Positions 1 through 64,000 of a stretch of DNA of 64,000 bases are shown piece after piece. The DNA comes from Sagittula stellata E-37 (lineage in GTDB: Bacteria; Pseudomonadota; Alphaproteobacteria; Rhodobacterales; Rhodobacteraceae). Under the pieces are notes generated by a model. The model saw nothing but the letters and a program-made list of their open reading frames with translations. It had not been told where the DNA came from and made no database searches. Every line of letters starts with the position of its first letter. Positions within the stretch are counted from its first letter, which is position 1. The position numbers and the translations under genes were made by a program. Where the stretch lies: assembly GCF_039724765.1 (NCBI RefSeq), contig NZ_CP155729.1:4039501-4103500 (forward strand), in the 5' to 3' direction.

Positions 1-176
1 CCGATGATGCCGCAGGGACGCGGTCCGGACTTCTGCGCTCTGCGCCCCGTGGCATCCCTTGACGCCAGTCCGGCACGCCCCGAAAACTCGGCCCGACGGC
101 GCGGCCCGCGCCCGGTCGCCCATGCTTGCCTTTCCGGCCCCGCCGCCGGACAGGCCAACCTCCGGAGCTTCGTTCG

Positions 177-956
177 ATGACAGCCCAACCGGTGATCCAG
201 GCACAGAACCTGGACCTGACCTTCCAGACGGCCGACGGCCCGGTCCACGCGCTGAAGGATGTCTCCCTCGACATCCCCAAGGGCGCCTTCGTGTCGTTCA
301 TCGGCCCCTCGGGCTGCGGCAAGACCACCTTCCTGCGCTGCATGGCCGCGCTCGAACACCCAACCGGCGGGACGCTGACGGTGAACGGCATGACCCCGGA
401 CGAGGCCCGCCGGTCCCGCGCCTACGGCTACGTCTTCCAGGCGGCGGGGCTCTACCCGTGGCGCACCATCGGGCGCAACATCGCCCTCCCGCTCGAAATC
501 ATGGGCTACGCCAGGGCCGAGCGGCAGCAACGCATCGCCCGCGTGCTGGACCTCGTCGAGCTTTCCGGTTTCGAGAAAAAATTCCCCTGGCAGCTGTCCG
601 GCGGCATGCAGCAGCGCGCGTCCATCGCCCGCGCCCTGGCCTTCGACGCCGACATCCTCCTGATGGACGAACCTTTCGGCGCCCTCGACGAGATCGTCCG
701 CGACCGCCTGAACGAGGAGGTCCTGCGCCTCTGGGACAAGACCGGCAAGACCATCGCCTTCGTCACCCACTCGATCCCCGAGGCGGTCTATCTCTCGACC
801 CACATCGTTGTCATGAGCCCGCGCCCGGGCCGGATCACCGACGTGATCGAAAGCCCCCTGCCGAAGGACCGCCCGCTCGACATCCGCGACACGCCCGAAT
901 TCATCGAGATCGCCCACCGCGTCCGCGAAGGGCTGCGCGCGGGGTACGATGAATGA
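177..956 (+). CDS. ABC transporter ATP-binding protein (nitrate/sulfonate/pyrimidine-type importer)
   Basis: Cytoplasmic ATPase of an ABC importer, 259 residues, the usual length for the SsuB/TauB/ThiZ-like family. Seen in the sequence: Walker A GPSGCGKTT at residues 43-51, signature LSGGMQQ at 140-146 and Walker B ILLMDEP at 160-166, followed by the D-loop and a switch histidine in VTHS. I chose the ATG at 177 because it follows TCCGGAG and starts just before the conserved first strand; an in-frame ATG at 126 would add 17 unconserved residues. The gene opens an operon with two acetyltransferases, two permeases and a binding protein; the next gene starts inside its stop codon (ATGA overlap). 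The substrate cannot be read from the ATPase. The 176 bases upstream hold no gene that I can recognise, and any operon promoter or riboswitch may lie outside the window. Confidence 0.93.
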   Translation: MTAQPVIQAQNLDLTFQTADGPVHALKDVSLDIPKGAFVSFIGPSGCGKTTFLRCMAALEHPTGGTLTVNGMTPDEARRSRAYGYVFQAAGLYPWRTIGRNIALPLEIMGYARAERQQRIARVLDLVELSGFEKKFPWQLSGGMQQRASIARALAFDADILLMDEPFGALDEIVRDRLNEEVLRLWDKTGKTIAFVTHSIPEAVYLSTHIVVMSPRPGRITDVIESPLPKDRPLDIRDTPEFIEIAHRVREGLRAGYDE

Positions 957-1393
957 CAGCGATCCGCGCCGCCACCCTTGCCGACATGCCCGCCTGCGCG
1001 CGGATCGTGCACGACTGGGAGCGCGCCAGCGGATACATCCACGACACGCCCGACGTCGCGACGCTGACCGGCCACCTGACAACGGCCTTCCCGGCCCGCG
1101 ACATCCACGTGGTGGGCGATCCGGTCGCGGGTTACCTCTCCGTCGACCCGGCCGAAGACAAGATCGGCGCGCTCTACCTGACCCGCCCCGGCCAGGGCAC
1201 CGGCAAGCGGCTGATGGACCTCGCCAAGACGAGCCGCGACCGCCTCTGGCTCACGGTCTACGTGCCCAACACCCGGGCGCAGACGTTTTACCGCCGCGAA
1301 GGCTTCGTGGAGACCGCCCGCCTCGACGCCGACCGCGACGGCGCGCCGCAGATGCTGCGGATGGACTGGACCCGCGCGGAGGGCACGTCATGA
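953..1393 (+). CDS. GNAT family N-acetyltransferase (first of a tandem pair)
   Basis: Predicted acyl-CoA-dependent N-acetyltransferase of 146 residues. The CoA pyrophosphate-binding loop is visible as RPGQGTGKRL at residues 79-88 (R/Q-x-x-G-x-G/A pattern) after the strand GALYL, and a C-terminal motif ARAQTFYRREGF-type segment (TRAQTFYRREGF) is typical of GNAT motif B. The gene overlaps the stop of the ATPase gene by ATGA and the start of a second GNAT gene by ATGA, so it is almost certainly translated as part of the transporter operon. The substrate is unknown; position suggests that it modifies the imported compound or a product made from it, which is inference only. The following gene is a diverged paralogue. 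Confidence 0.85.
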   Translation: MTAIRAATLADMPACARIVHDWERASGYIHDTPDVATLTGHLTTAFPARDIHVVGDPVAGYLSVDPAEDKIGALYLTRPGQGTGKRLMDLAKTSRDRLWLTVYVPNTRAQTFYRREGFVETARLDADRDGAPQMLRMDWTRAEGTS

Positions 1394-1818
1394 TCCGCCT
1401 GGCCGAAACCGACGACCTGCCGCAATGCGCAGACGTGGTGAACGGCTGGATCGACGGCACGCCATGGCTGCAACGCGCCACCCCGGCAGAGAAGGTCCGC
1501 GAGATGTTCGAAGGCGCGCTCCGGTACCGGATCATCTGGGTGATCGGCGAACCGGTCGAAGCCTACCTGTCCCTGGATCCCGCCAATGGCCACATCGGCG
1601 CGCTGAACTGCCGGACCCCGGGCCTAGGCCACGGCTCCGCCCTGCTGGCAACCGCCCGCGAGGGCCGTGACTTCCTCAGCGTCAACGCCCTGATGGCCAA
1701 CGTCCGCGCCCAGACCTTCTGGCGGCGCAACGGCTTCACCGCGCTGGGGATCGAAAACGAAACGCTGCCGGTGCCGCTCCGCCGGCTGCGCATGGAATGG
1801 TCGAGGTACGGATCATGA
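1390..1818 (+). CDS. GNAT family N-acetyltransferase-like protein (second of a tandem pair)
   Basis: A 142-residue GNAT-fold protein that resembles its upstream neighbour in layout and in several short stretches: an acidic N-terminal helix (ETDDLPQCADVVNGW), a loop RTPGLGHGSALL at residues 75-86 where the CoA-binding loop should be, and VRAQTFWRRNGF near the C-terminus. The CoA loop keeps G-x-G but lacks the usual basic residue after it, so activity is less certain than for the first copy. ATGA overlaps on both sides place it in the same translationally coupled operon. It probably arose by tandem duplication and divergence. The pair might work as a heterodimer, or one copy may have changed substrate; neither can be decided from sequence. 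Confidence 0.78.
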   Translation: MIRLAETDDLPQCADVVNGWIDGTPWLQRATPAEKVREMFEGALRYRIIWVIGEPVEAYLSLDPANGHIGALNCRTPGLGHGSALLATAREGRDFLSVNALMANVRAQTFWRRNGFTALGIENETLPVPLRRLRMEWSRYGS

Positions 1819-2765
1819 GCCGCTTCATCCCCCCGCTCCTCGGCGTCGTGCTGGCGCTCCTGGCGTTATGGTACGCAGCCGTCGTGCCGATGAACGTGCA
1901 GGAGACCCTGACCCGCGCCGAACGTGCCGAAATACCCGTCACACCCGCCACCGCCGTGGAACGCCGGGACACCGGCACATGGGCGCTGGTCTTCGGCAAC
2001 CTGGGCGCGCTCGGCGAAAGCTGGTCGCTCGACCGACCGCGCCTGCCCGCCCCACATCAGGTCGTGGCGGAACTCTACGACTCGACCGTCACCGAAGAGC
2101 TGACCGGGCGGCGCGGGCTGGTCAGGTCCGGGTCGCTGTCGAACCGCGGGCTTCTGTATCACGCCATCGTCACGCTGAACGCGACCTTCGTGGGCTTCCT
2201 GATCGGCACCGGGCTGGGCATCGTGCTGGCCATCGGCATCGTGCACAGCCGCGTCATGGACATGAGCGTCATGCCCTGGGCCATCGTCAGCCAGACCATC
2301 CCCATCGTGGCGCTGGCGCCGATGATCATCGTGGTGCTCTACTCCATCGGCATCCAGGGCCTGCTGCCCAAGGCGGTGATCTCGGCCTACCTGTCGTTCT
2401 TCCCTGTGGTGGTCGGCATGGTGAAGGGCCTGCGCTCGCCGGACGGCATGCAGATGGACCTGATGCGCACATACAACGCGCCGACCCGCGACGTGCTGAC
2501 GAAGCTGCGCCTGCCGGCTTCGGTGCCCTACCTCTTCGCCTCGCTGAAGATTGCCATCGCCGCCAGCCTCGTGGGCGCCATCGTCGGAGAACTCCCGGTG
2601 CAGAAAGGCGGTCTCGGCGCGCGCATGCTGGCCGGCAGCTACTACGGCCAGACCGCTCAGATCTGGGCCGCGCTCCTGATGGCCGCCGGGCTCGCCGCGG
2701 TGCTGGTCTGGGCGATCGGCGCCGTGGAACGCCGCACGCTCGTCAGGATGGGCATGTCCAGATGA
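1815..2765 (+). CDS. ABC transporter permease (BPD inner-membrane component, SsuC/ThiX-like)
   Basis: Inner-membrane permease of 316 residues. A first membrane segment at about residues 5-25 is followed by an unusual long extracytoplasmic stretch (to about residue 105) before the core permease domain with about five further helices. The ATPase-contact (EAA) loop is visible around the segment MDLMRTYNAPTRDVLTKLRL. I chose ATG 1815, which overlaps the previous stop by ATGA; an ATG at 1797 is also in frame. It pairs with a second permease at 3034-3882, so the importer probably has a heterodimeric membrane domain. The two genes are separated by a 122-bp tandem duplication rather than by the tight coupling seen elsewhere in the operon. 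Confidence 0.9.
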   Translation: MSRFIPPLLGVVLALLALWYAAVVPMNVQETLTRAERAEIPVTPATAVERRDTGTWALVFGNLGALGESWSLDRPRLPAPHQVVAELYDSTVTEELTGRRGLVRSGSLSNRGLLYHAIVTLNATFVGFLIGTGLGIVLAIGIVHSRVMDMSVMPWAIVSQTIPIVALAPMIIVVLYSIGIQGLLPKAVISAYLSFFPVVVGMVKGLRSPDGMQMDLMRTYNAPTRDVLTKLRLPASVPYLFASLKIAIAASLVGAIVGELPVQKGGLGARMLAGSYYGQTAQIWAALLMAAGLAAVLVWAIGAVERRTLVRMGMSR

Positions 2766-2813
2766 CCGCCCGCCCCACACCCAAAAGTCGCGCGCTCCCG
2801 GACCGCCGCCGCT

Positions 2814-3057
2814 GGGAAACCCACGCCGCGCCAGGGCGCACCCCTCGGTTTCCCTGCTTTGCAAATACTCAAGCCCACCCCATCCGCCCAGTCCGCCACC
2901 GGAGGCCCGCGATGACCTTCCTCCTCGCCGCCCCCGGGAAACCCACGCCGGGCAAGGGCGCATCCCTCGGTTTCTCTGCTTTGCAAATACTCATCTCCAC
3001 CCCCTCCACCCACTCCGCCACCGGAGGTCCGCGATGACCTTGATCCTCGCAGCCCTC
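2814..3057 (+). repeat. 122-bp tandem duplication spanning an intergenic module and a start-codon region
   Basis: Copy 1 runs 2814-2935 and copy 2 runs 2936-3057, with a constant offset of 122 bases. By hand alignment about 107 of 122 positions agree. Each copy holds GGGAAACCCACGCC, the motif GCTTTGCAAATACTC, a Shine-Dalgarno stretch CCACCGGAGG and the beginning of a coding region (ATGACCTT at 2912 and again at 3034). Only the second ATG opens the real permease gene; the first is followed by a 41-codon frame. The unit therefore duplicated the ribosome-binding site and the first codons of the downstream permease. Confidence 0.9.
2912..3037 (+). CDS. Small ORF made by the tandem duplication, coupled to the downstream permease
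   Basis: A 41-codon frame that starts at the duplicated copy of the permease start codon (encoding MTFLLAAPGK) and ends with a TGA that overlaps the true permease ATG (ATGA at 3034-3037). It has the same GGAGG ribosome-binding site as the permease. After the first eight residues it simply translates the second repeat copy and has no recognisable domain. It is probably a by-product of the duplication, but the exact stop/start overlap means ribosomes terminating here could re-initiate on the permease, so it may act as a leader. I do not claim a functional product. Confidence 0.35.
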   Translation: MTFLLAAPGKPTPGKGASLGFSALQILISTPSTHSATGGPR

Positions 3058-3882
3058 GCGCTCTGGGCCGCCGGTTTCGCGCTGAACGTGGCGCTCGCCA
3101 ACGGACCTGCCCGCGACACGCGCGCCGCGCAGATCGCCGTGCCGCTGATCTTCGGCGCCACGCTGCTCGCCATGTGGGAACTCATCGTGCGCGGCGCCGA
3201 GGTCCCCACCGTGATCCTGCCGCCGCCCTCCGACATCGCGGAACGTTTCGCGGGCAACACCGGCCTCCTGTGGCGCGACTTCACGCAGACGATCCTCAAG
3301 GGCGCGCTCTCGGGCTACGTGATTGGCAACGTCGCGGCCTTCCTCACCGCACTGCTCGTCGACCGCTCCGACTACCTGCGGCGCGGGCTGCTGCCGCTCG
3401 GCAACTTCATGGCCGCCCTGCCCATCGTCGGCACGGCGCCCATCCTCGTGATGTGGTTCGGCTTCGGCTGGCAGTCAAAGGCCGCCGTGGTCGTGCTCAT
3501 GGTCTATTTCCCGATGCTGGTGAACACCGTGGCCGGCCTGTCGGAAACCACCGCCATGCAGCGCGACCTGATGAAGACCTACGCCGCGACCTGGGGCCAG
3601 ACGCTCTGGACCCTGCGCCTGCCCGCCGCCCTGCCCTTCATCTTCAACGGGTTGAAGATCACCTCGACCCTCGCGCTGGTCGGCGCCATCGTGGCAGAGT
3701 TCTTCGGCTCGCCGACCCTGGGCCTCGGCTTCCGCATCTCCACCTCGATCGGCCAGCTCGACCTGGCGATGGTCTGGTCGGCCATCGTGGTTGCCGCTTT
3801 GGCGGGCACCGGCTTCTACGGCCTGATCACGCTGATCGAAAAACGCATGACATTCTGGCACGCCTCGACCCGAGGCCGCTAA
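3034..3882 (+). CDS. ABC transporter permease (second membrane subunit)
   Basis: Inner-membrane permease of 282 residues with about six predicted helices. The conserved cytoplasmic coupling loop is visible around residues 180-200 (MQRDLMKTYAATWGQTLWTL), which aligns with the same loop in the upstream permease (MDLMRTYNAP). The N-terminal two helices are followed by a short loop with ILPPPSDI, a phrase common in the SsuC/TauC/ThiX family just before the core domain. The start is fixed by a GGAGG ribosome-binding site and by similarity of its first codons to the duplicated upstream copy. It is followed after 54 bases by the binding-protein gene and belongs to the same importer. Confidence 0.92.
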   Translation: MTLILAALALWAAGFALNVALANGPARDTRAAQIAVPLIFGATLLAMWELIVRGAEVPTVILPPPSDIAERFAGNTGLLWRDFTQTILKGALSGYVIGNVAAFLTALLVDRSDYLRRGLLPLGNFMAALPIVGTAPILVMWFGFGWQSKAAVVVLMVYFPMLVNTVAGLSETTAMQRDLMKTYAATWGQTLWTLRLPAALPFIFNGLKITSTLALVGAIVAEFFGSPTLGLGFRISTSIGQLDLAMVWSAIVVAALAGTGFYGLITLIEKRMTFWHASTRGR

Positions 3883-3936
3883 CATCCATCCCAAGCCCCC
3901 GCATCAACGAGGGGCCATCACCAACCGGAGGTAACC

Positions 3937-4920
3937 ATGAAATACATCCTTTCCACCACCGCCGCGCTCGCGCTCGCCGCACCGGCCTTTGCCGCGGACG
4001 ATGTCACGCTTCAGCTGAAGTGGGTCACACAGGCGCAGTTCGCGGGCTACTACGTGGCGCTGGAAAACGGCTACTACGAGGATGCCGACCTGAACGTCAC
4101 GATCCTGCCCGGCGGCCCCGACATCGCGCCCACCCAGGTGATCGCGGGCGGCGGCGCCGACGTCATCGTCGAATGGATGCCCGCCGCGCTGGCGGCGCGC
4201 GAGAACGGCCTGCCGCTGGTCAACATCGCCCAGCCCTTCAAGTCGTCGGGCATGATGCTGACCTGCTGGGGCGACGTGGGCATCGAGGAACCGGCGGATC
4301 TCGCCGACCGCACGCTCGGCGTGTGGTTCTTCGGCAACGAATACCCCTTCCTGTCGTGGATGAGCCAGCTCGGCATCAAGACCGATGGCAAGGCCGAAGG
4401 CTCCGTCGAGGTGCTGAAACAGGGCTTCAACGTAGATCCGCTGCTCCAGCGCCAGGCCGACTGCATCTCGACCATGACCTACAACGAGTACGGCCAGGTC
4501 CTCGACGCGGGCGTGTCCGAAGACGAACTCATCACCTTCAAGTACCAGGACCAGGGCGTCGCCACGATGGAGGACGGCCTTTACGTGCTCGAAGACAACC
4601 TTTCGGACGAGGCCTTCGTCGACAAGATGGCGCGTTTCGTCTCCGCCTCCATGCAGGGCTGGAAATGGGCCGAGGAGAACCCGAAAGAAGCGGCGATGAT
4701 CGTGCTCGACTACGACGAAACCGGCGCGCAGACCGAAGAGCACCAGATCCGGATGATGGGCGAAGTCGCCAAGCTGACGTCGGGCTCCAACGGCGCGCTG
4801 GACGAAGCCGACTACCAGCGCACGGTGGACACGCTGCTGGCGGGCGGCTCCGACCCGGTCATCACGAAAGCGCCGGAAGGCGCATGGACCCACGCGGTCA
4901 GCGACAAGGCGCTCCAGTAA
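3937..4920 (+). CDS. ABC transporter substrate-binding protein, NMT1/THI5-like
   Basis: Periplasmic binding protein of 327 residues with a signal peptide (residues 1-20, cleavage after AFAA). The mature N-terminus has LQLKWVTQAQFAGYYVA, the hallmark of the NMT1/THI5-like family that includes the pyrimidine-binding ThiY proteins, and later DVIVEWMPAALAARE and GVWFFGNEYPF motifs. The start has a good GGAGG site 5-6 bases upstream. No thiamine or pyrimidine catabolic enzyme is present in the window, so the ligand is open: a thiamine pyrimidine precursor, another pyrimidine or hydantoin-type compound are the most likely by family. It is the last gene of the operon and is followed by strong hairpins. 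Confidence 0.9.
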   Translation: MKYILSTTAALALAAPAFAADDVTLQLKWVTQAQFAGYYVALENGYYEDADLNVTILPGGPDIAPTQVIAGGGADVIVEWMPAALAARENGLPLVNIAQPFKSSGMMLTCWGDVGIEEPADLADRTLGVWFFGNEYPFLSWMSQLGIKTDGKAEGSVEVLKQGFNVDPLLQRQADCISTMTYNEYGQVLDAGVSEDELITFKYQDQGVATMEDGLYVLEDNLSDEAFVDKMARFVSASMQGWKWAEENPKEAAMIVLDYDETGAQTEEHQIRMMGEVAKLTSGSNGALDEADYQRTVDTLLAGGSDPVITKAPEGAWTHAVSDKALQ

Positions 4921-4941
4921 GGGCGCCACACAAACCGGGTT

Positions 4942-4989
4942 TCGCTGACTGCGTCAGCGACCCGCCGGGGGAAGTTTCACTTCCCCCGG
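4942..4989 (+). terminator. Double hairpin after the NMT1-type ABC operon
   Basis: Two back-to-back perfect hairpins lie 21 bases after the stop codon of the binding-protein gene. The first is TCGCTGAC-TGC-GTCAGCGA (4942-4960, 8-bp stem). The second has an 11-bp stem CCGGGGGAAGT / ACTTCCCCCGG with a TTC loop (4965-4989). There is no U-tract, so the structure may serve as mRNA end protection or as a Rho-assisted stop. Confidence 0.6.
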
Positions 4990-5150
4990 ACCCCCTTCAG
5001 AGTATTTTCGAAGCAAAGAAGCAAAGGCGTCTTGCCTTCATCTTGGCCCAAATACCTCGGGGGAGGCTCCCGCAAGGGAGGCGGGGGCAGAGCCCCCAAA
5101 CGGCCGGAACGGCCGTGTCCTCAGCGTTTCCCCAAAACGATGCCCTGACC
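4990..5150. repeat. Intergenic repeat module of the type common in Rhodobacteraceae
   Basis: Non-coding stretch with GAGTATTTTCGAAGCAAAG (4998-5016), then TTCATCTTGGCCCAAATACC, a small CTCCC-GCAA-GGGAG hairpin and a GC-rich tail. The GAGTATTT...GCAAAG core is the inverted counterpart of the GCTTTGCAAATACTC motif seen twice at 2814-3057, so the window has three copies of this motif family. I recognise this style from intergenic regions of roseobacters; copy number in this genome cannot be judged from the window. No gene is seen here. Confidence 0.5.
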
Positions 5151-5157
5151 GGCCTAG

Positions 5158-5996
5158 GTTCAGGACCCATTGATTTGGTTGAGCGAGCGTGATTCACCGT
5201 TCGAAAACGAGCGGTGAACATGTCTGATCTCTACTGGTTGAGCGATGCGCAGATGGCGCGTCTGGAGCCTTACTTCCCCAAGTCGCACGGCAAGCCCCGG
5301 GTTGATGACCGGCGCGTTCTGAGCGGTATTATCTTTATCAATCGCAATGGATTGCGGTGGCGAGATGCGCCAAGGGAATACGGCCCGCACAAGACACTCT
5401 ACAACCGCTGGAAGCGGTGGAGCGATAGAGGCGTCTTCGCCCGGATCATGGCCGGGCTGGCGGGCGAGCATGGTGAGGAGACGACCGTGATGATCGACGC
5501 AACTCATCTGAAGGCCCATCGCACGGCGTCCAGCCTGGGCGTGAAAAAGGGGGGCGTGGACGGCTGATTGGCCGGACGAAGGGAGGCATGAACACGAAGT
5601 TGCACGCCGTCTGCGACAGCCATGGCCGGCCCATCGACCTGTTCCTGACTGCCGGCCCCGTCAGCGACTACATCGGGGCGCGTGCGCTGGTCGGCGGGCT
5701 GCCAGACGTGAAATGGCTGCTCGGAGATCGCGGCTACGATGCCGACTGGTTCAGAGAAGCCTTGCAAGACAAGAAGATACGCCCTTGCATCCCGGGCCGG
5801 ACGAAACGGAAGACGCCCGTCCCGTACGACAAGCGCAGGTACAAGCGTCGCAACCGGATCGAGATCATGTTCGGCAGGCTCAAGGATTGGAGACGGGTGG
5901 CGACCCGTTATGACCGATGCCCAAAGACCTTCTTCTCAGCGATCGCACTCGCTGCGACCGTGATCTTCTGGCTTTGAGAGAGAACGAGTCCTGACC
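5158..5996 (+). mobile_element. IS5-family (IS427-type) insertion sequence, 839 bp, complete
   Basis: The ends are imperfect inverted repeats, GTTCAGGACCC on the left and GGTCAGGACTC (reverse complement) on the right. Both sides are bordered by the same CTAG (5154-5157 and 5997-6000), read as a 4-bp target duplication. Between them is one transposase split into two overlapping frames. Length, ends and two-frame layout fit the IS427 group. The element looks intact and potentially mobile. It landed on the palindrome CCTAGG at the end of the leftward thioesterase gene. Removal of the element plus one CTAG restores continuous flanking sequence GGCCTAGGCCGG. Confidence 0.9.
5220..5977 (+). CDS. 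IS5-family DDE transposase, expressed by -1 frameshift (orfA/orfB)
   Basis: Frame A (ATG 5220, stop at 5567, 115 residues) carries the N-terminal helix-turn-helix region (SDLYWLSDAQMARLEPYFP) and the first catalytic Asp in VMIDATH. Frame B continues from the overlap to 5977 and holds the second Asp in LLGDRGYD and the Glu in RNRIEIMFGRLKDWRR, completing the DDE triad. The join lies at a run GTGAAAAAGGGGGGC (5540-5554); slipping back one base gives KKGG-RGRLIGRTKGGMNTK, the continuous sequence expected for IS427 transposases. Frame B has its own ATG at 5588 but this would lack the first Asp. A GTG at 5214 is an alternative start for frame A. Confidence 0.9.
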
Positions 5997-6478
5997 CTAG
6001 GCCGGAGCAGGCAGGCCGCGATGTGCGTCCGCGACAAGCGCGAGGCGCGCGCCGGGGTGTTGCCCCATGGGTCCGGGCGGCGGGTGCGGAGATTGAAGCC
6101 CAGCATCTTGACCTCGTTTGTCGCCGCCACCTGTCCCGATCCGTCCAGCACCCGGTGGAAGAGGATGTAGCATTTGGCGTCATGGGCGAGGAGTTGCGTC
6201 TCGATGGCGAAGGCGCAGCCTTCGGCGAGTTCTCCGCAGTAGGTGACGTGGTTCTCGACGATGACGTATTCGTGGCCGTTCCGCGCCTCCATCCGCATCG
6301 GATCGTTGATCCAGTTGAAGAAGGCCCAGTTCGCCTGATCGCAGACCGTCAGGTAATGCGCCATGTTCATGTGGCTGTATTCGTCCACCCACGCCGGCCG
6401 GACCACGTTCTCCACCAGCCGCAGCGGCGCGTCCACGTGGCCGGTCCAGGGATGCAGGAAAGTCTCCGTCTCCAGCAA
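5936..6478 (-). CDS. Acyl-CoA thioesterase (4HBT/hotdog fold), 3' end frameshifted and fused into the IS
   Basis: Hotdog-fold thioesterase of the group found with carnitine catabolism genes: the segment RPAWVDEYSHMNMAHYLTVC has the Asp/Asn-Met signature of 4HBT enzymes. As it stands the frame is 180 residues and its last ~20 are encoded by the IS. Around 6063-6066 a run of four G (minus strand) seems to have lost one base: adding one G gives WGQHPGARLALVADAHRGL-PAPA and a TAG stop at 5997-5999, exactly 160 codons plus stop and a far more family-like end. So the gene is frameshifted (or the base is a sequencing error), and the IS sits on the original stop codon. The start is a TTG directly after the stop of the upstream crotonase gene, which implies translational coupling. 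Function of the altered C-terminus is uncertain. Confidence 0.75.
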   Translation of the reverse strand: MLETETFLHPWTGHVDAPLRLVENVVRPAWVDEYSHMNMAHYLTVCDQANWAFFNWINDPMRMEARNGHEYVIVENHVTYCGELAEGCAFAIETQLLAHDAKCYILFHRVLDGSGQVAATNEVKMLGFNLRTRRPDPWGNTPARASRLSRTHIAACLLRPRVRTRSLSKPEDHGRSECDR

Positions 6479-6479
6479 G

Positions 6480-7259
6480 TCAGCGTCCCGTCCAGACGGG
6501 GCTGCGCTTTTCCATGACCGCTGCCACGCCTTCCTTCGCGTCCGCGCTGTCGTAGAGCCGGGCGTAGGCCTCCAGCCCGCCAGCGCGCATCAGGGCGAAA
6601 GCGTCCCGTTCGCCGAGGCCCTCCGTGGCGCGGGCGATTTCCTTCACCGCGCGCAGCGAGAGCGGTGCGCAGGCGGCGACGCGGTCGGCCAGCGCGCGGG
6701 CCTGCGCCATCAGCGCATCGGCGGGCACCACGGCATTGATCACGCCCCAGCGCAGCAATTCCTCTGCCCCGGCGCGTCGGGCGGTCATCAGCATCTCCAT
6801 CGCCACGGCGCGCGGCAGGCGACGCGGCAGGCGGATCACACCGCCGGAATCCGGCACCAGGCCGATCGACGTCTCGGGCAGGCCGAACTCCACCCCTTCG
6901 GCGGCGACGATCATGTCCGCCGCCAGCGCCAGTTCGAACCCGCCCCCCAGCGCCGTGCCGTTCACCGCGGCGATGACCGGTTTCGTCAGGTCCCAGAATT
7001 CCGTCAGGCCCGCGAAGCCGCCGGGGCCCATGTCGGCCTCCGGGTCCTCGCCGTCCTGCGCGGCCTTGAGATCCCAACCGGCGGAGAAGAAGCGCCCTTC
7101 GGCGGTAACGATGCCCACCGACAGGGCGTCGTCCTCCTGCAGGCGCAGGAAGGCGGCGCCGAGCGCTCGTGACGTCGCCGCGTCGATGGCGTTCACCTTG
7201 CCCCGTTTCAGCACCACTTCGAGCACGCGCCCGCGCACCCCGACCGTCACTTCCGCCAT
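6480..7259 (-). CDS. Enoyl-CoA hydratase/isomerase family protein, carnitinyl-CoA dehydratase (CaiD)-like
   Basis: Crotonase-fold protein of 259 residues. The oxyanion-hole regions are seen in FFSAGWDLKA (58-67) and GTALGGGFELA (101-111). The two acidic residues expected in CaiD/crotonase active sites appear as Glu109 and Glu129 (EFGLPETSIGL). The GWDLKAA and PETSIGLVPDSGG phrases are characteristic of the CaiD branch, which interconverts crotonobetainyl-CoA and carnitinyl-CoA, but related short-chain enoyl-CoA hydratases cannot be excluded. It is followed at once by a thioesterase, a pairing seen in carnitine or betaine catabolism loci; no carnitine dehydrogenase is in the window. Start ATG 7259 was chosen because upstream in-frame sequence has no conserved residues. 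Confidence 0.82.
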   Translation of the reverse strand: MAEVTVGVRGRVLEVVLKRGKVNAIDAATSRALGAAFLRLQEDDALSVGIVTAEGRFFSAGWDLKAAQDGEDPEADMGPGGFAGLTEFWDLTKPVIAAVNGTALGGGFELALAADMIVAAEGVEFGLPETSIGLVPDSGGVIRLPRRLPRAVAMEMLMTARRAGAEELLRWGVINAVVPADALMAQARALADRVAACAPLSLRAVKEIARATEGLGERDAFALMRAGGLEAYARLYDSADAKEGVAAVMEKRSPVWTGR

Positions 7260-7388
7260 CGTCCGGCTCCTTCGCTTTGCCGTCCACGCTGGGCCATGGC
7301 GTCTGCGGAGGCAAGCTCGCAGGGTGCCCAAAAACAGGGCAAAGCACCCGGCTTCCGGTGCCGCAGGCCTTGCGGATGACCTGCCCCT

Positions 7389-7417
7389 TTCGCCATCGCG
7401 CAAGGCCCGTCTATAAA
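7389..7417 (+). promoter_or_regulatory. Possible promoter of the phosphorylase gene
   Basis: A TATAAA at 7412-7417 lies 33 bases before the ATG at 7450 in a divergent intergenic region of 190 bases. A weak -35-like TTCGCC is found 17 bases upstream. The -10 stands out in this GC-rich sequence; the -35 does not, so the call is tentative. Confidence 0.35.
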
Positions 7418-7449
7418 TGCCGGGTACGACGACCGCCCAGAGGCCCGCC

Positions 7450-9192
7450 ATGACCGTTCCATCGACCCTGACGAACCGCCTGCATGCGCTGCTCATGCGC
7501 CTCTACCCCGACCACGACACCGAAGAGGTGACCGCCAGGGTCGTCGAGGCCTTCTGGCCCGAAGGCACGGATCCACGCGGACGCGCCCGCAAGCCCGGCA
7601 ACCAGCTCTGGAGCCAGAAGGACGCGCTGCTGATCACCTACGGCGACAGCCTGATCGACGGCGTCTACAAGCCGCTGGACCTGTTGCGCGACTTCCTTGG
7701 CCAGCACCTGAAGGGCGTGGTCAACGGCGTGCACATCCTGCCGTTTTTCCCCTTCACCTCGGACGACGGCTTTGCGGTGACCGACTACCGCAAGGTGAAC
7801 CCCTCGCTGGGCGACTGGCCCGACATCCAGCGCATCGCCTCGGAATGGGATCTTGCCTCCGACCTCGTGCTGAACCACGTCTCGTCGCAGGGCACGTGGT
7901 TCAACGCCTACCGGCAGGGGCAGAAGCCCTACGACGGGTTCTTCTTCGAGGCCTCGCCGGAGGACGACCTGTCGATGGTCGTGCGCCCGAGGACGACGCC
8001 GCTTCTGCAGGAGGTCGAGACGGCGAACGGCGTCAAGAACGTCTGGTGCACCTTCAGCCACGACCAGATCGACCTGAACTTCAAGAACCCCGAAGTCCTC
8101 TACGAGATCATCCGCATCATTCGTCTGCACATCGAGATGGGGGTGAAGATCGTCCGCCTCGACGCCGTGGCCTTCGTCTGGAAACAGCCCGGAACGACCT
8201 GCATCCACCTGCCGCAGACCCACGCCATCGTGCAGCTTCTGCGGGTGCTGGCGGACTTCGCCCGCGAACCGGTCGTGCTCTTGACCGAAACCAACGTGCC
8301 CAAGGCCGAGAACCTCAGCTACTTCGGCCAACTGAACGAGGCGCACTGGATCTACAACTTCCCGCTGCCGCCGCTGATCCTGCACGCCATGCTCTCGGGG
8401 GACGCGCATTTCCTGTCGAACTGGCTGCGCTCCATGCCGCCCGCGCCGCACGGCTGCGCCTACCTGAACTTCACCGCCTCGCACGACGGCATCGGGATGC
8501 GCCCCGCCGAAGGCCTGCTGCCGGACGAGGAAATCGCGCGCATGATCTCTACCGTGCAGGACAGCGGCGGGCGGGCGTCGATGCGGGCGCTGCCGAACGG
8601 CGGCACATCGGTCTACGAGCTGAACGCCACCTTCTTCTCGGCCCTGTCGCGGACCTATCGCGGCGACACCGCCAACCACATCGCGCGCTTCCTGTGTTCG
8701 CAGACCATCGTCATGTCGATCGAAGGGGTGCCCGCCTTCTACATCCACGCGATGCTGGGCACGGAGAACGACATCGACGGCGTCGAACGCCGTGGCATGA
8801 ACCGCGCCATCAATCGCCACCGCTGGGACTACACGGACCTGCGCAAGCGCATCAAGGACCCGGAGACCCCGCAGGGCCAGGTCCTGCCCGCCCTGAAGGA
8901 GCGGCTGAAGCTCCGCGCGAAACAGCCCGCCTTCCACCCCAACGCCACGAACTTCACGCTGAACGTCGACGACCGCGTGTTCTGCGTCTGGCGGCAGTCG
9001 ATCAACCGCGAGCAGTCGATCTTTGCCCTGCACAACGTGAGCGCCGAAACGGTGGACCTGCCGCCCCGCGCGCTCAACCTGATCGCGGACGAGGACTGGA
9101 TCGACCTGCTGTCTGGCGAGACGCTGCACCCCGAGGAGGACGGCGTGACGCTCGCCCCCTACCAGTGCCGCTGGATCACCAACCGGGGCTGA
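7450..9192 (+). CDS. GH13_18 alpha-glucosyl phosphorylase, probably glucosylglycerate phosphorylase
   Basis: Cytoplasmic retaining phosphorylase of 580 residues in the sucrose-phosphorylase subfamily of GH13. Catalytic residues visible: nucleophile Asp238 (VRLDAVAF), acid/base Glu280 (LLTETNVP) and transition-state Asp346 (TASHDGIG). Family members cleave sucrose, glucosylglycerol, sucrose 6-phosphate or glucosylglycerate with phosphate to give glucose 1-phosphate. Length exceeds classical sucrose phosphorylases (about 490-500) and matches the glucosylglycerate branch (about 560-580), and the locus 1.7 kb downstream encodes glucosylglycerate synthesis. I therefore infer that it degrades glucosylglycerate to glucose 1-phosphate and glycerate. 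The start ATG 7450 precedes a conserved N-terminal helix; an upstream ATG at 7417 is also in frame. Confidence 0.83.
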   Translation: MTVPSTLTNRLHALLMRLYPDHDTEEVTARVVEAFWPEGTDPRGRARKPGNQLWSQKDALLITYGDSLIDGVYKPLDLLRDFLGQHLKGVVNGVHILPFFPFTSDDGFAVTDYRKVNPSLGDWPDIQRIASEWDLASDLVLNHVSSQGTWFNAYRQGQKPYDGFFFEASPEDDLSMVVRPRTTPLLQEVETANGVKNVWCTFSHDQIDLNFKNPEVLYEIIRIIRLHIEMGVKIVRLDAVAFVWKQPGTTCIHLPQTHAIVQLLRVLADFAREPVVLLTETNVPKAENLSYFGQLNEAHWIYNFPLPPLILHAMLSGDAHFLSNWLRSMPPAPHGCAYLNFTASHDGIGMRPAEGLLPDEEIARMISTVQDSGGRASMRALPNGGTSVYELNATFFSALSRTYRGDTANHIARFLCSQTIVMSIEGVPAFYIHAMLGTENDIDGVERRGMNRAINRHRWDYTDLRKRIKDPETPQGQVLPALKERLKLRAKQPAFHPNATNFTLNVDDRVFCVWRQSINREQSIFALHNVSAETVDLPPRALNLIADEDWIDLLSGETLHPEEDGVTLAPYQCRWITNRG

Positions 9193-9227
9193 CCGCGAAA
9201 AAGCGACCGGACGGATTGTTGACCCGG

Positions 9228-9262
9228 CAGCAGGTCCCGACCCATCATGGGCCGACCTGCTG
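9228..9262 (+). terminator. Hairpin after the phosphorylase gene
   Basis: Stem CAGCAGGTC / GACCTGCTG (9 bp) with an inner CCCA-TCA-TGGG helix, 36 bases after the phosphorylase stop and just before the next gene. No U-run is present, so it may attenuate rather than stop transcription into the 9282 gene. Confidence 0.45.
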
Positions 9263-9281
9263 ACCAATACCGGACGACCTC

Positions 9282-10691
9282 ATGCCTTTCCGCTTCTTGG
9301 CCTCCCTCGCCTGCCTCCTTCTTCTGTCCGCGCCCGCGCAGGCCGCCGACATCACCATGGGCGACGATTGCGACGTCTACCTCTCCGGCCAGATCGTGAA
9401 GGGCGACGCCGACCGCTTCGGAGCATTGATGGACAGCGCGGCCTGCACCTATTCCACCCTGCACCTGTCTTCGCCCGGCGGCTCGGTGACCGAGGCGCTG
9501 GCCATCCCCCAGCACTTCAGCCGCACGACCACCGTGATCGACGCAGGTGAAACATGCCTGTCCGCCTGTTCGCTGATCTTCATGGCGGGCCACACCTGCG
9601 CCGGGGCACCCTACTCCTGCCAGCCCACGCGCGGGATGCACCCCACCGCGACGCTGGGCTTCCACGCGCCCTTCCTCCAGCCTGACCAGAAGCAGCAGCT
9701 CGTGCCGCTCGACCTGTCGTTCTCCGCCGCGCTCGACATCTTCGCCCAGATCCAGAGCGCGTTTTCCAAGCTCTCCTCGGTCGTGGCCTCCACCGGTTAC
9801 AAGCAGTCAATGATCCACCCCGACCTCTTCGCGCAGATGTTCAGCACGCCGCCGGAGGAGTTCTACACCATCACCACCAACGACCAGTTCTACAGTTTCG
9901 ACATCGGGTTGATGGACGACATCCCCAACACCGCCACCCCCGCCTTCGACCGGCAGCGCGCCGCGACCCTGTGCTATAACCTGCTCTATTCCACCTATCG
10001 CGGCTGGAACCATTCGGAGTTCGGCTTTGCCGATTACGACACCGGCGGGCAGGATTATTTCGACAGCGTCGCGAACCACGTCCAGCGACGCGACCCCGCC
10101 CCCTGGCTGGGCGACAACGTTAGCATCCCGGTGAACTTCGTGCAGTTCCGGAACATCAACCTGGGGATGGGCTGGACCGGCTGGTGCGAGATCAAGCCCT
10201 CGCCGGGATCCGGCACCGTGTCGGTCAACCTCTACCCACAAGAGGACATGCCCGCCGACAGCGACCGCGCCGATCTGCGGGCCTACATGCATTACAGCAT
10301 GGCCTGGCCCCCGCGCACGCCCGTCACCTCCGTCTCCTGGAAGGCGTCGGGCGGTGGCGCGGCGGCAGCCCAGACCTCCGTTCCGGGCCCCGACCCGGTG
10401 GCGCTGGCGCGCGCCTACTTCGACCGGCTCGGCAAGCGTGACGGAGGGGCGCCCGCAGCGCTCTGGATTCCGGAAAAGCGCGAGGCCATCGAACGTGCCG
10501 CCGCAGGCATCTGCGATGCGAGCGTCGTCGAGGCCTCCGATGCGGGTGTGTCGGGCGGCTCTGCGCTGGTCCAGTTGCGCGCCCGCGTGACCGGCTGCGG
10601 CGCGTCATCAGGCGAGGTGTACGCGCTTCGTATGACGCTGGTGTCCGGCCCGGACGGCTGGCGCATCTCGGCCCTGAACAGCGCGGATTGA
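9282..10691 (+). CDS. Secreted ClpP/crotonase-fold protein (COG3904-like) with an extra C-terminal domain
   Basis: Protein of 469 residues with a clear signal peptide (residues 1-21, ending AQAA). The mature N-terminal half shows LSSPGGSVTEALAIP and CLSACSLIFMAG, the glycine-rich and Ser-containing motifs of the periplasmic ClpP-like (COG3904) group, so a serine-hydrolase fold is likely although no protease activity is established for this group that I can cite. Cysteines around residues 25-125 suggest disulfides, in keeping with export. The last ~110 residues (ARAYFDRLGKRDGG onward) form a separate domain that I cannot assign. It sits between the phosphorylase and the synthesis genes but no functional link is evident. 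Confidence 0.7.
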   Translation: MPFRFLASLACLLLLSAPAQAADITMGDDCDVYLSGQIVKGDADRFGALMDSAACTYSTLHLSSPGGSVTEALAIPQHFSRTTTVIDAGETCLSACSLIFMAGHTCAGAPYSCQPTRGMHPTATLGFHAPFLQPDQKQQLVPLDLSFSAALDIFAQIQSAFSKLSSVVASTGYKQSMIHPDLFAQMFSTPPEEFYTITTNDQFYSFDIGLMDDIPNTATPAFDRQRAATLCYNLLYSTYRGWNHSEFGFADYDTGGQDYFDSVANHVQRRDPAPWLGDNVSIPVNFVQFRNINLGMGWTGWCEIKPSPGSGTVSVNLYPQEDMPADSDRADLRAYMHYSMAWPPRTPVTSVSWKASGGGAAAAQTSVPGPDPVALARAYFDRLGKRDGGAPAALWIPEKREAIERAAAGICDASVVEASDAGVSGGSALVQLRARVTGCGASSGEVYALRMTLVSGPDGWRISALNSAD

Positions 10692-10757
10692 CCCGTTTCG
10701 GATCGCCCGGGAGGCCTCGTTAACCTCTTTTTTTCGCTGCGGCGCAGAAAGATTACC

Positions 10758-10791
10758 AACCGGCCGGTTCGAGGGGTCGAACCGGCCGGTT
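10758..10791. terminator. Strong symmetric hairpin between convergent genes
   Basis: Perfect 15-bp stem AACCGGCCGGTTCGA / TCGAACCGGCCGGTT with a GGGG loop. Each arm contains the self-complementary GAACCGGCCGGTTC-type core, so alternative folds exist. It lies 67 bases after the 9282-10691 gene and 146 bases before the end of the opposite-strand gpgS gene, so it could act for either strand. No flanking T-tract. Confidence 0.6.
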
Positions 10792-10936
10792 CACCCCCTA
10801 CGGGTTGTTAAGCATGGTGAACAGGTGGTTGATCCATTGTGGATCGCGTCGCGGACGGCCCCACATCTGCGCGTTGCAGGGCATCGCACGCGGCCTTAAT
10901 CCCTCCGCGCGCCGCATTAAGATGAACGGATATTCA

Positions 10937-12169
10937 TCAGAACGGCTTAGGCGCGAACTCCGCGTTGTCGGCGGCCACCAGCGACCGAAGCTCCGACACC
11001 AGCCCCTGATCGGCGGCGTTCACCCGGCTCCAGTTCGGGATGAACGGCGCATCGTTGGGCTTGGCCAGGAAGGTGTGCCCCGCGACCATGATGTTCTCCG
11101 CGAACAGCTCGATGGTCCGTTCCTCGCGGTGCCGGTCCAGCGTCAGGCCGTTCATCTTGGCGTCGTTGTCGTAGAACTCCAGCAGGTCCAGCGCGACCCG
11201 GTAATACGTGGCCTTCAGCGCCCGGAAAGAGTTGGCGGTAAAGATCGTCCCATCCGCCGCCAGCTTGCGGAAGATCGCCTTGCAGATGTCGGTGGACATG
11301 CGGTTCAGACCCGCCGCCGCGTCGCCTTCGCTTTCGTCCTGATGCTTGTGATCGTAGGCATCGGCGATCTCCACCTGGCAGACCGTGTGCCGCCCGCTGT
11401 TGCGCCAAACCTCTGACAACACGCCGATTTCCAACCCCCAGTCGGAGGGGATGCGCAGGTCCGGCAAGAGGCCAGTGCGCAGCGCGAACTCGCCCGACAG
11501 CGGGTAGCGGAAAGCGCGCAGGTAGTCGATGTAGTCCCGGTCCCCGATCACCCGCTTAAGCGCGATCAGGAGCGGCGAGACCAGCAGCCTGGTCACCCGC
11601 CCGTTCAGCTTGCCGTCGCCGACACGCGGATAGAACCCCTTCGACAACTGGTAGCGGAAATTCGGATTGACCACCGGATAGACCAGCCGGGCCAGCATCT
11701 CGCGGTCGTAGGTGACGATGTCGCAATCGTGCAGCGCCATGACCGCCGTATCCGCGCAAGAGATCATGTAACCCATGCAGGTCCACATGTTCTTGCCCTT
11801 GCCCGGCTCGTCCGGGGCCAGCCCCATCTCTTCGAGCCGCGCCATGTAGGACTTCATCCTGGGGCTGTCGTTCCAGAGGACCACATGATCTTGGGGCAGC
11901 CGGGAAAAGAAATCGCGCGCCCGGCGGAACTGGTCCTCGTCCGCACGGTCCAGCCCGATGATGATCCGGTGCAGGTAGCTGACCTGGCTCAGCTCGTCGA
12001 TGATGTTCGACAGCGCCGGGCCTTCCAGTTCGGAATAGAGCGACGGCAGAACGAGGCTGATCTTGCGCGTCTGGGCGAAGGTCTCGATCTCGTAGACCAG
12101 TTCCTCGATCGGGCGCTGCCTCAGGTTGTGGAACTGGGCGATGTTGCCGTTCTGGTGAAAGTCAGCCAT
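10937..12169 (-). CDS. gpgS: Glucosyl-3-phosphoglycerate synthase (GT81 family)
   Basis: Cytoplasmic glycosyltransferase of 410 residues that transfers glucose from an NDP-glucose donor to 3-phosphoglycerate, the first step in glucosylglycerate synthesis. The sequence shows the proteobacterial/marine GpgS pattern: N-terminal MADFHQNG and IAQFHNLR, LPSLYSELEGPAL (41-53), IGLDRADEDQFRRA (71-84), metal/nucleotide motif DCD (148-150) in ALHDCDIVTYDREML, and SDWGLEIGVLSEV with AYDHKHQ further on. I chose ATG 12169, which matches the family N-terminus and overlaps the upstream phosphatase stop by 8 bases; an ATG at 12199 adds ten unconserved residues. Coupling with the phosphatase gene supports the pathway. 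A mannosyl donor is less likely because the mannosyl enzymes belong to other GT families. Confidence 0.9.
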   Translation of the reverse strand: MADFHQNGNIAQFHNLRQRPIEELVYEIETFAQTRKISLVLPSLYSELEGPALSNIIDELSQVSYLHRIIIGLDRADEDQFRRARDFFSRLPQDHVVLWNDSPRMKSYMARLEEMGLAPDEPGKGKNMWTCMGYMISCADTAVMALHDCDIVTYDREMLARLVYPVVNPNFRYQLSKGFYPRVGDGKLNGRVTRLLVSPLLIALKRVIGDRDYIDYLRAFRYPLSGEFALRTGLLPDLRIPSDWGLEIGVLSEVWRNSGRHTVCQVEIADAYDHKHQDESEGDAAAGLNRMSTDICKAIFRKLAADGTIFTANSFRALKATYYRVALDLLEFYDNDAKMNGLTLDRHREERTIELFAENIMVAGHTFLAKPNDAPFIPNWSRVNAADQGLVSELRSLVAADNAEFAPKPF

Positions 12170-12950
12170 GCGCGGGATCCTTCGCGTCGTAATCGTCAAG
12201 AAGCGACAGCATCGCCGCCGCCCAACCTGCGGGGCCGGTCAGGTCAGTGCGCAGGATGCGCCCCGCGTCCTCGCCCTCCAGCAGGGGCAGGCCCGGCCCG
12301 TGATCGTTGCGCACGACGACGCCGATGTCAGCCGTCTGCAGCATCTCGATGTCGTTGGGCGCGTCGCCAAGCGCAATTGTCCGGGATGCGCCCATTTCGC
12401 GGGCAAGTTCAGCCATGGCATCCGCCTTCGTGCGGCCCAGCGAGAGGGTCAGGAAACGGCCGCCGCTGCGCCCGCGCACGCCATACATGCCAAGCCCGGA
12501 CAGGAAGGCGGCGCGGGTGTCGTCCGCGCCCGACCAGATCCCCGGTTCGGAGAAACACCGCTGCCCGGCGCGTCTTGCGCCGTCGAGGCCAAGTCCCGTC
12601 ACCTCCGCGATCTCCTCTGCGGTCATGTCGGCGAAACCCCGGAACCCGGCCCGGAGTTCCGGCGCCAGATCGGCAAGGGCGCGGCGGATGTGGGCGTGAT
12701 CCCCGGCGTCCTGCGCCACACCGTCGGCGGGCCGGTAGAACCCGGCGCCGTTCTCCACGATGGCGGGCGTGTCGCCAAGGCCAAGATCGGCGTGAAGCGG
12801 GGCAACTTCCGCGGCGGTCTTGGAGGTCGCGAGGACCAGCGGAACGCCCCGTTCCTTCAGCGCATCGAGCGCCGGACGCGCCGCCTCCCAGGAATACGTG
12901 TCATGGTCCAGCAAGGTGCCGTCGAGATCGGTGAACACGATCAAACCCAT
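12162..12950 (-). CDS. Glucosyl/mannosyl-3-phosphoglycerate phosphatase (HAD superfamily, MpgP-like)
   Basis: HAD phosphatase of 262 residues that removes phosphate from glucosyl-3-phosphoglycerate to give glucosylglycerate. Motif I is TDLDGTLLDHDTYSW (nucleophile Asp8, acid/base Asp10), motif II lies in VLATSKT (39-45), and motif IV is GDAPND (195-200). The DHDTYSW phrase and cap-domain layout are those of the MpgP subfamily that acts on hexosyl-3-phosphoglycerates. Its stop overlaps the start of the gpgS gene by 8 bases, so the two are co-translated. ATG 12950 was preferred over an in-frame ATG at 13007 because the family begins just before the first strand. In actinobacteria the same step uses an unrelated histidine phosphatase. 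Confidence 0.87.
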   Translation of the reverse strand: MGLIVFTDLDGTLLDHDTYSWEAARPALDALKERGVPLVLATSKTAAEVAPLHADLGLGDTPAIVENGAGFYRPADGVAQDAGDHAHIRRALADLAPELRAGFRGFADMTAEEIAEVTGLGLDGARRAGQRCFSEPGIWSGADDTRAAFLSGLGMYGVRGRSGGRFLTLSLGRTKADAMAELAREMGASRTIALGDAPNDIEMLQTADIGVVVRNDHGPGLPLLEGEDAGRILRTDLTGPAGWAAAMLSLLDDYDAKDPAHG

Positions 12951-13050
12951 AAGACGACCTCTGCCCGCTGTCCGTCTTACAAGTATGGCGCAGGTGCATG
13001 CCGACAACCACCGTCCATGCTGCGGTGCGGCTGAAACTGCGGCGGAGAGG

Positions 13051-13683
13051 TCACGGATGCCCTTCCCAGGAGATGGTCAGGTCGACGTTGCCAAGGTTGT
13101 CCGCCACCCGATGCGCGTTCGGAATGTCGTTGCTCAGCGCCTTTTCGCGCGCCGCCGCGTGGTCGTACTCGTAGCTCACCCAACGTTCGATCAGCCGCCG
13201 CTCCAGTTCCGACATCGGAACGGACAGGTAAACGGTCAGGTCCCACAACTCTACCAATGCGCGCCACGGGTCCTCGGCAAGGCACAGGTAGTTGCCCTCG
13301 ACGATCACCGTCTCGGTCTCCGGGCCGATGCGCTCCGCTCCGGCGATGGCGATTTCCCGGGTACGGTCGAAGACCGGCAGTATGACCTCGTCCTCTTGGG
13401 CGACACGGGCGAGGCAGGCTCGGAAACCGCCGAAGTCGAAGGTCTCCGGCGCACCCTTGCGCGGCAGCAGGCCAGCGGGCCGCAGCAACCGGTCGTCGAG
13501 GTGAAATCCGTCCATCGGCATGACCGCCGCATTGGGTGTCCGCGCTGCAACCACATGCGCCAGCGTCGATTTCCCGGAACCCGGCGCCCCGGCCAGAGCG
13601 ACCAGCCTCCGCCGCCCTCGTGCCGGTGTCTCGGCGATCCGCTCTGCAACCAGCGCCGCGCTTTTCTGAACGTCCATGGCCAC
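13051..13683 (-). CDS. P-loop nucleoside/nucleotide kinase family protein (FrcK/PRK-like)
   Basis: Small kinase-fold protein of 210 residues with Walker A AGAPGSGKST at about residues 30-39, then VMPMDGFHLDD, the phosphoribulokinase/uridine-kinase-like motif that carries the catalytic Asp, and VIVEGNYL (Walker B region). This is the group often annotated as fructose-transport kinase or nucleoside triphosphate hydrolase in rhizobia and roseobacters; the substrate is not established from sequence. A second ATG at 13677 is an alternative start. It lies 100 bases upstream of the HAD phosphatase on the same strand, so it could be the first gene of the glucosylglycerate synthesis unit, but the gap leaves this open. 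Confidence 0.8.
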   Translation of the reverse strand: MAMDVQKSAALVAERIAETPARGRRRLVALAGAPGSGKSTLAHVVAARTPNAAVMPMDGFHLDDRLLRPAGLLPRKGAPETFDFGGFRACLARVAQEDEVILPVFDRTREIAIAGAERIGPETETVIVEGNYLCLAEDPWRALVELWDLTVYLSVPMSELERRLIERWVSYEYDHAAAREKALSNDIPNAHRVADNLGNVDLTISWEGHP

Positions 13684-13741
13684 CCCCTTCCCGATTGGTG
13701 AGGGTCCGCGCCGGGCTTGTCAACGCAGAGGGGCTTTCAGC

Positions 13742-14509
13742 TCAGCCGAAGAGACGACCGCGCGCCCGGATGGCAGCCAGTGCGACGACGGCCAGATAGG
13801 CCCAGTCGAGCAAAACCAACAGATACCACGGGTGGGTGAAGCTGAACCCGATCACCGTGACCGTGGCAAACAGGATGACCGCGATCATGCGGCGCGGCAC
13901 CTTGATCGCCTTCGGGGACGGCGTCTTCAGCTTGGAGATCATCAGCACACCGATCAGCGCGAGCCAGAGGGCGACCATGGCCGGTGCCTCCCCCGCGTCC
14001 CATCCGCCGGCAAGCATCATGAAAACCGGCAGAAGGCCCAGCATGGCCCCCGCAGGTGCAGGCACACCGACGAAGTGGCGTTTCGGCCCGGCACTCTCAT
14101 CGGCCTGCCCCGACATGACGTTGAACCGCGCGAGCCGCAGGCAGGTGGCGGCGGCGAACAGCAGCGCAAAGACCCAGCCGAACCCGCCGGTATGGGCCAG
14201 GTGCACCTGGTAGACGACAACCGCCGGTGCGACGCCGAAGCACAGGAAATCGGACAGCGAGTCCAGTTGCGCCCCCATCGGCGACTCGGCCTTCAGCTTG
14301 CGGGCGAGCAACCCGTCGAGGCCGTCCGCCAGCGCGGCGATCAGGATGGCGAAGACCGCGGCCCCGAACCGTCCCTCCATCGCGAACCGGATGGCCGTGA
14401 AGCCAAAGCTCATGCCGGTCAGCGTGACCATGTTGGGCAGGAGCATCAGCAGAGAGACCTGGCTGCGGTCCTCCGCCTGTGAGTCCGGCTCGGGGGGGAG
14501 ATCCGACAT
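13742..14509 (-). CDS. pssA: CDP-diacylglycerol-serine O-phosphatidyltransferase
   Basis: Integral membrane enzyme of 255 residues that makes phosphatidylserine from CDP-diacylglycerol and serine. The CDP-alcohol phosphatidyltransferase signature D-G-x2-A-R-x8-G-x3-D-x3-D is complete: DGLDGLLARKL, then MGAQLDSLSDFLCFG. About six to eight hydrophobic segments follow, with the first at MLLPNMVTLTGMSFGF. The gene starts 3 bases after the stop of psd on the same strand, so the two steps of phosphatidylethanolamine synthesis form one operon. Length fits the short type II membrane form found in alphaproteobacteria. Confidence 0.95.
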   Translation of the reverse strand: MSDLPPEPDSQAEDRSQVSLLMLLPNMVTLTGMSFGFTAIRFAMEGRFGAAVFAILIAALADGLDGLLARKLKAESPMGAQLDSLSDFLCFGVAPAVVVYQVHLAHTGGFGWVFALLFAAATCLRLARFNVMSGQADESAGPKRHFVGVPAPAGAMLGLLPVFMMLAGGWDAGEAPAMVALWLALIGVLMISKLKTPSPKAIKVPRRMIAVILFATVTVIGFSFTHPWYLLVLLDWAYLAVVALAAIRARGRLFG

Positions 14510-14512
14510 GGC

Positions 14513-15196
14513 TCAGCCTTCTCCGGTTTCGGCGGTCAGATCGGCGATGACCGTTTCGCCCGCAACCATCGTCTGGCCGATGCGGACCAGCGACGTGGCG
14601 CCGGGCGGCAGGTAGATGTCGAGACGGGAGCCGAACCGGATCAGGCCGAACCGCTCGCCGCGCTCCAGCGTATCGCCTTTCTTGGTCCAGCACAGGATAC
14701 GGCGCGCCACGAGACCTGCGATCTGGACCACGCCGTAGCGGCGCCCGTCCGGCAGGGTCACGGCAAGGCCGTTGCGTTCGTTGTCCTCCGACGCCTTGTC
14801 GAGCGAGGCGTTGAGGAATTTGCCCGGCCGGTAAGCGACGGTATCGACCGTCCCGGCGGTCGGCAGCCGGTTCACATGGCAGTTGAAGACCGACATGAAC
14901 ACAGAGATGCGCATCATTTCCGCATCGCCCAGACCCAGCTCTGCCGGGGGAATGGCGGGTTCCAGCAGCGACACGATCCCGTCCGCAGGCGATACCATGA
15001 CGTCCGGGCGGTTCGGCGTCACACGCTCCGGATCGCGGAAGAAGTAGTAGACCCAGACCGTCACGCCAGCGGCAATCCACCCCAGCGGTTCCCACACGAG
15101 GAACAGGACGACCGCGATCGCGGCTGCTATGGCAACGAATTTCCGCCCTTCCGGGTGCATCGGCTTGACGAAGGTGGACAGCATGGAGACAGACAT
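14513..15196 (-). CDS. psd: Phosphatidylserine decarboxylase proenzyme
   Basis: Membrane-associated pyruvoyl enzyme of about 227 residues that turns phosphatidylserine into phosphatidylethanolamine. The short-form family is recognised from [12 protein letters not shown] near the N-terminus, two hydrophobic helices, [27 protein letters not shown] and the self-cleavage site [11 protein letters not shown], where the Ser becomes the pyruvoyl group. I chose ATG 15196 (GGGG six bases upstream); in-frame ATG codons at 15232 and 15184 are alternatives, and 15184 would match relatives that begin just before [10 protein letters not shown]. It is the first gene of the psd-pssA operon. Confidence 0.94.
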
Positions 15197-15644
15197 GGAA
15201 CCCCGCAGTGTTGGTCTGCCCTTCTCAGGCATTCAGGCGCCGGATGCAAATCAAACCTAACTGGCCCGCGCCCGGTTCCACCCTTGCGACGCATCCCTGG
15301 GCATCGTGTCACCGCAAACACAGGCTTACCGCCGCCCGGAGCGGATTCCGTTGCGCCGCACGGGGACACGACGCAACATTGGTGGCGGGATGACAGTCCG
15401 TCGGCATAGGAAACGTCTAACTGCGCCAAAGATCCAATAACGTCGCGTAGACCCCTATTGCATGCCCGACGGCCTTCCGTTTTGAATTGCCGATAGCAGA
15501 AACAGTCAATCTGAAGTACCCAGACATGGGTACGCGAACTCACTCCAAGGCTGACAACCCAAAAAATAACAATACCATAACGGGCGGCCAGGACACCAAG
15601 ACACGACGGGCATCGTTGCCCCGAGCCAACAAGGGATATTCACT
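15197..15644. other. Divergent intergenic region between psd and the oligopeptide operon
   Basis: About 450 bases without a credible gene. It must hold the promoters for psd-pssA (leftward) and oppA (rightward). The only structured site I can point to is the inverted repeat at 15516-15533, listed separately. The stretch near 15559-15580 (CCCAAAAAATAACAATACCA) is A-rich compared with its surroundings. The ribosome-binding site AAGGGA lies 8 bases before the oppA ATG. Confidence 0.5.
15516..15533. promoter_or_regulatory. Inverted repeat GTACCC-N6-GGGTAC upstream of oppA
   Basis: Perfect 6-bp inverted repeat with a 6-base spacer (AGACAT), 112 bases before the oppA start codon. Size and symmetry fit a dimeric regulator site, but no regulator gene lies next to the operon, so this is only a candidate operator. 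Confidence 0.35.
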
Positions 15645-17270
15645 ATGTCAAGACTCGCCCAACTGACTCTGACGACATTTCTGACAGCCGGCATCGCCAC
15701 CGTCGGACTGGCGCAGGAGACCCACCCGGAGACCGGCGAGGCGCTGGCCGCCGATCAGACCTTCACCTACCGCATCCTGGACGAATTCTCTTCGCTCGAC
15801 CCGCAGGTCGTCGAGGACGTGACCGGGTCGGAAGTGGCGCGCGACCTGTTCGAAGGCCTGATGAACCAGGACGAAAACGGCGAACTGGTGCCGGGTGTCG
15901 CCACCGGATACGAGGCCTCGGAAGACAAGACCACCTACACCTTCACGCTGCGTGACGATGCGAAATGGTCGAATGGCGATCCGGTGACTGCGCAGGACTT
16001 CGTCTTCGCGTGGCGCCGTGCTGTCTCGCCGGAACTGGCATCGCCGTACCAGTGGTACATGTCGCTGATGTCCATCGAGAACGCCGATGCCATCATCGCA
16101 GGCGAGATGGCCCCCGAAGAGCTGGGCGTCACCGCCGTCGACGACCGCACGCTCGAAGTGAAGCTGAGCCAGCCGCTGTCCTACTTCCCGCAGATGGTGA
16201 CGCATGCCACGACCTTCCCGGCACCGCAGAAGGTGGTTGAGGAGTTCGGCGCCGACTGGACCAAGACGGAGAACATCGTCTCGAACGGCGCTTACGTGCT
16301 GACCGAACACATCCCGAACGAACGCTCCACCCGCGAGCGCAACGAGATGTACTGGGACAACGAGAACACCATCATCGACAAGACCGTGGCGCTGGTCATC
16401 AACGACGAGAACGTGGCCCTGACCCGGTTCCTCGCCGGTGAACTCGACCGCACCGAGATCCCCGCAGGCCAGTTCCCGCGCCTGTCCAAGGAGCACCCTG
16501 ACGAGGCGATCAGCTTTCCGCGGCTGTGCAATTACTACTATACGTTCAACCTGTCCGACAGCGGCCCCGAAGCGTTCAAGGACGTGAACGTCCGCAAGGC
16601 CCTGGCCCTGGCCATCGACCGCGACATCATCACCAAGAACGTGCTGGCGGGCGGAGAAGTGGCGGCCTACAGCTTCACGCCGGCCGCCGTCGCCAACTTC
16701 GAACCGCCGGTCTCCGAAATGCAGGAGATGACCCAGGCGGAACGCGACGCGAAGGCGAAGGAACTCCTGGCGGAGGCGGGCTACGGTCCCGACAACCCGC
16801 TGAAGTTCGGCATGATGTACAACACCTCCGACAACCACCAGAAAATCGCCGTGGTCATGTCGCAGATGTGGAAGCAGAAGCTGGGCGTCGAGGTCGAACT
16901 GTCCAACATGGAGTGGAAGGTCTTCCTCGAAGTGCGCGGCAATCAGGACTTCGAACTGGCGCGCGGTGCATGGTGCGGCGACTACAACGAGGCGTCCACC
17001 TTCCTCGACCTGCTGACGACGCCGTCCGGCTATAACGACGGCAAGTACTCCAACGCCGACTATGACGCGCTGATCCAGGAGGCTAAGTCCGCCGACGACA
17101 GCGCACCGCTTTACACCGAGGCCGAGCAGATCTTTGCACAGGACATGCCGGTGATCCCGGTCTACCACGCGGCGGGCGTCTACATGATGGACAGCGACGT
17201 GGGCAACTGGCCGGTCAACAACGTCGAACAGAACTGGTATTCGAAGGACCTCTACAAGGTCGCCGAGTAA
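15645..17270 (+). CDS. oppA: Oligopeptide ABC transporter substrate-binding protein
   Basis: Periplasmic binding protein of 541 residues of the SBP_bac_5 / OppA-MppA type. A signal peptide (residues 1-24, ending GLAQ) precedes LAADQTFTYRILDEFSSLDP, the start of domain I; DLFEGLMNQDENGELVPGVA is the typical family phrase, and PRLCNYYYTFN with VRKALALAIDR marks the hinge/domain III return. Closest in character to the enterobacterial OppA/MppA group, which binds peptides of two to five residues. It opens a five-component operon with OppB, OppC and a fused OppDF. It is separated from oppB by 132 bases with two hairpins, a common way to raise binding-protein output. Confidence 0.93.
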   Translation: MSRLAQLTLTTFLTAGIATVGLAQETHPETGEALAADQTFTYRILDEFSSLDPQVVEDVTGSEVARDLFEGLMNQDENGELVPGVATGYEASEDKTTYTFTLRDDAKWSNGDPVTAQDFVFAWRRAVSPELASPYQWYMSLMSIENADAIIAGEMAPEELGVTAVDDRTLEVKLSQPLSYFPQMVTHATTFPAPQKVVEEFGADWTKTENIVSNGAYVLTEHIPNERSTRERNEMYWDNENTIIDKTVALVINDENVALTRFLAGELDRTEIPAGQFPRLSKEHPDEAISFPRLCNYYYTFNLSDSGPEAFKDVNVRKALALAIDRDIITKNVLAGGEVAAYSFTPAAVANFEPPVSEMQEMTQAERDAKAKELLAEAGYGPDNPLKFGMMYNTSDNHQKIAVVMSQMWKQKLGVEVELSNMEWKVFLEVRGNQDFELARGAWCGDYNEASTFLDLLTTPSGYNDGKYSNADYDALIQEAKSADDSAPLYTEAEQIFAQDMPVIPVYHAAGVYMMDSDVGNWPVNNVEQNWYSKDLYKVAE

Positions 17271-17285
17271 GCCGTTCCCAGACCC

Positions 17286-17341
17286 GTCCCGGCGTTCGCG
17301 CCGGGACCTGCCGCCGCGCGCAGGAATCGCACGCGGCGGCA
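17286..17341 (+). promoter_or_regulatory. Two stem-loops between oppA and oppB
   Basis: First hairpin GTCCCGGCG-TTCG-CGCCGGGAC (17286-17307, 9-bp stem with a very stable TTCG tetraloop). Second hairpin TGCCGCCGCG / CGCGGCGGCA (17309-17341, 10-bp stem, 13-base loop). Placed after the binding-protein gene and before the permease genes, they probably stabilise the oppA message or attenuate read-through. Confidence 0.55.
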
Positions 17342-17402
17342 CGGGCACCGGACAAGACCCGGTCCCGGGATGCCGATCCATTCCCGCAAGGTTGAACCCC
17401 AA

Positions 17403-18326
17403 ATGCTTTCTTATGTGATCCGACGGCTTCTGGTTGCTGTCCCGACGATCCTGTTACTGGTGATCGCTGCCTTTGCCATGATGCAGCTTGCGCCGGGCGG
17501 GCCATTCACTTCCGAACGTCCCCTGCCCCCCGAGGTGCTCGCCAACATCGAGCGTCGCTACGGCCTCGACCAGCCGCTGTGGAAGCAGCTCTGGGACTAT
17601 TTCGCCAATATCGTCCTGCATTTCGATTTCGGGCCGTCCTTCGTCTACAAGGACCGGGACGTGAACGACATCATCGCGCAGGGCTTCCCGATCTCGCTGA
17701 CCTACGGGTCGCTGGCCTTCCTCGCCGCGACGGTTGTGGGTGTGGTTCTCGGCATCGCCGCCGCGATCCGGCACAACACCTGGATCGATTACGCCGCCGT
17801 GTCGCTGGGGATCGCCGCACAGGCGCTGCCGAACTTCATCATGGGCCCGATCCTGATCCTGACCTTCACGCTCTGGCTGGGGCTGTTGCCCGGCGGCGGC
17901 TGGAACGGCGGACAGTGGCAATACCTCATCATGCCGGTGATTGCGCTTTCGACCTCCTACATGGGGTCCATCGCGCGGATCACCCGGTCGTCGATGCTGG
18001 AAGTGCTGAACTCCAACTTCATCCGCACCGCCCGTGCCAAGGGCCTGCCGCAAGGCACGATCATCTGGCGACACGCGATGAAGCCGACACTGCTGCCGGT
18101 GATCTCCTACCTCGGGCCGGTCTTCGTTTACGTGCTGACGGGGTCCGTCTTCGTCGATCTCTACTTCTCCACCGGCGGCCTCGGTCAGAGCTACGTGAAC
18201 TCCGCCCTCACCCGCGACTATGCGGTGCTGCTGGGCGTGACGATCCTGTACGGCGCGCTGACCGTCGTCGTGAACCTGCTGACCGACCTCGCCTACGCGT
18301 GGTTCGATCCCAAGATCCGGTACTGA
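17403..18326 (+). CDS. oppB: Oligopeptide ABC transporter permease OppB
   Basis: Inner-membrane permease of 307 residues with about six helices. It begins MLSYVIRRLLVAVPTILLL, the standard first helix of OppB/DppB proteins, and has the periplasmic segment PGGPFTSERPLPPEV and RRYGLDQPLW that precede the core domain. The cytoplasmic coupling loop is seen at NFIRTARAKGLPQGTIIWRH. I chose ATG 17403 over an upstream in-frame ATG at 17370 because the family starts at the first helix. It is followed by oppC after one base. Confidence 0.94.
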   Translation: MLSYVIRRLLVAVPTILLLVIAAFAMMQLAPGGPFTSERPLPPEVLANIERRYGLDQPLWKQLWDYFANIVLHFDFGPSFVYKDRDVNDIIAQGFPISLTYGSLAFLAATVVGVVLGIAAAIRHNTWIDYAAVSLGIAAQALPNFIMGPILILTFTLWLGLLPGGGWNGGQWQYLIMPVIALSTSYMGSIARITRSSMLEVLNSNFIRTARAKGLPQGTIIWRHAMKPTLLPVISYLGPVFVYVLTGSVFVDLYFSTGGLGQSYVNSALTRDYAVLLGVTILYGALTVVVNLLTDLAYAWFDPKIRY

Positions 18327-18327
18327 C

Positions 18328-19263
18328 ATGCGCTTTTTCGGAACATCCCCCAAGGCCGCCGCGCTGGCGGGCGAGATCACCGACTTCACCGCCGTGCGCG
18401 GCCGGTCGCTTCTGAGGGACGCCTTCAACCGCTTCCTGCGCAACAAGGCCGCGATGGCAAGCGTCGTCATCCTTGCGCTGGTCGTGCTGTTCGTGCTGTT
18501 CGGACCGCTGTTCTCGCAATGGTCGAACGAGGAAATCGACTGGGTCGTGATGGGAGACGTGAAGGGCATGGGCATGCCGTCGCTGGAGACCGGGCACTAC
18601 TTCGGCGTCGACGATCTCGGCCGCGATTTGTATGCACGGACGATCCAGGCGACGCGCACCTCGCTGCTGGTCGGGCTGATCGGTGCCGCCATGGCGCTGG
18701 TCGTGGGCACGCTTTGGGGTGTCGTCGCGGGCTACTTCGGCGGGCGCCTCGACAGTGTCATGATGCGCTTCGTCGATATCATGCTCGCCATCCCGCTGAC
18801 GCTGATCCTCATCCTCATCCTCGTCGTCGCCGGGCGCAGCTTCGTGGCACTGTTCCTGGGCCTCGGCGCGGTGTCGTGGCTGACCATGAGCCGCATCGTC
18901 CGCGGCCAGACCCTGACCCTGAAGGGCCGCGAGTTCATCGAGGCCGCGCGCGCCACCGGCGTGTCGGAGGCCACCATCATCCGGCGCCACATCCTGCCGA
19001 ACCTCGCGGGGGTGGTCATCGTCTACGCGTCGTTGCTGGTGCCCGAGATGATCCTCGCCGAGAGCTTCATCTCCTTCCTCGGTCTTGGCATTTCAGAGCC
19101 CAACACCTCGCTCGGACGCCTGATCGCGGAGGGGGCAGGCACCATGGCCTACGGCACCCTCTGGCAGCTGCTGGTTCCGCTTTTCTTCTACGTCACGCTG
19201 ATCATCGCGATGTTCTTTATCGGCGACGGCCTGCGCGACGCACTCGACCCGAAGGACCGCTGA
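18328..19263 (+). CDS. oppC: Oligopeptide ABC transporter permease OppC
   Basis: Inner-membrane permease of 311 residues. The N-terminal segment contains the OppC/DppC leader helix (NRFLRNKAAMASVVILALVV) and the sequence GVDDLGRDLYARTI, the conserved phrase before the core permease domain. The coupling loop EFIEAARATGVSEATIIRRH is present. About six membrane helices are expected. It is one base after oppB and one base before the fused ATPase gene, so expression is tightly coupled. Confidence 0.94.
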   Translation: MRFFGTSPKAAALAGEITDFTAVRGRSLLRDAFNRFLRNKAAMASVVILALVVLFVLFGPLFSQWSNEEIDWVVMGDVKGMGMPSLETGHYFGVDDLGRDLYARTIQATRTSLLVGLIGAAMALVVGTLWGVVAGYFGGRLDSVMMRFVDIMLAIPLTLILILILVVAGRSFVALFLGLGAVSWLTMSRIVRGQTLTLKGREFIEAARATGVSEATIIRRHILPNLAGVVIVYASLLVPEMILAESFISFLGLGISEPNTSLGRLIAEGAGTMAYGTLWQLLVPLFFYVTLIIAMFFIGDGLRDALDPKDR

Positions 19264-19264
19264 C

Positions 19265-21091
19265 ATGACCGTGTTTTCCGTCAAGGATCTGAAGGTCTCC
19301 TTCGACACGCCCGACGGCGCCGTTCGGGCCGTCAAGGGGGTCTCCTTCGATATCGCCGCGGGCCAGTGTCTTGGCATCGTTGGCGAAAGCGGATCGGGCA
19401 AGTCGCAGAGCTTCATGGCCGCGATGGGCCTGCTGCCGCCGAACGGCCATGCCAGCGGGTCGGTGACGTTGTCCGGGCAGGAGGTTCTGAACCTTCCGCT
19501 GAAACGGCTGAACGCCATCCGCGGCGCGGATGTGGGCATGATCTTCCAGGACCCGCTGACCGCGCTCACCCCCCACCTGAAGATCGGCGCACAAATGGCC
19601 GAGGTGCTCAGAGTCCACAAGGGTCTGCGGGGCCGCGCCGCCCGCGCGCATTGCCTCGACTGGCTGAACCGCGTGCAGATCCCCGAGGCCGAGCGCCGTC
19701 TCGACCAGTACCCGCACGAGCTGTCGGGCGGGATGCGTCAGCGCGTGATGATCGCGCAGGCCATGCTCTGCGATCCGAAACTGCTGATCGCGGACGAACC
19801 GACCACGGCGCTCGACGTGACGGTACAGGCGGAGGTGCTGGACCTGATGGCCACGCTGCAGAAGGAGATGGGCACCGCCATCGCGCTGATTACGCACGAC
19901 ATGGGCGTCGTCGCCCGCATGTGCGATCACGTGAAGGTCATGCGCCTTGGCGAATTCGTGGAGGACGGCCCGGTGGAACGCATCTTCGCCGAACCGGAAC
20001 ACGATTACACCCGCAAGCTGCTGGAGGCGATGCCCCGGATCGACAAGGGCGATACGCCGGGCGACATCGCAGGCAACACCATTCTCGACGTCGAAGACCT
20101 GAAGGTGCACTTTCCGATCAGCGTGAGTGGCGGTCTGTTCGGGCGCACCGTCCCTCTGAAGGCGGTCAACGGCGTAAGCTTCGACCTGAAGGAAGGCGAG
20201 ACGCTGGGCATCGTGGGCGAATCCGGCTGCGGAAAATCGACACTCGCCCGCGCGGTGCTGCAACTGATCCCATCGAAGTCGGGCACCGTGTCGTGGCTGG
20301 GCAAGCCTCTGACAGAACTGGACCGCAAGGCGCTGAAGCGGGAACGCCGCGACCTCCAGATCGTCTTTCAGGACCCGCTGGCCAGCCTCGATCCGCGCCT
20401 GACCATCTCCGCCTCGATCGCGGAGCCGCTTCAGACCCACCGACCTGAACTGACCGCCCGCGAGCGGCGCGAGGAAGTGGTCGCAATGATGACCCGCGTC
20501 GGGCTGGAGCCGTCGATGTACAACCGCTACCCGCATGAACTCTCCGGCGGACAGAACCAGCGCGTCGGCATCGCCCGCGCGATGATCACCCGGCCCAAGC
20601 TGATCGTCTGCGACGAGGCGGTCAGCGCGCTCGACGTCTCGATCCAGGCGCAGATCGTGAAGCTCCTGAAGGACCTTCAGGACGAATTCGGCATGTCGAT
20701 GCTGTTCATCAGCCACGACCTTTCGGTGGTGCGCGCCATCTCCAACCGGATCATGGTGCTGTACCTCGGGCGCGTCGTGGAGATGGGCGACGCGGACAGC
20801 ATCTGCGCCCGGCCGCAGCACCCTTATACGCAGGCCCTGATTTCCTCAGTACCGATCCCCGATCCGGTGGCCGAACGCGCCCGGAATCGCATCCGCATCC
20901 CCGGAGAACTGCCCTCACCGCTGGATCCACGCGCGTCGCTGCGCTTCCTGCCCTCGCGCCTCGCCGATAAGGGAGACGTCTATGTGCCCCAATTGCGCGA
21001 CATGGGCGGCGGGCACCTCGTGGCCGAACACGATCCGCTGGACAGCCTCCTGAAACACCCCCGTCCCGGGGGCGCGATCCCTGCCGCCTGA
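19265..21091 (+). CDS. Fused oligopeptide ABC transporter ATPase (OppD-OppF)
   Basis: Cytoplasmic ATPase of 608 residues made of two complete ABC domains. Domain 1 has Walker [10 protein letters not shown], signature LSGGMRQR and Walker [13 protein letters not shown]. Domain 2 has Walker [10 protein letters not shown], signature LSGGQNQR and Walker [13 protein letters not shown], where the residue after the catalytic Asp-Glu is Ala instead of the usual Pro. Oligopeptide-transporter C-terminal tails follow each domain. Most bacteria encode OppD and OppF separately; the fused form is common in alphaproteobacteria. It is the last gene of the opp operon and its end is 17 bases from the convergent tetR gene. 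Confidence 0.93.
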
Positions 21092-21108
21092 CCGAACCGG
21101 CGCGGGCC

Positions 21109-21765
21109 TCAGGAAATGCCGTTCAGGAAGACCCTGAGACCCAGCTCGAACCGCGCTTTGGGCGCCTGTTTGCAGGGGTGTTCATCGGTCTGGATCAGTG
21201 CCTCGATCACCGGCATGTGCAACATGTCGAGCAACAACGTCGCTGCCGCGGCGGGGTCCTCGACCTGCAGTTCGCCCCGCGCGCAGGCCCGCTCGATCTC
21301 TGCCCGGACCATGGCCTGCTTGTTGCGCGGCCCCTCTTCCAGACAGCGCCGGCTGAGGCGCGGGTGCTGCTGGGCCTCGGCGATGGCCAGCCGGAACAGG
21401 GCGATCGGCAGGTCCCATCGGTTGCCGGGCTCGTCGATCATGAAAAGCTTGCGCAGACGGACCGCGAAAGACCCGTCCTCCGGCAGATCCGGCACCGGCG
21501 CGCATCTGACAAAGCGCCTTTCGATGTAGGCGTCGAACAGCGTGTCGCGATCCTGGAACAGGCCGTAGAGCGTCTGTTTCGACATGCCCGCGCGCCGCGC
21601 GATGGCCGCCATGGTCATCCCGGCCAGACCCACCTCGCGGAAGTGCTCGTCCAGCGCGTCGAGGATCACGGCCCGCCGTTTCTCCGCGTCCATGACGACA
21701 GGCCGTCCCTTACGGACGGGCACAGGATCGTCTTTCCTGCCGACTGCTTGTGCGGTACGTGCCAC
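21109..21765 (-). CDS. TetR/AcrR-family repressor, probably of the adjacent RND efflux pump
   Basis: Regulator of 218 residues with an N-terminal helix-turn-helix: RRAVILDALDEHFREVGLAG, then MAAIARRAGMSKQTLYGLF as the recognition unit. The C-terminal half is a helical ligand-binding domain ending in LDMLHMPVIEAL. I chose a GTG start at 21765 because GGAGGG lies five bases upstream; the longer open frame to 22143 runs through the divergent promoter and is not credible. It is transcribed away from the RND adaptor gene with 151 bases between them, the classic AcrR/AcrAB layout, so repression of the pump and of itself is the likely role. Confidence 0.88.
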   Translation of the reverse strand: MARTAQAVGRKDDPVPVRKGRPVVMDAEKRRAVILDALDEHFREVGLAGMTMAAIARRAGMSKQTLYGLFQDRDTLFDAYIERRFVRCAPVPDLPEDGSFAVRLRKLFMIDEPGNRWDLPIALFRLAIAEAQQHPRLSRRCLEEGPRNKQAMVRAEIERACARGELQVEDPAAAATLLLDMLHMPVIEALIQTDEHPCKQAPKARFELGLRVFLNGIS

Positions 21766-21849
21766 GCTTGCCCTCCAAATCGCGCTGCCTTGCCCTTCGC
21801 GCCAAAAAGCGGCTTGCGGAATCCACATTACGGTACTTATGAGACGCCA

Positions 21850-21866
21850 GAGTCTTTTAAATACTC
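21850..21866. promoter_or_regulatory. Candidate TetR operator in the divergent RND/tetR promoter
   Basis: GAGTCTTTTAAATACTC is an imperfect palindrome (GAGT...ACTC arms with a partly symmetric AT-rich centre) in the 151-base gap between the regulator and the pump. It is the most AT-rich patch there and may overlap a -10 region. Just downstream, CGCCGGATT occurs twice (21867 region and 21889 region). Assignment is by position only. Confidence 0.35.
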
Positions 21867-21916
21867 CGCCGGATTGCGCCAAGCGATTTCGCCGGATTCG
21901 CGAAAAGGAGCCGACA

Positions 21917-23113
21917 ATGCGTTCGGTCACGACCGCGCCGCTTCTGGCGCTTTTTGTTGCGGCAGCCCTGCCGCTGTCCTTCACACCCGCGCTTGCACAG
22001 CAACAAGGCGGCGAGCGTCCGCCCGCGGCCGTCACAGTCGAGACGATGCAACCGCAAGCGCTGACGCTGACCTCTACCCTGCCCGGCCGCGTCCGCGCGT
22101 CGGCGGTGGCAGAGGTCCGGCCGCAGGTTAACGGCATCATCACCGAGCGTCACTTCAAAGAGGGCACGATGGTCGAGGAAGGCGATCTTCTTTATACCAT
22201 CGACGCGACCACCTACGAGGCCGCCGTCGCGCAGGCCGAGGCGCAGCTCAGCGCGTCACAGGCCCAACAACGCGCGGCTCTGAGGGACTTCGACCGGGTA
22301 AGCAGCCTGTCCACGCGCGGTGTCACCAGCCAGCAGGCCGTGGACGAGGCGACGTCTGCCCGCGATACCGCTGACGCGCAGGTGGTGATGTCCGAGGCCG
22401 CGCTGCGGTCGGCACAGATCAACCTCGACCACACCGAAATCCGCGCCCGCCTTTCCGGTCGGATCGGCCTTTCGGATATTTCGCGCGGCGCGCTCGTGAC
22501 CGCCAGCCAGCCGACGCCGCTGACCACGATCCGCAAGCTGGACAGGGTTTATGTCGACGTGACTCAATCCGCAGCCGAGCTGCTTGCCTGGCGGCGCGGC
22601 ACGGCGCTGGACGAAGAAACCACGGGCGAGGTCAAGCTGACCCTCGCCGATGGCGCCCCCTTCAGCCAGCCCGGTCACCTCACCGCCGCCGAGCCGCATG
22701 TGGACGAACAGACTGGCGTGATCGTGCTGCGGATCGAATTCCCGAACCCCGACATGCTGCTGCTGCCGGGTATGTATGTGCAGGTCGAAATGCCGACCGC
22801 GCAACTCGAAGACGTGTACCTGGTCCCGCAGGAAGCCGTGACCCGCGACCGCCGGGGCAACCCGACGACCTGGGTGGTGAACGCCGACAACGTGGTCGAG
22901 GTTCGCCCGCTGACGATCCTGCAGGACCGCGGCTCCGACTGGGTGGTCAGCGAGGGTCTGAACCCGGGCGACCGGGTCGTTGTGGAAGGCCTGCAAAAGG
23001 CCGGGCCGGGCGCCACCGTCGCCCCATCGGAACGCACCGCCGAGACCTCAACCGACACCTCCGCCGAGGCCGCGACGGCAACGGACGGCGACGCCGCCAC
23101 GGCAACGGAGTAA
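21917..23113 (+). CDS. RND efflux periplasmic adaptor (membrane fusion protein, AcrA/MexA-like)
   Basis: Periplasmic adaptor of 398 residues with a signal peptide (ending ALAQ). The lipoyl-like halves are visible: [21 protein letters not shown] and [20 protein letters not shown], separated by an alpha-hairpin region rich in Ala/Gln (residues about 100-140, [18 protein letters not shown]) and followed by a beta-barrel. There is no lipobox Cys. The last 25 residues are a low-complexity Thr/Ala/Glu tail. AAGGAG sits 7 bases before ATG 21917. It is followed after five bases by the inner-membrane pump. No outer-membrane channel gene is present, so a TolC-like protein is presumably encoded elsewhere. 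Confidence 0.93.
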
Positions 23114-23118
23114 GCGCA

Positions 23119-26100
23119 ATGGCCCGTTTCTTCATCGAGCGGCCCATCTTTGCGTGGGTCATCTCCATCATCATCATGGGGATCGGCATCCTGTCGGTTC
23201 TGACGCTCCCCATCGCACAGTATCCGCAGATCGCGCCGCCCTCGATCTCCATCCGGGCGAATTATCCCGGTGCCTCGGCGCAGACCGTGGCCAATACCGT
23301 CACTCAGATCATCGAACAACAGATGACCGGCCTCGACGGAATGCGCTACGTGTCGTCGAACTCCACCTCGGCGGGAACCGCCAGCGTCACGCTGACCTTC
23401 GAGACCGGGACCGACCCGGACATCGCTCAGGTCCAGGTGCAGAACAAGCTGGCACAAGCGACGCCGCTCCTCCCCGACAGCGTGCAGCGTCAGGGTGTAA
23501 CCGTGCAGAAGTCCTCTGCCGGCTTCCTGATGGTGATCGCGCTGATCTCTCCGGACGGCAGCCTCGACCAGACGGACCTCTCCGACTACCTGAAGTCCAA
23601 CCTCGTGGACGAGATGTCCCGGATCGAAGGCGTCGGCGCGGTGCAGGTGTTCGGCGGGCAGTACGCCATGCGCATCTGGCTCGACCCGTCAAAGCTGACC
23701 GCCTACGAACTGACGCCTTCGGACGTGGTGGCCGCGGTCAGTGCCGAGAACGCACAGATATCCGCCGGCGCTTTCGGCGACCGTCCCACGTCGGACGGCC
23801 AGATGCTGAACGCCACGATCACCGCGCAGTCGCTGCTGCAGACGCCGGAGGACTTCCGCCAGATCGTCCTGCGTGCGCAGGAGAACGGCGGCCTGGTGCT
23901 GCTGGACGACGTGGCGACGGTCGAGATCGGCTCTGAAGGGTACAATTTCACTCCGACCTACGATGGCCAGCCCGCCAGCGGCATGGCGATCAGCCTCGCA
24001 CCCGGCGCCAACGCGCTGGACACATCGGAGCTGGTGCACGCCCGGATGGAGGAGTTCGCTCAGTTCTTCCCCGCCGGCATCGCCTACACGATCCCTTACG
24101 ACACCACGCCCTTCGTGAAGATCTCTATCGAGGAGGTGGTGCGCACATTGGTCGAGGCCATCGTGCTCGTCTTCCTCGTGATGCTGCTGTTCCTGCAAAA
24201 CCTGCGGGCCACACTGATCCCCACGCTGGCGGTGCCGGTCGTCATCCTCGGGACCTTCGGGGTTCTCGCGGTGATGGGCTATACGATAAACACGTTGACC
24301 ATGCTGGCCATGGTACTTGCCATCGGCCTGCTCGTCGACGATGCCATCGTGGTTGTCGAGAACGTCGAACGCCTGATGGAAGAGGAAGGCCTCTCGCCGC
24401 GCGAGGCCACCCGCAAGTCGATGGGCCAGATCACCGGAGCGCTGATCGGCATCGCCATGGTTCTTTCCGCGGTGTTCGTGCCCATGGCCTTCTTCGGCGG
24501 ATCGACCGGCGTGATCTACCAGCAGTTCTCGGTCACCATCGTGTCGGCCATGGCGTTGTCGGTGCTGGTGGCGCTGACGCTGACACCGGCGCTCTGCGCG
24601 ACCATGCTCAAGCACACCCCCAGTGACAAGCGCGGGTTCTTCGGCTTCTTCAACCGGGGCTTCGGAGCCACGACCCGCGGCTATGGCAAGGCGGTCGGCG
24701 GCATCGTGCGGCGTCCGGTCCGCATGGCTCTTGTCTATCTTCTGATTGTGGGCGGCATGGTCGCGCTGTTCATGCGAACGCCCACCGGCTTCCTGCCGGA
24801 CGAGGACCAGGGCATCATGTTCGTGATGATCCAGGCCCCCACCGGCGCGACGCTGGAACGGACCGAGGATGTCGTGGAACGGGTGCAGACCTACTTCCTC
24901 GAACAGGAATCCGAGGCGGTCGAAGCGGTCTTCGGCGTGGCGGGCTTCGGCTTTGCCGGTCAGGGGCAGAACATGGCGCTGGCCTTCGTCCGGCTGAAGG
25001 ACTGGTCCGAACGCGAAAACCCGGCGCTGTCTGCCCGGGCGGTGGCGGGGCGGGCCTTCGGCGCCCTGTCGCAAATCCAGGACGCCTTCGTCTTTCCGGT
25101 CGTGCCGCCCGCCGTCACCGAACTCGGCAACGTCTCGGGCTTCGACATGTTCCTCCAGGCACGCGGCGGCCAGACCCACGAAGAACTGGTCGCAGCACGC
25201 AACCAGCTTCTGGGCATGACGGCACAAAGCCCGCTTCTGACGGGTGTGCGTCCGAACGGGCTCGAAGATGCCTCGCAGTTCAACCTCGCCATCGACTGGC
25301 GCAGGGCGGGCGCGATGGGCGTGACGGCAACCGATGTGTCGAACCTGTTGCGGATCGCCTGGGCCGGCGCCTATGTGAACGACTTCATCGACCGGGGCCG
25401 GATCAAGCGGGTCTACGTGCAGGGACAGGCAGACAGCCGGTCCACGCCGACCGACCTGGCGAAGTGGCGGGTGCGCAATGCCTCCGGCGGTTTGGTGCCC
25501 TTCGCCAACTTTGCGGAAGGCTCGTGGCAGATGGGGGCACAGGGCATCTACCGCTACAACGGTGTGCCTGCCCTCCAGATCCAGGGCAGTCCCGCGCCCG
25601 GTGTGACCACCGGTGAAGCCATGGCCGAGATGGAGCGTCTCGTGTCCCAGCTTCCCGACGGGTTCGGCCTGTCGTGGACCGGTCTGTCGCTGGAGGAACG
25701 CGAATCCGGCAACCAGGCACCGCTGCTTTACGCGCTGTCCCTGGCCGCCGTGTTCCTGTCGCTTGCAGCGCTTTATGAGAGCTGGTCGATTCCCTTCGCG
25801 GTGATGCTGGCCATGCCCATCGGCGTGTTGGGCGCGCTGCTCGGGGCGTGGGCCGGCGGCTTCGAGAACGGCGTCTTCTTCCAGGTGGGTCTTTTGACGG
25901 TGATCGGTTTGACCGGCAAGAACGCCATCCTGATCGTGGAGTTCGCCCGCGACCGGATGGAGGCAGGCGAAGACGTCTTGACCGCCACGGTCGAGGCCGC
26001 CAAGCAGCGTTTCCGCCCGATCATCATGACGTCCATGGCCTTTTCGCTTGGCGTCGTGCCGCTGGTGATTTCCACCGGTGCGGGCTCCGGCGGACGCAAC

Positions 26101-26238
26101 GCCATTGGCGCCGGGGTGCTTGGGGGCACGCTGTCCTCCACCGTCTTCGGCGTGCTTCTCGTTCCGCTGTTCTTCGTCATTGTGGTTCGGTTGTTCACGC
26201 GCAAGCGGGCGCAATCCGCGACACAACCGGCCGAGTGA
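23119..26238 (+). CDS. RND multidrug efflux pump, inner-membrane transporter (AcrB/MexB-like, HAE1)
   Basis: Twelve-helix proton-driven pump of 1039 residues, the usual size. It begins [20 protein letters not shown] as in AcrB/MexB. The proton-relay Asp pair is seen in [19 protein letters not shown] (helix 4), and the essential Lys in [17 protein letters not shown] (helix 10). Two large periplasmic loops flank these. Such pumps with an AcrA-like adaptor and AcrR-like regulator export drugs, detergents and other amphiphiles; the natural substrate is unknown. Translation follows that of the adaptor gene closely, and a strong hairpin lies after the stop. Confidence 0.95.
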
Positions 26239-26243
26239 TCATT

Positions 26244-26267
26244 GGGCGGGGCAACGGTGCCCCGCCC
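26244..26267 (+). terminator. Hairpin terminating the RND operon
   Basis: Perfect 10-bp stem GGGCGGGGCA / TGCCCCGCCC with an ACGG loop, six bases after the pump stop codon. No T-run follows, so it may need Rho or act as a 3'-end stabiliser. Confidence 0.6.
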
Positions 26268-26463
26268 CACCTTGTGCCCCGGTCCGGATCAGACGTGCCG
26301 GGCGCCCTCCCCCCGACATTCGCCCATCTCAGTCGGCGCGCGACTGGCCCCGCCTGATCTCCGCCACCCCTACGAATGGTGTATCCGCCACTCTCTCCCT
26401 TGGCGCGCCGATCCATGTTGGCTAGGGAAAGCCACAGGAACCAGCCGGAGCCAGGGACGCATC

Positions 26464-28716
26464 ATGGACGACACCGCCGCACGCTTCACCAGGATCACGT
26501 CGAGCCACTGGGGCGCTTTCGAAGTGGACGTGGAGAACGACCGCATTGTCGCCACGCGGCCCTTCTCGGGCGATACGCATCCCTCCCGCATACCCGACAT
26601 CATTCCGCAGGCGGTGCATCACCGCTCGCGGGTCGCACGCCCTTCCATCCGCCGTGGCTGGCTGGACACCAGGGAGCGCAGCGGACGTGGCACGGACGAC
26701 TTCGTCGAATTGCCTTGGGACGAGACGCTTGACATCGCCGCCGCCGAGATAGACCGCATCCGCAAGACCCACGGCAACGAGGCGATCTTCGGCGGCTCCT
26801 ACGGGTGGAGTTCCGCCGGGCGTTTCCACCACGCGCAAAGCCAGGTCCACCGGTTCCTGAACAGCATCGGTGGGTATGTCGCCTCTTTCGGCAGCTACTC
26901 TACCGGTTGCGCGCAATCGATCATGCCGCACGTCTTCGGAATCGACTTCCTCTCGCTGCTCTACCAGCACCAAGAGGGCTGGCACTCGATTCACGACCAT
27001 ACTGAAACGCTGGTGATGTTCGGCGGGATCAATCCGAAGAATGCGCAGGTCAGCATGGGCGGCGTGACCGATCACGACACCGCGAGCTGGATGCAACGTT
27101 GCCTTGCGAAGGGGATGTACTGTCTGAACGTCGGGCCGCAGCGCTCGGACGCCCCCGAAGGCTGCGACTGGCTGCCTGTCCGGCCCGGGTCGGACACCGC
27201 GCTGATGCTGGCACTGGCCTACGTTCTGGAGAGCGAAGGATTGACGGACCACGCCTTCCTCGACCGCTACACCGAGGGGTTCGCCCGCTTCCGCCCCTAT
27301 CTGATGGGAGAAAGCGACGGCACCCCGAAGACCCCGGAATGGGCCGCACCGCTATGCGGGGCCGAACCCGACACGATCCGCGACCTCGCGCGCCGCATGG
27401 CAAGGACCCGCACGCTGATCACGGTTGCCTGGTCGCTGCAACGTGGCGAACACGGGGAACAGCCCTACTGGATGTCCGCCGTGCTGGCCGCGATGCTTGG
27501 GCAGATCGGCCGTCCGGGCAGCGGCGTGGGCTACGGCTACGGGGCGATCGGTGGCGTGGGCAAGACCCTCGACGCCATGTCGGGGATGACCTTCTCGCAA
27601 TTGTCGAACCCGGTGCAGACAAGGATCCCCGTGGCCCGCATCGCCGACATGCTGCGCAATCCCGGACAACTCTACGACTTCAACGGTCAGTGCACGCCCT
27701 ACCCCGACATCCGGCTGATCTACTGGGCGGGCGGCAACCCGTACCACCACCACCAGGACCTGAACGCCCTGCACGAAGCTTGGCAACAGCCCGAGACGAT
27801 CATCGTCAACGAACCGTGGTGGACAGCCACGGCGAAGCGCGCGGACATCGTCTTCCCCGCGACCACCCCATATGAGCGGGAAGACATCGGCCGCTCCAGC
27901 CTCGACGATCACCTGTTCCATATGCCCAGGCTGGTGTCGCCGGTGGGCGAGGCGCGCGACGACTACGCCATCTTCGCGGCACTGGCCGAGCGGGTCGGAG
28001 AAGGAGAGGTGTTTTCCGAAGGCCGCAGCGCTGACGACTGGATCGAGATCCTGTATGCCGACTTCCGCGAACGGGCAGTCGCACAAGGCATCGATATCCC
28101 GGACCTCGACGGTTTGCGGCAGCAAAACTGGATCAAGCTGCCGATCCGCTCCGAGCGCATCGGCCATTCGTACTTCGGTCCCTTTCGGGCGGATCCGGCC
28201 CGGGCGCCGCTCGGGACGCCTTCGGGCCGGATCGAGATCTTCTCGGAAACCATTGACGGGTTCGGTTACGAGGACTGCCCCGGTCACCCGGTCTGGTTGC
28301 CGCCGTCCGAATGGCTGGGGTCCGCCAATGCGGAAACGCCGCTCCACCTCGTCTCGCCCCAGCCCGGCGACAAGCTGCACAGCCAGCTCGAAAGTGCGCT
28401 GGCGGATGTGCCGGGCGCACGGCCCGCACCTCTGGTCATCCATCCCGACGATGCGGCACTGCGTCAGATCGAATCCGGCGACCTCCTGCGCGTTTTCAAT
28501 GCACGCGGAGCCTGCCGTGCCCGGGCGCAAGTGTCGCAGGACATCAGGCCCGGCGTTGTCGCCCTGCCGACCGGCGCTTGGTATAGCGATCCTGGCGGGA
28601 ACATCGACCTCGACGGCAACCCCAACGTGCTGACGAAGGACGTGGGGACCTCGAAACTCGGCCAGGGCTGCAGCGCACACACGGCCCTTGTAGAGGTCGC
28701 GCGCCTCGATCCCTGA
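26464..28716 (+). CDS. Molybdopterin-dependent oxidoreductase, BisC/TorZ-like (biotin or methionine sulfoxide reductase type)
   Basis: Single-subunit bis-MGD enzyme of 750 residues in the DMSO reductase family. There is no N-terminal iron-sulfur motif and no Tat signal, which points to the cytoplasmic BisC branch rather than periplasmic DMSO/TMAO reductase. The phrase GSYSTGCAQSIMPHVFG carries the Ser expected to bind molybdenum, GGSYGWSSAGRFHHAQSQ is typical of the family, and PLHLVSPQPGDKLHSQ begins the C-terminal cofactor domain. BisC enzymes reduce biotin sulfoxide and free methionine S-oxide. I chose ATG 26464 since upstream in-frame sequence is not family-like. It stands alone, with 225 non-coding bases upstream and about 310 downstream. 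Confidence 0.87.
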   Translation: MDDTAARFTRITSSHWGAFEVDVENDRIVATRPFSGDTHPSRIPDIIPQAVHHRSRVARPSIRRGWLDTRERSGRGTDDFVELPWDETLDIAAAEIDRIRKTHGNEAIFGGSYGWSSAGRFHHAQSQVHRFLNSIGGYVASFGSYSTGCAQSIMPHVFGIDFLSLLYQHQEGWHSIHDHTETLVMFGGINPKNAQVSMGGVTDHDTASWMQRCLAKGMYCLNVGPQRSDAPEGCDWLPVRPGSDTALMLALAYVLESEGLTDHAFLDRYTEGFARFRPYLMGESDGTPKTPEWAAPLCGAEPDTIRDLARRMARTRTLITVAWSLQRGEHGEQPYWMSAVLAAMLGQIGRPGSGVGYGYGAIGGVGKTLDAMSGMTFSQLSNPVQTRIPVARIADMLRNPGQLYDFNGQCTPYPDIRLIYWAGGNPYHHHQDLNALHEAWQQPETIIVNEPWWTATAKRADIVFPATTPYEREDIGRSSLDDHLFHMPRLVSPVGEARDDYAIFAALAERVGEGEVFSEGRSADDWIEILYADFRERAVAQGIDIPDLDGLRQQNWIKLPIRSERIGHSYFGPFRADPARAPLGTPSGRIEIFSETIDGFGYEDCPGHPVWLPPSEWLGSANAETPLHLVSPQPGDKLHSQLESALADVPGARPAPLVIHPDDAALRQIESGDLLRVFNARGACRARAQVSQDIRPGVVALPTGAWYSDPGGNIDLDGNPNVLTKDVGTSKLGQGCSAHTALVEVARLDP

Positions 28717-29026
28717 GCGGCTCTTGGCCGTGCGACTGGGACGCGGCGGCAAAAGCCAGTGCGCGACCTCTGAAGCGCCTTGCGGCGCCAATAAGTACAT
28801 GCATGGCCCCGGTCCGCAGCGTCTTTTATCCCTTGCCGCTGTTGCTGCGCGTCCGAAATTCGGGATAAGCAGCCAGCAAGACGCCTTGCACGACCATCAC
28901 TTGGCCCGCTTCATCCTGCTTGAGACCTAGGTCTCACGTCTCGGCCATTGCCACCTCCGGCAGTGTCTCGCCGGGAGAGCCAGGCATCGCGCGGCAGGAA
29001 AGCTGGCCACAACAACAGCCGACAAG
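28717..29026. other. Intergenic region between convergent genes
   Basis: About 310 bases without a credible gene between the 3' ends of the molybdoenzyme gene and the response-regulator gene. It contains a small GCGCC-TTGC-GGCGC hairpin near 28775-28790 that could stop the molybdoenzyme transcript, and the 16-base palindrome at 28921-28936 listed separately. Confidence 0.5.
28921..28936. repeat. Perfect 16-base palindrome TGAGACCTAGGTCTCA
   Basis: Continuous palindrome with no spacer, 90 bases beyond the end of the leftward regulator gene. Its CCTAGG core contains the generally rare CTAG tetramer and is the same hexamer in which the IS at 5158 is inserted. It could be a protein-binding site; placement between two gene ends gives no hint of which protein. 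Confidence 0.5.
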
Positions 29027-30355
29027 TCACTTCCTGCGCCCTGCGGCCAACGACAGCTTGGCGATCTTGTCATTGAGCGTCCGGCGCGGCAGGCCCAGGA
29101 TGCGGGCCGCCGTCTCCGTGTTGCCATTGCACTGGTCAAGAACGCGGCTGATTTCCTTGGCTTCGAAGTCGGACACGAGATCCCGCAGCGTCTGGCCCGT
29201 GTTCACCACGGCGCCCGAACCGTTGTCCCGCGCCACCGCACGCGGGCGCCGCAGCCCCAGCACGTGCCGGTCGGCCATGATCCGCAACTCGTGGGCGTTG
29301 CCGGGCCAGTGGTGGCTTTGCAGCGCCTTCCGGTCGTCAAAGGTGATCTCGGGCGTTTGGCGCCCGTGCCGCGCGGCGGCGGCGGCGAGGAAATGCGCGA
29401 AGATCAGTGGCACATCCGACGGCACCTGCCGCAAGGCGGGCAGCGCGACCTCGTACCCCGCGATCCGGTAATACAGGTCTTCGCGGAACGTGCCCTGCCG
29501 GATCGCGTCGCGCAGCGGGCGGGAAGCCGAGGAAATGACCCTGAAATCCAGCTTGCGCGGCCCCGCGATCTCATCCGTCTCGCGGGTTTGCAGGATGCGC
29601 AGCAGTTTCGGTTGCAACGCCATCGACAGGGTGTCGATCTGGTCGAGGAACAGCGTGCCCCCGTCGGCGGATGCGATCAGCCCCGGGTTCGGGGCACCGT
29701 CCGCGGCGGCGCGGGGGTCCCCGAACAGGATCGGTTCGGCCCCGACTTCGGGCAGGGTCGCGCAGTTGACCACGACGAACGGCCCTTGCGCATGCGGTCC
29801 ACGGTGATGCAGCAGGCGCGCCGCCAGTTCCTTGCCGGTCCCGGTTTCCCCGGTCAGCACCACATCGATGGCCAGCGGAGCAATCTCGGCGAGGGTGTCG
29901 CGAAGCGCGGCGATGGCCCGGCTCTCGCCGATGAAGTCCGCCTGTTCCTCCAACCGCGTCTGCAGGCGCGCGACTTCGGCCTTAAGGCGCCCGGTCTTCA
30001 GCGCGCGTTCGATCACCGACATCAGGTGCTCGGCGTCGTACGGCTTTTCGAGGAAATCCTCCGCGCCGCACTGCATAGCGCGGACCGCGTGCGCGACGTC
30101 TCCGTGTCCCGTCAAGACCACCACGGGCACGTCGCAACCCGCATCGACCAGTCCGTCCAGAAGGCCTATTCCGTCCAGACCAGGCATGCGCAGATCGGTC
30201 AGCACAAGGTCGGGCGGCGCGGCGGTGGCTGCGGTCAACGCCGCCGACGCCACGTCGAAGGCGACGGTTTCATGCCCAACCGCCGAGATCAGGTCGCACA
30301 ACCCTTCAAGGTGGTCGGGATCGTCGTCGACGACGAAGACGCGGGCCCCGGTCAT
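29027..30355 (-). CDS. NtrC/DctD-family response regulator with degenerate AAA+ domain
   Basis: Response regulator of 442 residues: receiver domain with phospho-acceptor Asp54 (VLTDLRMPG) and acidic pocket VVDDDPD, AAA+ domain with Walker A GETGTGKE (169-176), and a Fis-type helix-turn-helix at the end (NTETAARILGLPRRTLNDKI). Unusual: the region after NCATLPE should hold the sigma-54 contact loop GAFTGA, but reads ILFGDPRAAADGAPNPG; and Walker B is LFLDQ (235-239), with Gln in place of the catalytic Glu. It may therefore not be a normal sigma-54 activator. Its start overlaps the end of the sensor kinase gene by ATGA, so the two are partners, downstream of a TAXI-TRAP transporter. Confidence 0.85.
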   Translation of the reverse strand: MTGARVFVVDDDPDHLEGLCDLISAVGHETVAFDVASAALTAATAAPPDLVLTDLRMPGLDGIGLLDGLVDAGCDVPVVVLTGHGDVAHAVRAMQCGAEDFLEKPYDAEHLMSVIERALKTGRLKAEVARLQTRLEEQADFIGESRAIAALRDTLAEIAPLAIDVVLTGETGTGKELAARLLHHRGPHAQGPFVVVNCATLPEVGAEPILFGDPRAAADGAPNPGLIASADGGTLFLDQIDTLSMALQPKLLRILQTRETDEIAGPRKLDFRVISSASRPLRDAIRQGTFREDLYYRIAGYEVALPALRQVPSDVPLIFAHFLAAAAARHGRQTPEITFDDRKALQSHHWPGNAHELRIMADRHVLGLRRPRAVARDNGSGAVVNTGQTLRDLVSDFEAKEISRVLDQCNGNTETAARILGLPRRTLNDKIAKLSLAAGRRK

Positions 30356-32124
30356 GCCGCGGCGATCCTGTCGGAGGCCATCGCCTCGAAGGTCAGCAGC
30401 GCGCATGTACCGCCCCCCGCCGCATTCGACAGCGTCAGCTGACCACCGAACTCCTCGACGATGTTGCGTGAAATGGACAGGCCGAGACCGAGGCTTTCGC
30501 CGGTTTTCTTGGTGCTGAAAAACGGCTCCACCACCCGGGTCAACAGCGACGTGGGAATGCCGGGTCCGTTGTCGACGACGGCGATCTCGACAGCGGTTTC
30601 CGACTGTCGACGCTCCACCCGGATGCGCGGACCGTCCTGCCCGGCGACGGCATCGAGCGCGTTCATCAACAGGTTCACCAGCACCTGTTCCAGCCGCACC
30701 TGCCCGGCGAGAACCACCGGCACCGGACCTTCGGGATCGAAGCCGATGGAGACGCCGCCTGCTGACGCGCGCGGCGCGACCAGTTCCATGGCGTTCCGGA
30801 TGGCCGGGTCCACCGGAACCGGCGACCGCTCTCCGGCCTCCTTGCGTGAAAAGCTCTTCAGGTGCCGGATCGTGCGCAGCATCCGCCTGATATGGCTGCG
30901 CGCCTTCTCGATCCGCGATGTGGCGTAGGAATCCGTGACCGTACCGGACAGGAGCGTGGCGGCCAGAGTGGCTTCCATCGCAGCGAGCGGCTGGCTGATC
31001 TCATGCACGATGGCCGCCGACATCCGCCCAAGCGCCGCCATCTTCTCGGAATGGATCAGGGCATCCTGCGCCGCGCGCAGGTCGTCCTCGGTCCGGCGCC
31101 GCTCTTCGATCTCGATGGCCAGGGCGGCGGTCCGTTCGGCCACGCGCGCTTCCAGCAGGGCCCCCTGTCGCAGCCGCATGTCGATCAGCCGGCGCCTTTG
31201 CCACCACGTCTGCATCAGCGCGCCAAGGGCCAGCGCCGTCAGCAATACGACACCGGCCGTGATCGACGCCCCGCGCACGGCCGGCGCCAGCGACGTGCTG
31301 CCCAGGAGCACCCAGTCATCCACCGGAAGCGCCTGCCGCCTGAGAAGCCGGTTGCTGCCGTCGACCTGCACGTCCTCCTGCCCGGGCCGCTCCAGAAGGG
31401 GCGCACGCTCTGCAACCGGGAGGCCGGCAAAGACACGCTCCTCGACGATGGCGGCGCGGTCCTCCGGCGACAGCGGCAGCAGCGGGCGGTAGAGCCAGTC
31501 CTCCAGCCCCGAAAGTATGATGACGCCGAAACTGTCGGCCACCGCCAGCGTGTCCCCGGCATCGACCCAGGTGTCCTGCAAGGGGCGGAGGTCGACCTTC
31601 ACGACGATCACCGCGGGGCGCCCGGCGATGTCGGCGCGCGACGACAGGAAATAGCCCGGCTCTCCGGTGGTGACGCCCACGGCGTAGAACCGGCCCGCCC
31701 CACCGTTCATCGCGTTCTTGAAGTAGGGTCGAAAAGCGTAATTCTCACCGACGAAGCTGCGGTCGTCCTGCCAGTTGCTCGACGCGATCGCGGTGCCGGT
31801 GTCATCCATCAGGAAAAGCTCGTCGGCGCCCGACTGCCGGGCGATAACCTCCAGCGCCCTGCTGGCGGTCACTGTCATTGCGGTGTCGCCCGGCGTCACG
31901 ACGGCGGCGCGAATGCGCGGATCTTCGAGCGCGATGGACGGCAGATAACGGAACCGCTCGATTTCTGCCTCGATGGTCCGCGCGGTCAGAACCAGCGACT
32001 GGTCCACCCGCTGCGCCAGCGCGCCCTTCGCCACATGCCACGCCGCAATGCCTGCCGCCCCGGCCGCAAGCGCGGCACAGAATACAACCAGCGGCCACAA
32101 GGCCCTGTGACGAAGCGGTCTCAT
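30352..32124 (-). CDS. Sensor histidine kinase, DctB-like
   Basis: Membrane-bound sensor of 590 residues. A first membrane helix (residues about 9-30) is followed by a ~250-residue periplasmic double-Cache domain (phrases SFVGENYAFRPYFKNAM and GRFYAVGVTTGEPGYFLS are typical of DctB sensors), a second helix near residue 290, a coiled linker and the kinase core. The phospho-acceptor His is in IVHEISQPLAAM (about residue 372), the N box is NLLMNALDAV, and ATP-lid motifs VVDNGPGIP and GLGLSISRNIVEEFGG are intact. Encoded with the regulator at 29027-30355 and three transporter genes upstream, it probably senses the transported organic acid. Confidence 0.9.
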   Translation of the reverse strand: MRPLRHRALWPLVVFCAALAAGAAGIAAWHVAKGALAQRVDQSLVLTARTIEAEIERFRYLPSIALEDPRIRAAVVTPGDTAMTVTASRALEVIARQSGADELFLMDDTGTAIASSNWQDDRSFVGENYAFRPYFKNAMNGGAGRFYAVGVTTGEPGYFLSSRADIAGRPAVIVVKVDLRPLQDTWVDAGDTLAVADSFGVIILSGLEDWLYRPLLPLSPEDRAAIVEERVFAGLPVAERAPLLERPGQEDVQVDGSNRLLRRQALPVDDWVLLGSTSLAPAVRGASITAGVVLLTALALGALMQTWWQRRRLIDMRLRQGALLEARVAERTAALAIEIEERRRTEDDLRAAQDALIHSEKMAALGRMSAAIVHEISQPLAAMEATLAATLLSGTVTDSYATSRIEKARSHIRRMLRTIRHLKSFSRKEAGERSPVPVDPAIRNAMELVAPRASAGGVSIGFDPEGPVPVVLAGQVRLEQVLVNLLMNALDAVAGQDGPRIRVERRQSETAVEIAVVDNGPGIPTSLLTRVVEPFFSTKKTGESLGLGLSISRNIVEEFGGQLTLSNAAGGGTCALLTFEAMASDRIAAA

Positions 32125-32128
32125 GGCG

Positions 32129-32518
32129 TTACTCTGACACGAGTGATGCGGCGGCGGAACTCCCCTCGTCGCAAGGGGCGATGCGTGTGGGCGCGCCGGA
32201 GACAGCGCCTATTTCCCGGCACTCCGCCCCGGCGCAGAACTGCCATCCGCCCCCCGTCGCGCCGGAGGCGGCCAGCATCAGCTCCGCCACCGACACGTCG
32301 CTGTCCCAGACCCACCAGCCATTCTGCAACCGGGCGTCCGGGCCGGGCTCCATCCCGGCCCCAGAGCCCTGCACCGCGCTTCGGACAAGGTGCAGACCAT
32401 CCTCTTCGACAACCCACGTTTCCTGCCAACCGGTGTGTTCCACCGAATGCGTCCAGGACAGCGTGAACTGCTGCGCAGCCAACGCGGCGACGGTGGCCCC
32501 AATGCACAGCGCGCTCAT
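32129..32518 (-). CDS. DUF1850 domain-containing protein of a TAXI-TRAP operon
   Basis: Small protein of 129 residues. It starts with a hydrophobic segment (MSALCIGATVAALAAQ, possible signal peptide) and contains FTLSWTHSVEHTGWQETW, the conserved opening of DUF1850 proteins, then GSGAGMEPGPDARL and a NGWW motif. Such proteins are found next to fused 4TM/12TM TRAP permeases; their function is unknown to me, with an accessory role in transport as the usual guess. Its ATG overlaps the stop of the permease gene by ATGA, so the two are translationally coupled. Confidence 0.85.
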   Translation of the reverse strand: MSALCIGATVAALAAQQFTLSWTHSVEHTGWQETWVVEEDGLHLVRSAVQGSGAGMEPGPDARLQNGWWVWDSDVSVAELMLAASGATGGGWQFCAGAECREIGAVSGAPTRIAPCDEGSSAAASLVSE

Positions 32519-34590
32519 GCCTCTGCCGCCTTGCGCCCGCCGAACCAGATCAGCGCCGCCACGGCCAGCGCCAGCGCAAAACCGATCTCGTCCGTCATCG
32601 GAAGCGAGGCGATCAGCGTGAAGGCCGCGCCCATTGCCAGGGCACGCACCGGCCAGCCCAGCCGATGACCGAGCCAGCCGATCACCGCCACGCCCCACAG
32701 AGCGATGGAGACAACCGTCTTGAACACCACGTAGGCCACCGCAGGCCAGAAACCGATGGCCTCCGCCAGCGGTCCACCCGGCTGCAGCATGAGGACAGGT
32801 GTGTAGACCGCCATGAACGGGATGACGAAGCCCGCCGCCGCGACCTTGATCGCCTCCATCGAGATCCTGAGCCCGTTCGCCTTGGCAATCGGTGCCGCCG
32901 CGAAACAGGCCAGAGCCACGGGGGGCGTCAGGTCGGCGAGGATGCCGAAGTAGAAGACGAACATGTGGCTGACGATCAACGGCACCCCAAGGTCCAGCAG
33001 CGCCGGTCCGGCGATGGAGGACGTGATGATGTAGTTGGGGATCGTCGGTATGCCCATGCCCAGGAAGATGCAGGTGATCATGGTCAGCACCAGCGACAGG
33101 AAGAGGTTTTGCTGGCCGATGGAGACGATGAACTGGCCAAAGGTGTTGGCCGCCCCGGTCAGGGTCATGGTGCCGATGATGACGCCGACAAGCGCACAGG
33201 CCACTCCCACCGGCAGCGCGGTGCGGGCGCCCTCGGCCAGGCTGTCGCGGATCAGGGACAGAGTCTCGCGGCCGCCCTTGGACAGTGCGCACCAGATCAG
33301 CAGAGCCGCAACGGCCCCGAAAAGCACATCCGTACCGAACTGCAGGAAGGCCGCCGTGACAAGGCCGAGCCCGATCCAGAAGACGGTGCGCAGCGCAGGC
33401 GACGGCAGGCCCAGCACGATTGAGCCGCCGAGGATCAGCAGGACCGTCAGGCCAAGCCCGACCGTGCCGGCAAACAGCGGCGTGTACCCTCCGAACAGCA
33501 GGTAGACCAGCACACCAAGCGGAACCAGCAGCATCCAGCCGTCCTTCACCGCCTTCAAGGGCGACGGCAGATCCTCTCGCGGAAGTCCGCGCAGCGCGTG
33601 TTTGCCCGCTTCGAGATGTACGATCCAGAAGGCCGATGCGAAGTAGAGGATGGCCGGCACCAGCGCCGCCTTGACGACTTCGACATAGGGCACGTCCAAG
33701 GTCTCGGCCATGATGAAGGCAACCGCCCCCATGACCGGCGGCATGATCTGCCCGCCCATCGAGGCGGTGGATTCGACACCGCCCGCGAACTCCGCCCGGT
33801 AGCCGAAGCGCTTCATCAGCGGAATGGTGAACTGCCCGGTCGTCACGACGTTGGCGACACCGGAGCCGGAGATCGTGCCCATCAGCCCGGACGAGACGAC
33901 GGAAACCTTCGCGGCGCCGCCCTGCCGGTGCCCGAAGAACCCCATGGAGACGTCGGTGAAAAGCTGGATCATGCCCGCCCGTTCGAGGAACGAACCGAAG
34001 AGGATGAAAAGGAAGATATAAGTCGAAGACACGTAGATCGGGATGCCGTAGATGCCCTCGGTCCCGAAGGCCATATGGTCGATCACCTGCTCGAAGGCGT
34101 ACCCACGATGGTCCAGCGGGTAGGGCAGATGCTCGCCGAAGAGACAGTACAGCAGGAACAGGCCCGCGATGATCGGAAGGGCGATGCCCATCATCCAGTA
34201 GGCCGCGGCGAAGACGGTGACGAGCGCGATCACCCCGATGGCGATATCGGCCGAGGTCGGGCGCCCCGCGCGCAGGATCAGGTCGCGGTACTCGACCCAT
34301 TGGTAGCAGGCCACAAGCAAACCGGCGGCGGCCAACGCCCAGGCAAGGGCGCGCAGGACAGGCCCCGCCTCGCGGGCGTAGGCGACCAGCGGAAAGCTCA
34401 GCGCCATGAGGAAACCCACGTGGATGGCCCGGACGATCTGGCTGGGCATGTCCACCAGATGCGCCGCGGTGGCGATCTGGAACAGGGAAAAGATCACGGC
34501 GATCCAGAACAGGAAACGTCCTACCCTTCCGGCTGGGAAGGTCACGCCATGGGTCTCCGCCGGAACCGGCGGTGCGGCTTGGTCAGTCAT
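32515..34590 (-). CDS. TRAP transporter fused permease (4TM/12TM, TAXI type)
   Basis: Inner-membrane permease of 691 residues in which the small (DctQ-like) and large (DctM-like) TRAP subunits are one chain. Many hydrophobic helices are visible. The large-subunit phrases GSFLERAGMIQLFTDVSMG, GSGVANVVTTGQFTIPLMK, GGQIMPPVMGAVAFIMAE and FLGMGIPTIPNYIITS are those of the TAXI-associated permeases. I chose ATG 34590 (preceded by GGAGA); an in-frame ATG at 34635 adds 15 unconserved residues. It works with the TAXI binding protein encoded 69 bases upstream. Ligand is probably a carboxylate or amino acid such as glutamate, based on family experience only. Confidence 0.93.
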   Translation of the reverse strand: MTDQAAPPVPAETHGVTFPAGRVGRFLFWIAVIFSLFQIATAAHLVDMPSQIVRAIHVGFLMALSFPLVAYAREAGPVLRALAWALAAAGLLVACYQWVEYRDLILRAGRPTSADIAIGVIALVTVFAAAYWMMGIALPIIAGLFLLYCLFGEHLPYPLDHRGYAFEQVIDHMAFGTEGIYGIPIYVSSTYIFLFILFGSFLERAGMIQLFTDVSMGFFGHRQGGAAKVSVVSSGLMGTISGSGVANVVTTGQFTIPLMKRFGYRAEFAGGVESTASMGGQIMPPVMGAVAFIMAETLDVPYVEVVKAALVPAILYFASAFWIVHLEAGKHALRGLPREDLPSPLKAVKDGWMLLVPLGVLVYLLFGGYTPLFAGTVGLGLTVLLILGGSIVLGLPSPALRTVFWIGLGLVTAAFLQFGTDVLFGAVAALLIWCALSKGGRETLSLIRDSLAEGARTALPVGVACALVGVIIGTMTLTGAANTFGQFIVSIGQQNLFLSLVLTMITCIFLGMGIPTIPNYIITSSIAGPALLDLGVPLIVSHMFVFYFGILADLTPPVALACFAAAPIAKANGLRISMEAIKVAAAGFVIPFMAVYTPVLMLQPGGPLAEAIGFWPAVAYVVFKTVVSIALWGVAVIGWLGHRLGWPVRALAMGAAFTLIASLPMTDEIGFALALAVAALIWFGGRKAAEA

Positions 34591-34659
34591 GTCTGTCTCC
34601 CTCGACAACGGCACGCGCGCCGCGCGCGGGGGCACGCGGCGCCGTGAACCCGTCCCTGA

Positions 34660-35616
34660 TCAGTTGATCAGACCCTGTTCCCGGTAAAAGCGCTCCGCGC
34701 CGGGATGGAGCGGGATCGGCATGCCTTCGAGCGCATTCTCCAGCTTGATCTGTGCCGCCGCCTGATGCGACGAGGTCAGCGTCTCGATGTTCTCGAACAG
34801 CAGTTTGGTCATCTGGTAGGCCAGTTCGTCCGACACGTCCGAGTGCGTCACGAGGTAGTTGGCGATTGCCACGGTCGGAACGTCGCTGTCCTGCCCGTCA
34901 TAGGTGCCGCCGGGGATCACCGCCGCCCGGTAAGGCGCACCGAGGGTTTCGGCGATGGATGCGGGGATCTCGACCACGGTGATCGGAACGGACGTGGAGA
35001 GATCGCGGATGGACGCCACGCCCAGGCCCGCCGATTGCAGGGTGGCGTCAAGCTGGCGGTTCTTCATCAGTTCGACCGACTCCGCGAAAGGCAGGTATTC
35101 GGTCTTGCCGAGGTCGTCATAGGACATGCCCGCCGCCCCCATGATCGCACGCGCGTTGAGTTCCGTACCGGACGCGGGCGCGCCAACCGAAACGCCCTTG
35201 CCCGCAAGGTCCGCCAGCGTGGTCGCGCCGCTTTCCTGAAGGGCCACAAGCTGGACGTAGTTAGGATAAATGCCCGCGATGCCGCGCAGCTTGTCGAGTT
35301 TCTCCGGGAAACCGGCTTCTTCGTCCCCGGCCCATGCCGCCGCGACGCTGTCACCCAGCGCAAAGGCGATCTCGCCCCGGCCGTCCTGCAACAGGTTCAG
35401 GTTTTCGACGGAGGCCTTGGTGGACTGTACCTGCGTGCGCACCTTGTCGATGTTCTCGGCATAGATGTTCGACAGGCCGACACCGAGCGGATAGTAAACG
35501 CCCGAGGTGCCCCCGGTGAGCACGTTCACGAAATTCTGCGCATGGGCGCCGGTTGCGCCGACCAGGATGATGGATGCGGCGACGGTGCCGCGGAGCGCGG
35601 TTGCAAGATAGTTCAT
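34660..35616 (-). CDS. TAXI family TRAP transporter solute-binding protein
   Basis: Periplasmic binding protein of 318 residues with a signal peptide (cleavage after AHAQ, residue 27). The mature protein begins FVNVLTGGTSGVYYPLGVGLSNIY, the diagnostic TAXI opening, and continues with KASVENLNLLQDGRGEIAFALGDS. It is the first gene of the leftward operon TAXI binding protein, fused permease, DUF1850, sensor kinase, response regulator. It has a GGGAGGAT ribosome-binding site. A promoter must lie in the ~585-base region upstream. Confidence 0.95.
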   Translation of the reverse strand: MNYLATALRGTVAASIILVGATGAHAQNFVNVLTGGTSGVYYPLGVGLSNIYAENIDKVRTQVQSTKASVENLNLLQDGRGEIAFALGDSVAAAWAGDEEAGFPEKLDKLRGIAGIYPNYVQLVALQESGATTLADLAGKGVSVGAPASGTELNARAIMGAAGMSYDDLGKTEYLPFAESVELMKNRQLDATLQSAGLGVASIRDLSTSVPITVVEIPASIAETLGAPYRAAVIPGGTYDGQDSDVPTVAIANYLVTHSDVSDELAYQMTKLLFENIETLTSSHQAAAQIKLENALEGMPIPLHPGAERFYREQGLIN

Positions 35617-36201
35617 GGTATCCTCCCTTGATACTGATCGCTCCGAGAACGATCGCCATCAACGAACAGCCAGACCCGGAAAATCTCAAAGAATACGCGA
35701 CTCGGCGCAGGAAATGCCGGGCAACGCGTCGCTCTGTCCGTGGCGAGTTCTTGCCCGGGCCGTTGCATCGCACTGAAATCCGGCGGTTCGGCAGCGGGCA
35801 GCCCCCCAACCGGCAGAGTTCGTGGCGAGCGGTTGCCGTTTCGTCCAGCACGCGGTCTCGCCGCTCGTTTTGGCAATTTGTGCCCCTTCTGGAAGGGGTG
35901 ATCATGGGCACGACCATGCGCGATCATCTGCCCCATTGCGCCCGCCCGAGGGGCGAATCATTGCTGCGTATCGCCGATCACACGTCCGCCGGGCACCAAT
36001 GCAGCGCGGCGACAGGCGCAAAACTGTCCTTACGTCACCCAAAAGTGCCTTTACGGCATGCGCCGATAATTCCTGCGATTTTTTGACCAATCGGCAAAAA
36101 CTCGCGCCAGCGTTGTGAGCCGCGCTCATAAAGCTGGACGTCAAGGCTCTGTTACCAAAGGCTGTCAGGAAACAACAAATGACAGCAACTGGGGCCTCTC
36201 A
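35617..36201. other. Long divergent intergenic region (TAXI operon / nuclease gene)
   Basis: About 585 bases without a credible gene. It should contain promoters for both flanking genes. Visible structure: a hairpin CCCCTT-CTGG-AAGGGG (35883-35898). The 150 bases before the nuclease gene are AT-richer than their surroundings (TTTTTTGACCAATCGGCAAAAAC near 36080), which fits a promoter, but I cannot assign -35/-10 boxes with confidence. No convincing sigma-54 site is seen in front of the TAXI gene. Confidence 0.45.
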
Positions 36202-39200
36202 ATGTTTCACCACGCTCTGAACGGTCGGGCCTTCGGCCGTGCCTTTTCCAATCCCTTCAACTTCGAATTCGGCACCCGCCGAGGCGACATGCTGACCGGC
36301 ACCGAGGGCACGGACTTCATCTTTGGCCGGAGCGGTGACGACACGGTGATCGCGTCTGACGGCCTCGATTTCATCATGGGCGACCGGGGCTTCGACACCG
36401 TGGTCTATTCTGGCTCCATCCTTGACGCCGACATCGCTCTGTCGGGCCTCAAGAAGGGTCGCCACCACGCCCTCAACGCATCCACCGCCATCGTGACAAT
36501 CACGGATGCCCAGGGCGCCGTGACCTCGGTCGACGTGCTGAAGAAGGTTGAGGCGCTCTACTTCGCGGCGGACGACTACACGCTCTTCCTCGACGGGACG
36601 AACAATGCCGTGCTGGCAGGCGACGACGCCGCGGCCACCACGGAAAACACGGCGATCACCCTCGACGTCGCCGACCTCCTGTCGAACGACACCGAGTTTG
36701 ACGGTGACACGCTGACGATCACCTCCGTGGACGCCACCTCGGCGCTGGGGGCCATGGTCGCGATGGCGGACGGGCAGATCACCTACACGCCCACCTTCGA
36801 CGCGCTGGCCGAGGGCGAGACGCTTGAGGACACGTTCACCTACACCGTCGACGACGGCTATGGCGGGACCGACACCGCAACCGTCACGGTGACCGTCACC
36901 GGCACCAACGACGCGCCTGTCCTGACAGTCTCCGACCCGGCGATTACAGTGGATGAGAACACCACCGCCGTCACCACCGTCTCGGCCACAGATGCCGACA
37001 ATGGCGCTGTGCTGTCCTACTCCCTTGAAGGCGACGACGCGTCCCTGTTCCAGATTGCAGATGACGGTACGATCACTTTCGGGGCCGGGCCGGACTACGA
37101 GGCCCCGGCCGACGCCGACACCGACAACACCTACGAGCTGACTGTCGTGGTCACCGACGAGTACGGTGCACGCGACGCGCGTGCGATCACCGTGACCGTC
37201 AACGATGTATCGGAGAAGATCGCCGTCACGCAGGGGTTCGAGACGGAATCAGGCGGCAGCAAGTACGATTACGACCCGGCGACCGGCAACCTGACCGAGC
37301 TGGGCGACGTCGTAGACCTGCCCAACGTGCCCGGACTTGCGACCGTCGACAGCACCGAGGCATCCGCCGGGCTGTGGGGCTTCGACCTTGAGTGGGAGAA
37401 CACCCGCAACGACGTGGGCATCTCGGACGGCGATTTCATCGGCGTGCAATCCTTCACGGGCGAAGTGGGCGCCTTCAGCGAAGGACAGAAAGGTTACGAG
37501 CTGTCGGATGCGGACGGCCTGCTGCGTCTGACCTTCGACACCATCGACCTGTCCAACCGCACCGAGAACCACGTGTTGAAGGTCTCGCTCGACACCTTCC
37601 TGGTCGAGACCGGCTGGGAAGCCGATGACCTGCTGCGTATCGTGGTGGAAACCAACCTCGGCACGTTCACACTGATCGACACAAGCGGACAGGACATCGA
37701 CGACCTCGATATCGAGGGGGCCTGGCAGACCCTGTCCACCAAGCTGCCAGACGGCGTGACCGAGGCATCTCTGGTGGTGGAGTTCGACTCCAATTCCGCC
37801 AGCGAGGCGGTCTATCTCGACAACGTGCGGCTGGAAGAGATTTTCCAGGTGACCCAGAGCTTCGAGACCGAAGCCACCGGGGCGCAGTACCAACTCGACG
37901 ATGCCTCTGACGGCCAGACCGCGTTTGGCGAAGAGGCCGAGGTGCCCAACCGCGCGGGCCTTGCCACCGTGGACAGCACTGCAGCCTCTGCCGGTCAGCT
38001 TGGCTTTGACCTCACTTGGGTGAACACCCGCGGCGACGTGGGTCTGTCAGATGGCGATTTCATCGGCGTACAGAACTATGCCGGTGTCGTCGGCGCCTAC
38101 AGCGATGGCCTTCAAGGGTATGAGTTGTCGGACGGGGATGGCTTGCTGAGGCTGTCCTTCGACACGCTCGACCTGACGGACGTGGGCGAACTGACCTTCT
38201 CCATCGACTATTTCCTGCAATCGACCGGCTACGAATCCGACGACCTGCTGAAGGTCTACGTCGCCACCGACGCGGGCGAGGTCATCCTGCTCGACTCCAC
38301 CTGGCAGGACATCGACGACCTGGGCATCGAAGGCGCGTGGAACACCCTGTCGGCCACGGTCGACGCATCCGTGAACAGCGCCCAACTGATCGTGGAGTTC
38401 GACAGCAACTCCGGCAGCGAGGCGGTCTACCTCGACAACGTCATCGTCACCGCCGATCCGGATGCGGTCGTCGAGCCGCCGGTCGAGGACATTACCCTGA
38501 TTTCAGAGATCCAGGGCGCTGGCGATGCCTCAGCCTTGGTTGGCCAGCAGGTCACCGCGTCGGCCATCGTCACCGCGCTCACGGACGAGGGTTTCTGGCT
38601 ACAGGAAGAAGACGCTGACAGCGACGGTGACATGGCGACCTCCGAAGGCATCTACGTCTATACGGGCGGCGGCTATGCCGTCACGCTTGGCGATCTCGTC
38701 GAGGTCACCGGATCGGTGACGGAGTTCTTCGGCCTGACGGAAATCACCTCGGTCTCCGGCGTCGTGGTCCAGTCCTCCGGCAACCCGTTGCCTTCCGCGA
38801 CCGTGGTCGCTCTGTCGCCGGACACCGTCCCCGACTGGGAAAGCCTTGAGGGGATGCGGCTGGAGGTCGTCTCGGGCACCATGGACCCGCTGACGATCAA
38901 CGAGAACTACAACCTCGCACGGTATGGTCAGATCTCGGTTTCGGCGGGCACACAGGTGCAACCGACCCAGATCTACGACGCCCAGACCGAACAGGCCGAA
39001 ATCGCGGCACTGGCCGAACAGAACGCCAATGCCTCGCTCCTTCTGGATGACGGCGTCAGCAGCCAGAATCCCGACGAGTTCCAGTACATCCCCGACAACA
39101 ACCCGCTGGACGGCAACGACTATCTCGACAAGGCCGACGACTTCGGGGACATGGGCTCCACCGTGCGCCTCGGCACCGGGATCGCGCAGCCGATAGAGGG

Positions 39201-40425
39201 CGTGCTGGGCTTCGCCTTTGACGAATGGACGCTGCAGGTCACCGATACGCTGGTGTTCGACGAAAGCGCGAACCCGCGCCCGACCACCGCGCCGGACGTG
39301 GGCGGCAGCCTGCAGGTAGCCTCCTACAACGTGCTGAACTTCTTCACCACGATTGACGAGGGCTCGAACGCCACCGGACCGAACGGCGATCTCGATCCGC
39401 GCGGCGCCGACACTGCGGACGAATTCGCCCGCCAGTCCGCCAAGATCGTCGACGGCATCATCGGCACCGGCGCCGAGGTTCTGGCCCTGCAGGAGATCGA
39501 GAACAACGGCACCACGGCCATCGGCACGCTGGTCGATCTGCTGAACGCCGAGGGCACCGCCGCCACCTATGCCTACGTCGATCCGACGGGGACGGGGGAC
39601 TTCATCGGCGAGGATGCGATCACCACGGGGATCATCTACGATGCGTCCGCCGTGACGTTGCTGCACTCCGAATACCTCGTGTACGCGGAACCCTCTGCCG
39701 ATGCGACGGCGGCCATCGCCATGGATCTGGCAAGCTACATCGGGGGCAGCTTCGACGACTACCAGCGCAACCGTCCGTCCGTGGCCGCGACCTTCGAGGA
39801 TGCCAGCGGCAACACGTTTACCGTCGTGTCCTCGCACTTCAAATCCAAGGGGCCGAGCGGGCTCGACAACTTGGCGGGAGACGCGGAAACTTGGCTGACC
39901 AACAACCCCGGCAACGCCAATTACACGACTGTCGAGGGACTGCTGGCCGACCTCTATGCCGATCCCAACTACGATCAGGGTGACGGTCAGGGCTTCTGGA
40001 ACGGGGTCCGCCTCGACGCGGCGGTCGAACTGGCCGACTGGATCGCCAACACCTACGATGGCGGCGGCACCACGAACTATGCCCTGCTTGGCGACATGAA
40101 CTCCTACGCCGAGGAAGACGCGGTCCAGTATCTCGACGATAACGCCGGTCTGGTCGACTTGATCGACACCTTCGTGCCGGGCGGTCAGGATGAGGCGTAT
40201 TCCTACGTCTTCGACGGCCAGCGGGGCACGCTGGATCAGGGGCTGGCCGACACGGCACTGGCGGCGCATGTCACCGGCGCGGCGGAGTGGCACATCAACG
40301 CCGACGAACCCGGCCTGATCGGATACGACACCAGCTTCAACGATCCGGACTTCTACAACGACGGCGTCTACGCCTCTTCTGACCACGATCCGCTGATCTT
40401 CGGGCTCGATTTCAACATCGTCTGA
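36202..40425 (+). CDS. Large secreted ExeM/NucH-type nuclease with calcium-binding repeats and adhesin-like domains
   Basis: Acidic protein of 1407 residues, probably exported by a type I system (no signal peptide). Domains in order: RTX-like repeats (GTEGTDFIFGRSGDDTV, residues about 33-60); a cadherin/VCBS-like domain with NDTEFDGDTLTI and TGTNDAPVL (to about 240); a cadherin-like domain DENTTAVTTVSATDADNG (to about 340); two ~205-residue sister modules (about 342-550 and 550-750); an OB-fold (about 763-860); and a C-terminal endonuclease/exonuclease/phosphatase domain (about 1037-1407) with VASYNVLNFF, LALQEIENNG, SSHFKSKG, LLGDMNSYAEED and SSDHDPLIFG. The catalytic Asn, Glu, Asp and His of that fold are all visible. 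Likely role: degradation of extracellular DNA for phosphate/nitrogen or biofilm turnover. RTX repeats at the N- rather than C-terminal end are less usual. Confidence 0.88.
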   Translation: MFHHALNGRAFGRAFSNPFNFEFGTRRGDMLTGTEGTDFIFGRSGDDTVIASDGLDFIMGDRGFDTVVYSGSILDADIALSGLKKGRHHALNASTAIVTITDAQGAVTSVDVLKKVEALYFAADDYTLFLDGTNNAVLAGDDAAATTENTAITLDVADLLSNDTEFDGDTLTITSVDATSALGAMVAMADGQITYTPTFDALAEGETLEDTFTYTVDDGYGGTDTATVTVTVTGTNDAPVLTVSDPAITVDENTTAVTTVSATDADNGAVLSYSLEGDDASLFQIADDGTITFGAGPDYEAPADADTDNTYELTVVVTDEYGARDARAITVTVNDVSEKIAVTQGFETESGGSKYDYDPATGNLTELGDVVDLPNVPGLATVDSTEASAGLWGFDLEWENTRNDVGISDGDFIGVQSFTGEVGAFSEGQKGYELSDADGLLRLTFDTIDLSNRTENHVLKVSLDTFLVETGWEADDLLRIVVETNLGTFTLIDTSGQDIDDLDIEGAWQTLSTKLPDGVTEASLVVEFDSNSASEAVYLDNVRLEEIFQVTQSFETEATGAQYQLDDASDGQTAFGEEAEVPNRAGLATVDSTAASAGQLGFDLTWVNTRGDVGLSDGDFIGVQNYAGVVGAYSDGLQGYELSDGDGLLRLSFDTLDLTDVGELTFSIDYFLQSTGYESDDLLKVYVATDAGEVILLDSTWQDIDDLGIEGAWNTLSATVDASVNSAQLIVEFDSNSGSEAVYLDNVIVTADPDAVVEPPVEDITLISEIQGAGDASALVGQQVTASAIVTALTDEGFWLQEEDADSDGDMATSEGIYVYTGGGYAVTLGDLVEVTGSVTEFFGLTEITSVSGVVVQSSGNPLPSATVVALSPDTVPDWESLEGMRLEVVSGTMDPLTINENYNLARYGQISVSAGTQVQPTQIYDAQTEQAEIAALAEQNANASLLLDDGVSSQNPDEFQYIPDNNPLDGNDYLDKADDFGDMGSTVRLGTGIAQPIEGVLGFAFDEWTLQVTDTLVFDESANPRPTTAPDVGGSLQVASYNVLNFFTTIDEGSNATGPNGDLDPRGADTADEFARQSAKIVDGIIGTGAEVLALQEIENNGTTAIGTLVDLLNAEGTAATYAYVDPTGTGDFIGEDAITTGIIYDASAVTLLHSEYLVYAEPSADATAAIAMDLASYIGGSFDDYQRNRPSVAATFEDASGNTFTVVSSHFKSKGPSGLDNLAGDAETWLTNNPGNANYTTVEGLLADLYADPNYDQGDGQGFWNGVRLDAAVELADWIANTYDGGGTTNYALLGDMNSYAEEDAVQYLDDNAGLVDLIDTFVPGGQDEAYSYVFDGQRGTLDQGLADTALAAHVTGAAEWHINADEPGLIGYDTSFNDPDFYNDGVYASSDHDPLIFGLDFNIV

Positions 40426-40448
40426 GCCTGCACCGTCTGGACGAACCG

Positions 40449-40479
40449 AAAGCGCGGCCTCTTCCGGGGCCGCGCTTTT
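40449..40479. terminator. Rho-independent terminator after the nuclease gene
   Basis: Stem AAAGCGCGGCC / GGCCGCGCTTT (11 bp) with loop TCTTCCGG, followed by T and CGCTTT. It lies 24 bases after the nuclease stop and 25 bases before the stop of the convergent tetR gene, and the A/T-flanked stem could act in both directions. Confidence 0.85.
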
Positions 40480-40503
40480 CGCTTTCGCAGGGACGCCGCG
40501 CTG

Positions 40504-41136
40504 TCAGGCGTCGTGCGGGATACCGAAGAACCGAAGGTATTTGTCGATGGCCCGGGCGATGACCTCTTCGGGATGATCCGGAGCGGGCAACCCATAGATG
40601 TGCGTGCGGATACCGATGTAGACGATCCCGCCGTGCAGGTTCCACAGATCCTCCATGGTGGGCTGCGTCTGTCCGGGCGTCAAAGCAGCCGTCTCCGCCA
40701 GCACCGGGCGGAGAATCACGTTGCCCAGGTGTTCGAGGTAGCGGTTATTCAGGGCCGCCCCGGCGAGGCCCGAGAACATGAATATCCGCATCCAGTCATG
40801 TTCGAAGATAAGCCCGCTGTATTCCGTGTAGAACGCCAGCAGTCGCGCCCTCAAAGGCACGGACCGGTCGGTGAGCCGGTCGGGCCAGTCGTTGGACAAA
40901 CGGCCCAGGTAGACCTTTTCGTAGACCGCCTCCAGCAGCTCTTCTTTGGTGGCGAAGTATTTGAAAAGAAGGGATTGCGTGACCCCGAGTCGCTTGGCCA
41001 GCTGGCGGGTATTCCCCTCCAGTCCGACCTCGGCAAAGAAGCGCACGGCCTCGTTCACGATCTGCTCGCGCCGTTCCTTTGGAGGCAGTCTCCGGCGGGT
41101 GCCCGCGTCCCTGTCCTGTTCGTTTTCTTTGTCCAC
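40504..41136 (-). CDS. TetR-family transcriptional regulator
   Basis: Regulator of 210 residues. The N-terminal helix-turn-helix is visible as RREQIVNEAVRFFAEVGLEG, then LAKRLGVTQSLLFKYFATKEELLEAVYEKVY. The C-terminal domain has LIFEHDWMRIFMFSGLAG and is of the general TetR ligand-binding kind. The start codon is GTG at 41136, preceded by GGGGAC. It is divergent from the molybdenum hydroxylase and TRAP operon with 150 bases between, where an 8-bp inverted repeat lies, so it most likely represses that operon and responds to its substrate or a derived CoA thioester. Confidence 0.88.
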   Translation of the reverse strand: MDKENEQDRDAGTRRRLPPKERREQIVNEAVRFFAEVGLEGNTRQLAKRLGVTQSLLFKYFATKEELLEAVYEKVYLGRLSNDWPDRLTDRSVPLRARLLAFYTEYSGLIFEHDWMRIFMFSGLAGAALNNRYLEHLGNVILRPVLAETAALTPGQTQPTMEDLWNLHGGIVYIGIRTHIYGLPAPDHPEEVIARAIDKYLRFFGIPHDA

Positions 41137-41189
41137 GACGGTGTCCCCGGTTCGTTGTCCCGGAACCCGTTTAGCAAATTTTCCTTGTA

Positions 41190-41233
41190 ATGCTCACAGT
41201 TTTATAGATCATCCGCTCAACAGTAGTGAGCAT
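41190..41233. promoter_or_regulatory. Inverted repeat ATGCTCAC / GTGAGCAT in the tetR-hydroxylase divergent region
   Basis: Perfect 8-bp half-sites at 41190-41197 and 41226-41233, with centres 36 bases apart, in the only gap between the regulator and the enzyme operon. Such spacing would allow one dimer on each side of the promoter or a loop. Candidate operator for the adjacent TetR protein. Confidence 0.4.
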
Positions 41234-41286
41234 ACGATCAATAATAGGCAAAAGCCGGGTCGCGCTCATGGAGGGAGGATACCATC

Positions 41287-42120
41287 ATGAAGGCATCGGC
41301 GGGCGGATATGCCCGGGCTGTCGACGTCGCGCACGCGCTGGAGCTGATGGCCGGGTCGGAGGGGGCTGGTCGTTTTCTGGCTGGCGGCCAGAGCCTTGTC
41401 GCAGCGATGAACATGCGCCTCTCGGAAGGCGACATGCTGATCGACATTTCCCGTATCGCAGACCTTTCCGGTGTCCGCGAGGACGGCGACCGCCTTCGGA
41501 TCGGCGCGCTGACGCGGCATGCGCAGGTCGGCAACGACCCGATGATCCGCGCCCATGCGCCCCTTCTGTCCACGGCCGTGGACTACATCGCCCACGCCGC
41601 GATCCGCAACCGCGGCACCATCGGCGGGGCGCTGGCCCATGCCGATCCTGCCGCCGAATTCCCCGCCTGTGCCCTGGCACTTGGCGCGACGATGCACGCA
41701 AGCGGCAGCGCCGGCACGCGCGACATTTCCGTGGAGGACTTCTTCGAGGACGTCTTTACCACCGCGCTTGAGGAGGGAGAGATCCTGACGGCAATCTCCG
41801 TCCCGAAGGCAGAACCGGACGAAGTGCAGGTGATCGAGGAGGTCGCGCGCCGGTCCGGCGATTATGCTCTGACGGGCCTTTGCCTCGTCCGGCGCAAGGC
41901 GAGGCACCGGCTGTCGGTGTTCTCTGCCGGGCCGGTGCCCACGCTGGCCCGCGGCGCGATGCAAGCGCTCGACGCGGGCGACACAGAGGCGGCGGTCGAA
42001 GCCCTGCGCAAAGAGATCGACCCGCCCTCCGACACCCAAGCAAGCGGCAGCTACCGACGGCATCTGGCAGGCGTGCTTTTGCGGCGTGCCGTGGCGCGCA
42101 TCGAAGGAGACAACCCATGA
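41287..42120 (+). CDS. Molybdenum hydroxylase, FAD-binding (medium) subunit
   Basis: Medium subunit of a three-part xanthine-dehydrogenase-family enzyme, 277 residues. The FAD-binding PCMH fold is shown by GRFLAGGQSLVAAMNMRLS (a pyrophosphate-binding loop) and AIRNRGTIGGALAHADPAAEFPA, which are the two signature loops. It transfers electrons from the iron-sulfur subunit to a quinone or other acceptor. GGAGGGAGG lies 5-10 bases before ATG 41287. The next gene starts inside its stop codon (ATGA), giving the order medium-small-large, as in CoxM-CoxS-CoxL type operons. Confidence 0.92.
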   Translation: MKASAGGYARAVDVAHALELMAGSEGAGRFLAGGQSLVAAMNMRLSEGDMLIDISRIADLSGVREDGDRLRIGALTRHAQVGNDPMIRAHAPLLSTAVDYIAHAAIRNRGTIGGALAHADPAAEFPACALALGATMHASGSAGTRDISVEDFFEDVFTTALEEGEILTAISVPKAEPDEVQVIEEVARRSGDYALTGLCLVRRKARHRLSVFSAGPVPTLARGAMQALDAGDTEAAVEALRKEIDPPSDTQASGSYRRHLAGVLLRRAVARIEGDNP

Positions 42121-42617
42121 CACAGGCCTTCCGCGACAAGGTGGACATTTCCCTGACCGTGAACGGCGAACCGGTCGAGGCGCGCGTGCCCGCCGGACAA
42201 CATCTCGTCGATTTTCTGCGCATGGAACTGGCGCTGACAGGCGCCCATGCGAGTTGTGAACACGGTGTCTGCGGCGCTTGCACGATCAGGGTCGACGGAC
42301 AGGCGGTCCGTGGCTGCCTGATGTTGGCCGCACAGGCCGACGGGACAGAGGTCTGGACAGTCGAAGGGTTGACCGACGTTGGCACCATCTCCGACCTGCA
42401 GGACGCCTTCGTCGCGCGCAACGCGCTGCAGTGCGGCTTCTGCACGCCGGGAATGCTGGTCGCCGCAGAGGAGCTGCTGAGCCGCGGCGCCGTCCCATCG
42501 CGGGCTGATATCAGGGAACACCTGTCGGGCAATTACTGCCGTTGCACAGGCTACGAGTCCATCGTCGACGCGGTCGAAAGCGTCGCACAGGCGCGCGCCG
42601 GGAAGGGCCGCGCATGA
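42117..42617 (+). CDS. Molybdenum hydroxylase, [2Fe-2S] (small) subunit
   Basis: Small subunit of 166 residues that holds two [2Fe-2S] clusters. The plant-ferredoxin-type ligands are Cys47, Cys52, Cys55 and Cys67 (CEHGVCGACTIRVDG, then RGC). The second cluster ligands are Cys106, Cys109, Cys141 and Cys143 (CGFCTPGM and NYCRCTGY). All eight are present. It passes electrons from the molybdenum site to FAD. Both of its ends overlap neighbours by ATGA, so the three subunits are made in step. Confidence 0.95.
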   Translation: MTQAFRDKVDISLTVNGEPVEARVPAGQHLVDFLRMELALTGAHASCEHGVCGACTIRVDGQAVRGCLMLAAQADGTEVWTVEGLTDVGTISDLQDAFVARNALQCGFCTPGMLVAAEELLSRGAVPSRADIREHLSGNYCRCTGYESIVDAVESVAQARAGKGRA

Positions 42618-44995
42618 CCATCGCATTCGGAAACCCCGACCGGCCCAATTCCTACATCGGCAAGACGGTCCCCCGCCCCAACGCCGCGAAGCTGGTGCAA
42701 GGGCGCGGGCGCTACGTCGACGATATCACCCTGCCCCGCATGGTGCATGTGGCCTTTGTTCGGTCGCCCTTTGCTCACGCGCGGATCAAACGGATCGACA
42801 TGGCCGACGCCAAGGACGTGAAGGGTGTGCTGCGGATCTTCACCGGCACCGACCTGGCCCAGGTCTGCACGCCCTGGGTCGCCGTTCTGGCGCACCTGAA
42901 AGGCCTGAAGTCCCCGCCGCAGCACGCGCTGGCAGTCGACCGGGCGACCTGGGTGGGCGAACCCGTGGTGGCCGTCGTCGCCACGAGCCGCGCCGCGGCA
43001 GAGGACGGCGCGGCCCTGATCGACGTGGACTACGACCCGCTCCCCGTTGTCACGGACACGATGACCGCGCTCGACCCCGACACGCCCGTCATCCATCCCG
43101 ACCTGGGCGACAACCTCGCCTTCCAGCGTCAGCACGAAGAGGGCGATGTAGAGGCCGCGATGGCTTCTGCCCACAAGGTGATCTCCGCGAGCTTCCGCAC
43201 CGCGCGTCATACCGGCGTCACGCTCGAACCGCGTTCCATCCTCGTCGACTGGAACCCGGCCGAAGGGCAAATGACCGCCTACCATGCGACTCAAGCACCG
43301 CACATGATCCAGACGGTTCTGGCAGAGCACCTCGGCGTTCCGGAAGGCCGGGTGCGGGTGATTTGCGGCGACGTGGGCGGGTCTTACGGGATCAAGGTTC
43401 ACGTCTATCCCGACGAGGTCGCGACCGCTGCCATCGCCAAGGTCATGGGCCGCCCGGTCAAGTTCATCGCCGACCGGCTGGAGAGCTTTTCGACCGACAT
43501 CCACGCCCGCGACCACGAGATCGAGGCGAAGATCGCGGTGGATGCCGATGGCAGGATCCTTGCTATCGACGTGGACGACTGGACAGGGATCGGCCCGTAT
43601 TCCGTCTATCCGCGCACCTCGGCCATCGAGGGCAACCAGGTGGTGAACCTTTGCGGCGGGCCCTACGATTTCGCCAACTACCGGGCGAAGACGACGGTGG
43701 TGTTCCAGAACAAGACACCGACCTGCCAGTACCGTGCGGTGGGCCACCCCATCGCCGTGGCGATCACCGAGGGGCTGGTGGACATGGCCGCCGCCGCCAT
43801 TGGCATGGACCCGGTCGAAATCCGGCGCCGCAACATGTACGCCGACGACGCCTACCCCGTGACCTCGCCCGCCAAGATGCGGTTCGAGGGGCTGTCGCAC
43901 CATGCCTCGATGGACAAGCTGGTGGCCATGATGGACTACGACGCGCTCCGCGCCGATCAGGCGGAGGCGCTGAAGCAGGGCAAGCGGCGCGGCATCGGCA
44001 TTGCGTCCTTCATCGAACTGACCAACCCCTCGCCCTTCATGTACGGCATCGGCGGGGCGCGGATCTCGGCTCAGGACGGCTGCACGGTGCGGATGGACCC
44101 CGACGGCTCCATCGTCGCGCTGTCCGGCGTGACGGAGCAGGGACAGGGCACCGAGGCGATGCTGAGCCAGGTCGTCGCCGAAGGAGTCGGTGTGCCGCCC
44201 TCGTCGGTGCGCGTCATCACCGGGGACACGCAGGTCACGCCCTACGGCGGCGGCACATGGGCGTCGCGCGGGGCCGGCATCGGCGGAGAGGCAGCCCTTC
44301 AGGCGGCCCGTGCCCTGCGGCAGTCGATCCTCGATGTGGCGGCCTCGATGCTCCAGGCCGACAGTGGCGCGCTCGACATCCGCGACGGTCAGGTGGTGAA
44401 CGCCGACAGTGGTGAGGCGCGCCTGCCGCTGGAGGAACTGGGCCGGATCGTCTATTTCCGGGGCGACACCCTGCCCAAGGGACTGCCGCGCGAACTGGTG
44501 CAGACCCGGCACTTCATCACGATGGACTATCCCTTCGCCTTCACCAACGGCGTGCAGGCCTCTTACGTCGAGGTCGACACCGACACCGGCGTCGTCACAC
44601 TGCTGAAGCACTGGTGCGTCGAGGATTGCGGGCGGGTCATCAACCCGCAACTGGTCGACGAACAGATCCGTGGCGGCATCGTGCAGGGCCTTGGCGGCGC
44701 GCTCTACGAAGAAATCCACTACGACAGCGACGGTCAGCTGCTGAACGGCTCGATGGCGGATTACCTCGTGCCGATGGCGGCCGAGATGCCGGACATGCAG
44801 ATCGGCCATGTCGAGACGCCCACCGCCGAAAGCGAACTGGGCGCCAAGGGGGCGGGAGAGGCCGGCACGGCCGGTGCCCCGGCGGCTGTCATGAACGCGA
44901 TCAACGACGCCCTTCGCCCGCTTGGGGCGCAGGTCACGGAGATGCCCTTCACCCCGGAGCGCATCCTGCGTGCGCTCGGGGCATTCGAGGACTGA
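42614..44995 (+). CDS. Molybdenum hydroxylase, molybdopterin-binding (large) subunit
   Basis: Catalytic subunit of 793 residues in the xanthine dehydrogenase / aerobic CO dehydrogenase superfamily. The family start RPNAAKLVQGRGRYVDDI, the catalytic Glu749 in KGAGEAGTAGAP and the cofactor-loop glycines are intact. The active-site loop is CQYRAVGHPIA (residues 371-381). CO dehydrogenase (form I) has a Cys-Ser-Phe-Arg loop and form II enzymes have a Gly-Ala-Gly-Arg loop after the Tyr-Arg, so this is neither; a hydroxylase of an N-heterocycle, aldehyde or aromatic is more likely. The neighbouring TRAP genes suggest that an organic acid is imported and then hydroxylated. No maturation gene (CoxD/XdhC type) is in the window. 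Confidence 0.93.
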   Translation: MTIAFGNPDRPNSYIGKTVPRPNAAKLVQGRGRYVDDITLPRMVHVAFVRSPFAHARIKRIDMADAKDVKGVLRIFTGTDLAQVCTPWVAVLAHLKGLKSPPQHALAVDRATWVGEPVVAVVATSRAAAEDGAALIDVDYDPLPVVTDTMTALDPDTPVIHPDLGDNLAFQRQHEEGDVEAAMASAHKVISASFRTARHTGVTLEPRSILVDWNPAEGQMTAYHATQAPHMIQTVLAEHLGVPEGRVRVICGDVGGSYGIKVHVYPDEVATAAIAKVMGRPVKFIADRLESFSTDIHARDHEIEAKIAVDADGRILAIDVDDWTGIGPYSVYPRTSAIEGNQVVNLCGGPYDFANYRAKTTVVFQNKTPTCQYRAVGHPIAVAITEGLVDMAAAAIGMDPVEIRRRNMYADDAYPVTSPAKMRFEGLSHHASMDKLVAMMDYDALRADQAEALKQGKRRGIGIASFIELTNPSPFMYGIGGARISAQDGCTVRMDPDGSIVALSGVTEQGQGTEAMLSQVVAEGVGVPPSSVRVITGDTQVTPYGGGTWASRGAGIGGEAALQAARALRQSILDVAASMLQADSGALDIRDGQVVNADSGEARLPLEELGRIVYFRGDTLPKGLPRELVQTRHFITMDYPFAFTNGVQASYVEVDTDTGVVTLLKHWCVEDCGRVINPQLVDEQIRGGIVQGLGGALYEEIHYDSDGQLLNGSMADYLVPMAAEMPDMQIGHVETPTAESELGAKGAGEAGTAGAPAAVMNAINDALRPLGAQVTEMPFTPERILRALGAFED

Positions 44996-45046
44996 ACCAA
45001 ACGACGGGCGCGACGGGAGCGCGCCCCGCACCAGGGAGGAACAACC

Positions 45047-46105
45047 ATGACTTTCATGAAACTGGCGACCACGACCGCAATGGCCGTGCTGATGGGCGGC
45101 GCCGCGATGGCGCAGCAGAGCATCACGGTCAACATCGGCTCGTCGCACCCGGAGGCCAACATCTGGGTCTACGCGATGAAGAACACCTTCCAGCCGGAGG
45201 TGAACCGCATCCTCGCCGAGAACGGCAACGAGTATCAGATCGACTGGGTCGAGAATTACGCCGGCACGCTCTACAAATTCACCGACACACGTGAGGCGGT
45301 GATGGATGGCATCGTCGACGTGGGCATGGTCGGCACGGTCTGGGAAGGCGCGAACATGCCGCTCCAGAACGTGACCTACTTCACGCCCTTCGCCACCGAA
45401 GACCACCGCATGATCATCGAGATCTTCGACGACCTGTCAGAGAACCTGCCCGAGCTGAAGGACTCGTGGGCGGAGAACGGGATGGTCCACCTGTCCTCGC
45501 TGATCACCGACAGCTACGACATCTACGCGACCTTCCCGGTCAACACGATGGAAGACCTGCAGAACCGCAAGCTGAACGCGCCGGGCACCTCGGCCAACTG
45601 GCTTAGGGACACAGGGGCGACACCGGTCGATGGCGCGCTGACCACCTACTACACCAACATCCAGACCGGCGTGACCGAGGGCACCCTGTCCTTCGCATCG
45701 GGCATCCTTCCCACGCGCGTCTACGAGGTCGCCCCCGAGCTGACCCGTGTCGGCATCGGGTCGATGTACTTCGGCGGGATCGCGGCGAACAAGGACTTCT
45801 TCGAAGGCCTGCCAGCCCCGGTGCAGGAGGCCTTCCGCGAGGCGGCAAAGGCGACCTCGGTGGCGCATGGCGACTACGTGGCCGACCTTGCCGCGCGCGC
45901 AATGGACGAAATGCAGGCCGCGGGTCTGACGGTCCACCAACTGCCCGAAGAAGAGAAAGCGAAGTGGGTCAACGGCCTGCCGAACATCGTCGAGCCGTGG
46001 CTGGAACAGACCGGCGACGCGGGCAAGACCGTGCTCAAGGCTTACTTCGATGCGCTGGCCGAACGGGGCGCGACCCCGACCCGGAACTGGGCCGAAGGGC
46101 TCTGA
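45047..46105 (+). CDS. TRAP transporter solute-binding protein (DctP type)
   Basis: Periplasmic binding protein of 352 residues with a signal peptide ending AMAQ (residue 22 or so). Family features include ITVNIGSSHPEANIWVYAMK at the mature start, a middle domain with GMVGTVWEGANMP and the helix pattern of DctP proteins. The Arg expected to hold the ligand carboxylate is probably in the segment RKLNAPGTSANWLRDTGATPV. An internal ATG at 45056 is an alternative start. It follows the hydroxylase operon after 51 bases with a GGGAGGA site, so it is very likely the uptake component for the hydroxylase substrate. Confidence 0.92.
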   Translation: MTFMKLATTTAMAVLMGGAAMAQQSITVNIGSSHPEANIWVYAMKNTFQPEVNRILAENGNEYQIDWVENYAGTLYKFTDTREAVMDGIVDVGMVGTVWEGANMPLQNVTYFTPFATEDHRMIIEIFDDLSENLPELKDSWAENGMVHLSSLITDSYDIYATFPVNTMEDLQNRKLNAPGTSANWLRDTGATPVDGALTTYYTNIQTGVTEGTLSFASGILPTRVYEVAPELTRVGIGSMYFGGIAANKDFFEGLPAPVQEAFREAAKATSVAHGDYVADLAARAMDEMQAAGLTVHQLPEEEKAKWVNGLPNIVEPWLEQTGDAGKTVLKAYFDALAERGATPTRNWAEGL

Positions 46106-46134
46106 GCCTGCCACGCAAGACTGCATTGACCCCT

Positions 46135-46164
46135 GTCAGCCCGATCCCGGAAGGTCGGGCTGAC
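46135..46164 (+). promoter_or_regulatory. Stem-loop between dctP-type and dctQ-type genes
   Basis: Perfect 10-bp stem GTCAGCCCGA / TCGGGCTGAC with a 10-base loop, in the 82-base gap after the binding-protein gene. As with oppA, it probably raises binding-protein mRNA over that of the membrane subunits. Confidence 0.55.
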
Positions 46165-46187
46165 CCCTACCGCAAAGGCAGGCATTC

Positions 46188-46751
46188 ATGAGCGACGACA
46201 GCTCCGCCGATACCCAAGACCAGTTTGTGCCGGCCTTTGCCGAAGCCCCTTTCGGCGCGGCGCTCGGCGGTGTCGCGGCGGCGATGTCGGCGGTCGGCAC
46301 GGCCTCCATCGGGGCACTGATGCTGCTGATCGTGGCGGATGTGATCGGGCGCAACCTGCTCGACATGCCGATCACCGGCGTGTCGGAGATCGCCGCCCGC
46401 ACCGTCGTCGCAATCGTGTTCCTGCAGGTGCCCGCCGCGATCCTGCAACGCCGCCTCACCCGTGCGGATTTCCTTGTCCGGCGGATCGGGCGCGCCTCGC
46501 CCGCCGCGGTGTCCGTGCTCGAGATCCTGTTCTGCATCACCGGCGCGGTCGTGTTCGCGCTGATCGTCTGGGCGTCCTGGCCGAAGTTCGGTTCCGCCTG
46601 GACCACTGCCGAGTTCTTCGGTGTCCAGGGGGTATGGACGATCCCCACGTGGCCCTTCCGCGGGATCACCGTGCTGGGCGCCGCAACCGCAACCCTTGCC
46701 GCCCTCTACCGGGTCACACGGGAATTCGAGACGATGAAGGCCGCGCAATGA
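46188..46751 (+). CDS. TRAP transporter small permease (DctQ type)
   Basis: Four-helix inner-membrane subunit of 187 residues. The region ALMLLIVADVIGRNLLDMPITGVSEIAARTVVAIVFLQVP shows the V-x-x-R-x-x-x and P-I-x-G-x-x-E pattern of DctQ proteins (quoted in pieces: VADVIGRNLLDMPITG and SEIAARTVVAIVFLQ). The first ~30 residues are polar and unconserved. Its stop overlaps the start of the large permease gene by ATGA. Confidence 0.9.
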   Translation: MSDDSSADTQDQFVPAFAEAPFGAALGGVAAAMSAVGTASIGALMLLIVADVIGRNLLDMPITGVSEIAARTVVAIVFLQVPAAILQRRLTRADFLVRRIGRASPAAVSVLEILFCITGAVVFALIVWASWPKFGSAWTTAEFFGVQGVWTIPTWPFRGITVLGAATATLAALYRVTREFETMKAAQ

Positions 46752-48076
46752 CCACCCTGACCATCGGCTTCATCCTGATCGCCGTCCTGATCGCGCTTGT
46801 CCTTCTGGGGATGCAGATCGCCTACGCGCTGTTCTCCGTCGCCTTCGTCGGCATCTGGATCATCCGCGACAACCTCGGCCTGGCCTTCCGTATGCTGGAG
46901 CTGACCGCTTATTCCGGCATCGCGGACTACCTCTTTGCCACCATACCGCTGTTCGTGCTGATGGGGCTTCTGGTCAGCGTCTCGAACGTCGGGCGGGACA
47001 CCTTCGCCGTGGCGGAGGAATTGCTGCGCCGCATGATCTGCGGGCTGGGCATCGCCACCGTCGCCGCCAATACCGTCTTTGCCGCCGTCACCGGCGTCTC
47101 CATCGCCTCGGCGGCGGTGTTTACCCGCGTCGCCGTGCCGGAAATGACGCGCCACGGCTACCGTCCGGCCTTTTCGGCAGGCACCGTCGCAGGCTCTTCG
47201 GTTCTGGGGATGCTGATCCCGCCCAGCCTTTTGCTGATCATCTACGGCGTGCTGGCAGAGGTCTCCATCGGCGGCATGTTCATCGCGGGCATCATCCCCG
47301 GCCTGCTGTTGGCGGGCGGGTTCGTCGTGATGCTGATCGGCCTGACCATCGTCGCGCCGACCTTCGTGCTGATCGATCCCGAGAGCACCCGCGCCCGCAG
47401 GCTCGACCGCGATATCACGCCGATGCCACTGGGCGAGATGATCCGTAAGATGATCCCCATCATCCTGCTGGTGATCCTCGTGCTGGGCGGGCTTTACACC
47501 GGGTTTTTCACCCCAACCGAGGCCGGCGGCGTCGGGGCCTTCGGCGCGCTCGTGGTCGCGCTTTCCCGCCGCAGCCTCGACCGGCACAAGCTGTGGCAGG
47601 TGATGAAGCAGACCGGGGTGATCTCCGTGTCGATCCTGCTGCTTCTGATCGCGGCCTCGTTCTATTCCCGGATGCTGGCCATCGCGGGGCTGCCCAACGC
47701 CATCGCGGGGCTTGTGTCGGACTCCGGGTTCGGACCGCTCGGGTTCATCTTCTTCTACGCGGCGATCATCTTGCTGATGGGGATGATCCTCGACAGCACG
47801 TCGATCCTGCTGATCATGGTGCCCATCGCCGCCCCCATCGCGCAGAACATGGGGCTGGACCTGATGCACTTCGGAATCGTGACGGTCATCGCGGTCGAGA
47901 TCGGACTGCTTACACCGCCCTTCGGCATATCTGTGTTCACGGTGCACAACACGCTGAACGATCCGAACGTGTCCGTCGAACAGATCTTCGCCGCCACGTT
48001 GCCGTTCATCGCGGTGATGTTGCTGGTGCTGGTGGTCGTGGCCCTTGTGCCGGTGACGGTGACGGTCTTCCTGTAG
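46748..48076 (+). CDS. TRAP transporter large permease (DctM type)
   Basis: Large inner-membrane subunit of 442 residues with about twelve helices, coupling sodium or proton entry to uptake. DctM phrases are visible: FATIPLFVLMGLLVSVSNVG, GVSIASAAVFTRVAVPEM, GTVAGSSVLGMLIPPSLLLI and MGMILDSTSILLIMVPI, with LLTPPFGISVFTVHN near the end. ATG 46748 is fixed by the overlap with the small permease. It completes the DctPQM set and is the last gene of the operon before a convergent hairpin. Confidence 0.94.
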   Translation: MTTLTIGFILIAVLIALVLLGMQIAYALFSVAFVGIWIIRDNLGLAFRMLELTAYSGIADYLFATIPLFVLMGLLVSVSNVGRDTFAVAEELLRRMICGLGIATVAANTVFAAVTGVSIASAAVFTRVAVPEMTRHGYRPAFSAGTVAGSSVLGMLIPPSLLLIIYGVLAEVSIGGMFIAGIIPGLLLAGGFVVMLIGLTIVAPTFVLIDPESTRARRLDRDITPMPLGEMIRKMIPIILLVILVLGGLYTGFFTPTEAGGVGAFGALVVALSRRSLDRHKLWQVMKQTGVISVSILLLLIAASFYSRMLAIAGLPNAIAGLVSDSGFGPLGFIFFYAAIILLMGMILDSTSILLIMVPIAAPIAQNMGLDLMHFGIVTVIAVEIGLLTPPFGISVFTVHNTLNDPNVSVEQIFAATLPFIAVMLLVLVVVALVPVTVTVFL

Positions 48077-48094
48077 GCGCGGACAACAGGCACG

Positions 48095-48113
48095 GCGCAA
48101 CGGACAGTTGCGC
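48095..48113. terminator. Hairpin between convergent TRAP and CoA-transferase genes
   Basis: Stem GCGCAAC / GTTGCGC (7 bp) with loop GGACA, 18 bases after the large-permease stop and 13 bases before the end of the opposite gene. No T-run; likely a shared transcript end. Confidence 0.45.
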
Positions 48114-48126
48114 GCCGGACCGTGTG

Positions 48127-49947
48127 TCACTGCCGGTTGTCCGACGCGGTCCTCAGGGCGCCCGTCAGCGCCAGTCGGAGGGCCCGTTCGCGCAATCCCG
48201 AGGGCGGGTCGAGGTCCAGGCGCCCGGCAAGGTCATCCGGCAGCTTGCCCCCGAGTCCGGACAGCATCAGCCGCGCCACGGCAAGGCGGTTCCCCTGCGC
48301 GCCAGACAAGATGGAGAGCGCTGGCAAGAGCCGCCGTTCGAGATCGTCGAAATCGCTGCCGAAGGGGAACTCCGGCAGGTTCATCGGCTTCAGCCAGGCG
48401 CGCAGGGTCTCGGGTGTGTTGTTGGCCGCGTGGTCCGGTAGCTCGAAATCGGACGCGACCTTCCCGGCTTCTTTGGCCTTGGCCAGCAGGGTGGGTTGAA
48501 AGCGGGCGTCGGTCACGCAGAGCATGCGCGCAATGGCCACCTCGTCCGGTTGACCCCGGAGGTCGGCGATGCCGTACTCGGTCACGATGATGTCCCGATA
48601 GGCGCGCGGGACGCTTTCGTGCGGATGTGCCCACACGATATTGGAGACCGTCCGTCCGTTCTTTGTCCGGGTCGCCGGCAGGGTCAGGATAGAGCGCGCG
48701 CCGTTCAGCGCAAAAGCCTGATCCACGAAGTTGAACTGGCCTCCGATGCCACTGACTTCCTGCGCATTCGCGGTGATGTCGCTGACCACACCGCCCAGAA
48801 GCGTGGCCTTCATCGCGGAATTGATGAACCGGGCATCGACGCGGGCGGCACGTTTCGTCTCTTCGTCGCCGTATAGCTGATTGGTGAAAGACACGGGCAT
48901 CATGCGGATCTTGTCGCGTCGTTCCGGGGGCATCGCGCACAACCGCTCATATAGATCCCGGCAATCCACGAAAAAACCTGCATGGATGGCCGCGCCACAG
49001 ACTTCTCGGCGGATCACGCCCGCTTCGAACAGCCTCACGAGCCCGTCGACAAGCATTTCGGTCACGGCATAGAGCCCCGCATCGAACGGCCCCGTTTCCC
49101 CGAATGTGTCGTCCCTGAAGGGGTTGGACCGGTCTACCCCGGCGAAAGCGCCGGACTGCCGCAGCATCAGCGCGTGCGCCACGGCATCCCCGATGGTGCC
49201 GATCCCGACTTGCAGTGTTCCACCGTCCCGCACGGTGCGGGCGACATGCAGGCCGATGGCGTGTTCCGTCAGCCCGACCGGACGCTTGACCACCGAGAAT
49301 AGCTCGAAATTCGGACCGGGGTCGAGGCACAGGTCCACCTCTGCCCGCGGCAACGTCGCATCGGGCCCGGACATCGCGGGAAGGTTGGCGTTGGTTTCGC
49401 CGACCACAAGGAAGCTCTGGCGGCCTGCGCGGCGATCACGCAACAGATCCGACGAGATATCGGTGTTGCAAGACAGGCTGTAGTCCGATCCCATGGGGGC
49501 CAGAAGCTGCATCAACACGTTGGGGCGCCAGGCGGCAAGAACGTCGTATGCATGGGTGTAGTTCGCCGGGATGTACCGGCGCTGCATGGCCGGTACGCCA
49601 ATCCATCGCCCGGCAAGCAGGAAGAACTCGGCCACTTCGACGTTTGGCGGCAGGGTCCCTTCCCGCAGCATGGCCGCGTAAGCCGGTTCGGGGTATTGGC
49701 CGAACAGACGGTCTGCCGCAGGTCCCAGAAAGCGTCGCGTCATCTCGTCCTTCATGGGCGGACGTTCCAGTGTCAACGCCGTCAGGATGGACAGGCGGGC
49801 ATCCGGACGCGCAGCGACGGCCCGGATCAACGCATTGACCAGCGTGACAGGCTTGCCCAGCCCAAGCGGCAAGGCAAGCCTGATGTCGCCACCGGTCCGA
49901 TCCAAGATCTCGTCGGCGATGGCCTCGGCTGTGGTGCGGTCAGCCAA
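48127..49947 (-). CDS. Acetyl-CoA hydrolase/CoA-transferase family protein
   Basis: Protein of about 606 residues in the acetyl-CoA hydrolase / 4-hydroxybutyrate CoA-transferase family. The C-terminal half carries SGIGGQFNFVDQAFALNGARS and VRIVTEYGIADLRGQ-like phrases (DIIVTEYGIADLRGQPDE), which include the catalytic-Glu region typical of the family. The N-terminal half is longer than in classical ~500-residue members. The start is uncertain: the frame opens with TTG at 49974, but a second TTG at 49947 overlaps the upstream stop (TTGGCTGA) and gives a better beginning (ADRTTAEAIADEIL). It is the last gene of the beta-oxidation operon and may recover CoA or pass it to acetate. Confidence 0.82.
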   Translation of the reverse strand: MADRTTAEAIADEILDRTGGDIRLALPLGLGKPVTLVNALIRAVAARPDARLSILTALTLERPPMKDEMTRRFLGPAADRLFGQYPEPAYAAMLREGTLPPNVEVAEFFLLAGRWIGVPAMQRRYIPANYTHAYDVLAAWRPNVLMQLLAPMGSDYSLSCNTDISSDLLRDRRAGRQSFLVVGETNANLPAMSGPDATLPRAEVDLCLDPGPNFELFSVVKRPVGLTEHAIGLHVARTVRDGGTLQVGIGTIGDAVAHALMLRQSGAFAGVDRSNPFRDDTFGETGPFDAGLYAVTEMLVDGLVRLFEAGVIRREVCGAAIHAGFFVDCRDLYERLCAMPPERRDKIRMMPVSFTNQLYGDEETKRAARVDARFINSAMKATLLGGVVSDITANAQEVSGIGGQFNFVDQAFALNGARSILTLPATRTKNGRTVSNIVWAHPHESVPRAYRDIIVTEYGIADLRGQPDEVAIARMLCVTDARFQPTLLAKAKEAGKVASDFELPDHAANNTPETLRAWLKPMNLPEFPFGSDFDDLERRLLPALSILSGAQGNRLAVARLMLSGLGGKLPDDLAGRLDLDPPSGLRERALRLALTGALRTASDNRQ

Positions 49948-51997
49948 AATCGTCCCAGCCCGGATCGGGCGCAAATCGCGGTCCGTGTTGCGCCGCGAGT
50001 TTCGTCAACACGTCCGGCACATCCCTGCGGACACGGGCATAATGCAGCGGACCTCCGCGGAACGGGGCCCAACCGGTGCCGAAGATCAGCGCGCCATCGA
50101 CGGTGTCCGCATCCTCGGCAATCCCCTTGCGCAGGCACTCCACCGCGGCGTTGCACATCGGAAGGATCAGCCGGTCGATCACGTTCTGGTCCGGGTCGTC
50201 TGCCGGGACTTTGGGCGGCTTCTCGGTTTCGTAGTCATAGAGACCGCGTCCCGCCTTTCGTCCGGTGTGCCCCTTGTCCACCATGTCCTGCAACCACCCC
50301 GGCGTCTCGGCCACGGGCACATCCAGCCCCTCGCGCAGGGATAGCGCCACTTCGAGGCAGATATCCAAACCCACGGAATCGGCCAGCGTTACCGGTCCCA
50401 TCGGCATGCCGAAGGCGAGGGCCGCACGGTCCAGCGCCTCCTTGTCGTGCCCCTCGTCGAGCATCGCGAGCGCCTCCATCATGTAGGGTGCCAGGACGCG
50501 GTTCACGAGGAAGCCGGGATAATCCTTCACCCGCGCGGGCAGCCTGTCGATCCCGTTGGCAAACCGGGCAAGGCGGTCCAGCGTATCGGCGGATGCAAGA
50601 TCGTGAGACACCACCTCGACCAGTGGCATCTTGCTGACCGGATTGAAGAAATGCAGCCCGGCAAAGTGACCGGGCACCGGAGCGGCAGTCACCAGCGACG
50701 ACAGCGGCAGGCTAGACGTATTGGTGGCCAGAATGGCGCCGGGTTTCATCTGGTCCGCAAGTTCGCCGTAGATCTTCTCCTTCACCTCCATCTTTTCCGG
50801 CGCGGCCTCGATGATCAGATCGGCGCGGGCCCGGCCCAGCCGGTCCGGATCGGGCATGAGGCGGTCGAGCGCATCGCGCGTTTCGATCCCGCCGAGATGC
50901 CTTTTGCCGCAGATTTCGGTGGCGCGGCGGACGGTTTCGCCCAACGGCGCAAGAGCCACGTCTTCGATGGTGACACGCCGCCCCTGGATCGCGGCCCAAG
51001 CAGCAATCTCCGCCCCCATCGCCCCTGCCCCGATGACGTGCACATGGTCTATCCCGTCAGGCCCGGTCGCACCGGACTTCAGCCGCCGCCGCAGGAAAAA
51101 CACGCGGATCAGGTTCTGCGCCGTTGCACTGTCGAGCAAATCGCAGAAGGACCGCACCTCCGCCTGCTGCATGGCGGATGGATCGCCGCCATGGCGCTCC
51201 CACAATTCGATCAGCGCGAAGGGGGCAGGGAAATGCGCGTTCGGCGCCGTCTTCTCGGCCTCCGCGCGCATCCTGTTGGCTGCCAGGCTTCGCGCGGCGC
51301 GGGTGCGCAGGGCGCTTGCCCGCAAGCCGCCGCCGTCGTGGCTCAGCTTGCCATTCGCGGCGGCATCCATGGCCGCTTCGACATGTCGCTCCGGCACAAG
51401 CGCGTCCAGAATCCCCAGTCGTCTGGCTTTCCGGTCGTGTGCGCTGCGCCCGGTGAGCATCATCTGCATGGCTTCCACCGGGTCGATAAGTTGCGTCAAG
51501 CGCACCGTTCCGCCGAGACCCGGGTGAAGTCCAAGCTGTATCTCCGGAAAGCCGACCTTCACCCCCTCGACGCCGATGCGGTAATCGCAGGCAAGCGCGA
51601 GTTCGAGACCGCCACCAAGCGTTGCGCCGTGAATGACGGCAATGGTCGGAACCGGCAAGGCGGCCAGCTTGTCCAGCACATCGTGCCCCTGCTGCAGCAT
51701 CTCTGTCGCGCCCTGACCGCGCAGGTCGGCAAAGCCGTCGATATCGGCCCCGGCGGCGAACCCGCCGCGTTTGGCGGAGCGCAGCGCCACTCCGCGGGGC
51801 TGCGCCTGTTTCGCGTCGTCCAGCAAGACGTCCAACTCACGCAACACCGTTTCGGAGATCGTGTTGGTGCTGGTGCCCGGGCAGTCGAGCCAGAGGGTCA
51901 GCAGCCCGTCGGTCTCGGCGCGACGCCAGTTCTCCGTTTCGGGGGGGCGGGTGGCGCCGGGGGCGTCATCGGGGTCGATCTCGTTGAACAAGGTCAT
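49940..51997 (-). CDS. Bifunctional enoyl-CoA hydratase / 3-hydroxyacyl-CoA dehydrogenase (FadB/FadJ-like)
   Basis: Multifunctional beta-oxidation alpha subunit of 685 residues. The N-terminal crotonase domain (about 1-190) has GGFAAGADIDGFADL and VIHGATLGGGLELALACDYR with the active-site Glu. The C-terminal dehydrogenase domain begins with the NAD-binding motif HVIGAGAMGAEIAAWAA and continues with ATNTSSLPLSSL and GLHFFNPVSKMPLVEVV, whose His is catalytic. It performs hydration and oxidation of enoyl-CoA. ATG 51997 overlaps the thiolase stop by one base. It is slightly shorter than E. coli FadB/FadJ (about 715-730). Confidence 0.93.
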   Translation of the reverse strand: MTLFNEIDPDDAPGATRPPETENWRRAETDGLLTLWLDCPGTSTNTISETVLRELDVLLDDAKQAQPRGVALRSAKRGGFAAGADIDGFADLRGQGATEMLQQGHDVLDKLAALPVPTIAVIHGATLGGGLELALACDYRIGVEGVKVGFPEIQLGLHPGLGGTVRLTQLIDPVEAMQMMLTGRSAHDRKARRLGILDALVPERHVEAAMDAAANGKLSHDGGGLRASALRTRAARSLAANRMRAEAEKTAPNAHFPAPFALIELWERHGGDPSAMQQAEVRSFCDLLDSATAQNLIRVFFLRRRLKSGATGPDGIDHVHVIGAGAMGAEIAAWAAIQGRRVTIEDVALAPLGETVRRATEICGKRHLGGIETRDALDRLMPDPDRLGRARADLIIEAAPEKMEVKEKIYGELADQMKPGAILATNTSSLPLSSLVTAAPVPGHFAGLHFFNPVSKMPLVEVVSHDLASADTLDRLARFANGIDRLPARVKDYPGFLVNRVLAPYMMEALAMLDEGHDKEALDRAALAFGMPMGPVTLADSVGLDICLEVALSLREGLDVPVAETPGWLQDMVDKGHTGRKAGRGLYDYETEKPPKVPADDPDQNVIDRLILPMCNAAVECLRKGIAEDADTVDGALIFGTGWAPFRGGPLHYARVRRDVPDVLTKLAAQHGPRFAPDPGWDDFG

Positions 51998-53280
51998 CAC
52001 GCAGCCTCCAAAAGCATGGCGCCGCCCAGACCGCCGCCGATGCATTCCGTTGCAATTCCCCGCCTGCCCCCGCGCGCCTTCAGCGCATTGGCGAGGTGCA
52101 GCACGATGCGGTTTCCGCTGGTGCCGACCGGATGGCCGAGGCTGATGGCCCCGCCGTCGACGTTCAGGCGCCCCCGGTCGATCCGGCCAAAGGCGGTGTC
52201 GTAACCCAGTATGTCGCGGCAGAATGAGTCGTCCTGCCAGGCCGCCAGACAGGCAAGCACCTGCGCGGCGAAGGCCTCGTTGATCTCCCAAAGGTCGACA
52301 TCGTCGACCGAGAGGCCGTGACGCTGCGCCAGCGGTGTCGAGGACAGGACCGGACCCAGCCCCATGATGCGCGGGTCGAGCGCCGCCCATTGCGTATCGA
52401 CGATGCGGGCCAGCGGGGTCAGGCCATGGGCCTCCACGGCGGTTTCCGAGGCGAGGATGACCCATGACGCCCCGTCCGTGATCTGGCTCGAATTTCCGGG
52501 CGTTACCTTGCCGAACGGCTTTTCGAAGGCAGGGTCCAGCTTTGCCAGCTTGTCGATCGAAGAATTGGGCCGCACACCGTCGTCCACCTCGTGTACATTG
52601 CCGTCCCGGTCGAAGACCGGCAGCACCTCGCCCCTGAGCCGTCCTTCCTCCTGCGCGGCGGCAAGGCGATGGTGGCTTTCATCGGCATAGGTATCCGCCA
52701 TCTTGCGATCGATACCGAAGCGGTGGGCCAGCACTTCTGCGGTCTGTCCCATGTTGAGCGCCGTGATGGGATCGGTCAGCCCGCGCTCCAACCCGATCAC
52801 GGGCGAAAAGAATTCCGGCCGGACGTCTGCGATGGCTTTCGCCTTGTCCAGCGGCCCCCGTGCCCGGGCCATCTCGCCGAACCATTCGGTCGCGTCGCGG
52901 TTATAGACCAGCGGCGCATGGCTGAGCGCCTCCGTGCCGCCGGCAAGGATCATTTCATGACTGCCCTCGCGGATATAGCGATAGGCCGTGTCGATGCTCT
53001 GCATGCCGGACCCACAGTTGATCTGCACCGTGAACGCGACTTGGTTCTCTCCCATGCCAAGTCTGATTGCCGCCACCCGGGCCGGGTTCATCTCGTCCTG
53101 AATGACGTTGACACAGCCAAGGATCACGAGGTCGAAGGCCGTGGGTTCGAACGGTTGCCGCAACAAGAGAGGTCGCCCGGCCTGCACGGCGAGGTCTACG
53201 GGGGTGAACGGGCCAGGGCGACCACGGGCCTTGAGGAAAGGCGTGCGCGCGCCGTCGACGATGTATACGGGGCGGCTCAT
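51997..53280 (-). CDS. Acetyl-CoA acyltransferase (3-ketoacyl-CoA thiolase, FadI/FadA-like)
   Basis: Thiolase of 427 residues that cleaves 3-ketoacyl-CoA. The acyl-accepting Cys89 is in INCGSGMQSID; the downstream catalytic His and Cys appear in LWEINEAFAAQV, LGHPVGTSG and ATECIGGGLGG. The beginning (VYIVDGARTPFLKARG) is typical. It is encoded between the acyl-CoA dehydrogenase gene (ATGA overlap at 53277-53280) and the FadJ-type gene, an operon order that carries the full cycle. Length and context fit a degradative rather than biosynthetic thiolase. Confidence 0.94.
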   Translation of the reverse strand: MSRPVYIVDGARTPFLKARGRPGPFTPVDLAVQAGRPLLLRQPFEPTAFDLVILGCVNVIQDEMNPARVAAIRLGMGENQVAFTVQINCGSGMQSIDTAYRYIREGSHEMILAGGTEALSHAPLVYNRDATEWFGEMARARGPLDKAKAIADVRPEFFSPVIGLERGLTDPITALNMGQTAEVLAHRFGIDRKMADTYADESHHRLAAAQEEGRLRGEVLPVFDRDGNVHEVDDGVRPNSSIDKLAKLDPAFEKPFGKVTPGNSSQITDGASWVILASETAVEAHGLTPLARIVDTQWAALDPRIMGLGPVLSSTPLAQRHGLSVDDVDLWEINEAFAAQVLACLAAWQDDSFCRDILGYDTAFGRIDRGRLNVDGGAISLGHPVGTSGNRIVLHLANALKARGGRRGIATECIGGGLGGAMLLEAA

Positions 53281-55517
53281 TCGGCGGCCTCCTTCCAGTC
53301 GGTCGGTGGGGTCATTTCGGGGTAGAGATCCGCCAGCTCTTCCGGCGTGTAGTCGTCCACGGCGACAACCTTCTGCACAGCCTCCTGCATTCTCTGCAGC
53401 TGGGCATATTCGGCCTCAGAGAGCAGTCCTGCGTCCAGCCCTTCCTGCGGGGTTTTGCGCACATCGCGCAGACGCTTTTCCAGAGGGGCCGCTTCCAGCA
53501 CCAGCTTGTACGCCGTATCGAGCAGGCCCAGACCACTGTCGGGCTTGGGCGCGTAGTAGTGGCCGACCAGACGGCTGCGGGTGTCCGATGGCTCGTAGAT
53601 CAGCTTGGCGACCTCCTCGATCACCTGATCCGAGGGACCCCGCGCATGGGCACCGGGACGTAGGATGGGCCGCAGCAGCCAGCCGACCCAGCGTGCGGGC
53701 ATGTTGGCGATCACCTCGTCGAGCGCGCGACCGATCCGGGCGAAACTCGTTTCGGTGGCATGGCGCACCAAGGGCAGGTCGGCGTCGTGACGCCCGTCGT
53801 CTTCCCAACGCTTCAGCACGGCAGCCACGAGATACATCTCCGACAGCGCATCCCCCAGCCGGGCCGAGATCATCTCGCGCCGCTTCAGACCGCCCCCCAG
53901 CGTCAGGAACGCCATGTCCGCCGTCAGGGCAAATGCCGCAGACCAGCGCGACAGGCGCCGATAGAACGGTGTCGCCTTGCCTGCATCGTCGGGGGCCTTG
54001 CCACGCCCGGTCCAAGCCGACCATCCCGCGCGACAGACCGTTCGGAGGGAGTGTCCGACGTGCGCCCAGAAATGGGTGTCGAAGGAGTCGAGCGATTTGT
54101 CCGGGTCCGGCTCCTGTATCGCTTCGATTTCGTCCAGCAGATGCGGATGGGCCCTGATGGCCCCTTGCCCGAAGATGATCAGGTTGCGGGTCACGATGTT
54201 CGCGCCCTCGACCGTGATCCCGATGGGAATGGCGCGATAGTGCGACTGGAGATAGTTCAACGGACCGTCGATGACCGCCTTGCCTGAATGCACATCCATG
54301 GCATCGTTGATCGTTTCACGCATCCGGGTCGTGGCGTGATACTTCATGATCGCGGATATCACGGCCAGCTTGTACCCGTCGTCCAACGCCGCCGTCGTCA
54401 GGCGGCGGCCCGCATCGATCGTGTAGGCGTTGGAAGCGATGCGGGCCATGGGCTCCTGCACGCCGCCGAACAACCCGATGGGCAGATTGAACTGTTTGCG
54501 GATGCGGGAATAGGCGCCGGTGCTGTGCGCGGACATGGCTGCCGCTGCGGCCGACAGCGATGGCAGTGAGATTCCGCGCCCGGCGGCCAGCGCACTCATC
54601 AGCATCATCCATCCGCGCCCCGCATAGTCCGGCCCGCCGATGATATGGTCGAGCGGCACGAAGACGTCCTTGCCGGTGGTCGGCCCGTTCATGAACATGG
54701 TCCCCGAGGGCAGGTGCCTGCGGCCGGTCTCCACCCCCGGCAAATCCGTCGGAACGAGCGTGCATGTGATCCCTATGTCATCGACCTCGCCCAGCAGGTG
54801 GTCCGGGTCGCGCAGCTTCAGGGCAAGACCCAGCACCGTGGCGACCGGCGACAACGTGATGTAGCGCTTGGCCCATGTCATGCGGATGCCAAGCACCTCT
54901 TCGCCATTCCACTGCCCCTTGCAGACGACGCCTTCGTCCGTCATGGCCGACGCGTCCGATCCGGCGTCTTCGGAGGTGAGCCCGAAGGCGGGCAGTTCTT
55001 CGCCGCGCGCGAGGCGTGGCAGCCAGTGCCGTTTTTGCGCGTCGGTGCCGAATTGCAGGATCAGTTCACCGGGACCGAGCGAATTGGGCACCATGACCGT
55101 CACCGCCGCCACGACGGAATGCCCCGCGATGTAGCGCACGACTTCCGAATGGGCATAGGCAGAGAAACCGAGTCCGCCGTGCTCCTTCGGGATGATCATG
55201 CCGAAAAAGCCTTCGTCGCGCAGATAGGTCCACGCCTCGCGGGGCAGATCGCCGGTGCGCCTGTCGATATCCCAGACGTCGATCATGTCGCAGAAGGTCC
55301 GGCATGGCCCGTCGATGAAATCCCGCTCCTCGTCGGTAAGGGCGGGCGCCTTCATGCTGCGCAGCATCGTCCAGTCCGGATTGCCGGAGAACAGTTCCGC
55401 CTCGAAGTGGACGTCTCCGGAATAGACGGCTTCGGCCTCTGTCGAGGACAGCGACGGCATCGCCCCCCTCGCCCACTTCAAAATCGGCTTGGTGACGTAA
55501 TTCTTTCTGAATGACAT
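53277..55517 (-). CDS. Acyl-CoA dehydrogenase (FadE-like)
   Basis: FAD-dependent dehydrogenase of 746 residues that starts beta-oxidation. The E. coli FadE-like group is shown by the N-terminal extension (MSFRKNYVTKPILKWARGAM), WDIDRRTGDLPREAWTYLRD, FFGMIIPKEHGGLGFSAYAHS, and FGLTSEDAGSDA in the FAD-binding middle domain, plus a C-terminal ~200-residue extension specific to FadE. E. coli FadE is ~814 residues, the difference being mostly at the N-terminus. Start ATG 55517 follows GGAGGAACCGCC. It is the first gene of the fadE-thiolase-fadJ-hydrolase operon; its promoter lies in the ~280 bases shared with the divergent cobalamin riboswitch. I see no gene in that gap. Confidence 0.93.
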   Translation of the reverse strand: MSFRKNYVTKPILKWARGAMPSLSSTEAEAVYSGDVHFEAELFSGNPDWTMLRSMKAPALTDEERDFIDGPCRTFCDMIDVWDIDRRTGDLPREAWTYLRDEGFFGMIIPKEHGGLGFSAYAHSEVVRYIAGHSVVAAVTVMVPNSLGPGELILQFGTDAQKRHWLPRLARGEELPAFGLTSEDAGSDASAMTDEGVVCKGQWNGEEVLGIRMTWAKRYITLSPVATVLGLALKLRDPDHLLGEVDDIGITCTLVPTDLPGVETGRRHLPSGTMFMNGPTTGKDVFVPLDHIIGGPDYAGRGWMMLMSALAAGRGISLPSLSAAAAAMSAHSTGAYSRIRKQFNLPIGLFGGVQEPMARIASNAYTIDAGRRLTTAALDDGYKLAVISAIMKYHATTRMRETINDAMDVHSGKAVIDGPLNYLQSHYRAIPIGITVEGANIVTRNLIIFGQGAIRAHPHLLDEIEAIQEPDPDKSLDSFDTHFWAHVGHSLRTVCRAGWSAWTGRGKAPDDAGKATPFYRRLSRWSAAFALTADMAFLTLGGGLKRREMISARLGDALSEMYLVAAVLKRWEDDGRHDADLPLVRHATETSFARIGRALDEVIANMPARWVGWLLRPILRPGAHARGPSDQVIEEVAKLIYEPSDTRSRLVGHYYAPKPDSGLGLLDTAYKLVLEAAPLEKRLRDVRKTPQEGLDAGLLSEAEYAQLQRMQEAVQKVVAVDDYTPEELADLYPEMTPPTDWKEAAE

Positions 55518-55808
55518 GGCGGTTCCTCCACCCGGAAAACGCCCCGGCGGTGGAAGGGTTCCTGCTGCGCTGCATTCCGGGCGGATGACGTTCCGTCGTG
55601 CGCACGTCGCGATCGAGCGCATCTGGACGGCTTTGGCGATGCACCGCGTCCGGGTTGTTTGCGATCCGGGACGGTGTTCGGCCACGCGCCCTTGGGTATC
55701 GTTGCCGGCGCCGACGGATCAACGCGCATACACTCTTCGCGGGAAGTCGACACTCATTTTATCGCGCCCGGAGATTGACGGACAAGCCGTATCCGTGCTT
55801 AACGATCC

Positions 55809-56000
55809 GCGATGGTTCCCGGAACGCCAGCAAGCCAACCGGGATGAAAAGGGAACACGGTGAGGATGTCCGCAAGGTGCCGAATCCGCGACTGCCCCCG
55901 CAACTGTGAGCGGAGAGCGATCCTGAGAACACCACTGGGCCGGTAGGCGGCTCGGGAAGGTTCGGGAAAGCGTTGACCCGCAAGTCAGGAGACCTGCCAT
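55809..56000 (+). promoter_or_regulatory. Cobalamin (B12) riboswitch
   Basis: Adenosylcobalamin-type aptamer. Conserved pieces are in the right order: GATGAAAAGGGAAC (from 55843), GCCCCCGCAACTGTGAGCGG-type core (CTGCCCCCGCAACTGTGAGC, about 55892-55911), ACCACTGG (55931-55938), and the B12 box AGTCAGGAGACCTGCC (55983-55998). The 5' boundary is approximate. A short hairpin CGGCGCG-CTC-CGCGCCG (56004-56020) follows and could be the expression platform, with a weak T-stretch after it or by hiding a ribosome-binding site. It precedes the ferredoxin-like gene and the ABC operon on the same strand, so these are expected to be repressed when B12 is plentiful. Confidence 0.95.
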
Positions 56001-56063
56001 CTCCGGCGCGCTCCGCGCCGCAGTCACTTTTAACCGGGCGGGGTGTCCGGCAGGAGATGTGCT

Positions 56064-56198
56064 ATGTTTGGACGGCTCTTTGTGCCCGATGTCATCGCTG
56101 GTCTGCCCGCCCCGCATTTGTGCGGAGGGCACCATGGCAGATGCACGGATAATTCCCCTGAGACGACACGACGACGGTTGCGGCGCGGGCCGCTTTGA
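56064..56198 (+). CDS. Possible 44-codon leader ORF between riboswitch and ferredoxin gene
   Basis: Frame of 44 residues beginning MFGRLFVPDVIAGL with AGGAG seven bases before the ATG, as good a ribosome-binding site as that of the downstream gene. It contains a His/Cys cluster, HLCGGHHGRC, and ends inside the ferredoxin gene, whose start it overlaps. The opening MF-x-RLF...IAGL faintly recalls the start of CbtA cobalt-transporter proteins, which often follow B12 riboswitches, so it could be a decayed cbtA remnant, a true small metal-binding leader or chance. Only the initiation signals are strong evidence. Confidence 0.3.
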   Translation: MFGRLFVPDVIAGLPAPHLCGGHHGRCTDNSPETTRRRLRRGPL

Positions 56199-56964
56199 GG
56201 GTCCGCCCGTGGAATGGGTTCTCTTTGCCTGTTCGTCGGCCAACCTGAGCGCAGGCGGTTTCCACCGACTGGAGGCGATCTGCGCCGCGGCGACGGAACG
56301 CCCCCACATGCTCATCCGCCTAGAAGACATGGGCCGGAGCCTGTTCGAGGCGCTGGACGAGATGCGGCGCGGCGGCGCCCGCGCGATCCGGCTGCAACCC
56401 ATCGGACTGCCGTTTCCAGAGAGCCTTCTGGCCTGGCTTCCCGGCGTTCTGGCCGACTGGTCTCTACGACCGGTCAATGCGGCCATCGGCGTGACACTCG
56501 GCCCAGAGCCATCCCGCATGGATGCCGGCCCCACCGAGATGCTGCGCGACCTGCTTGCCGCGCCTTCGACGTCGGTCGAAAATGTGAAACCCGCGCTCGG
56601 CAAGCCCGGCTGGGACACCCCTCCCGATTTCGACTTTCATCTGCTGGTCTGCACCGGGCCGCGTTGCCAGATGCGCGATGCCGCGAGTCTCAGCCATGTC
56701 CTCAAGGCCGAATGCGCCGAGGCGGGCATCGCGAAGCGCTGCCTGACGACGACCACCGGCTGCATCTTTCCCTGCAACAAGGGGCCCGTCGTCGCGGTCT
56801 ACCCGCTAGGCGACTGGTTCCACGTACCGGACCGCGCGGCAGCCCGACGCCTCGTGCGTGAGGTGCTTTGCGCGGGGCGCGGACTGCCTGACCTGCACAT
56901 CCACACCGCCCGGCTCAGCCAGCCCAGTCAACACACGACGCCCCACAGGAGCACCATATCATGA
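56134..56964 (+). CDS. CbiX-like / thioredoxin-like [2Fe-2S] ferredoxin fusion protein, B12-riboswitch controlled
   Basis: Protein of 276 residues in two parts. The C-terminal half has Cys173-x4-Cys178 and Cys210-x3-Cys214 (VCTGPRCQ and TTGCIFPCNKGP), the ligand pattern of thioredoxin-like [2Fe-2S] ferredoxins. The N-terminal half (about 25-112) resembles the sirohydrochlorin cobaltochelatase (CbiX) fold in SLFEALDEMRRGGARAIRL and following helix, but the metal-binding His of CbiX (normally in H-G-S after the first strand) is replaced by ACSS, so chelatase activity is doubtful. GGAGGG lies five bases before ATG 56134. It follows a cobalamin riboswitch and overlaps the ABC binding-protein gene by ATGA. 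A role in cobalt handling or corrinoid reduction is inferred. Confidence 0.7.
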   Translation: MADARIIPLRRHDDGCGAGRFEGPPVEWVLFACSSANLSAGGFHRLEAICAAATERPHMLIRLEDMGRSLFEALDEMRRGGARAIRLQPIGLPFPESLLAWLPGVLADWSLRPVNAAIGVTLGPEPSRMDAGPTEMLRDLLAAPSTSVENVKPALGKPGWDTPPDFDFHLLVCTGPRCQMRDAASLSHVLKAECAEAGIAKRCLTTTTGCIFPCNKGPVVAVYPLGDWFHVPDRAAARRLVREVLCAGRGLPDLHIHTARLSQPSQHTTPHRSTIS

Positions 56965-58496
56965 GACACCTTGCGACCACGCTGGCCCTCGCCGCCCTTA
57001 CTTTTGGCCAGCCCGCCCCGGCGCAGGAGGCCGATCAGCCGATCCGCGTGATTACGTCGTTCCAGATCGACAGCATGGACCCCGAGTCCGAGGGTTTCTG
57101 GTTCCAGGAATTCGGCGTGGCCGAGTTGCTGATGGAATTCCAGCGTGATGGCTCCGTGGCGCCCTGGCTGGCCGAAAGTCTGGAACAGGTGGACGACCTG
57201 ACCTGGGTTATCACGCTCAACAAGGGGGTGACGTTCCAGAACGGCCGCCAACTGGACGCGGATGCGGTGAAGCGGCTGATGGACTTCCGGCTGGCGAACA
57301 AGGCGTCGCTGCAAGGCGTCGTGCCGCCAGAAACGACCTTCGACGTCACTGGCCCGCTGGAAATCACCGTGAAGACACCGGTGCCGCTGCCCGAGTTCCC
57401 GAACGTGCTGGCCCACGAAAGCTATTTCCTGATCTACGATCTCGATGCCGTGGAGGCCGCGAACGGGGACTGGGAGGCGCTGGAACATGCCGGTATCTAT
57501 ACGGGCCCCTACGAGGTGACCGACCTGACTGACGCGGCCCTGACCGCCACCCGCAACGAAAACTACTGGCGTGGTACGCCGGCCATGCCGGGTGTTACCG
57601 TCACCTTCGTGACCGACCTCAATGCCCGGGTGCTGGCGATCCAGAACGGCGAAGGGGATATCGCGCTTTATCCGCAGATCTCGGCCAAGCCGGTCTACGA
57701 CGCCACGCCGAACGTGAACCTCGCCTTGGGCGACCTGTCCACCGGCGGCTATGCGGCCTTCATGAACACCGAAGAGGGGCCGCTTGCGGACGTCGCCGTC
57801 CGGCGCGCCCTGATGAAGTCCATCGACTATGCCGAGGTGTCCGATGCGGTGTTCCGGGGCGCCACGGCAGAAGCAGAGGGGCTGTATTCCACGGCCTTCC
57901 CCTGGGCCGTGGCGAACTACGAACACGACCCCGAAGAGGCCGCGCGCCTGCTCGACGAGGCTGGCTGGACCCTGGACGGCGACATCCGGACGAAGGACGG
58001 CGCCCCCCTGACGGTCAAATTGGTGATCTACCCGCAACAGCCCGACCTCGTGCCCCTGTCGAACGCGCTGCAGGCCTATCTGCGCGCGCTTGGTGTCGGC
58101 ACCGAAATACTGTCGGTGGACGACGTCAACGAGGCGATAACCTCCGGTTCGATCGACTGGGACATGGCGCTGCTGGGCAACGGGTCGGCCACCGTCGGCG
58201 CGGTGCAGGGTTTTCTCGCCCGCTATCTGGCCTCGGACGGCAACCGGAACTATGCGGGGTATTCCAACGCCCGCATGGACGACCTGATCGCGGCGCTTGC
58301 CGTGGAGGTGGACAAGACCGCAAGAAACGAGATCCTGCGCGAGATTCAGGGCATCCTGGTCGAAGACGATCCCTACGTGTTCAACGTGACCATGCTGCGC
58401 CCGCGGGCGCTGGTGTCGGACGCCTGGTCGACCTACGAGCCCGGTGTCGCCTGGCGGCATATCGGCTGGCAGACCGCGCCCGACGCGGTGCGGTGA
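56961..58496 (+). CDS. ABC transporter substrate-binding protein, peptide/nickel family, B12-regulated
   Basis: Periplasmic protein of 511 residues of the SBP_bac_5 family (peptides, nickel/cobalt complexes, opines). Signal peptide residues 1-21 (ending PAPAQ). Family phrases include ITSFQIDSMDPESEG, VAPWLAESLEQVDDLTWVI and LNKGVTFQNGRQLDADAVKR, which resemble NikA-type more than OppA-type proteins. It lies downstream of a cobalamin riboswitch and is coupled to the ferredoxin-like gene by ATGA. I therefore infer cobalt (as a chelate) or a B12 precursor as ligand; peptides cannot be excluded on sequence alone. Confidence 0.88.
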   Translation: MRHLATTLALAALTFGQPAPAQEADQPIRVITSFQIDSMDPESEGFWFQEFGVAELLMEFQRDGSVAPWLAESLEQVDDLTWVITLNKGVTFQNGRQLDADAVKRLMDFRLANKASLQGVVPPETTFDVTGPLEITVKTPVPLPEFPNVLAHESYFLIYDLDAVEAANGDWEALEHAGIYTGPYEVTDLTDAALTATRNENYWRGTPAMPGVTVTFVTDLNARVLAIQNGEGDIALYPQISAKPVYDATPNVNLALGDLSTGGYAAFMNTEEGPLADVAVRRALMKSIDYAEVSDAVFRGATAEAEGLYSTAFPWAVANYEHDPEEAARLLDEAGWTLDGDIRTKDGAPLTVKLVIYPQQPDLVPLSNALQAYLRALGVGTEILSVDDVNEAITSGSIDWDMALLGNGSATVGAVQGFLARYLASDGNRNYAGYSNARMDDLIAALAVEVDKTARNEILREIQGILVEDDPYVFNVTMLRPRALVSDAWSTYEPGVAWRHIGWQTAPDAVR

Positions 58497-58497
58497 C

Positions 58498-59439
58498 GTG
58501 ATCCGGGTCGCCCTTCGACGCCTTGCCCAGGCCGCGCTGACCGCGCTTGCCGCCAGCCTGCTGGTCTGGGCGATGCTGCCGCTTGCGCCGGGCGACCCGG
58601 CGTACCGGATCCTGAAATCGCAGGCGCCGGAACATGAACCCACCCCCGCCGAGATCGCCGACCTGCGCGAGGACATGGGCCTCGACCGGCCGTTCCCGGT
58701 ACGATACGCGGCCTGGCTTGGGCGCGTGGTGCAGGGCGATCTCGGCGTGTCGTGGCGGACCGGCCAGCCGGTCTCGGACGAGATCGCTCGACGCCTTCCG
58801 GCGACCCTCACCTTGCTGGGCCTTGCACTGGCCGTCTCCGTTTTGGTGGCGCTGGCCCTCGCGCTGATCTCGGCGGCATTCCGGGATCGCTGGCCGGACA
58901 GGCTCATCCGTGCCTACACGCAGGTCGGTGCGGCATTGCCGACGTTTCTGTTCGGCCTTCTGGCGCTGCAATACGTCGTCGTGGGTGCCGGTGTGGGCCG
59001 GGTGCTGTCGGGCGGCACGCTCGGCATGGCCATCCTGCCCGCGTTGATCATCGGCGTCGACCGCGCGGCGGGGTGGACGCAGCTTTTGCGGGCCTCGCTG
59101 ATCGACGCCATGAACAGCGGCTACGCCCAGGTGTCCCGCGCCCGTGGCGCACGATCACGGCGCACCCTGCTGATCCACGCCCTACCCAACGCGGCCCTGC
59201 CTTTCCTGACAGCCATCGGCGTGTCCATCGGGGCACTGCTGGGCGGTTCGCCGATCATCGAGGAGCTGTTCACCTGGCCCGGCCTTGGCAGCTACACGCT
59301 GGCGGCGCTGACAGCGCGGGACTTTCCGGTGATCCAGGCCTTCGTGCTTGTCTCGGCCGGTCTGTACGTCGTCTCCAGCCTGCTGATCGACCTGGCCGCC
59401 ATCGCCATAGACCCCCGACTGCGCGCGGCCCGGGCATGA
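58498..59439 (+). CDS. ABC transporter permease, NikB/DppB-like
   Basis: Inner-membrane permease of 313 residues. It starts with GTG at 58498, one base after the binding-protein stop (TGACGTG), giving VIRVALRRLAQ as the family-like N-terminus. The segment LPLAPGDPAYRILKSQAP and DLREDMGLDRPFPVRYAAWLG match the periplasmic part of DppB/NikB proteins, and the coupling loop AQVSRARGARSRRTLLIH is present. About six helices. Its stop overlaps the next permease start by ATGA. Confidence 0.91.
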   Translation: MIRVALRRLAQAALTALAASLLVWAMLPLAPGDPAYRILKSQAPEHEPTPAEIADLREDMGLDRPFPVRYAAWLGRVVQGDLGVSWRTGQPVSDEIARRLPATLTLLGLALAVSVLVALALALISAAFRDRWPDRLIRAYTQVGAALPTFLFGLLALQYVVVGAGVGRVLSGGTLGMAILPALIIGVDRAAGWTQLLRASLIDAMNSGYAQVSRARGARSRRTLLIHALPNAALPFLTAIGVSIGALLGGSPIIEELFTWPGLGSYTLAALTARDFPVIQAFVLVSAGLYVVSSLLIDLAAIAIDPRLRAARA

Positions 59440-60326
59440 GCGCGATCTGGCCCCGTCTAGGCGTGGCGCGCGCCCGTCCGCCCGACACTACGCCGACCCG
59501 TAGGCTGCTTCCCCGGTTGTGGCGGCACCGCAGCGGGCGTGCGGGGCTTATCCTTGGCGGTCTGCTGCTGGCTTTCGCGCTGATCGGCATGGTCTGGACA
59601 CCCCATGAACCCGACTGGCCCGACTACGCCGTGGCTTTGCAGGGTCCCGGCACGACACACCTGCTTGGCACCGACGACACCGGGCGCGACCTGCTGTCCC
59701 GGCTGATGGACGGCGCGCACCGGACTCTGGGCGCGGCGTTGACGGTGCTGGGCGGGGTGTTTGCCATCGGTCTTGTCTATGGCACGGTCTCGGGACTGGC
59801 CGGAGGACCGGTCGACACGGTGATGATGCGTGTCGCCGACGTGATGATGAGCCTGCCCGGACTTGTCCTCGCCTTCGCCGTGATCGGCGTGCTCGGACCC
59901 GGTTTCGTCAACCTGCTGATCGCGCTGATCGTCGCGGACTGGGCCTGGTATGCCCGGCTGGCGCGCTCGATGGCCATCGGCAGCGGGAACAGGCCCGACG
60001 TGATCGCCGCGCGCATGGCCGGTGTGCCGGGCTGGCGGATCGTGACCCGCCACATCCTGCCGGGGATCGCGCTGCATCTCGGCGTCGTCGCCTCGCTTGC
60101 GTTGGGCGGTATGGTGGGCGCGATTTCGGGCCTTTCGTTCCTTGGCCTCGGCGTGCAGCCGCCCCGGGCGGAATGGGGGGCGATGCTGTCGGGGGCGCGC
60201 CTGTTCTTCGCGGTCGCGCCATGGCTGTTGTGGGGACCCGCTGTCCTGATCTTCCTCTCGGTCCTGTCCGCGAACCTGATCAGCAACGGCCTACGCGACG
60301 TGCTCTCTGTGGACGGGCGGCGATGA
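59436..60326 (+). CDS. ABC transporter permease, NikC/DppC-like
   Basis: Inner-membrane permease of 296 residues with about six helices. LLGTDDTGRDLLSRLMDGAHRT is the conserved NikC/DppC phrase before the core domain. The coupling loop is RPDVIAARMAGVPGWRIVTRH, and SGLSFLGLGVQPPRAEWG lies near the C-terminus, as in all DppC-type permeases. ATG 59436 overlaps the preceding stop and the end overlaps the ATPase start by ATGA. Confidence 0.91.
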   Translation: MSAIWPRLGVARARPPDTTPTRRLLPRLWRHRSGRAGLILGGLLLAFALIGMVWTPHEPDWPDYAVALQGPGTTHLLGTDDTGRDLLSRLMDGAHRTLGAALTVLGGVFAIGLVYGTVSGLAGGPVDTVMMRVADVMMSLPGLVLAFAVIGVLGPGFVNLLIALIVADWAWYARLARSMAIGSGNRPDVIAARMAGVPGWRIVTRHILPGIALHLGVVASLALGGMVGAISGLSFLGLGVQPPRAEWGAMLSGARLFFAVAPWLLWGPAVLIFLSVLSANLISNGLRDVLSVDGRR

Positions 60327-61720
60327 CTCCGGTCCTCGACTGCCGCAACCTCACCGTGTCCTACGGAACCGGCCCCACGGTCACCGGTGTCAGCTTTTCC
60401 CTGAAAGCGGGCGAATGCCTTGCGCTGGTCGGCGAGTCCGGCTCCGGCAAGTCGACGATTGCACAGGCGGTCCTCGGGCTTCACAGGCCCGGGACCCGGG
60501 TTTCAGGGCGGCTTTCCCTGTTGGGGCACGACCTCATCTCTGCCAGCGAGGACGAACTCACCCGCCTGCGGGGCACCCTTGTCGGCTACGTTGCACAGGA
60601 CCCCTATTCGGCCTGCGATCCGCTGCGCACCGTCGGGCACCACGTGGGCGAAGCCTGGCGAAGCCGTGGCCTCAGGCCCGCCCGCGATTGCATCGCCAAG
60701 CGCCTGACGGCCACGGGGATAGACGACGCGCCACACTTTGCGACGAAGGCCCCGCATTGCTGGAGCGGAGGGATGCTGCAACGTGCCTGCATCGTGGCCG
60801 CCACCGCCCATGTGCCGACGCTTCTTGTGGCGGACGAGCCGACAAGCGCGCTGGACGCCCACCGCGCCGAAGAGATCCTGGCGACGTTACGCGCGAGCGG
60901 CTCGGCGATCCTGCTCATCAGCCACGATCTCGAACTCGTGCGCCGCCACGCGGACCGGGCCGCAATCCTGCACGAGGGACGGATCGTCGACGACGTGCCT
61001 GTATCCGCGCTCGACGATGGGGCACGGCATGTGGCGACACGCCGGCTGGCCGGCGCGGTGAGCTCTCCTCCGGTCATGCGGCCGCAGCCGCCGGGCGAGG
61101 TTCTGGTGGCCTGCAAGGACGTCACACGCAGCTACGCCGGAGCCCCCCGGACCATCGGCCCGCTCAGCTTCGAGGTTCGTGCCGGGGCCTGCATCGGGCT
61201 CGCCGGCCCGTCCGGATCGGGCAAGTCGACCGTGCTGCGCACGCTGGCCGGGCTCGATACGCCCGATACGGGACAGGTTTGGCGTGCCCCCGAACTCAGC
61301 CGTGCCGGTGCGATCATGCCCGTCTTTCAGAACCCGGCCGCCAGCCTCAACCCGTTCTGGCCGGTTTGGCGGACGATCAGCGAACCTGCGTCCGTCACCA
61401 GGCGCATCCGCACCGAGGACCGCAAGGCAATCGCGCGCGACCTGCTTTGCAAGGTCGGGCTGGACCGCGCCGACATCAATGCCCGCCCTTCCGAATTCTC
61501 GCTTGGTCAGTGTCAGCGGATCGCCATTGCCCGCGCCGTTGCCGCGCAGCCCCGTCTGTTGGTCGCCGACGAGCCGACAAGCGCGCTCGACACGGTCTCG
61601 CGCGCCATGGTGGCCGACCTGCTGGCCAAACTGGTGGAAGAGGGAATGGCCCTTGTCGTTGCAAGCCACGATCCGTGGCTGCACCAGCGACTGAATGCGG
61701 AAACCCTCACGCTCGGTTGA
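60323..61720 (+). CDS. Fused ABC transporter ATPase (NikD-NikE / DppD-DppF-like)
   Basis: ATPase of 465 residues with two ABC domains, much shorter than the OppDF fusion in this window (608) because each domain lacks the C-terminal oligopeptide-transporter extension. Domain 1: Walker [10 protein letters not shown], signature CWSGGMLQR, Walker B LLVADEPTSALD. Domain 2: Walker A GPSGSGKST, signature FSLGQCQR (a Leu where the motif LSGGQ has its first Gly), Walker B LLVADEPTSALD. The altered second signature suggests asymmetric ATP sites. The missing tails argue for a non-peptide ligand, as in NikDE. It is the last gene of the riboswitch operon. Confidence 0.9.
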   Translation: MTPVLDCRNLTVSYGTGPTVTGVSFSLKAGECLALVGESGSGKSTIAQAVLGLHRPGTRVSGRLSLLGHDLISASEDELTRLRGTLVGYVAQDPYSACDPLRTVGHHVGEAWRSRGLRPARDCIAKRLTATGIDDAPHFATKAPHCWSGGMLQRACIVAATAHVPTLLVADEPTSALDAHRAEEILATLRASGSAILLISHDLELVRRHADRAAILHEGRIVDDVPVSALDDGARHVATRRLAGAVSSPPVMRPQPPGEVLVACKDVTRSYAGAPRTIGPLSFEVRAGACIGLAGPSGSGKSTVLRTLAGLDTPDTGQVWRAPELSRAGAIMPVFQNPAASLNPFWPVWRTISEPASVTRRIRTEDRKAIARDLLCKVGLDRADINARPSEFSLGQCQRIAIARAVAAQPRLLVADEPTSALDTVSRAMVADLLAKLVEEGMALVVASHDPWLHQRLNAETLTLG

Positions 61721-61804
61721 TTGCGCGGAGGCGCTCCTGCAGAACCGCCAAAGGTCCGGCCCGGGCAATTTGGCTGACCAGACCGCACGCGAACGGTTCA
61801 GGTG

Positions 61805-62614
61805 TCAGTAGGTCGGGTGGAACCGGCCCGCGGGAGAGAGGGTAAAGATCTCGACCCCGTCCGAGGTCACGCCCACCGAATGCTCGAACTGCGCCGACAA
61901 CGACTTGTCGCGCGTCACAGCGGTCCAGTCGTCGCCCAGCACCTTGGTTTCCGGTCGGCCCAGGTTCACCATCGGCTCGATGGTGAAGAACATGCCTTCT
62001 TCAAGCCGCGGTCCCGAACCCGGTCGACCGTAGTGCAGAACGTTCGGGGGCGCATGGAACACCCGGCCCAGCCCGTGGCCGCAGAAGTCGCGCACCACCG
62101 ACATGCGGTGCCCTTCCACAAAGGTCTGGATGGCGTGGCCGATGTCACCGAAGGTGTTGCCGGGTTTCACCGCCTCGATCCCGTGCATCAGGGCGTCGTG
62201 CGTGACCTCGATCAGCCGCTCCGCCTTGCGGGGCAGCTTGCCGGCGACATACATCCGTGAACTGTCGCCGAACCAGCCATCCAGGATCACCGTCACATCG
62301 ATGTTCAGGATGTCGCCGTCCTTCAGCTTCTTGTCGCCGGGAATGCCGTGGCAGACCACGTGATTGACCGAGATGCAGGACGCATGCTGGTAACCCTTGT
62401 AGCCGATGGTGGCCGAGGTGGTGCCCAGCTCCGTCACGCGGCGGGTGATGAAATCGTCGATCTCGCCGGTGGTTGCGCCGACATCCACCTTGTCCGCGAC
62501 CTCGTCGAGGATCTGGGCCGCGACCTTGCCCGCCGCATGCATGCCGGCAAAGTCCGCAGCGTCATGGATGCGGATGCCCTCTCGGGTGATGCGGCCTGCG
62601 GTATCCTGGTTCAA
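61805..62614 (-). CDS. map: Methionine aminopeptidase, type I
   Basis: Cytoplasmic metallopeptidase of 269 residues that removes the initiator Met. The five metal ligands can be placed: Asp in NIDVTVILDGWFGDSS (two Asp), His in CGHGLGRVFH, Glu in FFTIEPMVN and Glu in QFEHSVGVT. The N-terminus is short, with no zinc-finger extension, as in type Ia enzymes. The length is within the usual 250-275. Convergent with the ABC ATPase gene (84-base gap with no clear terminator) and divergent from a secreted protein gene. Confidence 0.95.
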   Translation of the reverse strand: MNQDTAGRITREGIRIHDAADFAGMHAAGKVAAQILDEVADKVDVGATTGEIDDFITRRVTELGTTSATIGYKGYQHASCISVNHVVCHGIPGDKKLKDGDILNIDVTVILDGWFGDSSRMYVAGKLPRKAERLIEVTHDALMHGIEAVKPGNTFGDIGHAIQTFVEGHRMSVVRDFCGHGLGRVFHAPPNVLHYGRPGSGPRLEEGMFFTIEPMVNLGRPETKVLGDDWTAVTRDKSLSAQFEHSVGVTSDGVEIFTLSPAGRFHPTY

Positions 62615-62743
62615 TGCGGGTCTCCGTTCACTTTCAGCAAGATTTAGGACCTTTTGGCCGAAGATGCCAGTGCGTCAGCTTGGCAATCCGCCCCGACGCG
62701 GTCTAGGATTTGCCTTGTTTGATTGACTGACCGGATTTTCACC

Positions 62744-63385
62744 ATGAGACATTTGCTTCCGCTTTTCGCCTGCCTCGCCCTTGCCGCGCCCGTCCCGGCG
62801 CTTGCCGACGCGTGCCGCGACCGGATCGCCGCCATGTTCGATGGCGGCCCGCTGGACCCGTTCGCACGGCCGCCGCACAGCTTTGTCGGCACGACCTACG
62901 ACGCCGCCGGAAACGTCCGGTGGATCTACGAGGCGCGCTACGAGACACCGCTCAAGACCGTGGGCGGGATGCAGGGCGGGCAACAGGTTCTGCTCGACGG
63001 GTCCGACAGCTGGATGGGGGCGTCTCCCGACGGACCGTGGACGAAGGCCCCGAACCTGATCCCCGACGACCACGAAGGATTCATCCGCGCGCAAATGGCG
63101 CAGAACGTGAAGAACCTCGACCGCACCGACTGCCCCGGCATGGCGGACGTCGATGGCACGACACTGGAGAAGTTCGTCTATTTCACGAAGACCGACCCGA
63201 CGCCCGAATCCGCCGGGGCTTGGTTCGGCGCCCTGAACACCGTTTTCGTCCACCCCCAAAACGGCCGGGTGATGCGCTGGGAGACCTCCGAAAGCGTGGC
63301 GCATTACGCGCCTGATCCGTCCGGCGACGTTCAGGTGAACGTGTACACCTACGATCCGGCGATCACCGTCTCTCCGCCCAGGTGA
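62744..63385 (+). CDS. Secreted protein of unknown function
   Basis: Protein of 213 residues with a signal peptide (MRHLLPLFACLALAAPVPAL, cleavage near residue 22). The mature form has one Cys near its start (DACRDRI) and another in TDCPGMAD, which could form a disulfide. Phrases such as SFVGTTYDAAGNVRWIYEARYETP and VYFTKTDPTPESAGAWFGALNTVFV suggest a beta-rich periplasmic domain, perhaps lipid- or ligand-binding, but I do not recognise the family. ATG 62744 fits the signal peptide; a TTG at 62723 is also in frame. It stands alone between map and a histidine phosphatase gene. Confidence 0.65.
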   Translation: MRHLLPLFACLALAAPVPALADACRDRIAAMFDGGPLDPFARPPHSFVGTTYDAAGNVRWIYEARYETPLKTVGGMQGGQQVLLDGSDSWMGASPDGPWTKAPNLIPDDHEGFIRAQMAQNVKNLDRTDCPGMADVDGTTLEKFVYFTKTDPTPESAGAWFGALNTVFVHPQNGRVMRWETSESVAHYAPDPSGDVQVNVYTYDPAITVSPPR

Positions 63386-63455
63386 CGGCCCGAAGAACCT
63401 TTCCCTCCGGTGCGCGGCGGCGTAAGGCGCGCGTGAGTATTGGAAAGGACGTCCC

Positions 63456-64000
63456 ATGTCGCATGTCACCCTTGTCCGCCACGGCCAGGCCAATTCCGCC
63501 GCGCGGGACGAATTGGAATATGACCGCCTGAGCGAGCTTGGCTGGCAACAGGCGGAATGGCTGGGCGGCTGGTTCCGCTCCACCGGAGAGAAGTTCGCGC
63601 GGGTCTACACCGGCACCCTGCGCCGGCATGTCGAAACCGCCGAGGCCATCGCGCCCGACTGTCTCGAAGGGCCGATCCGCGACCCGCGCCTGAACGAGCT
63701 GTCCTATTTCGACCTCGCCACACTGGTCGAGTCGCAGCACGGCCTGATGATGCCGGTGGACCGGGAGGCCTTTGTCTCGCACCTGCCGAAGATGTTCGGA
63801 CTCTGGCAGGAAGATCGGATCGAGGATGCGCCGGAAACCTTCGCCGCCTTCGAAGCCCGCGTCCGCGCGGCACTGACAGAGATCGCCGAGGGTGAGGGAC
63901 GCGCTCTGATCGTCACCTCCGGTGGGCTGATCGGCATGGCGATGCGGATCGTGATGCGGCTGGACCTGACGGCCATGGCCCATGCCTGCCTCGCGATCGA
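63456..64000 (+). CDS. Histidine phosphatase family protein (phosphoglycerate-mutase-like), cut by window end
   Basis: The first 181 residues are present, without a stop. The RHG motif with the phospho-accepting His is at the very start (LVRHGQANSA), the family Glu is in LNELSYFDLA, and the second His region should follow SGGLIGMAMRI (here LIVTSGGLIG, where many members have SHGG; the His is replaced by Ser). If the reading SGG is correct, the second catalytic His is missing and activity may be altered. Most members of this length dephosphorylate small metabolites. The remainder lies beyond the window. Confidence 0.8.
   Translation, partial: MSHVTLVRHGQANSAARDELEYDRLSELGWQQAEWLGGWFRSTGEKFARVYTGTLRRHVETAEAIAPDCLEGPIRDPRLNELSYFDLATLVESQHGLMMPVDREAFVSHLPKMFGLWQEDRIEDAPETFAAFEARVRAALTEIAEGEGRALIVTSGGLIGMAMRIVMRLDLTAMAHACLAI

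Follow-up and report, generated by a model that had tools for sequence, protein, structure and literature searches.

The window analysed here, a 64-kb stretch of the Sagittula stellata E-37 genome, carries five open genes packed on the same strand directly downstream of a complete cobalamin (B12) riboswitch. The features of this operon are as follows.

55796..56015, forward strand: cobalamin riboswitch aptamer RF00174, complete (132.6 bits, E 4e-33)
56124..56129, forward strand: GGAGGG ribosome-binding site of gene 1, four bases ahead of the ATG
56134..56964, forward strand: gene 1, CbiX-fold domain and thioredoxin-like [2Fe-2S] ferredoxin domain
56961..58496, forward strand: NikA-like periplasmic binding protein (SBP_bac_5), ATGA overlap with gene 1
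58498..59439, forward strand: NikB/Opp2B-like permease, GTG start one base past the stop of the binding protein gene
59436..60326, forward strand: NikC-like permease, ATGA overlap with the preceding permease
60323..61720, forward strand: fused NikD–NikE-like double ATPase, ATGA overlap with the preceding permease

Three junctions are ATGA overlaps and the fourth, between the binding protein and the first permease, is a one-base gap, in keeping with the coupled or near-contiguous arrangement given in a preliminary description of this DNA. The riboswitch named there is likewise complete, with all 189 model positions covered (1–189) and a score far above the gathering score of 31.5, although it begins 13 bases further upstream than had been proposed. 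It is the sole match above the gathering score within the window. Terminator-like sites numbered four against a shuffle mean of 3.0, one of them inside gene 1 at 56205, and none was listed between the aptamer and gene 1. An intrinsic terminator was thus rejected as the switch output, and the GGAGGG ribosome-binding site of gene 1 is the likely control point. The predicted fold of the leader is no stronger than that of shuffled sequences (z −0.66) and is uninformative on the switch output.

The four downstream genes constitute an importer of the peptide/nickel ABC family in one operon. Pfam assigns SBP_bac_5 (5.8e-60) to the binding protein, BPD_transp_1 to each of the two permeases, and ABC_tran to two stretches of the fused ATPase, as had been described. 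The binding protein possesses an N-terminus that, judged by eye, resembles a signal peptide, and its nearest solved relatives are NikA proteins (3t66, 4ofj (SaNikA) and 4oer). Near the loop that in Escherichia coli NikA bears the nickel-binding His416, its family instead maintains an invariant Arg429-Asn430 pair. Both halves of the ATPase retain the Walker A, Walker B and His-loop motifs, and the second signature motif reads FSLGQ. The usual oligopeptide C-terminal domain, oligo_HPY, was absent among the best 25 of 27 Pfam rows for the ATPase, which upholds the earlier remark that this protein lacks a peptide-transporter tail. All subunits score below the curated NCBIfam Nik cut-offs: 245.1 against 600 for the binding protein, 270.5 against 447 (NikB) and 286.6 against 350 (Opp2B) for the first permease, 250.9 against 335 for the NikC permease, and 267.6 against 332.55 (NikE) and 261.9 against 318.7 (NikD) for the fused ATPase.

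The start of gene 1 was taken as the ATG at 56134, four bases past GGAGGG, because relatives align from this codon and the alternative, an upstream in-frame GTG at 56059, has its AGGAG just two bases ahead. A short open reading frame in another frame (56064–56198) spans this start. The protein itself falls below every Pfam cut-off, so the assignment of its two domains, which agrees with the CbiX-like and [2Fe-2S] parts described before, rests on its family and on a structure model: a chelatase fold of the CbiX type at residues ~25–144 is followed by a thioredoxin-like ferredoxin fold at residues ~165–261, with four cluster cysteines present. Five cysteines are invariant (173, 178, 203, 210 and 214). 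The protein encoded in the window does not match DUF1636 in Pfam; 12 of the 57 family members do at E up to 1, the best at 0.0054.

The label chelatase-like holds for the fold and not for the catalytic residues. At aligned residues 32 and 97, presumably the positions of the two catalytic CbiX histidines, none of the 57 family members carries histidine, which sets the family apart from the CbiX/CfbA/SirB class II chelatases, and the same holds for a 22-sequence set (4 gaps at residue 32). The comparison used 7 of 15 CbiX templates; the first histidine is present in five of these, and the remaining two are the second halves of double domains. With both histidines absent, we rejected the view that gene 1 encodes a functional tetrapyrrole chelatase like those already known. 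The solved CbiX-fold relatives bind tetrapyrroles, going by their entry titles.

The genome encodes four B12 riboswitches, among which the aptamer of the importer operon scores best. The other three precede a DUF4198-CbiM-NikL-CbiQ-CbiO ECF transporter, BluB, and DUF1636-CobW-CobN, and the genome possesses cob genes for B12 synthesis as well as a urease alpha domain. A single TonB receptor was detected by PF00593, for which the best model is the Fiu siderophore receptor (147.6, below the cut-off of 686). The PF00593 and model search, which could miss a diverged receptor, found no BtuB in the genome, and a search run without a positive control returned no match to a CbtJ/BtuF-type binding protein.

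The linkage to riboswitches and cob genes that was raised in the preliminary description is borne out among relatives. A close binding protein occurs in 4 of 295 family genomes, and all four also carry gene 1 and the riboswitch; one of them (G085) has an in-frame stop in gene 1. Of 23 gene 1 loci, 20 have a riboswitch ahead of the gene in the same orientation, and the importers of the 23 are of the Nik/Dpp type in 8, of the CbtJKL/BtuFCD type in 14, and untyped in one. The riboswitch and the CbiX–ferredoxin gene form the constant core, and the importer type is exchanged. In three distant loci (L078–L080), the relatives adjoin cobW-cobN-cobO and a TonB receptor is encoded between the riboswitch and gene 1; for the L078 copy the best model is the B12 receptor, at 150.6 far below the cut-off of 599.7. 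Other distant relatives lie near other cob genes, a Gemmobacter DUF1636-CbtL-J-K operon with a riboswitch adjoins cob genes, and nikR is found near an Azospirillum relative. Urease genes were absent from nine annotated neighbourhoods of relatives. Among the best 120 of 129 clusters for gene 1 and the best 120 of 138 for the binding protein, at least 37 gene 1 clusters have a longest contig equal in length to that of a binding-protein cluster, an agreement that we do not count as proof. Set A1 comprises 56 of the 120 listed gene 1 proteins and set A2 comprises 53 of the 120 listed binding proteins. The tree omits L026 (in-frame stop in gene 1) and includes, unlabelled, L030 (gene 1 cut by a contig end). 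A class-wide search with gene 1 gave matches in 111 of 385 genomes, nearly all on the ferredoxin part alone; by the listed ranges, both domains were matched only in S. stellata itself and in G309, G454, G551, G326 and G606.

Taking these observations together, we infer that this is probably a B12-repressed operon for cobalt acquisition, in which cobalt likely enters as a small chelate and is met in the cytoplasm by a partner protein for redox chemistry or handover. Low coenzyme B12 would, through the riboswitch, permit expression of the operon. The NikA-like binding protein would then bind Co(II), most likely on a small chelator that passes porins, and the chelate would be driven inward by the permease pair and the fused ATPase. 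Within the cell, the gene 1 protein would free the cobalt or pass it on: electrons could come from its [2Fe-2S] domain, and the CbiX-like domain, devoid of the catalytic histidines, could be the site where the chelate or the metal is held, after which cobalt would proceed to CobW and the CobN chelatase. Cobalt is favoured because the riboswitch lies directly upstream and also precedes other cobalt and B12 genes of the genome, because the binding protein consistently co-occurs with gene 1 and the riboswitch, because relatives adjoin cob genes, and because the nearest solved relatives of the binding protein are NikA proteins. The identity of the alternate importer points the same way, as CbtJKL of Sinorhizobium meliloti is reported to be a B12-switched Co(II) transporter (Cheng et al. 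2011, as described in PMC7689651). Against this reading, a second cobalt importer needs a reason in a genome whose ECF cobalt transporter itself lies behind a B12 riboswitch, and the sub-threshold NCBIfam scores of all importer subunits weaken it further, as may the Arg429-Asn430 pair of the binding protein family.

A corrinoid cargo, the other possibility raised in the preliminary description, is weakened by the single Fiu-like TonB receptor; we consider it unlikely that the importer brings in cobinamide, a cobamide or a corrinoid fragment and that the CbiX-fold/ferredoxin protein reduces the corrinoid or strips its upper ligand. The tetrapyrrole-binding relatives of the CbiX fold would suit such a role. 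The lack of a CbtJ/BtuF-type match and the genome's own cob genes argue against it, and we know of no corrinoid-binding SBP_bac_5 protein. A precedent for it, which in turn weakens the cobalt reading, is the B12-switched Anabaena cluster btuB2-alr4030-btuFCD, in which alr4030 is ferredoxin-like; this cluster is described as supporting cyanocobalamin uptake, which is lower in a btuD mutant (PMC10878165). Riboswitch, ferredoxin-like protein and ABC importer are common to both systems, whereas the Anabaena cluster possesses its own outer-membrane receptor, measured cobalamin uptake and a BtuFCD-type importer. Given this cluster and the TonB receptor in L078–L080, which likewise counts against cobalt, the partners of gene 1 may handle corrinoids in some lineages.

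That the importer feeds nickel enzymes, with the riboswitch incidental, appears very improbable. Its subunits are most like NikA–E, a urease alpha domain is found in the genome, and nikR near the Azospirillum relative would fit nickel; however, B12 repression of nickel uptake has no obvious logic, the genomic associations are with riboswitches and cob genes, and the nine annotated neighbourhoods of relatives are devoid of urease genes. The importer may transport both cobalt and nickel. A metal-free role, in which the importer takes up peptides or some other organic substance required at low B12, is very doubtful: SBP_bac_5 proteins are mostly peptide carriers and the CbiX-like domain lacks catalytic residues, but the solved relatives are NikA rather than Opp/Dpp proteins, the oligopeptide tail is missing from the Pfam rows cited above, and importers of the CbtJKL/BtuFCD type take the same place behind gene 1.

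Returning to cobalt acquisition, how B12 producers obtain this scarce metal is poorly understood, as is its route to CobW and the chelatase without poisoning Fe–S enzymes. The retention of a redox/chelatase-fold protein behind the B12 riboswitch despite importer exchange suggests that a step following import has gone unrecognised. As a tentative possibility, the gene 1 protein may be a dedicated cobalt-entry factor that unloads cobalt from the chelate delivered by the importer and hands it to CobW/CobN, the constant heart of a system for which at least two unrelated ABC importers serve as interchangeable doors. The riboswitch together with the CbiX–ferredoxin gene provides a simple handle for finding cobalt importers now annotated as peptide or iron transporters.

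Among the titles and abstract openings of the literature matches listed, which include few subscription papers and so speak to these sources rather than to absence from print, none described a B12 riboswitch followed by a CbiX–ferredoxin gene and a NikABCDE importer, and our search returned no paper naming DUF1636 together with cobalamin. The pairing of importer and riboswitch is itself not new, since NikABCDE systems of Clostridium tetani and Desulfitobacterium hafniense are described as lying behind predicted B12 riboswitches, set apart from nickel ones (PMC2667541, citing Rodionov 2006). Compared by description only, these Firmicutes share the importer family and the predicted riboswitch with the window operon, and a CbiX–ferredoxin gene is not mentioned in that description. 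NikABCDE nickel importers are built from the same subunit families, whereas the window operon adds a B12 riboswitch, a fused ATPase and a redox gene, with subunits below the NCBIfam cut-offs. The operon resembles CbtJKL, as described, in its predicted riboswitch control, in its probable supply of cobalt to a B12 producer, and in its ABC importer served by a binding protein in the periplasm, and CbtJKL-related operons carry DUF1636 or a protein of the gene 1 type. CbtJKL is of the BtuFCD/FecCD type with an unrelated binding protein, in contrast to the SBP_bac_5 and BPD_transp_1 composition found here. In our analysis, a riboswitch precedes cbtJKL on S. meliloti pSymB, and tblastn identified no gene 1 relative in the surrounding 30-kb stretch of pSymB in strain 1021. 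Relative to thioredoxin-like [2Fe-2S] ferredoxins and to DUF1636, the gene 1 protein is distinguished by an additional invariant cysteine (203) and by its fusion to the CbiX-like domain.

The only Rfam match above gathering score in the scanned window is a complete cobalamin riboswitch (55796–56015), downstream of which five packed genes run on the same strand to the operon end at 61720. The first of these, gene 1, joins a CbiX-fold domain to a thioredoxin-like [2Fe-2S] ferredoxin domain (CbiX-Fd); its start is most likely the ATG at 56134, preceded by GGAGGG, and at 56059 an alternative in-frame GTG lies just two bases from an AGGAG. A 44-codon ORF in another frame (56064–56198, forward strand) overlaps the gene 1 start; its ATG follows an AGGAG at a distance of seven bases. 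Family matches assign the remaining genes:

56961–58496, after gene 1, riboswitch strand: NikA-like binding protein
Same operon, riboswitch strand: NikB-like permease and NikC-like permease
Operon end, riboswitch strand: one protein with two fused ATPase domains

The nearest genes on either side lie on the opposite strand and look unrelated to the operon: upstream one for an acyl-CoA dehydrogenase, downstream one for an M24 peptidase.

Single-sequence and profile searches agree that the solved structures nearest to the binding protein are those of NikA (profile search: 3t66, 2.9e-72; SaNikA, 2.6e-61; 4oer NikA, 4.3e-52; dipeptide-binding protein, 2.9e-31); the protein scores well under the NCBIfam NikA cut-offs. 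Arg429 and Asn430, invariant across the 54 aligned sequences, presumably adjoin the loop that carries the nickel-binding His416 in E. coli NikA. A chelate gripped via side chains, with the metal not bound directly, would fit this sequence pattern.

Of 295 family genomes, 11 contain a relative of gene 1 and four a close relative of the binding protein (E ≤ 1e-80), the S. stellata genome counted in both; all four belong to the eleven and keep the order riboswitch, gene 1, importer. One of the four, locus L026 (genome G085), shows an in-frame stop in its gene 1 copy. Counterparts of each of the two proteins are also recorded under general names for Salipiger mucosus, Pseudooceanicola, Jannaschia and Devosia. 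Of 23 gene 1 loci examined, 20 have a same-strand riboswitch above gathering score upstream; none was found at L032, whose contig stops ~25 bases past the first gene, L039 or L081.

Two unrelated kinds of ABC importer accompany gene 1. A NikABCDE/Dpp-like importer is found at 8/23 loci (the window, L009 of Maritimibacter, L022, L024, L026, L033 of Roseinatronobacter, plus two divergent loci, L032 and, from Paracoccus aminophilus, L034), and a CbtJKL/BtuFCD-like importer at 14/23 (L023, L025, L027–L029, L031, L035, L036, L039, L077–L081), with the binding protein alone beside gene 1 at L078–L080, where no CbtK or CbtL match adjoins CbtJ. The remaining locus, L030, is cut by a contig end; it is nearer the window's type, and its genome (G214) carries a second gene 1 copy with a CbtJKL-type importer (L027). 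On the gene 1 tree (22 sequences) importer type changes a minimum of four times, at least three being forced by well-supported branches. Because some changes fall among very divergent members (L032, L034, L081), the firm result is that the importer type behind gene 1 is not fixed, the exact number of changes being less secure. At L034 (plasmid pAMI1, 6675–10995), a B12 riboswitch precedes a gene 1 relative (28% identity), an SBP_bac_5-type protein and two permeases; the unit has no annotated ATPase of its own, and a complete Dpp-type operon adjoins.

The S. stellata genome contains four cobalamin riboswitches, that of the window operon and three others:

Riboswitch 2: before a DUF4198-CbiM-NikL-CbiQ-CbiO transporter (L006, C1:2452000-2470000, 8350–12106)
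Riboswitch 3: before BluB, placed by comparing coordinates
Riboswitch 4: before DUF1636-CobW-CobN, then more genes with cob-type domains

The ECF transporter at L006 is likely a second cobalt system. Given these riboswitch-linked cobalt and cob genes, together with encoded CobO and CobQ, S. stellata is very likely a B12 maker whose ECF cobalt transporter is already B12-controlled. The genome yielded no match to CbiX, and none to a CbtJ/BtuF-type binding protein in a search run without a positive control. Directly after riboswitch 4 (L008, C1:3815000-3834500, 12853–14613), the thioredoxin-ferredoxin-like DUF1636 gene precedes cobW and cobN; it is a single-domain cousin of the gene 1 C-terminal half in a chelatase operon.

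The window importer probably carries cobalt or a small cobalt chelate. A review describes S. meliloti CbtJKL as a transporter of Co(II) controlled by a B12 riboswitch (PMC7689651), and our analysis found a riboswitch before cbtJKL on pSymB. No gene 1 relative was found in the 30-kb stretch around these genes, so gene 1 is dispensable for some such importers. Plasmids of Gemmobacter aquarius and S. meliloti 1132 carry riboswitch-DUF1636-CbtL-J-K, adjoined in Gemmobacter by cobF, cobA and further cob genes. At L078–L080, three class-level relatives from one family, the riboswitch precedes a TonB receptor, then gene 1, then CbtJ, and divergent cobW, cobN and cobO adjoin.

A corrinoid is a rather unlikely substrate for the window importer. 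Corrinoids may nonetheless be carried by part of the wider family, since cyanocobalamin uptake was lower in btuB2 and btuD mutants of an Anabaena B12-switched cluster (btuB2, ferredoxin-like alr4030, btuFCD; PMC10878165), and the L078 TonB receptor matches the B12-receptor model best, far under cut-off. Corrinoid uptake should require a BtuB-like receptor, as in E. coli, and none was detected in the S. stellata genome, where the one TonB-receptor barrel best matches the siderophore receptor Fiu, below cut-off; this makes a corrinoid less likely here. Nickel, favored by nikR near the Azospirillum relative and by a urease alpha domain encoded in S. stellata, is improbable, and an organic compound unrelated to cobalt, corrinoid or nickel is equally so.

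For gene 1, the conserved cluster cysteines suggest that it may move electrons, and a chelatase fold devoid of the catalytic histidines suggests chelate or metal binding; its recurrence beside importers points to a step just past entry. CbtJKL and, in Anabaena, a ferredoxin-like neighbor (PMC10878165) are already known, and NikABCDE behind a B12 riboswitch has a prior report for two Firmicutes (PMC2667541). The window's combination, and importer exchange behind a riboswitch-CbiX-Fd core, turned up in none of the titles or abstract openings listed by the literature searches. The Azospirillum version of the locus has a TonB receptor and nikR close by: on an A. brasilense plasmid (L035, 1–10732), a CobN-like protein, a TolQ-like protein, DUF2149, a B12 riboswitch, an ABC importer, a (2Fe-2S) protein, the TonB receptor and NikR form what looks like a putative cobalt/nickel chelate uptake cluster.
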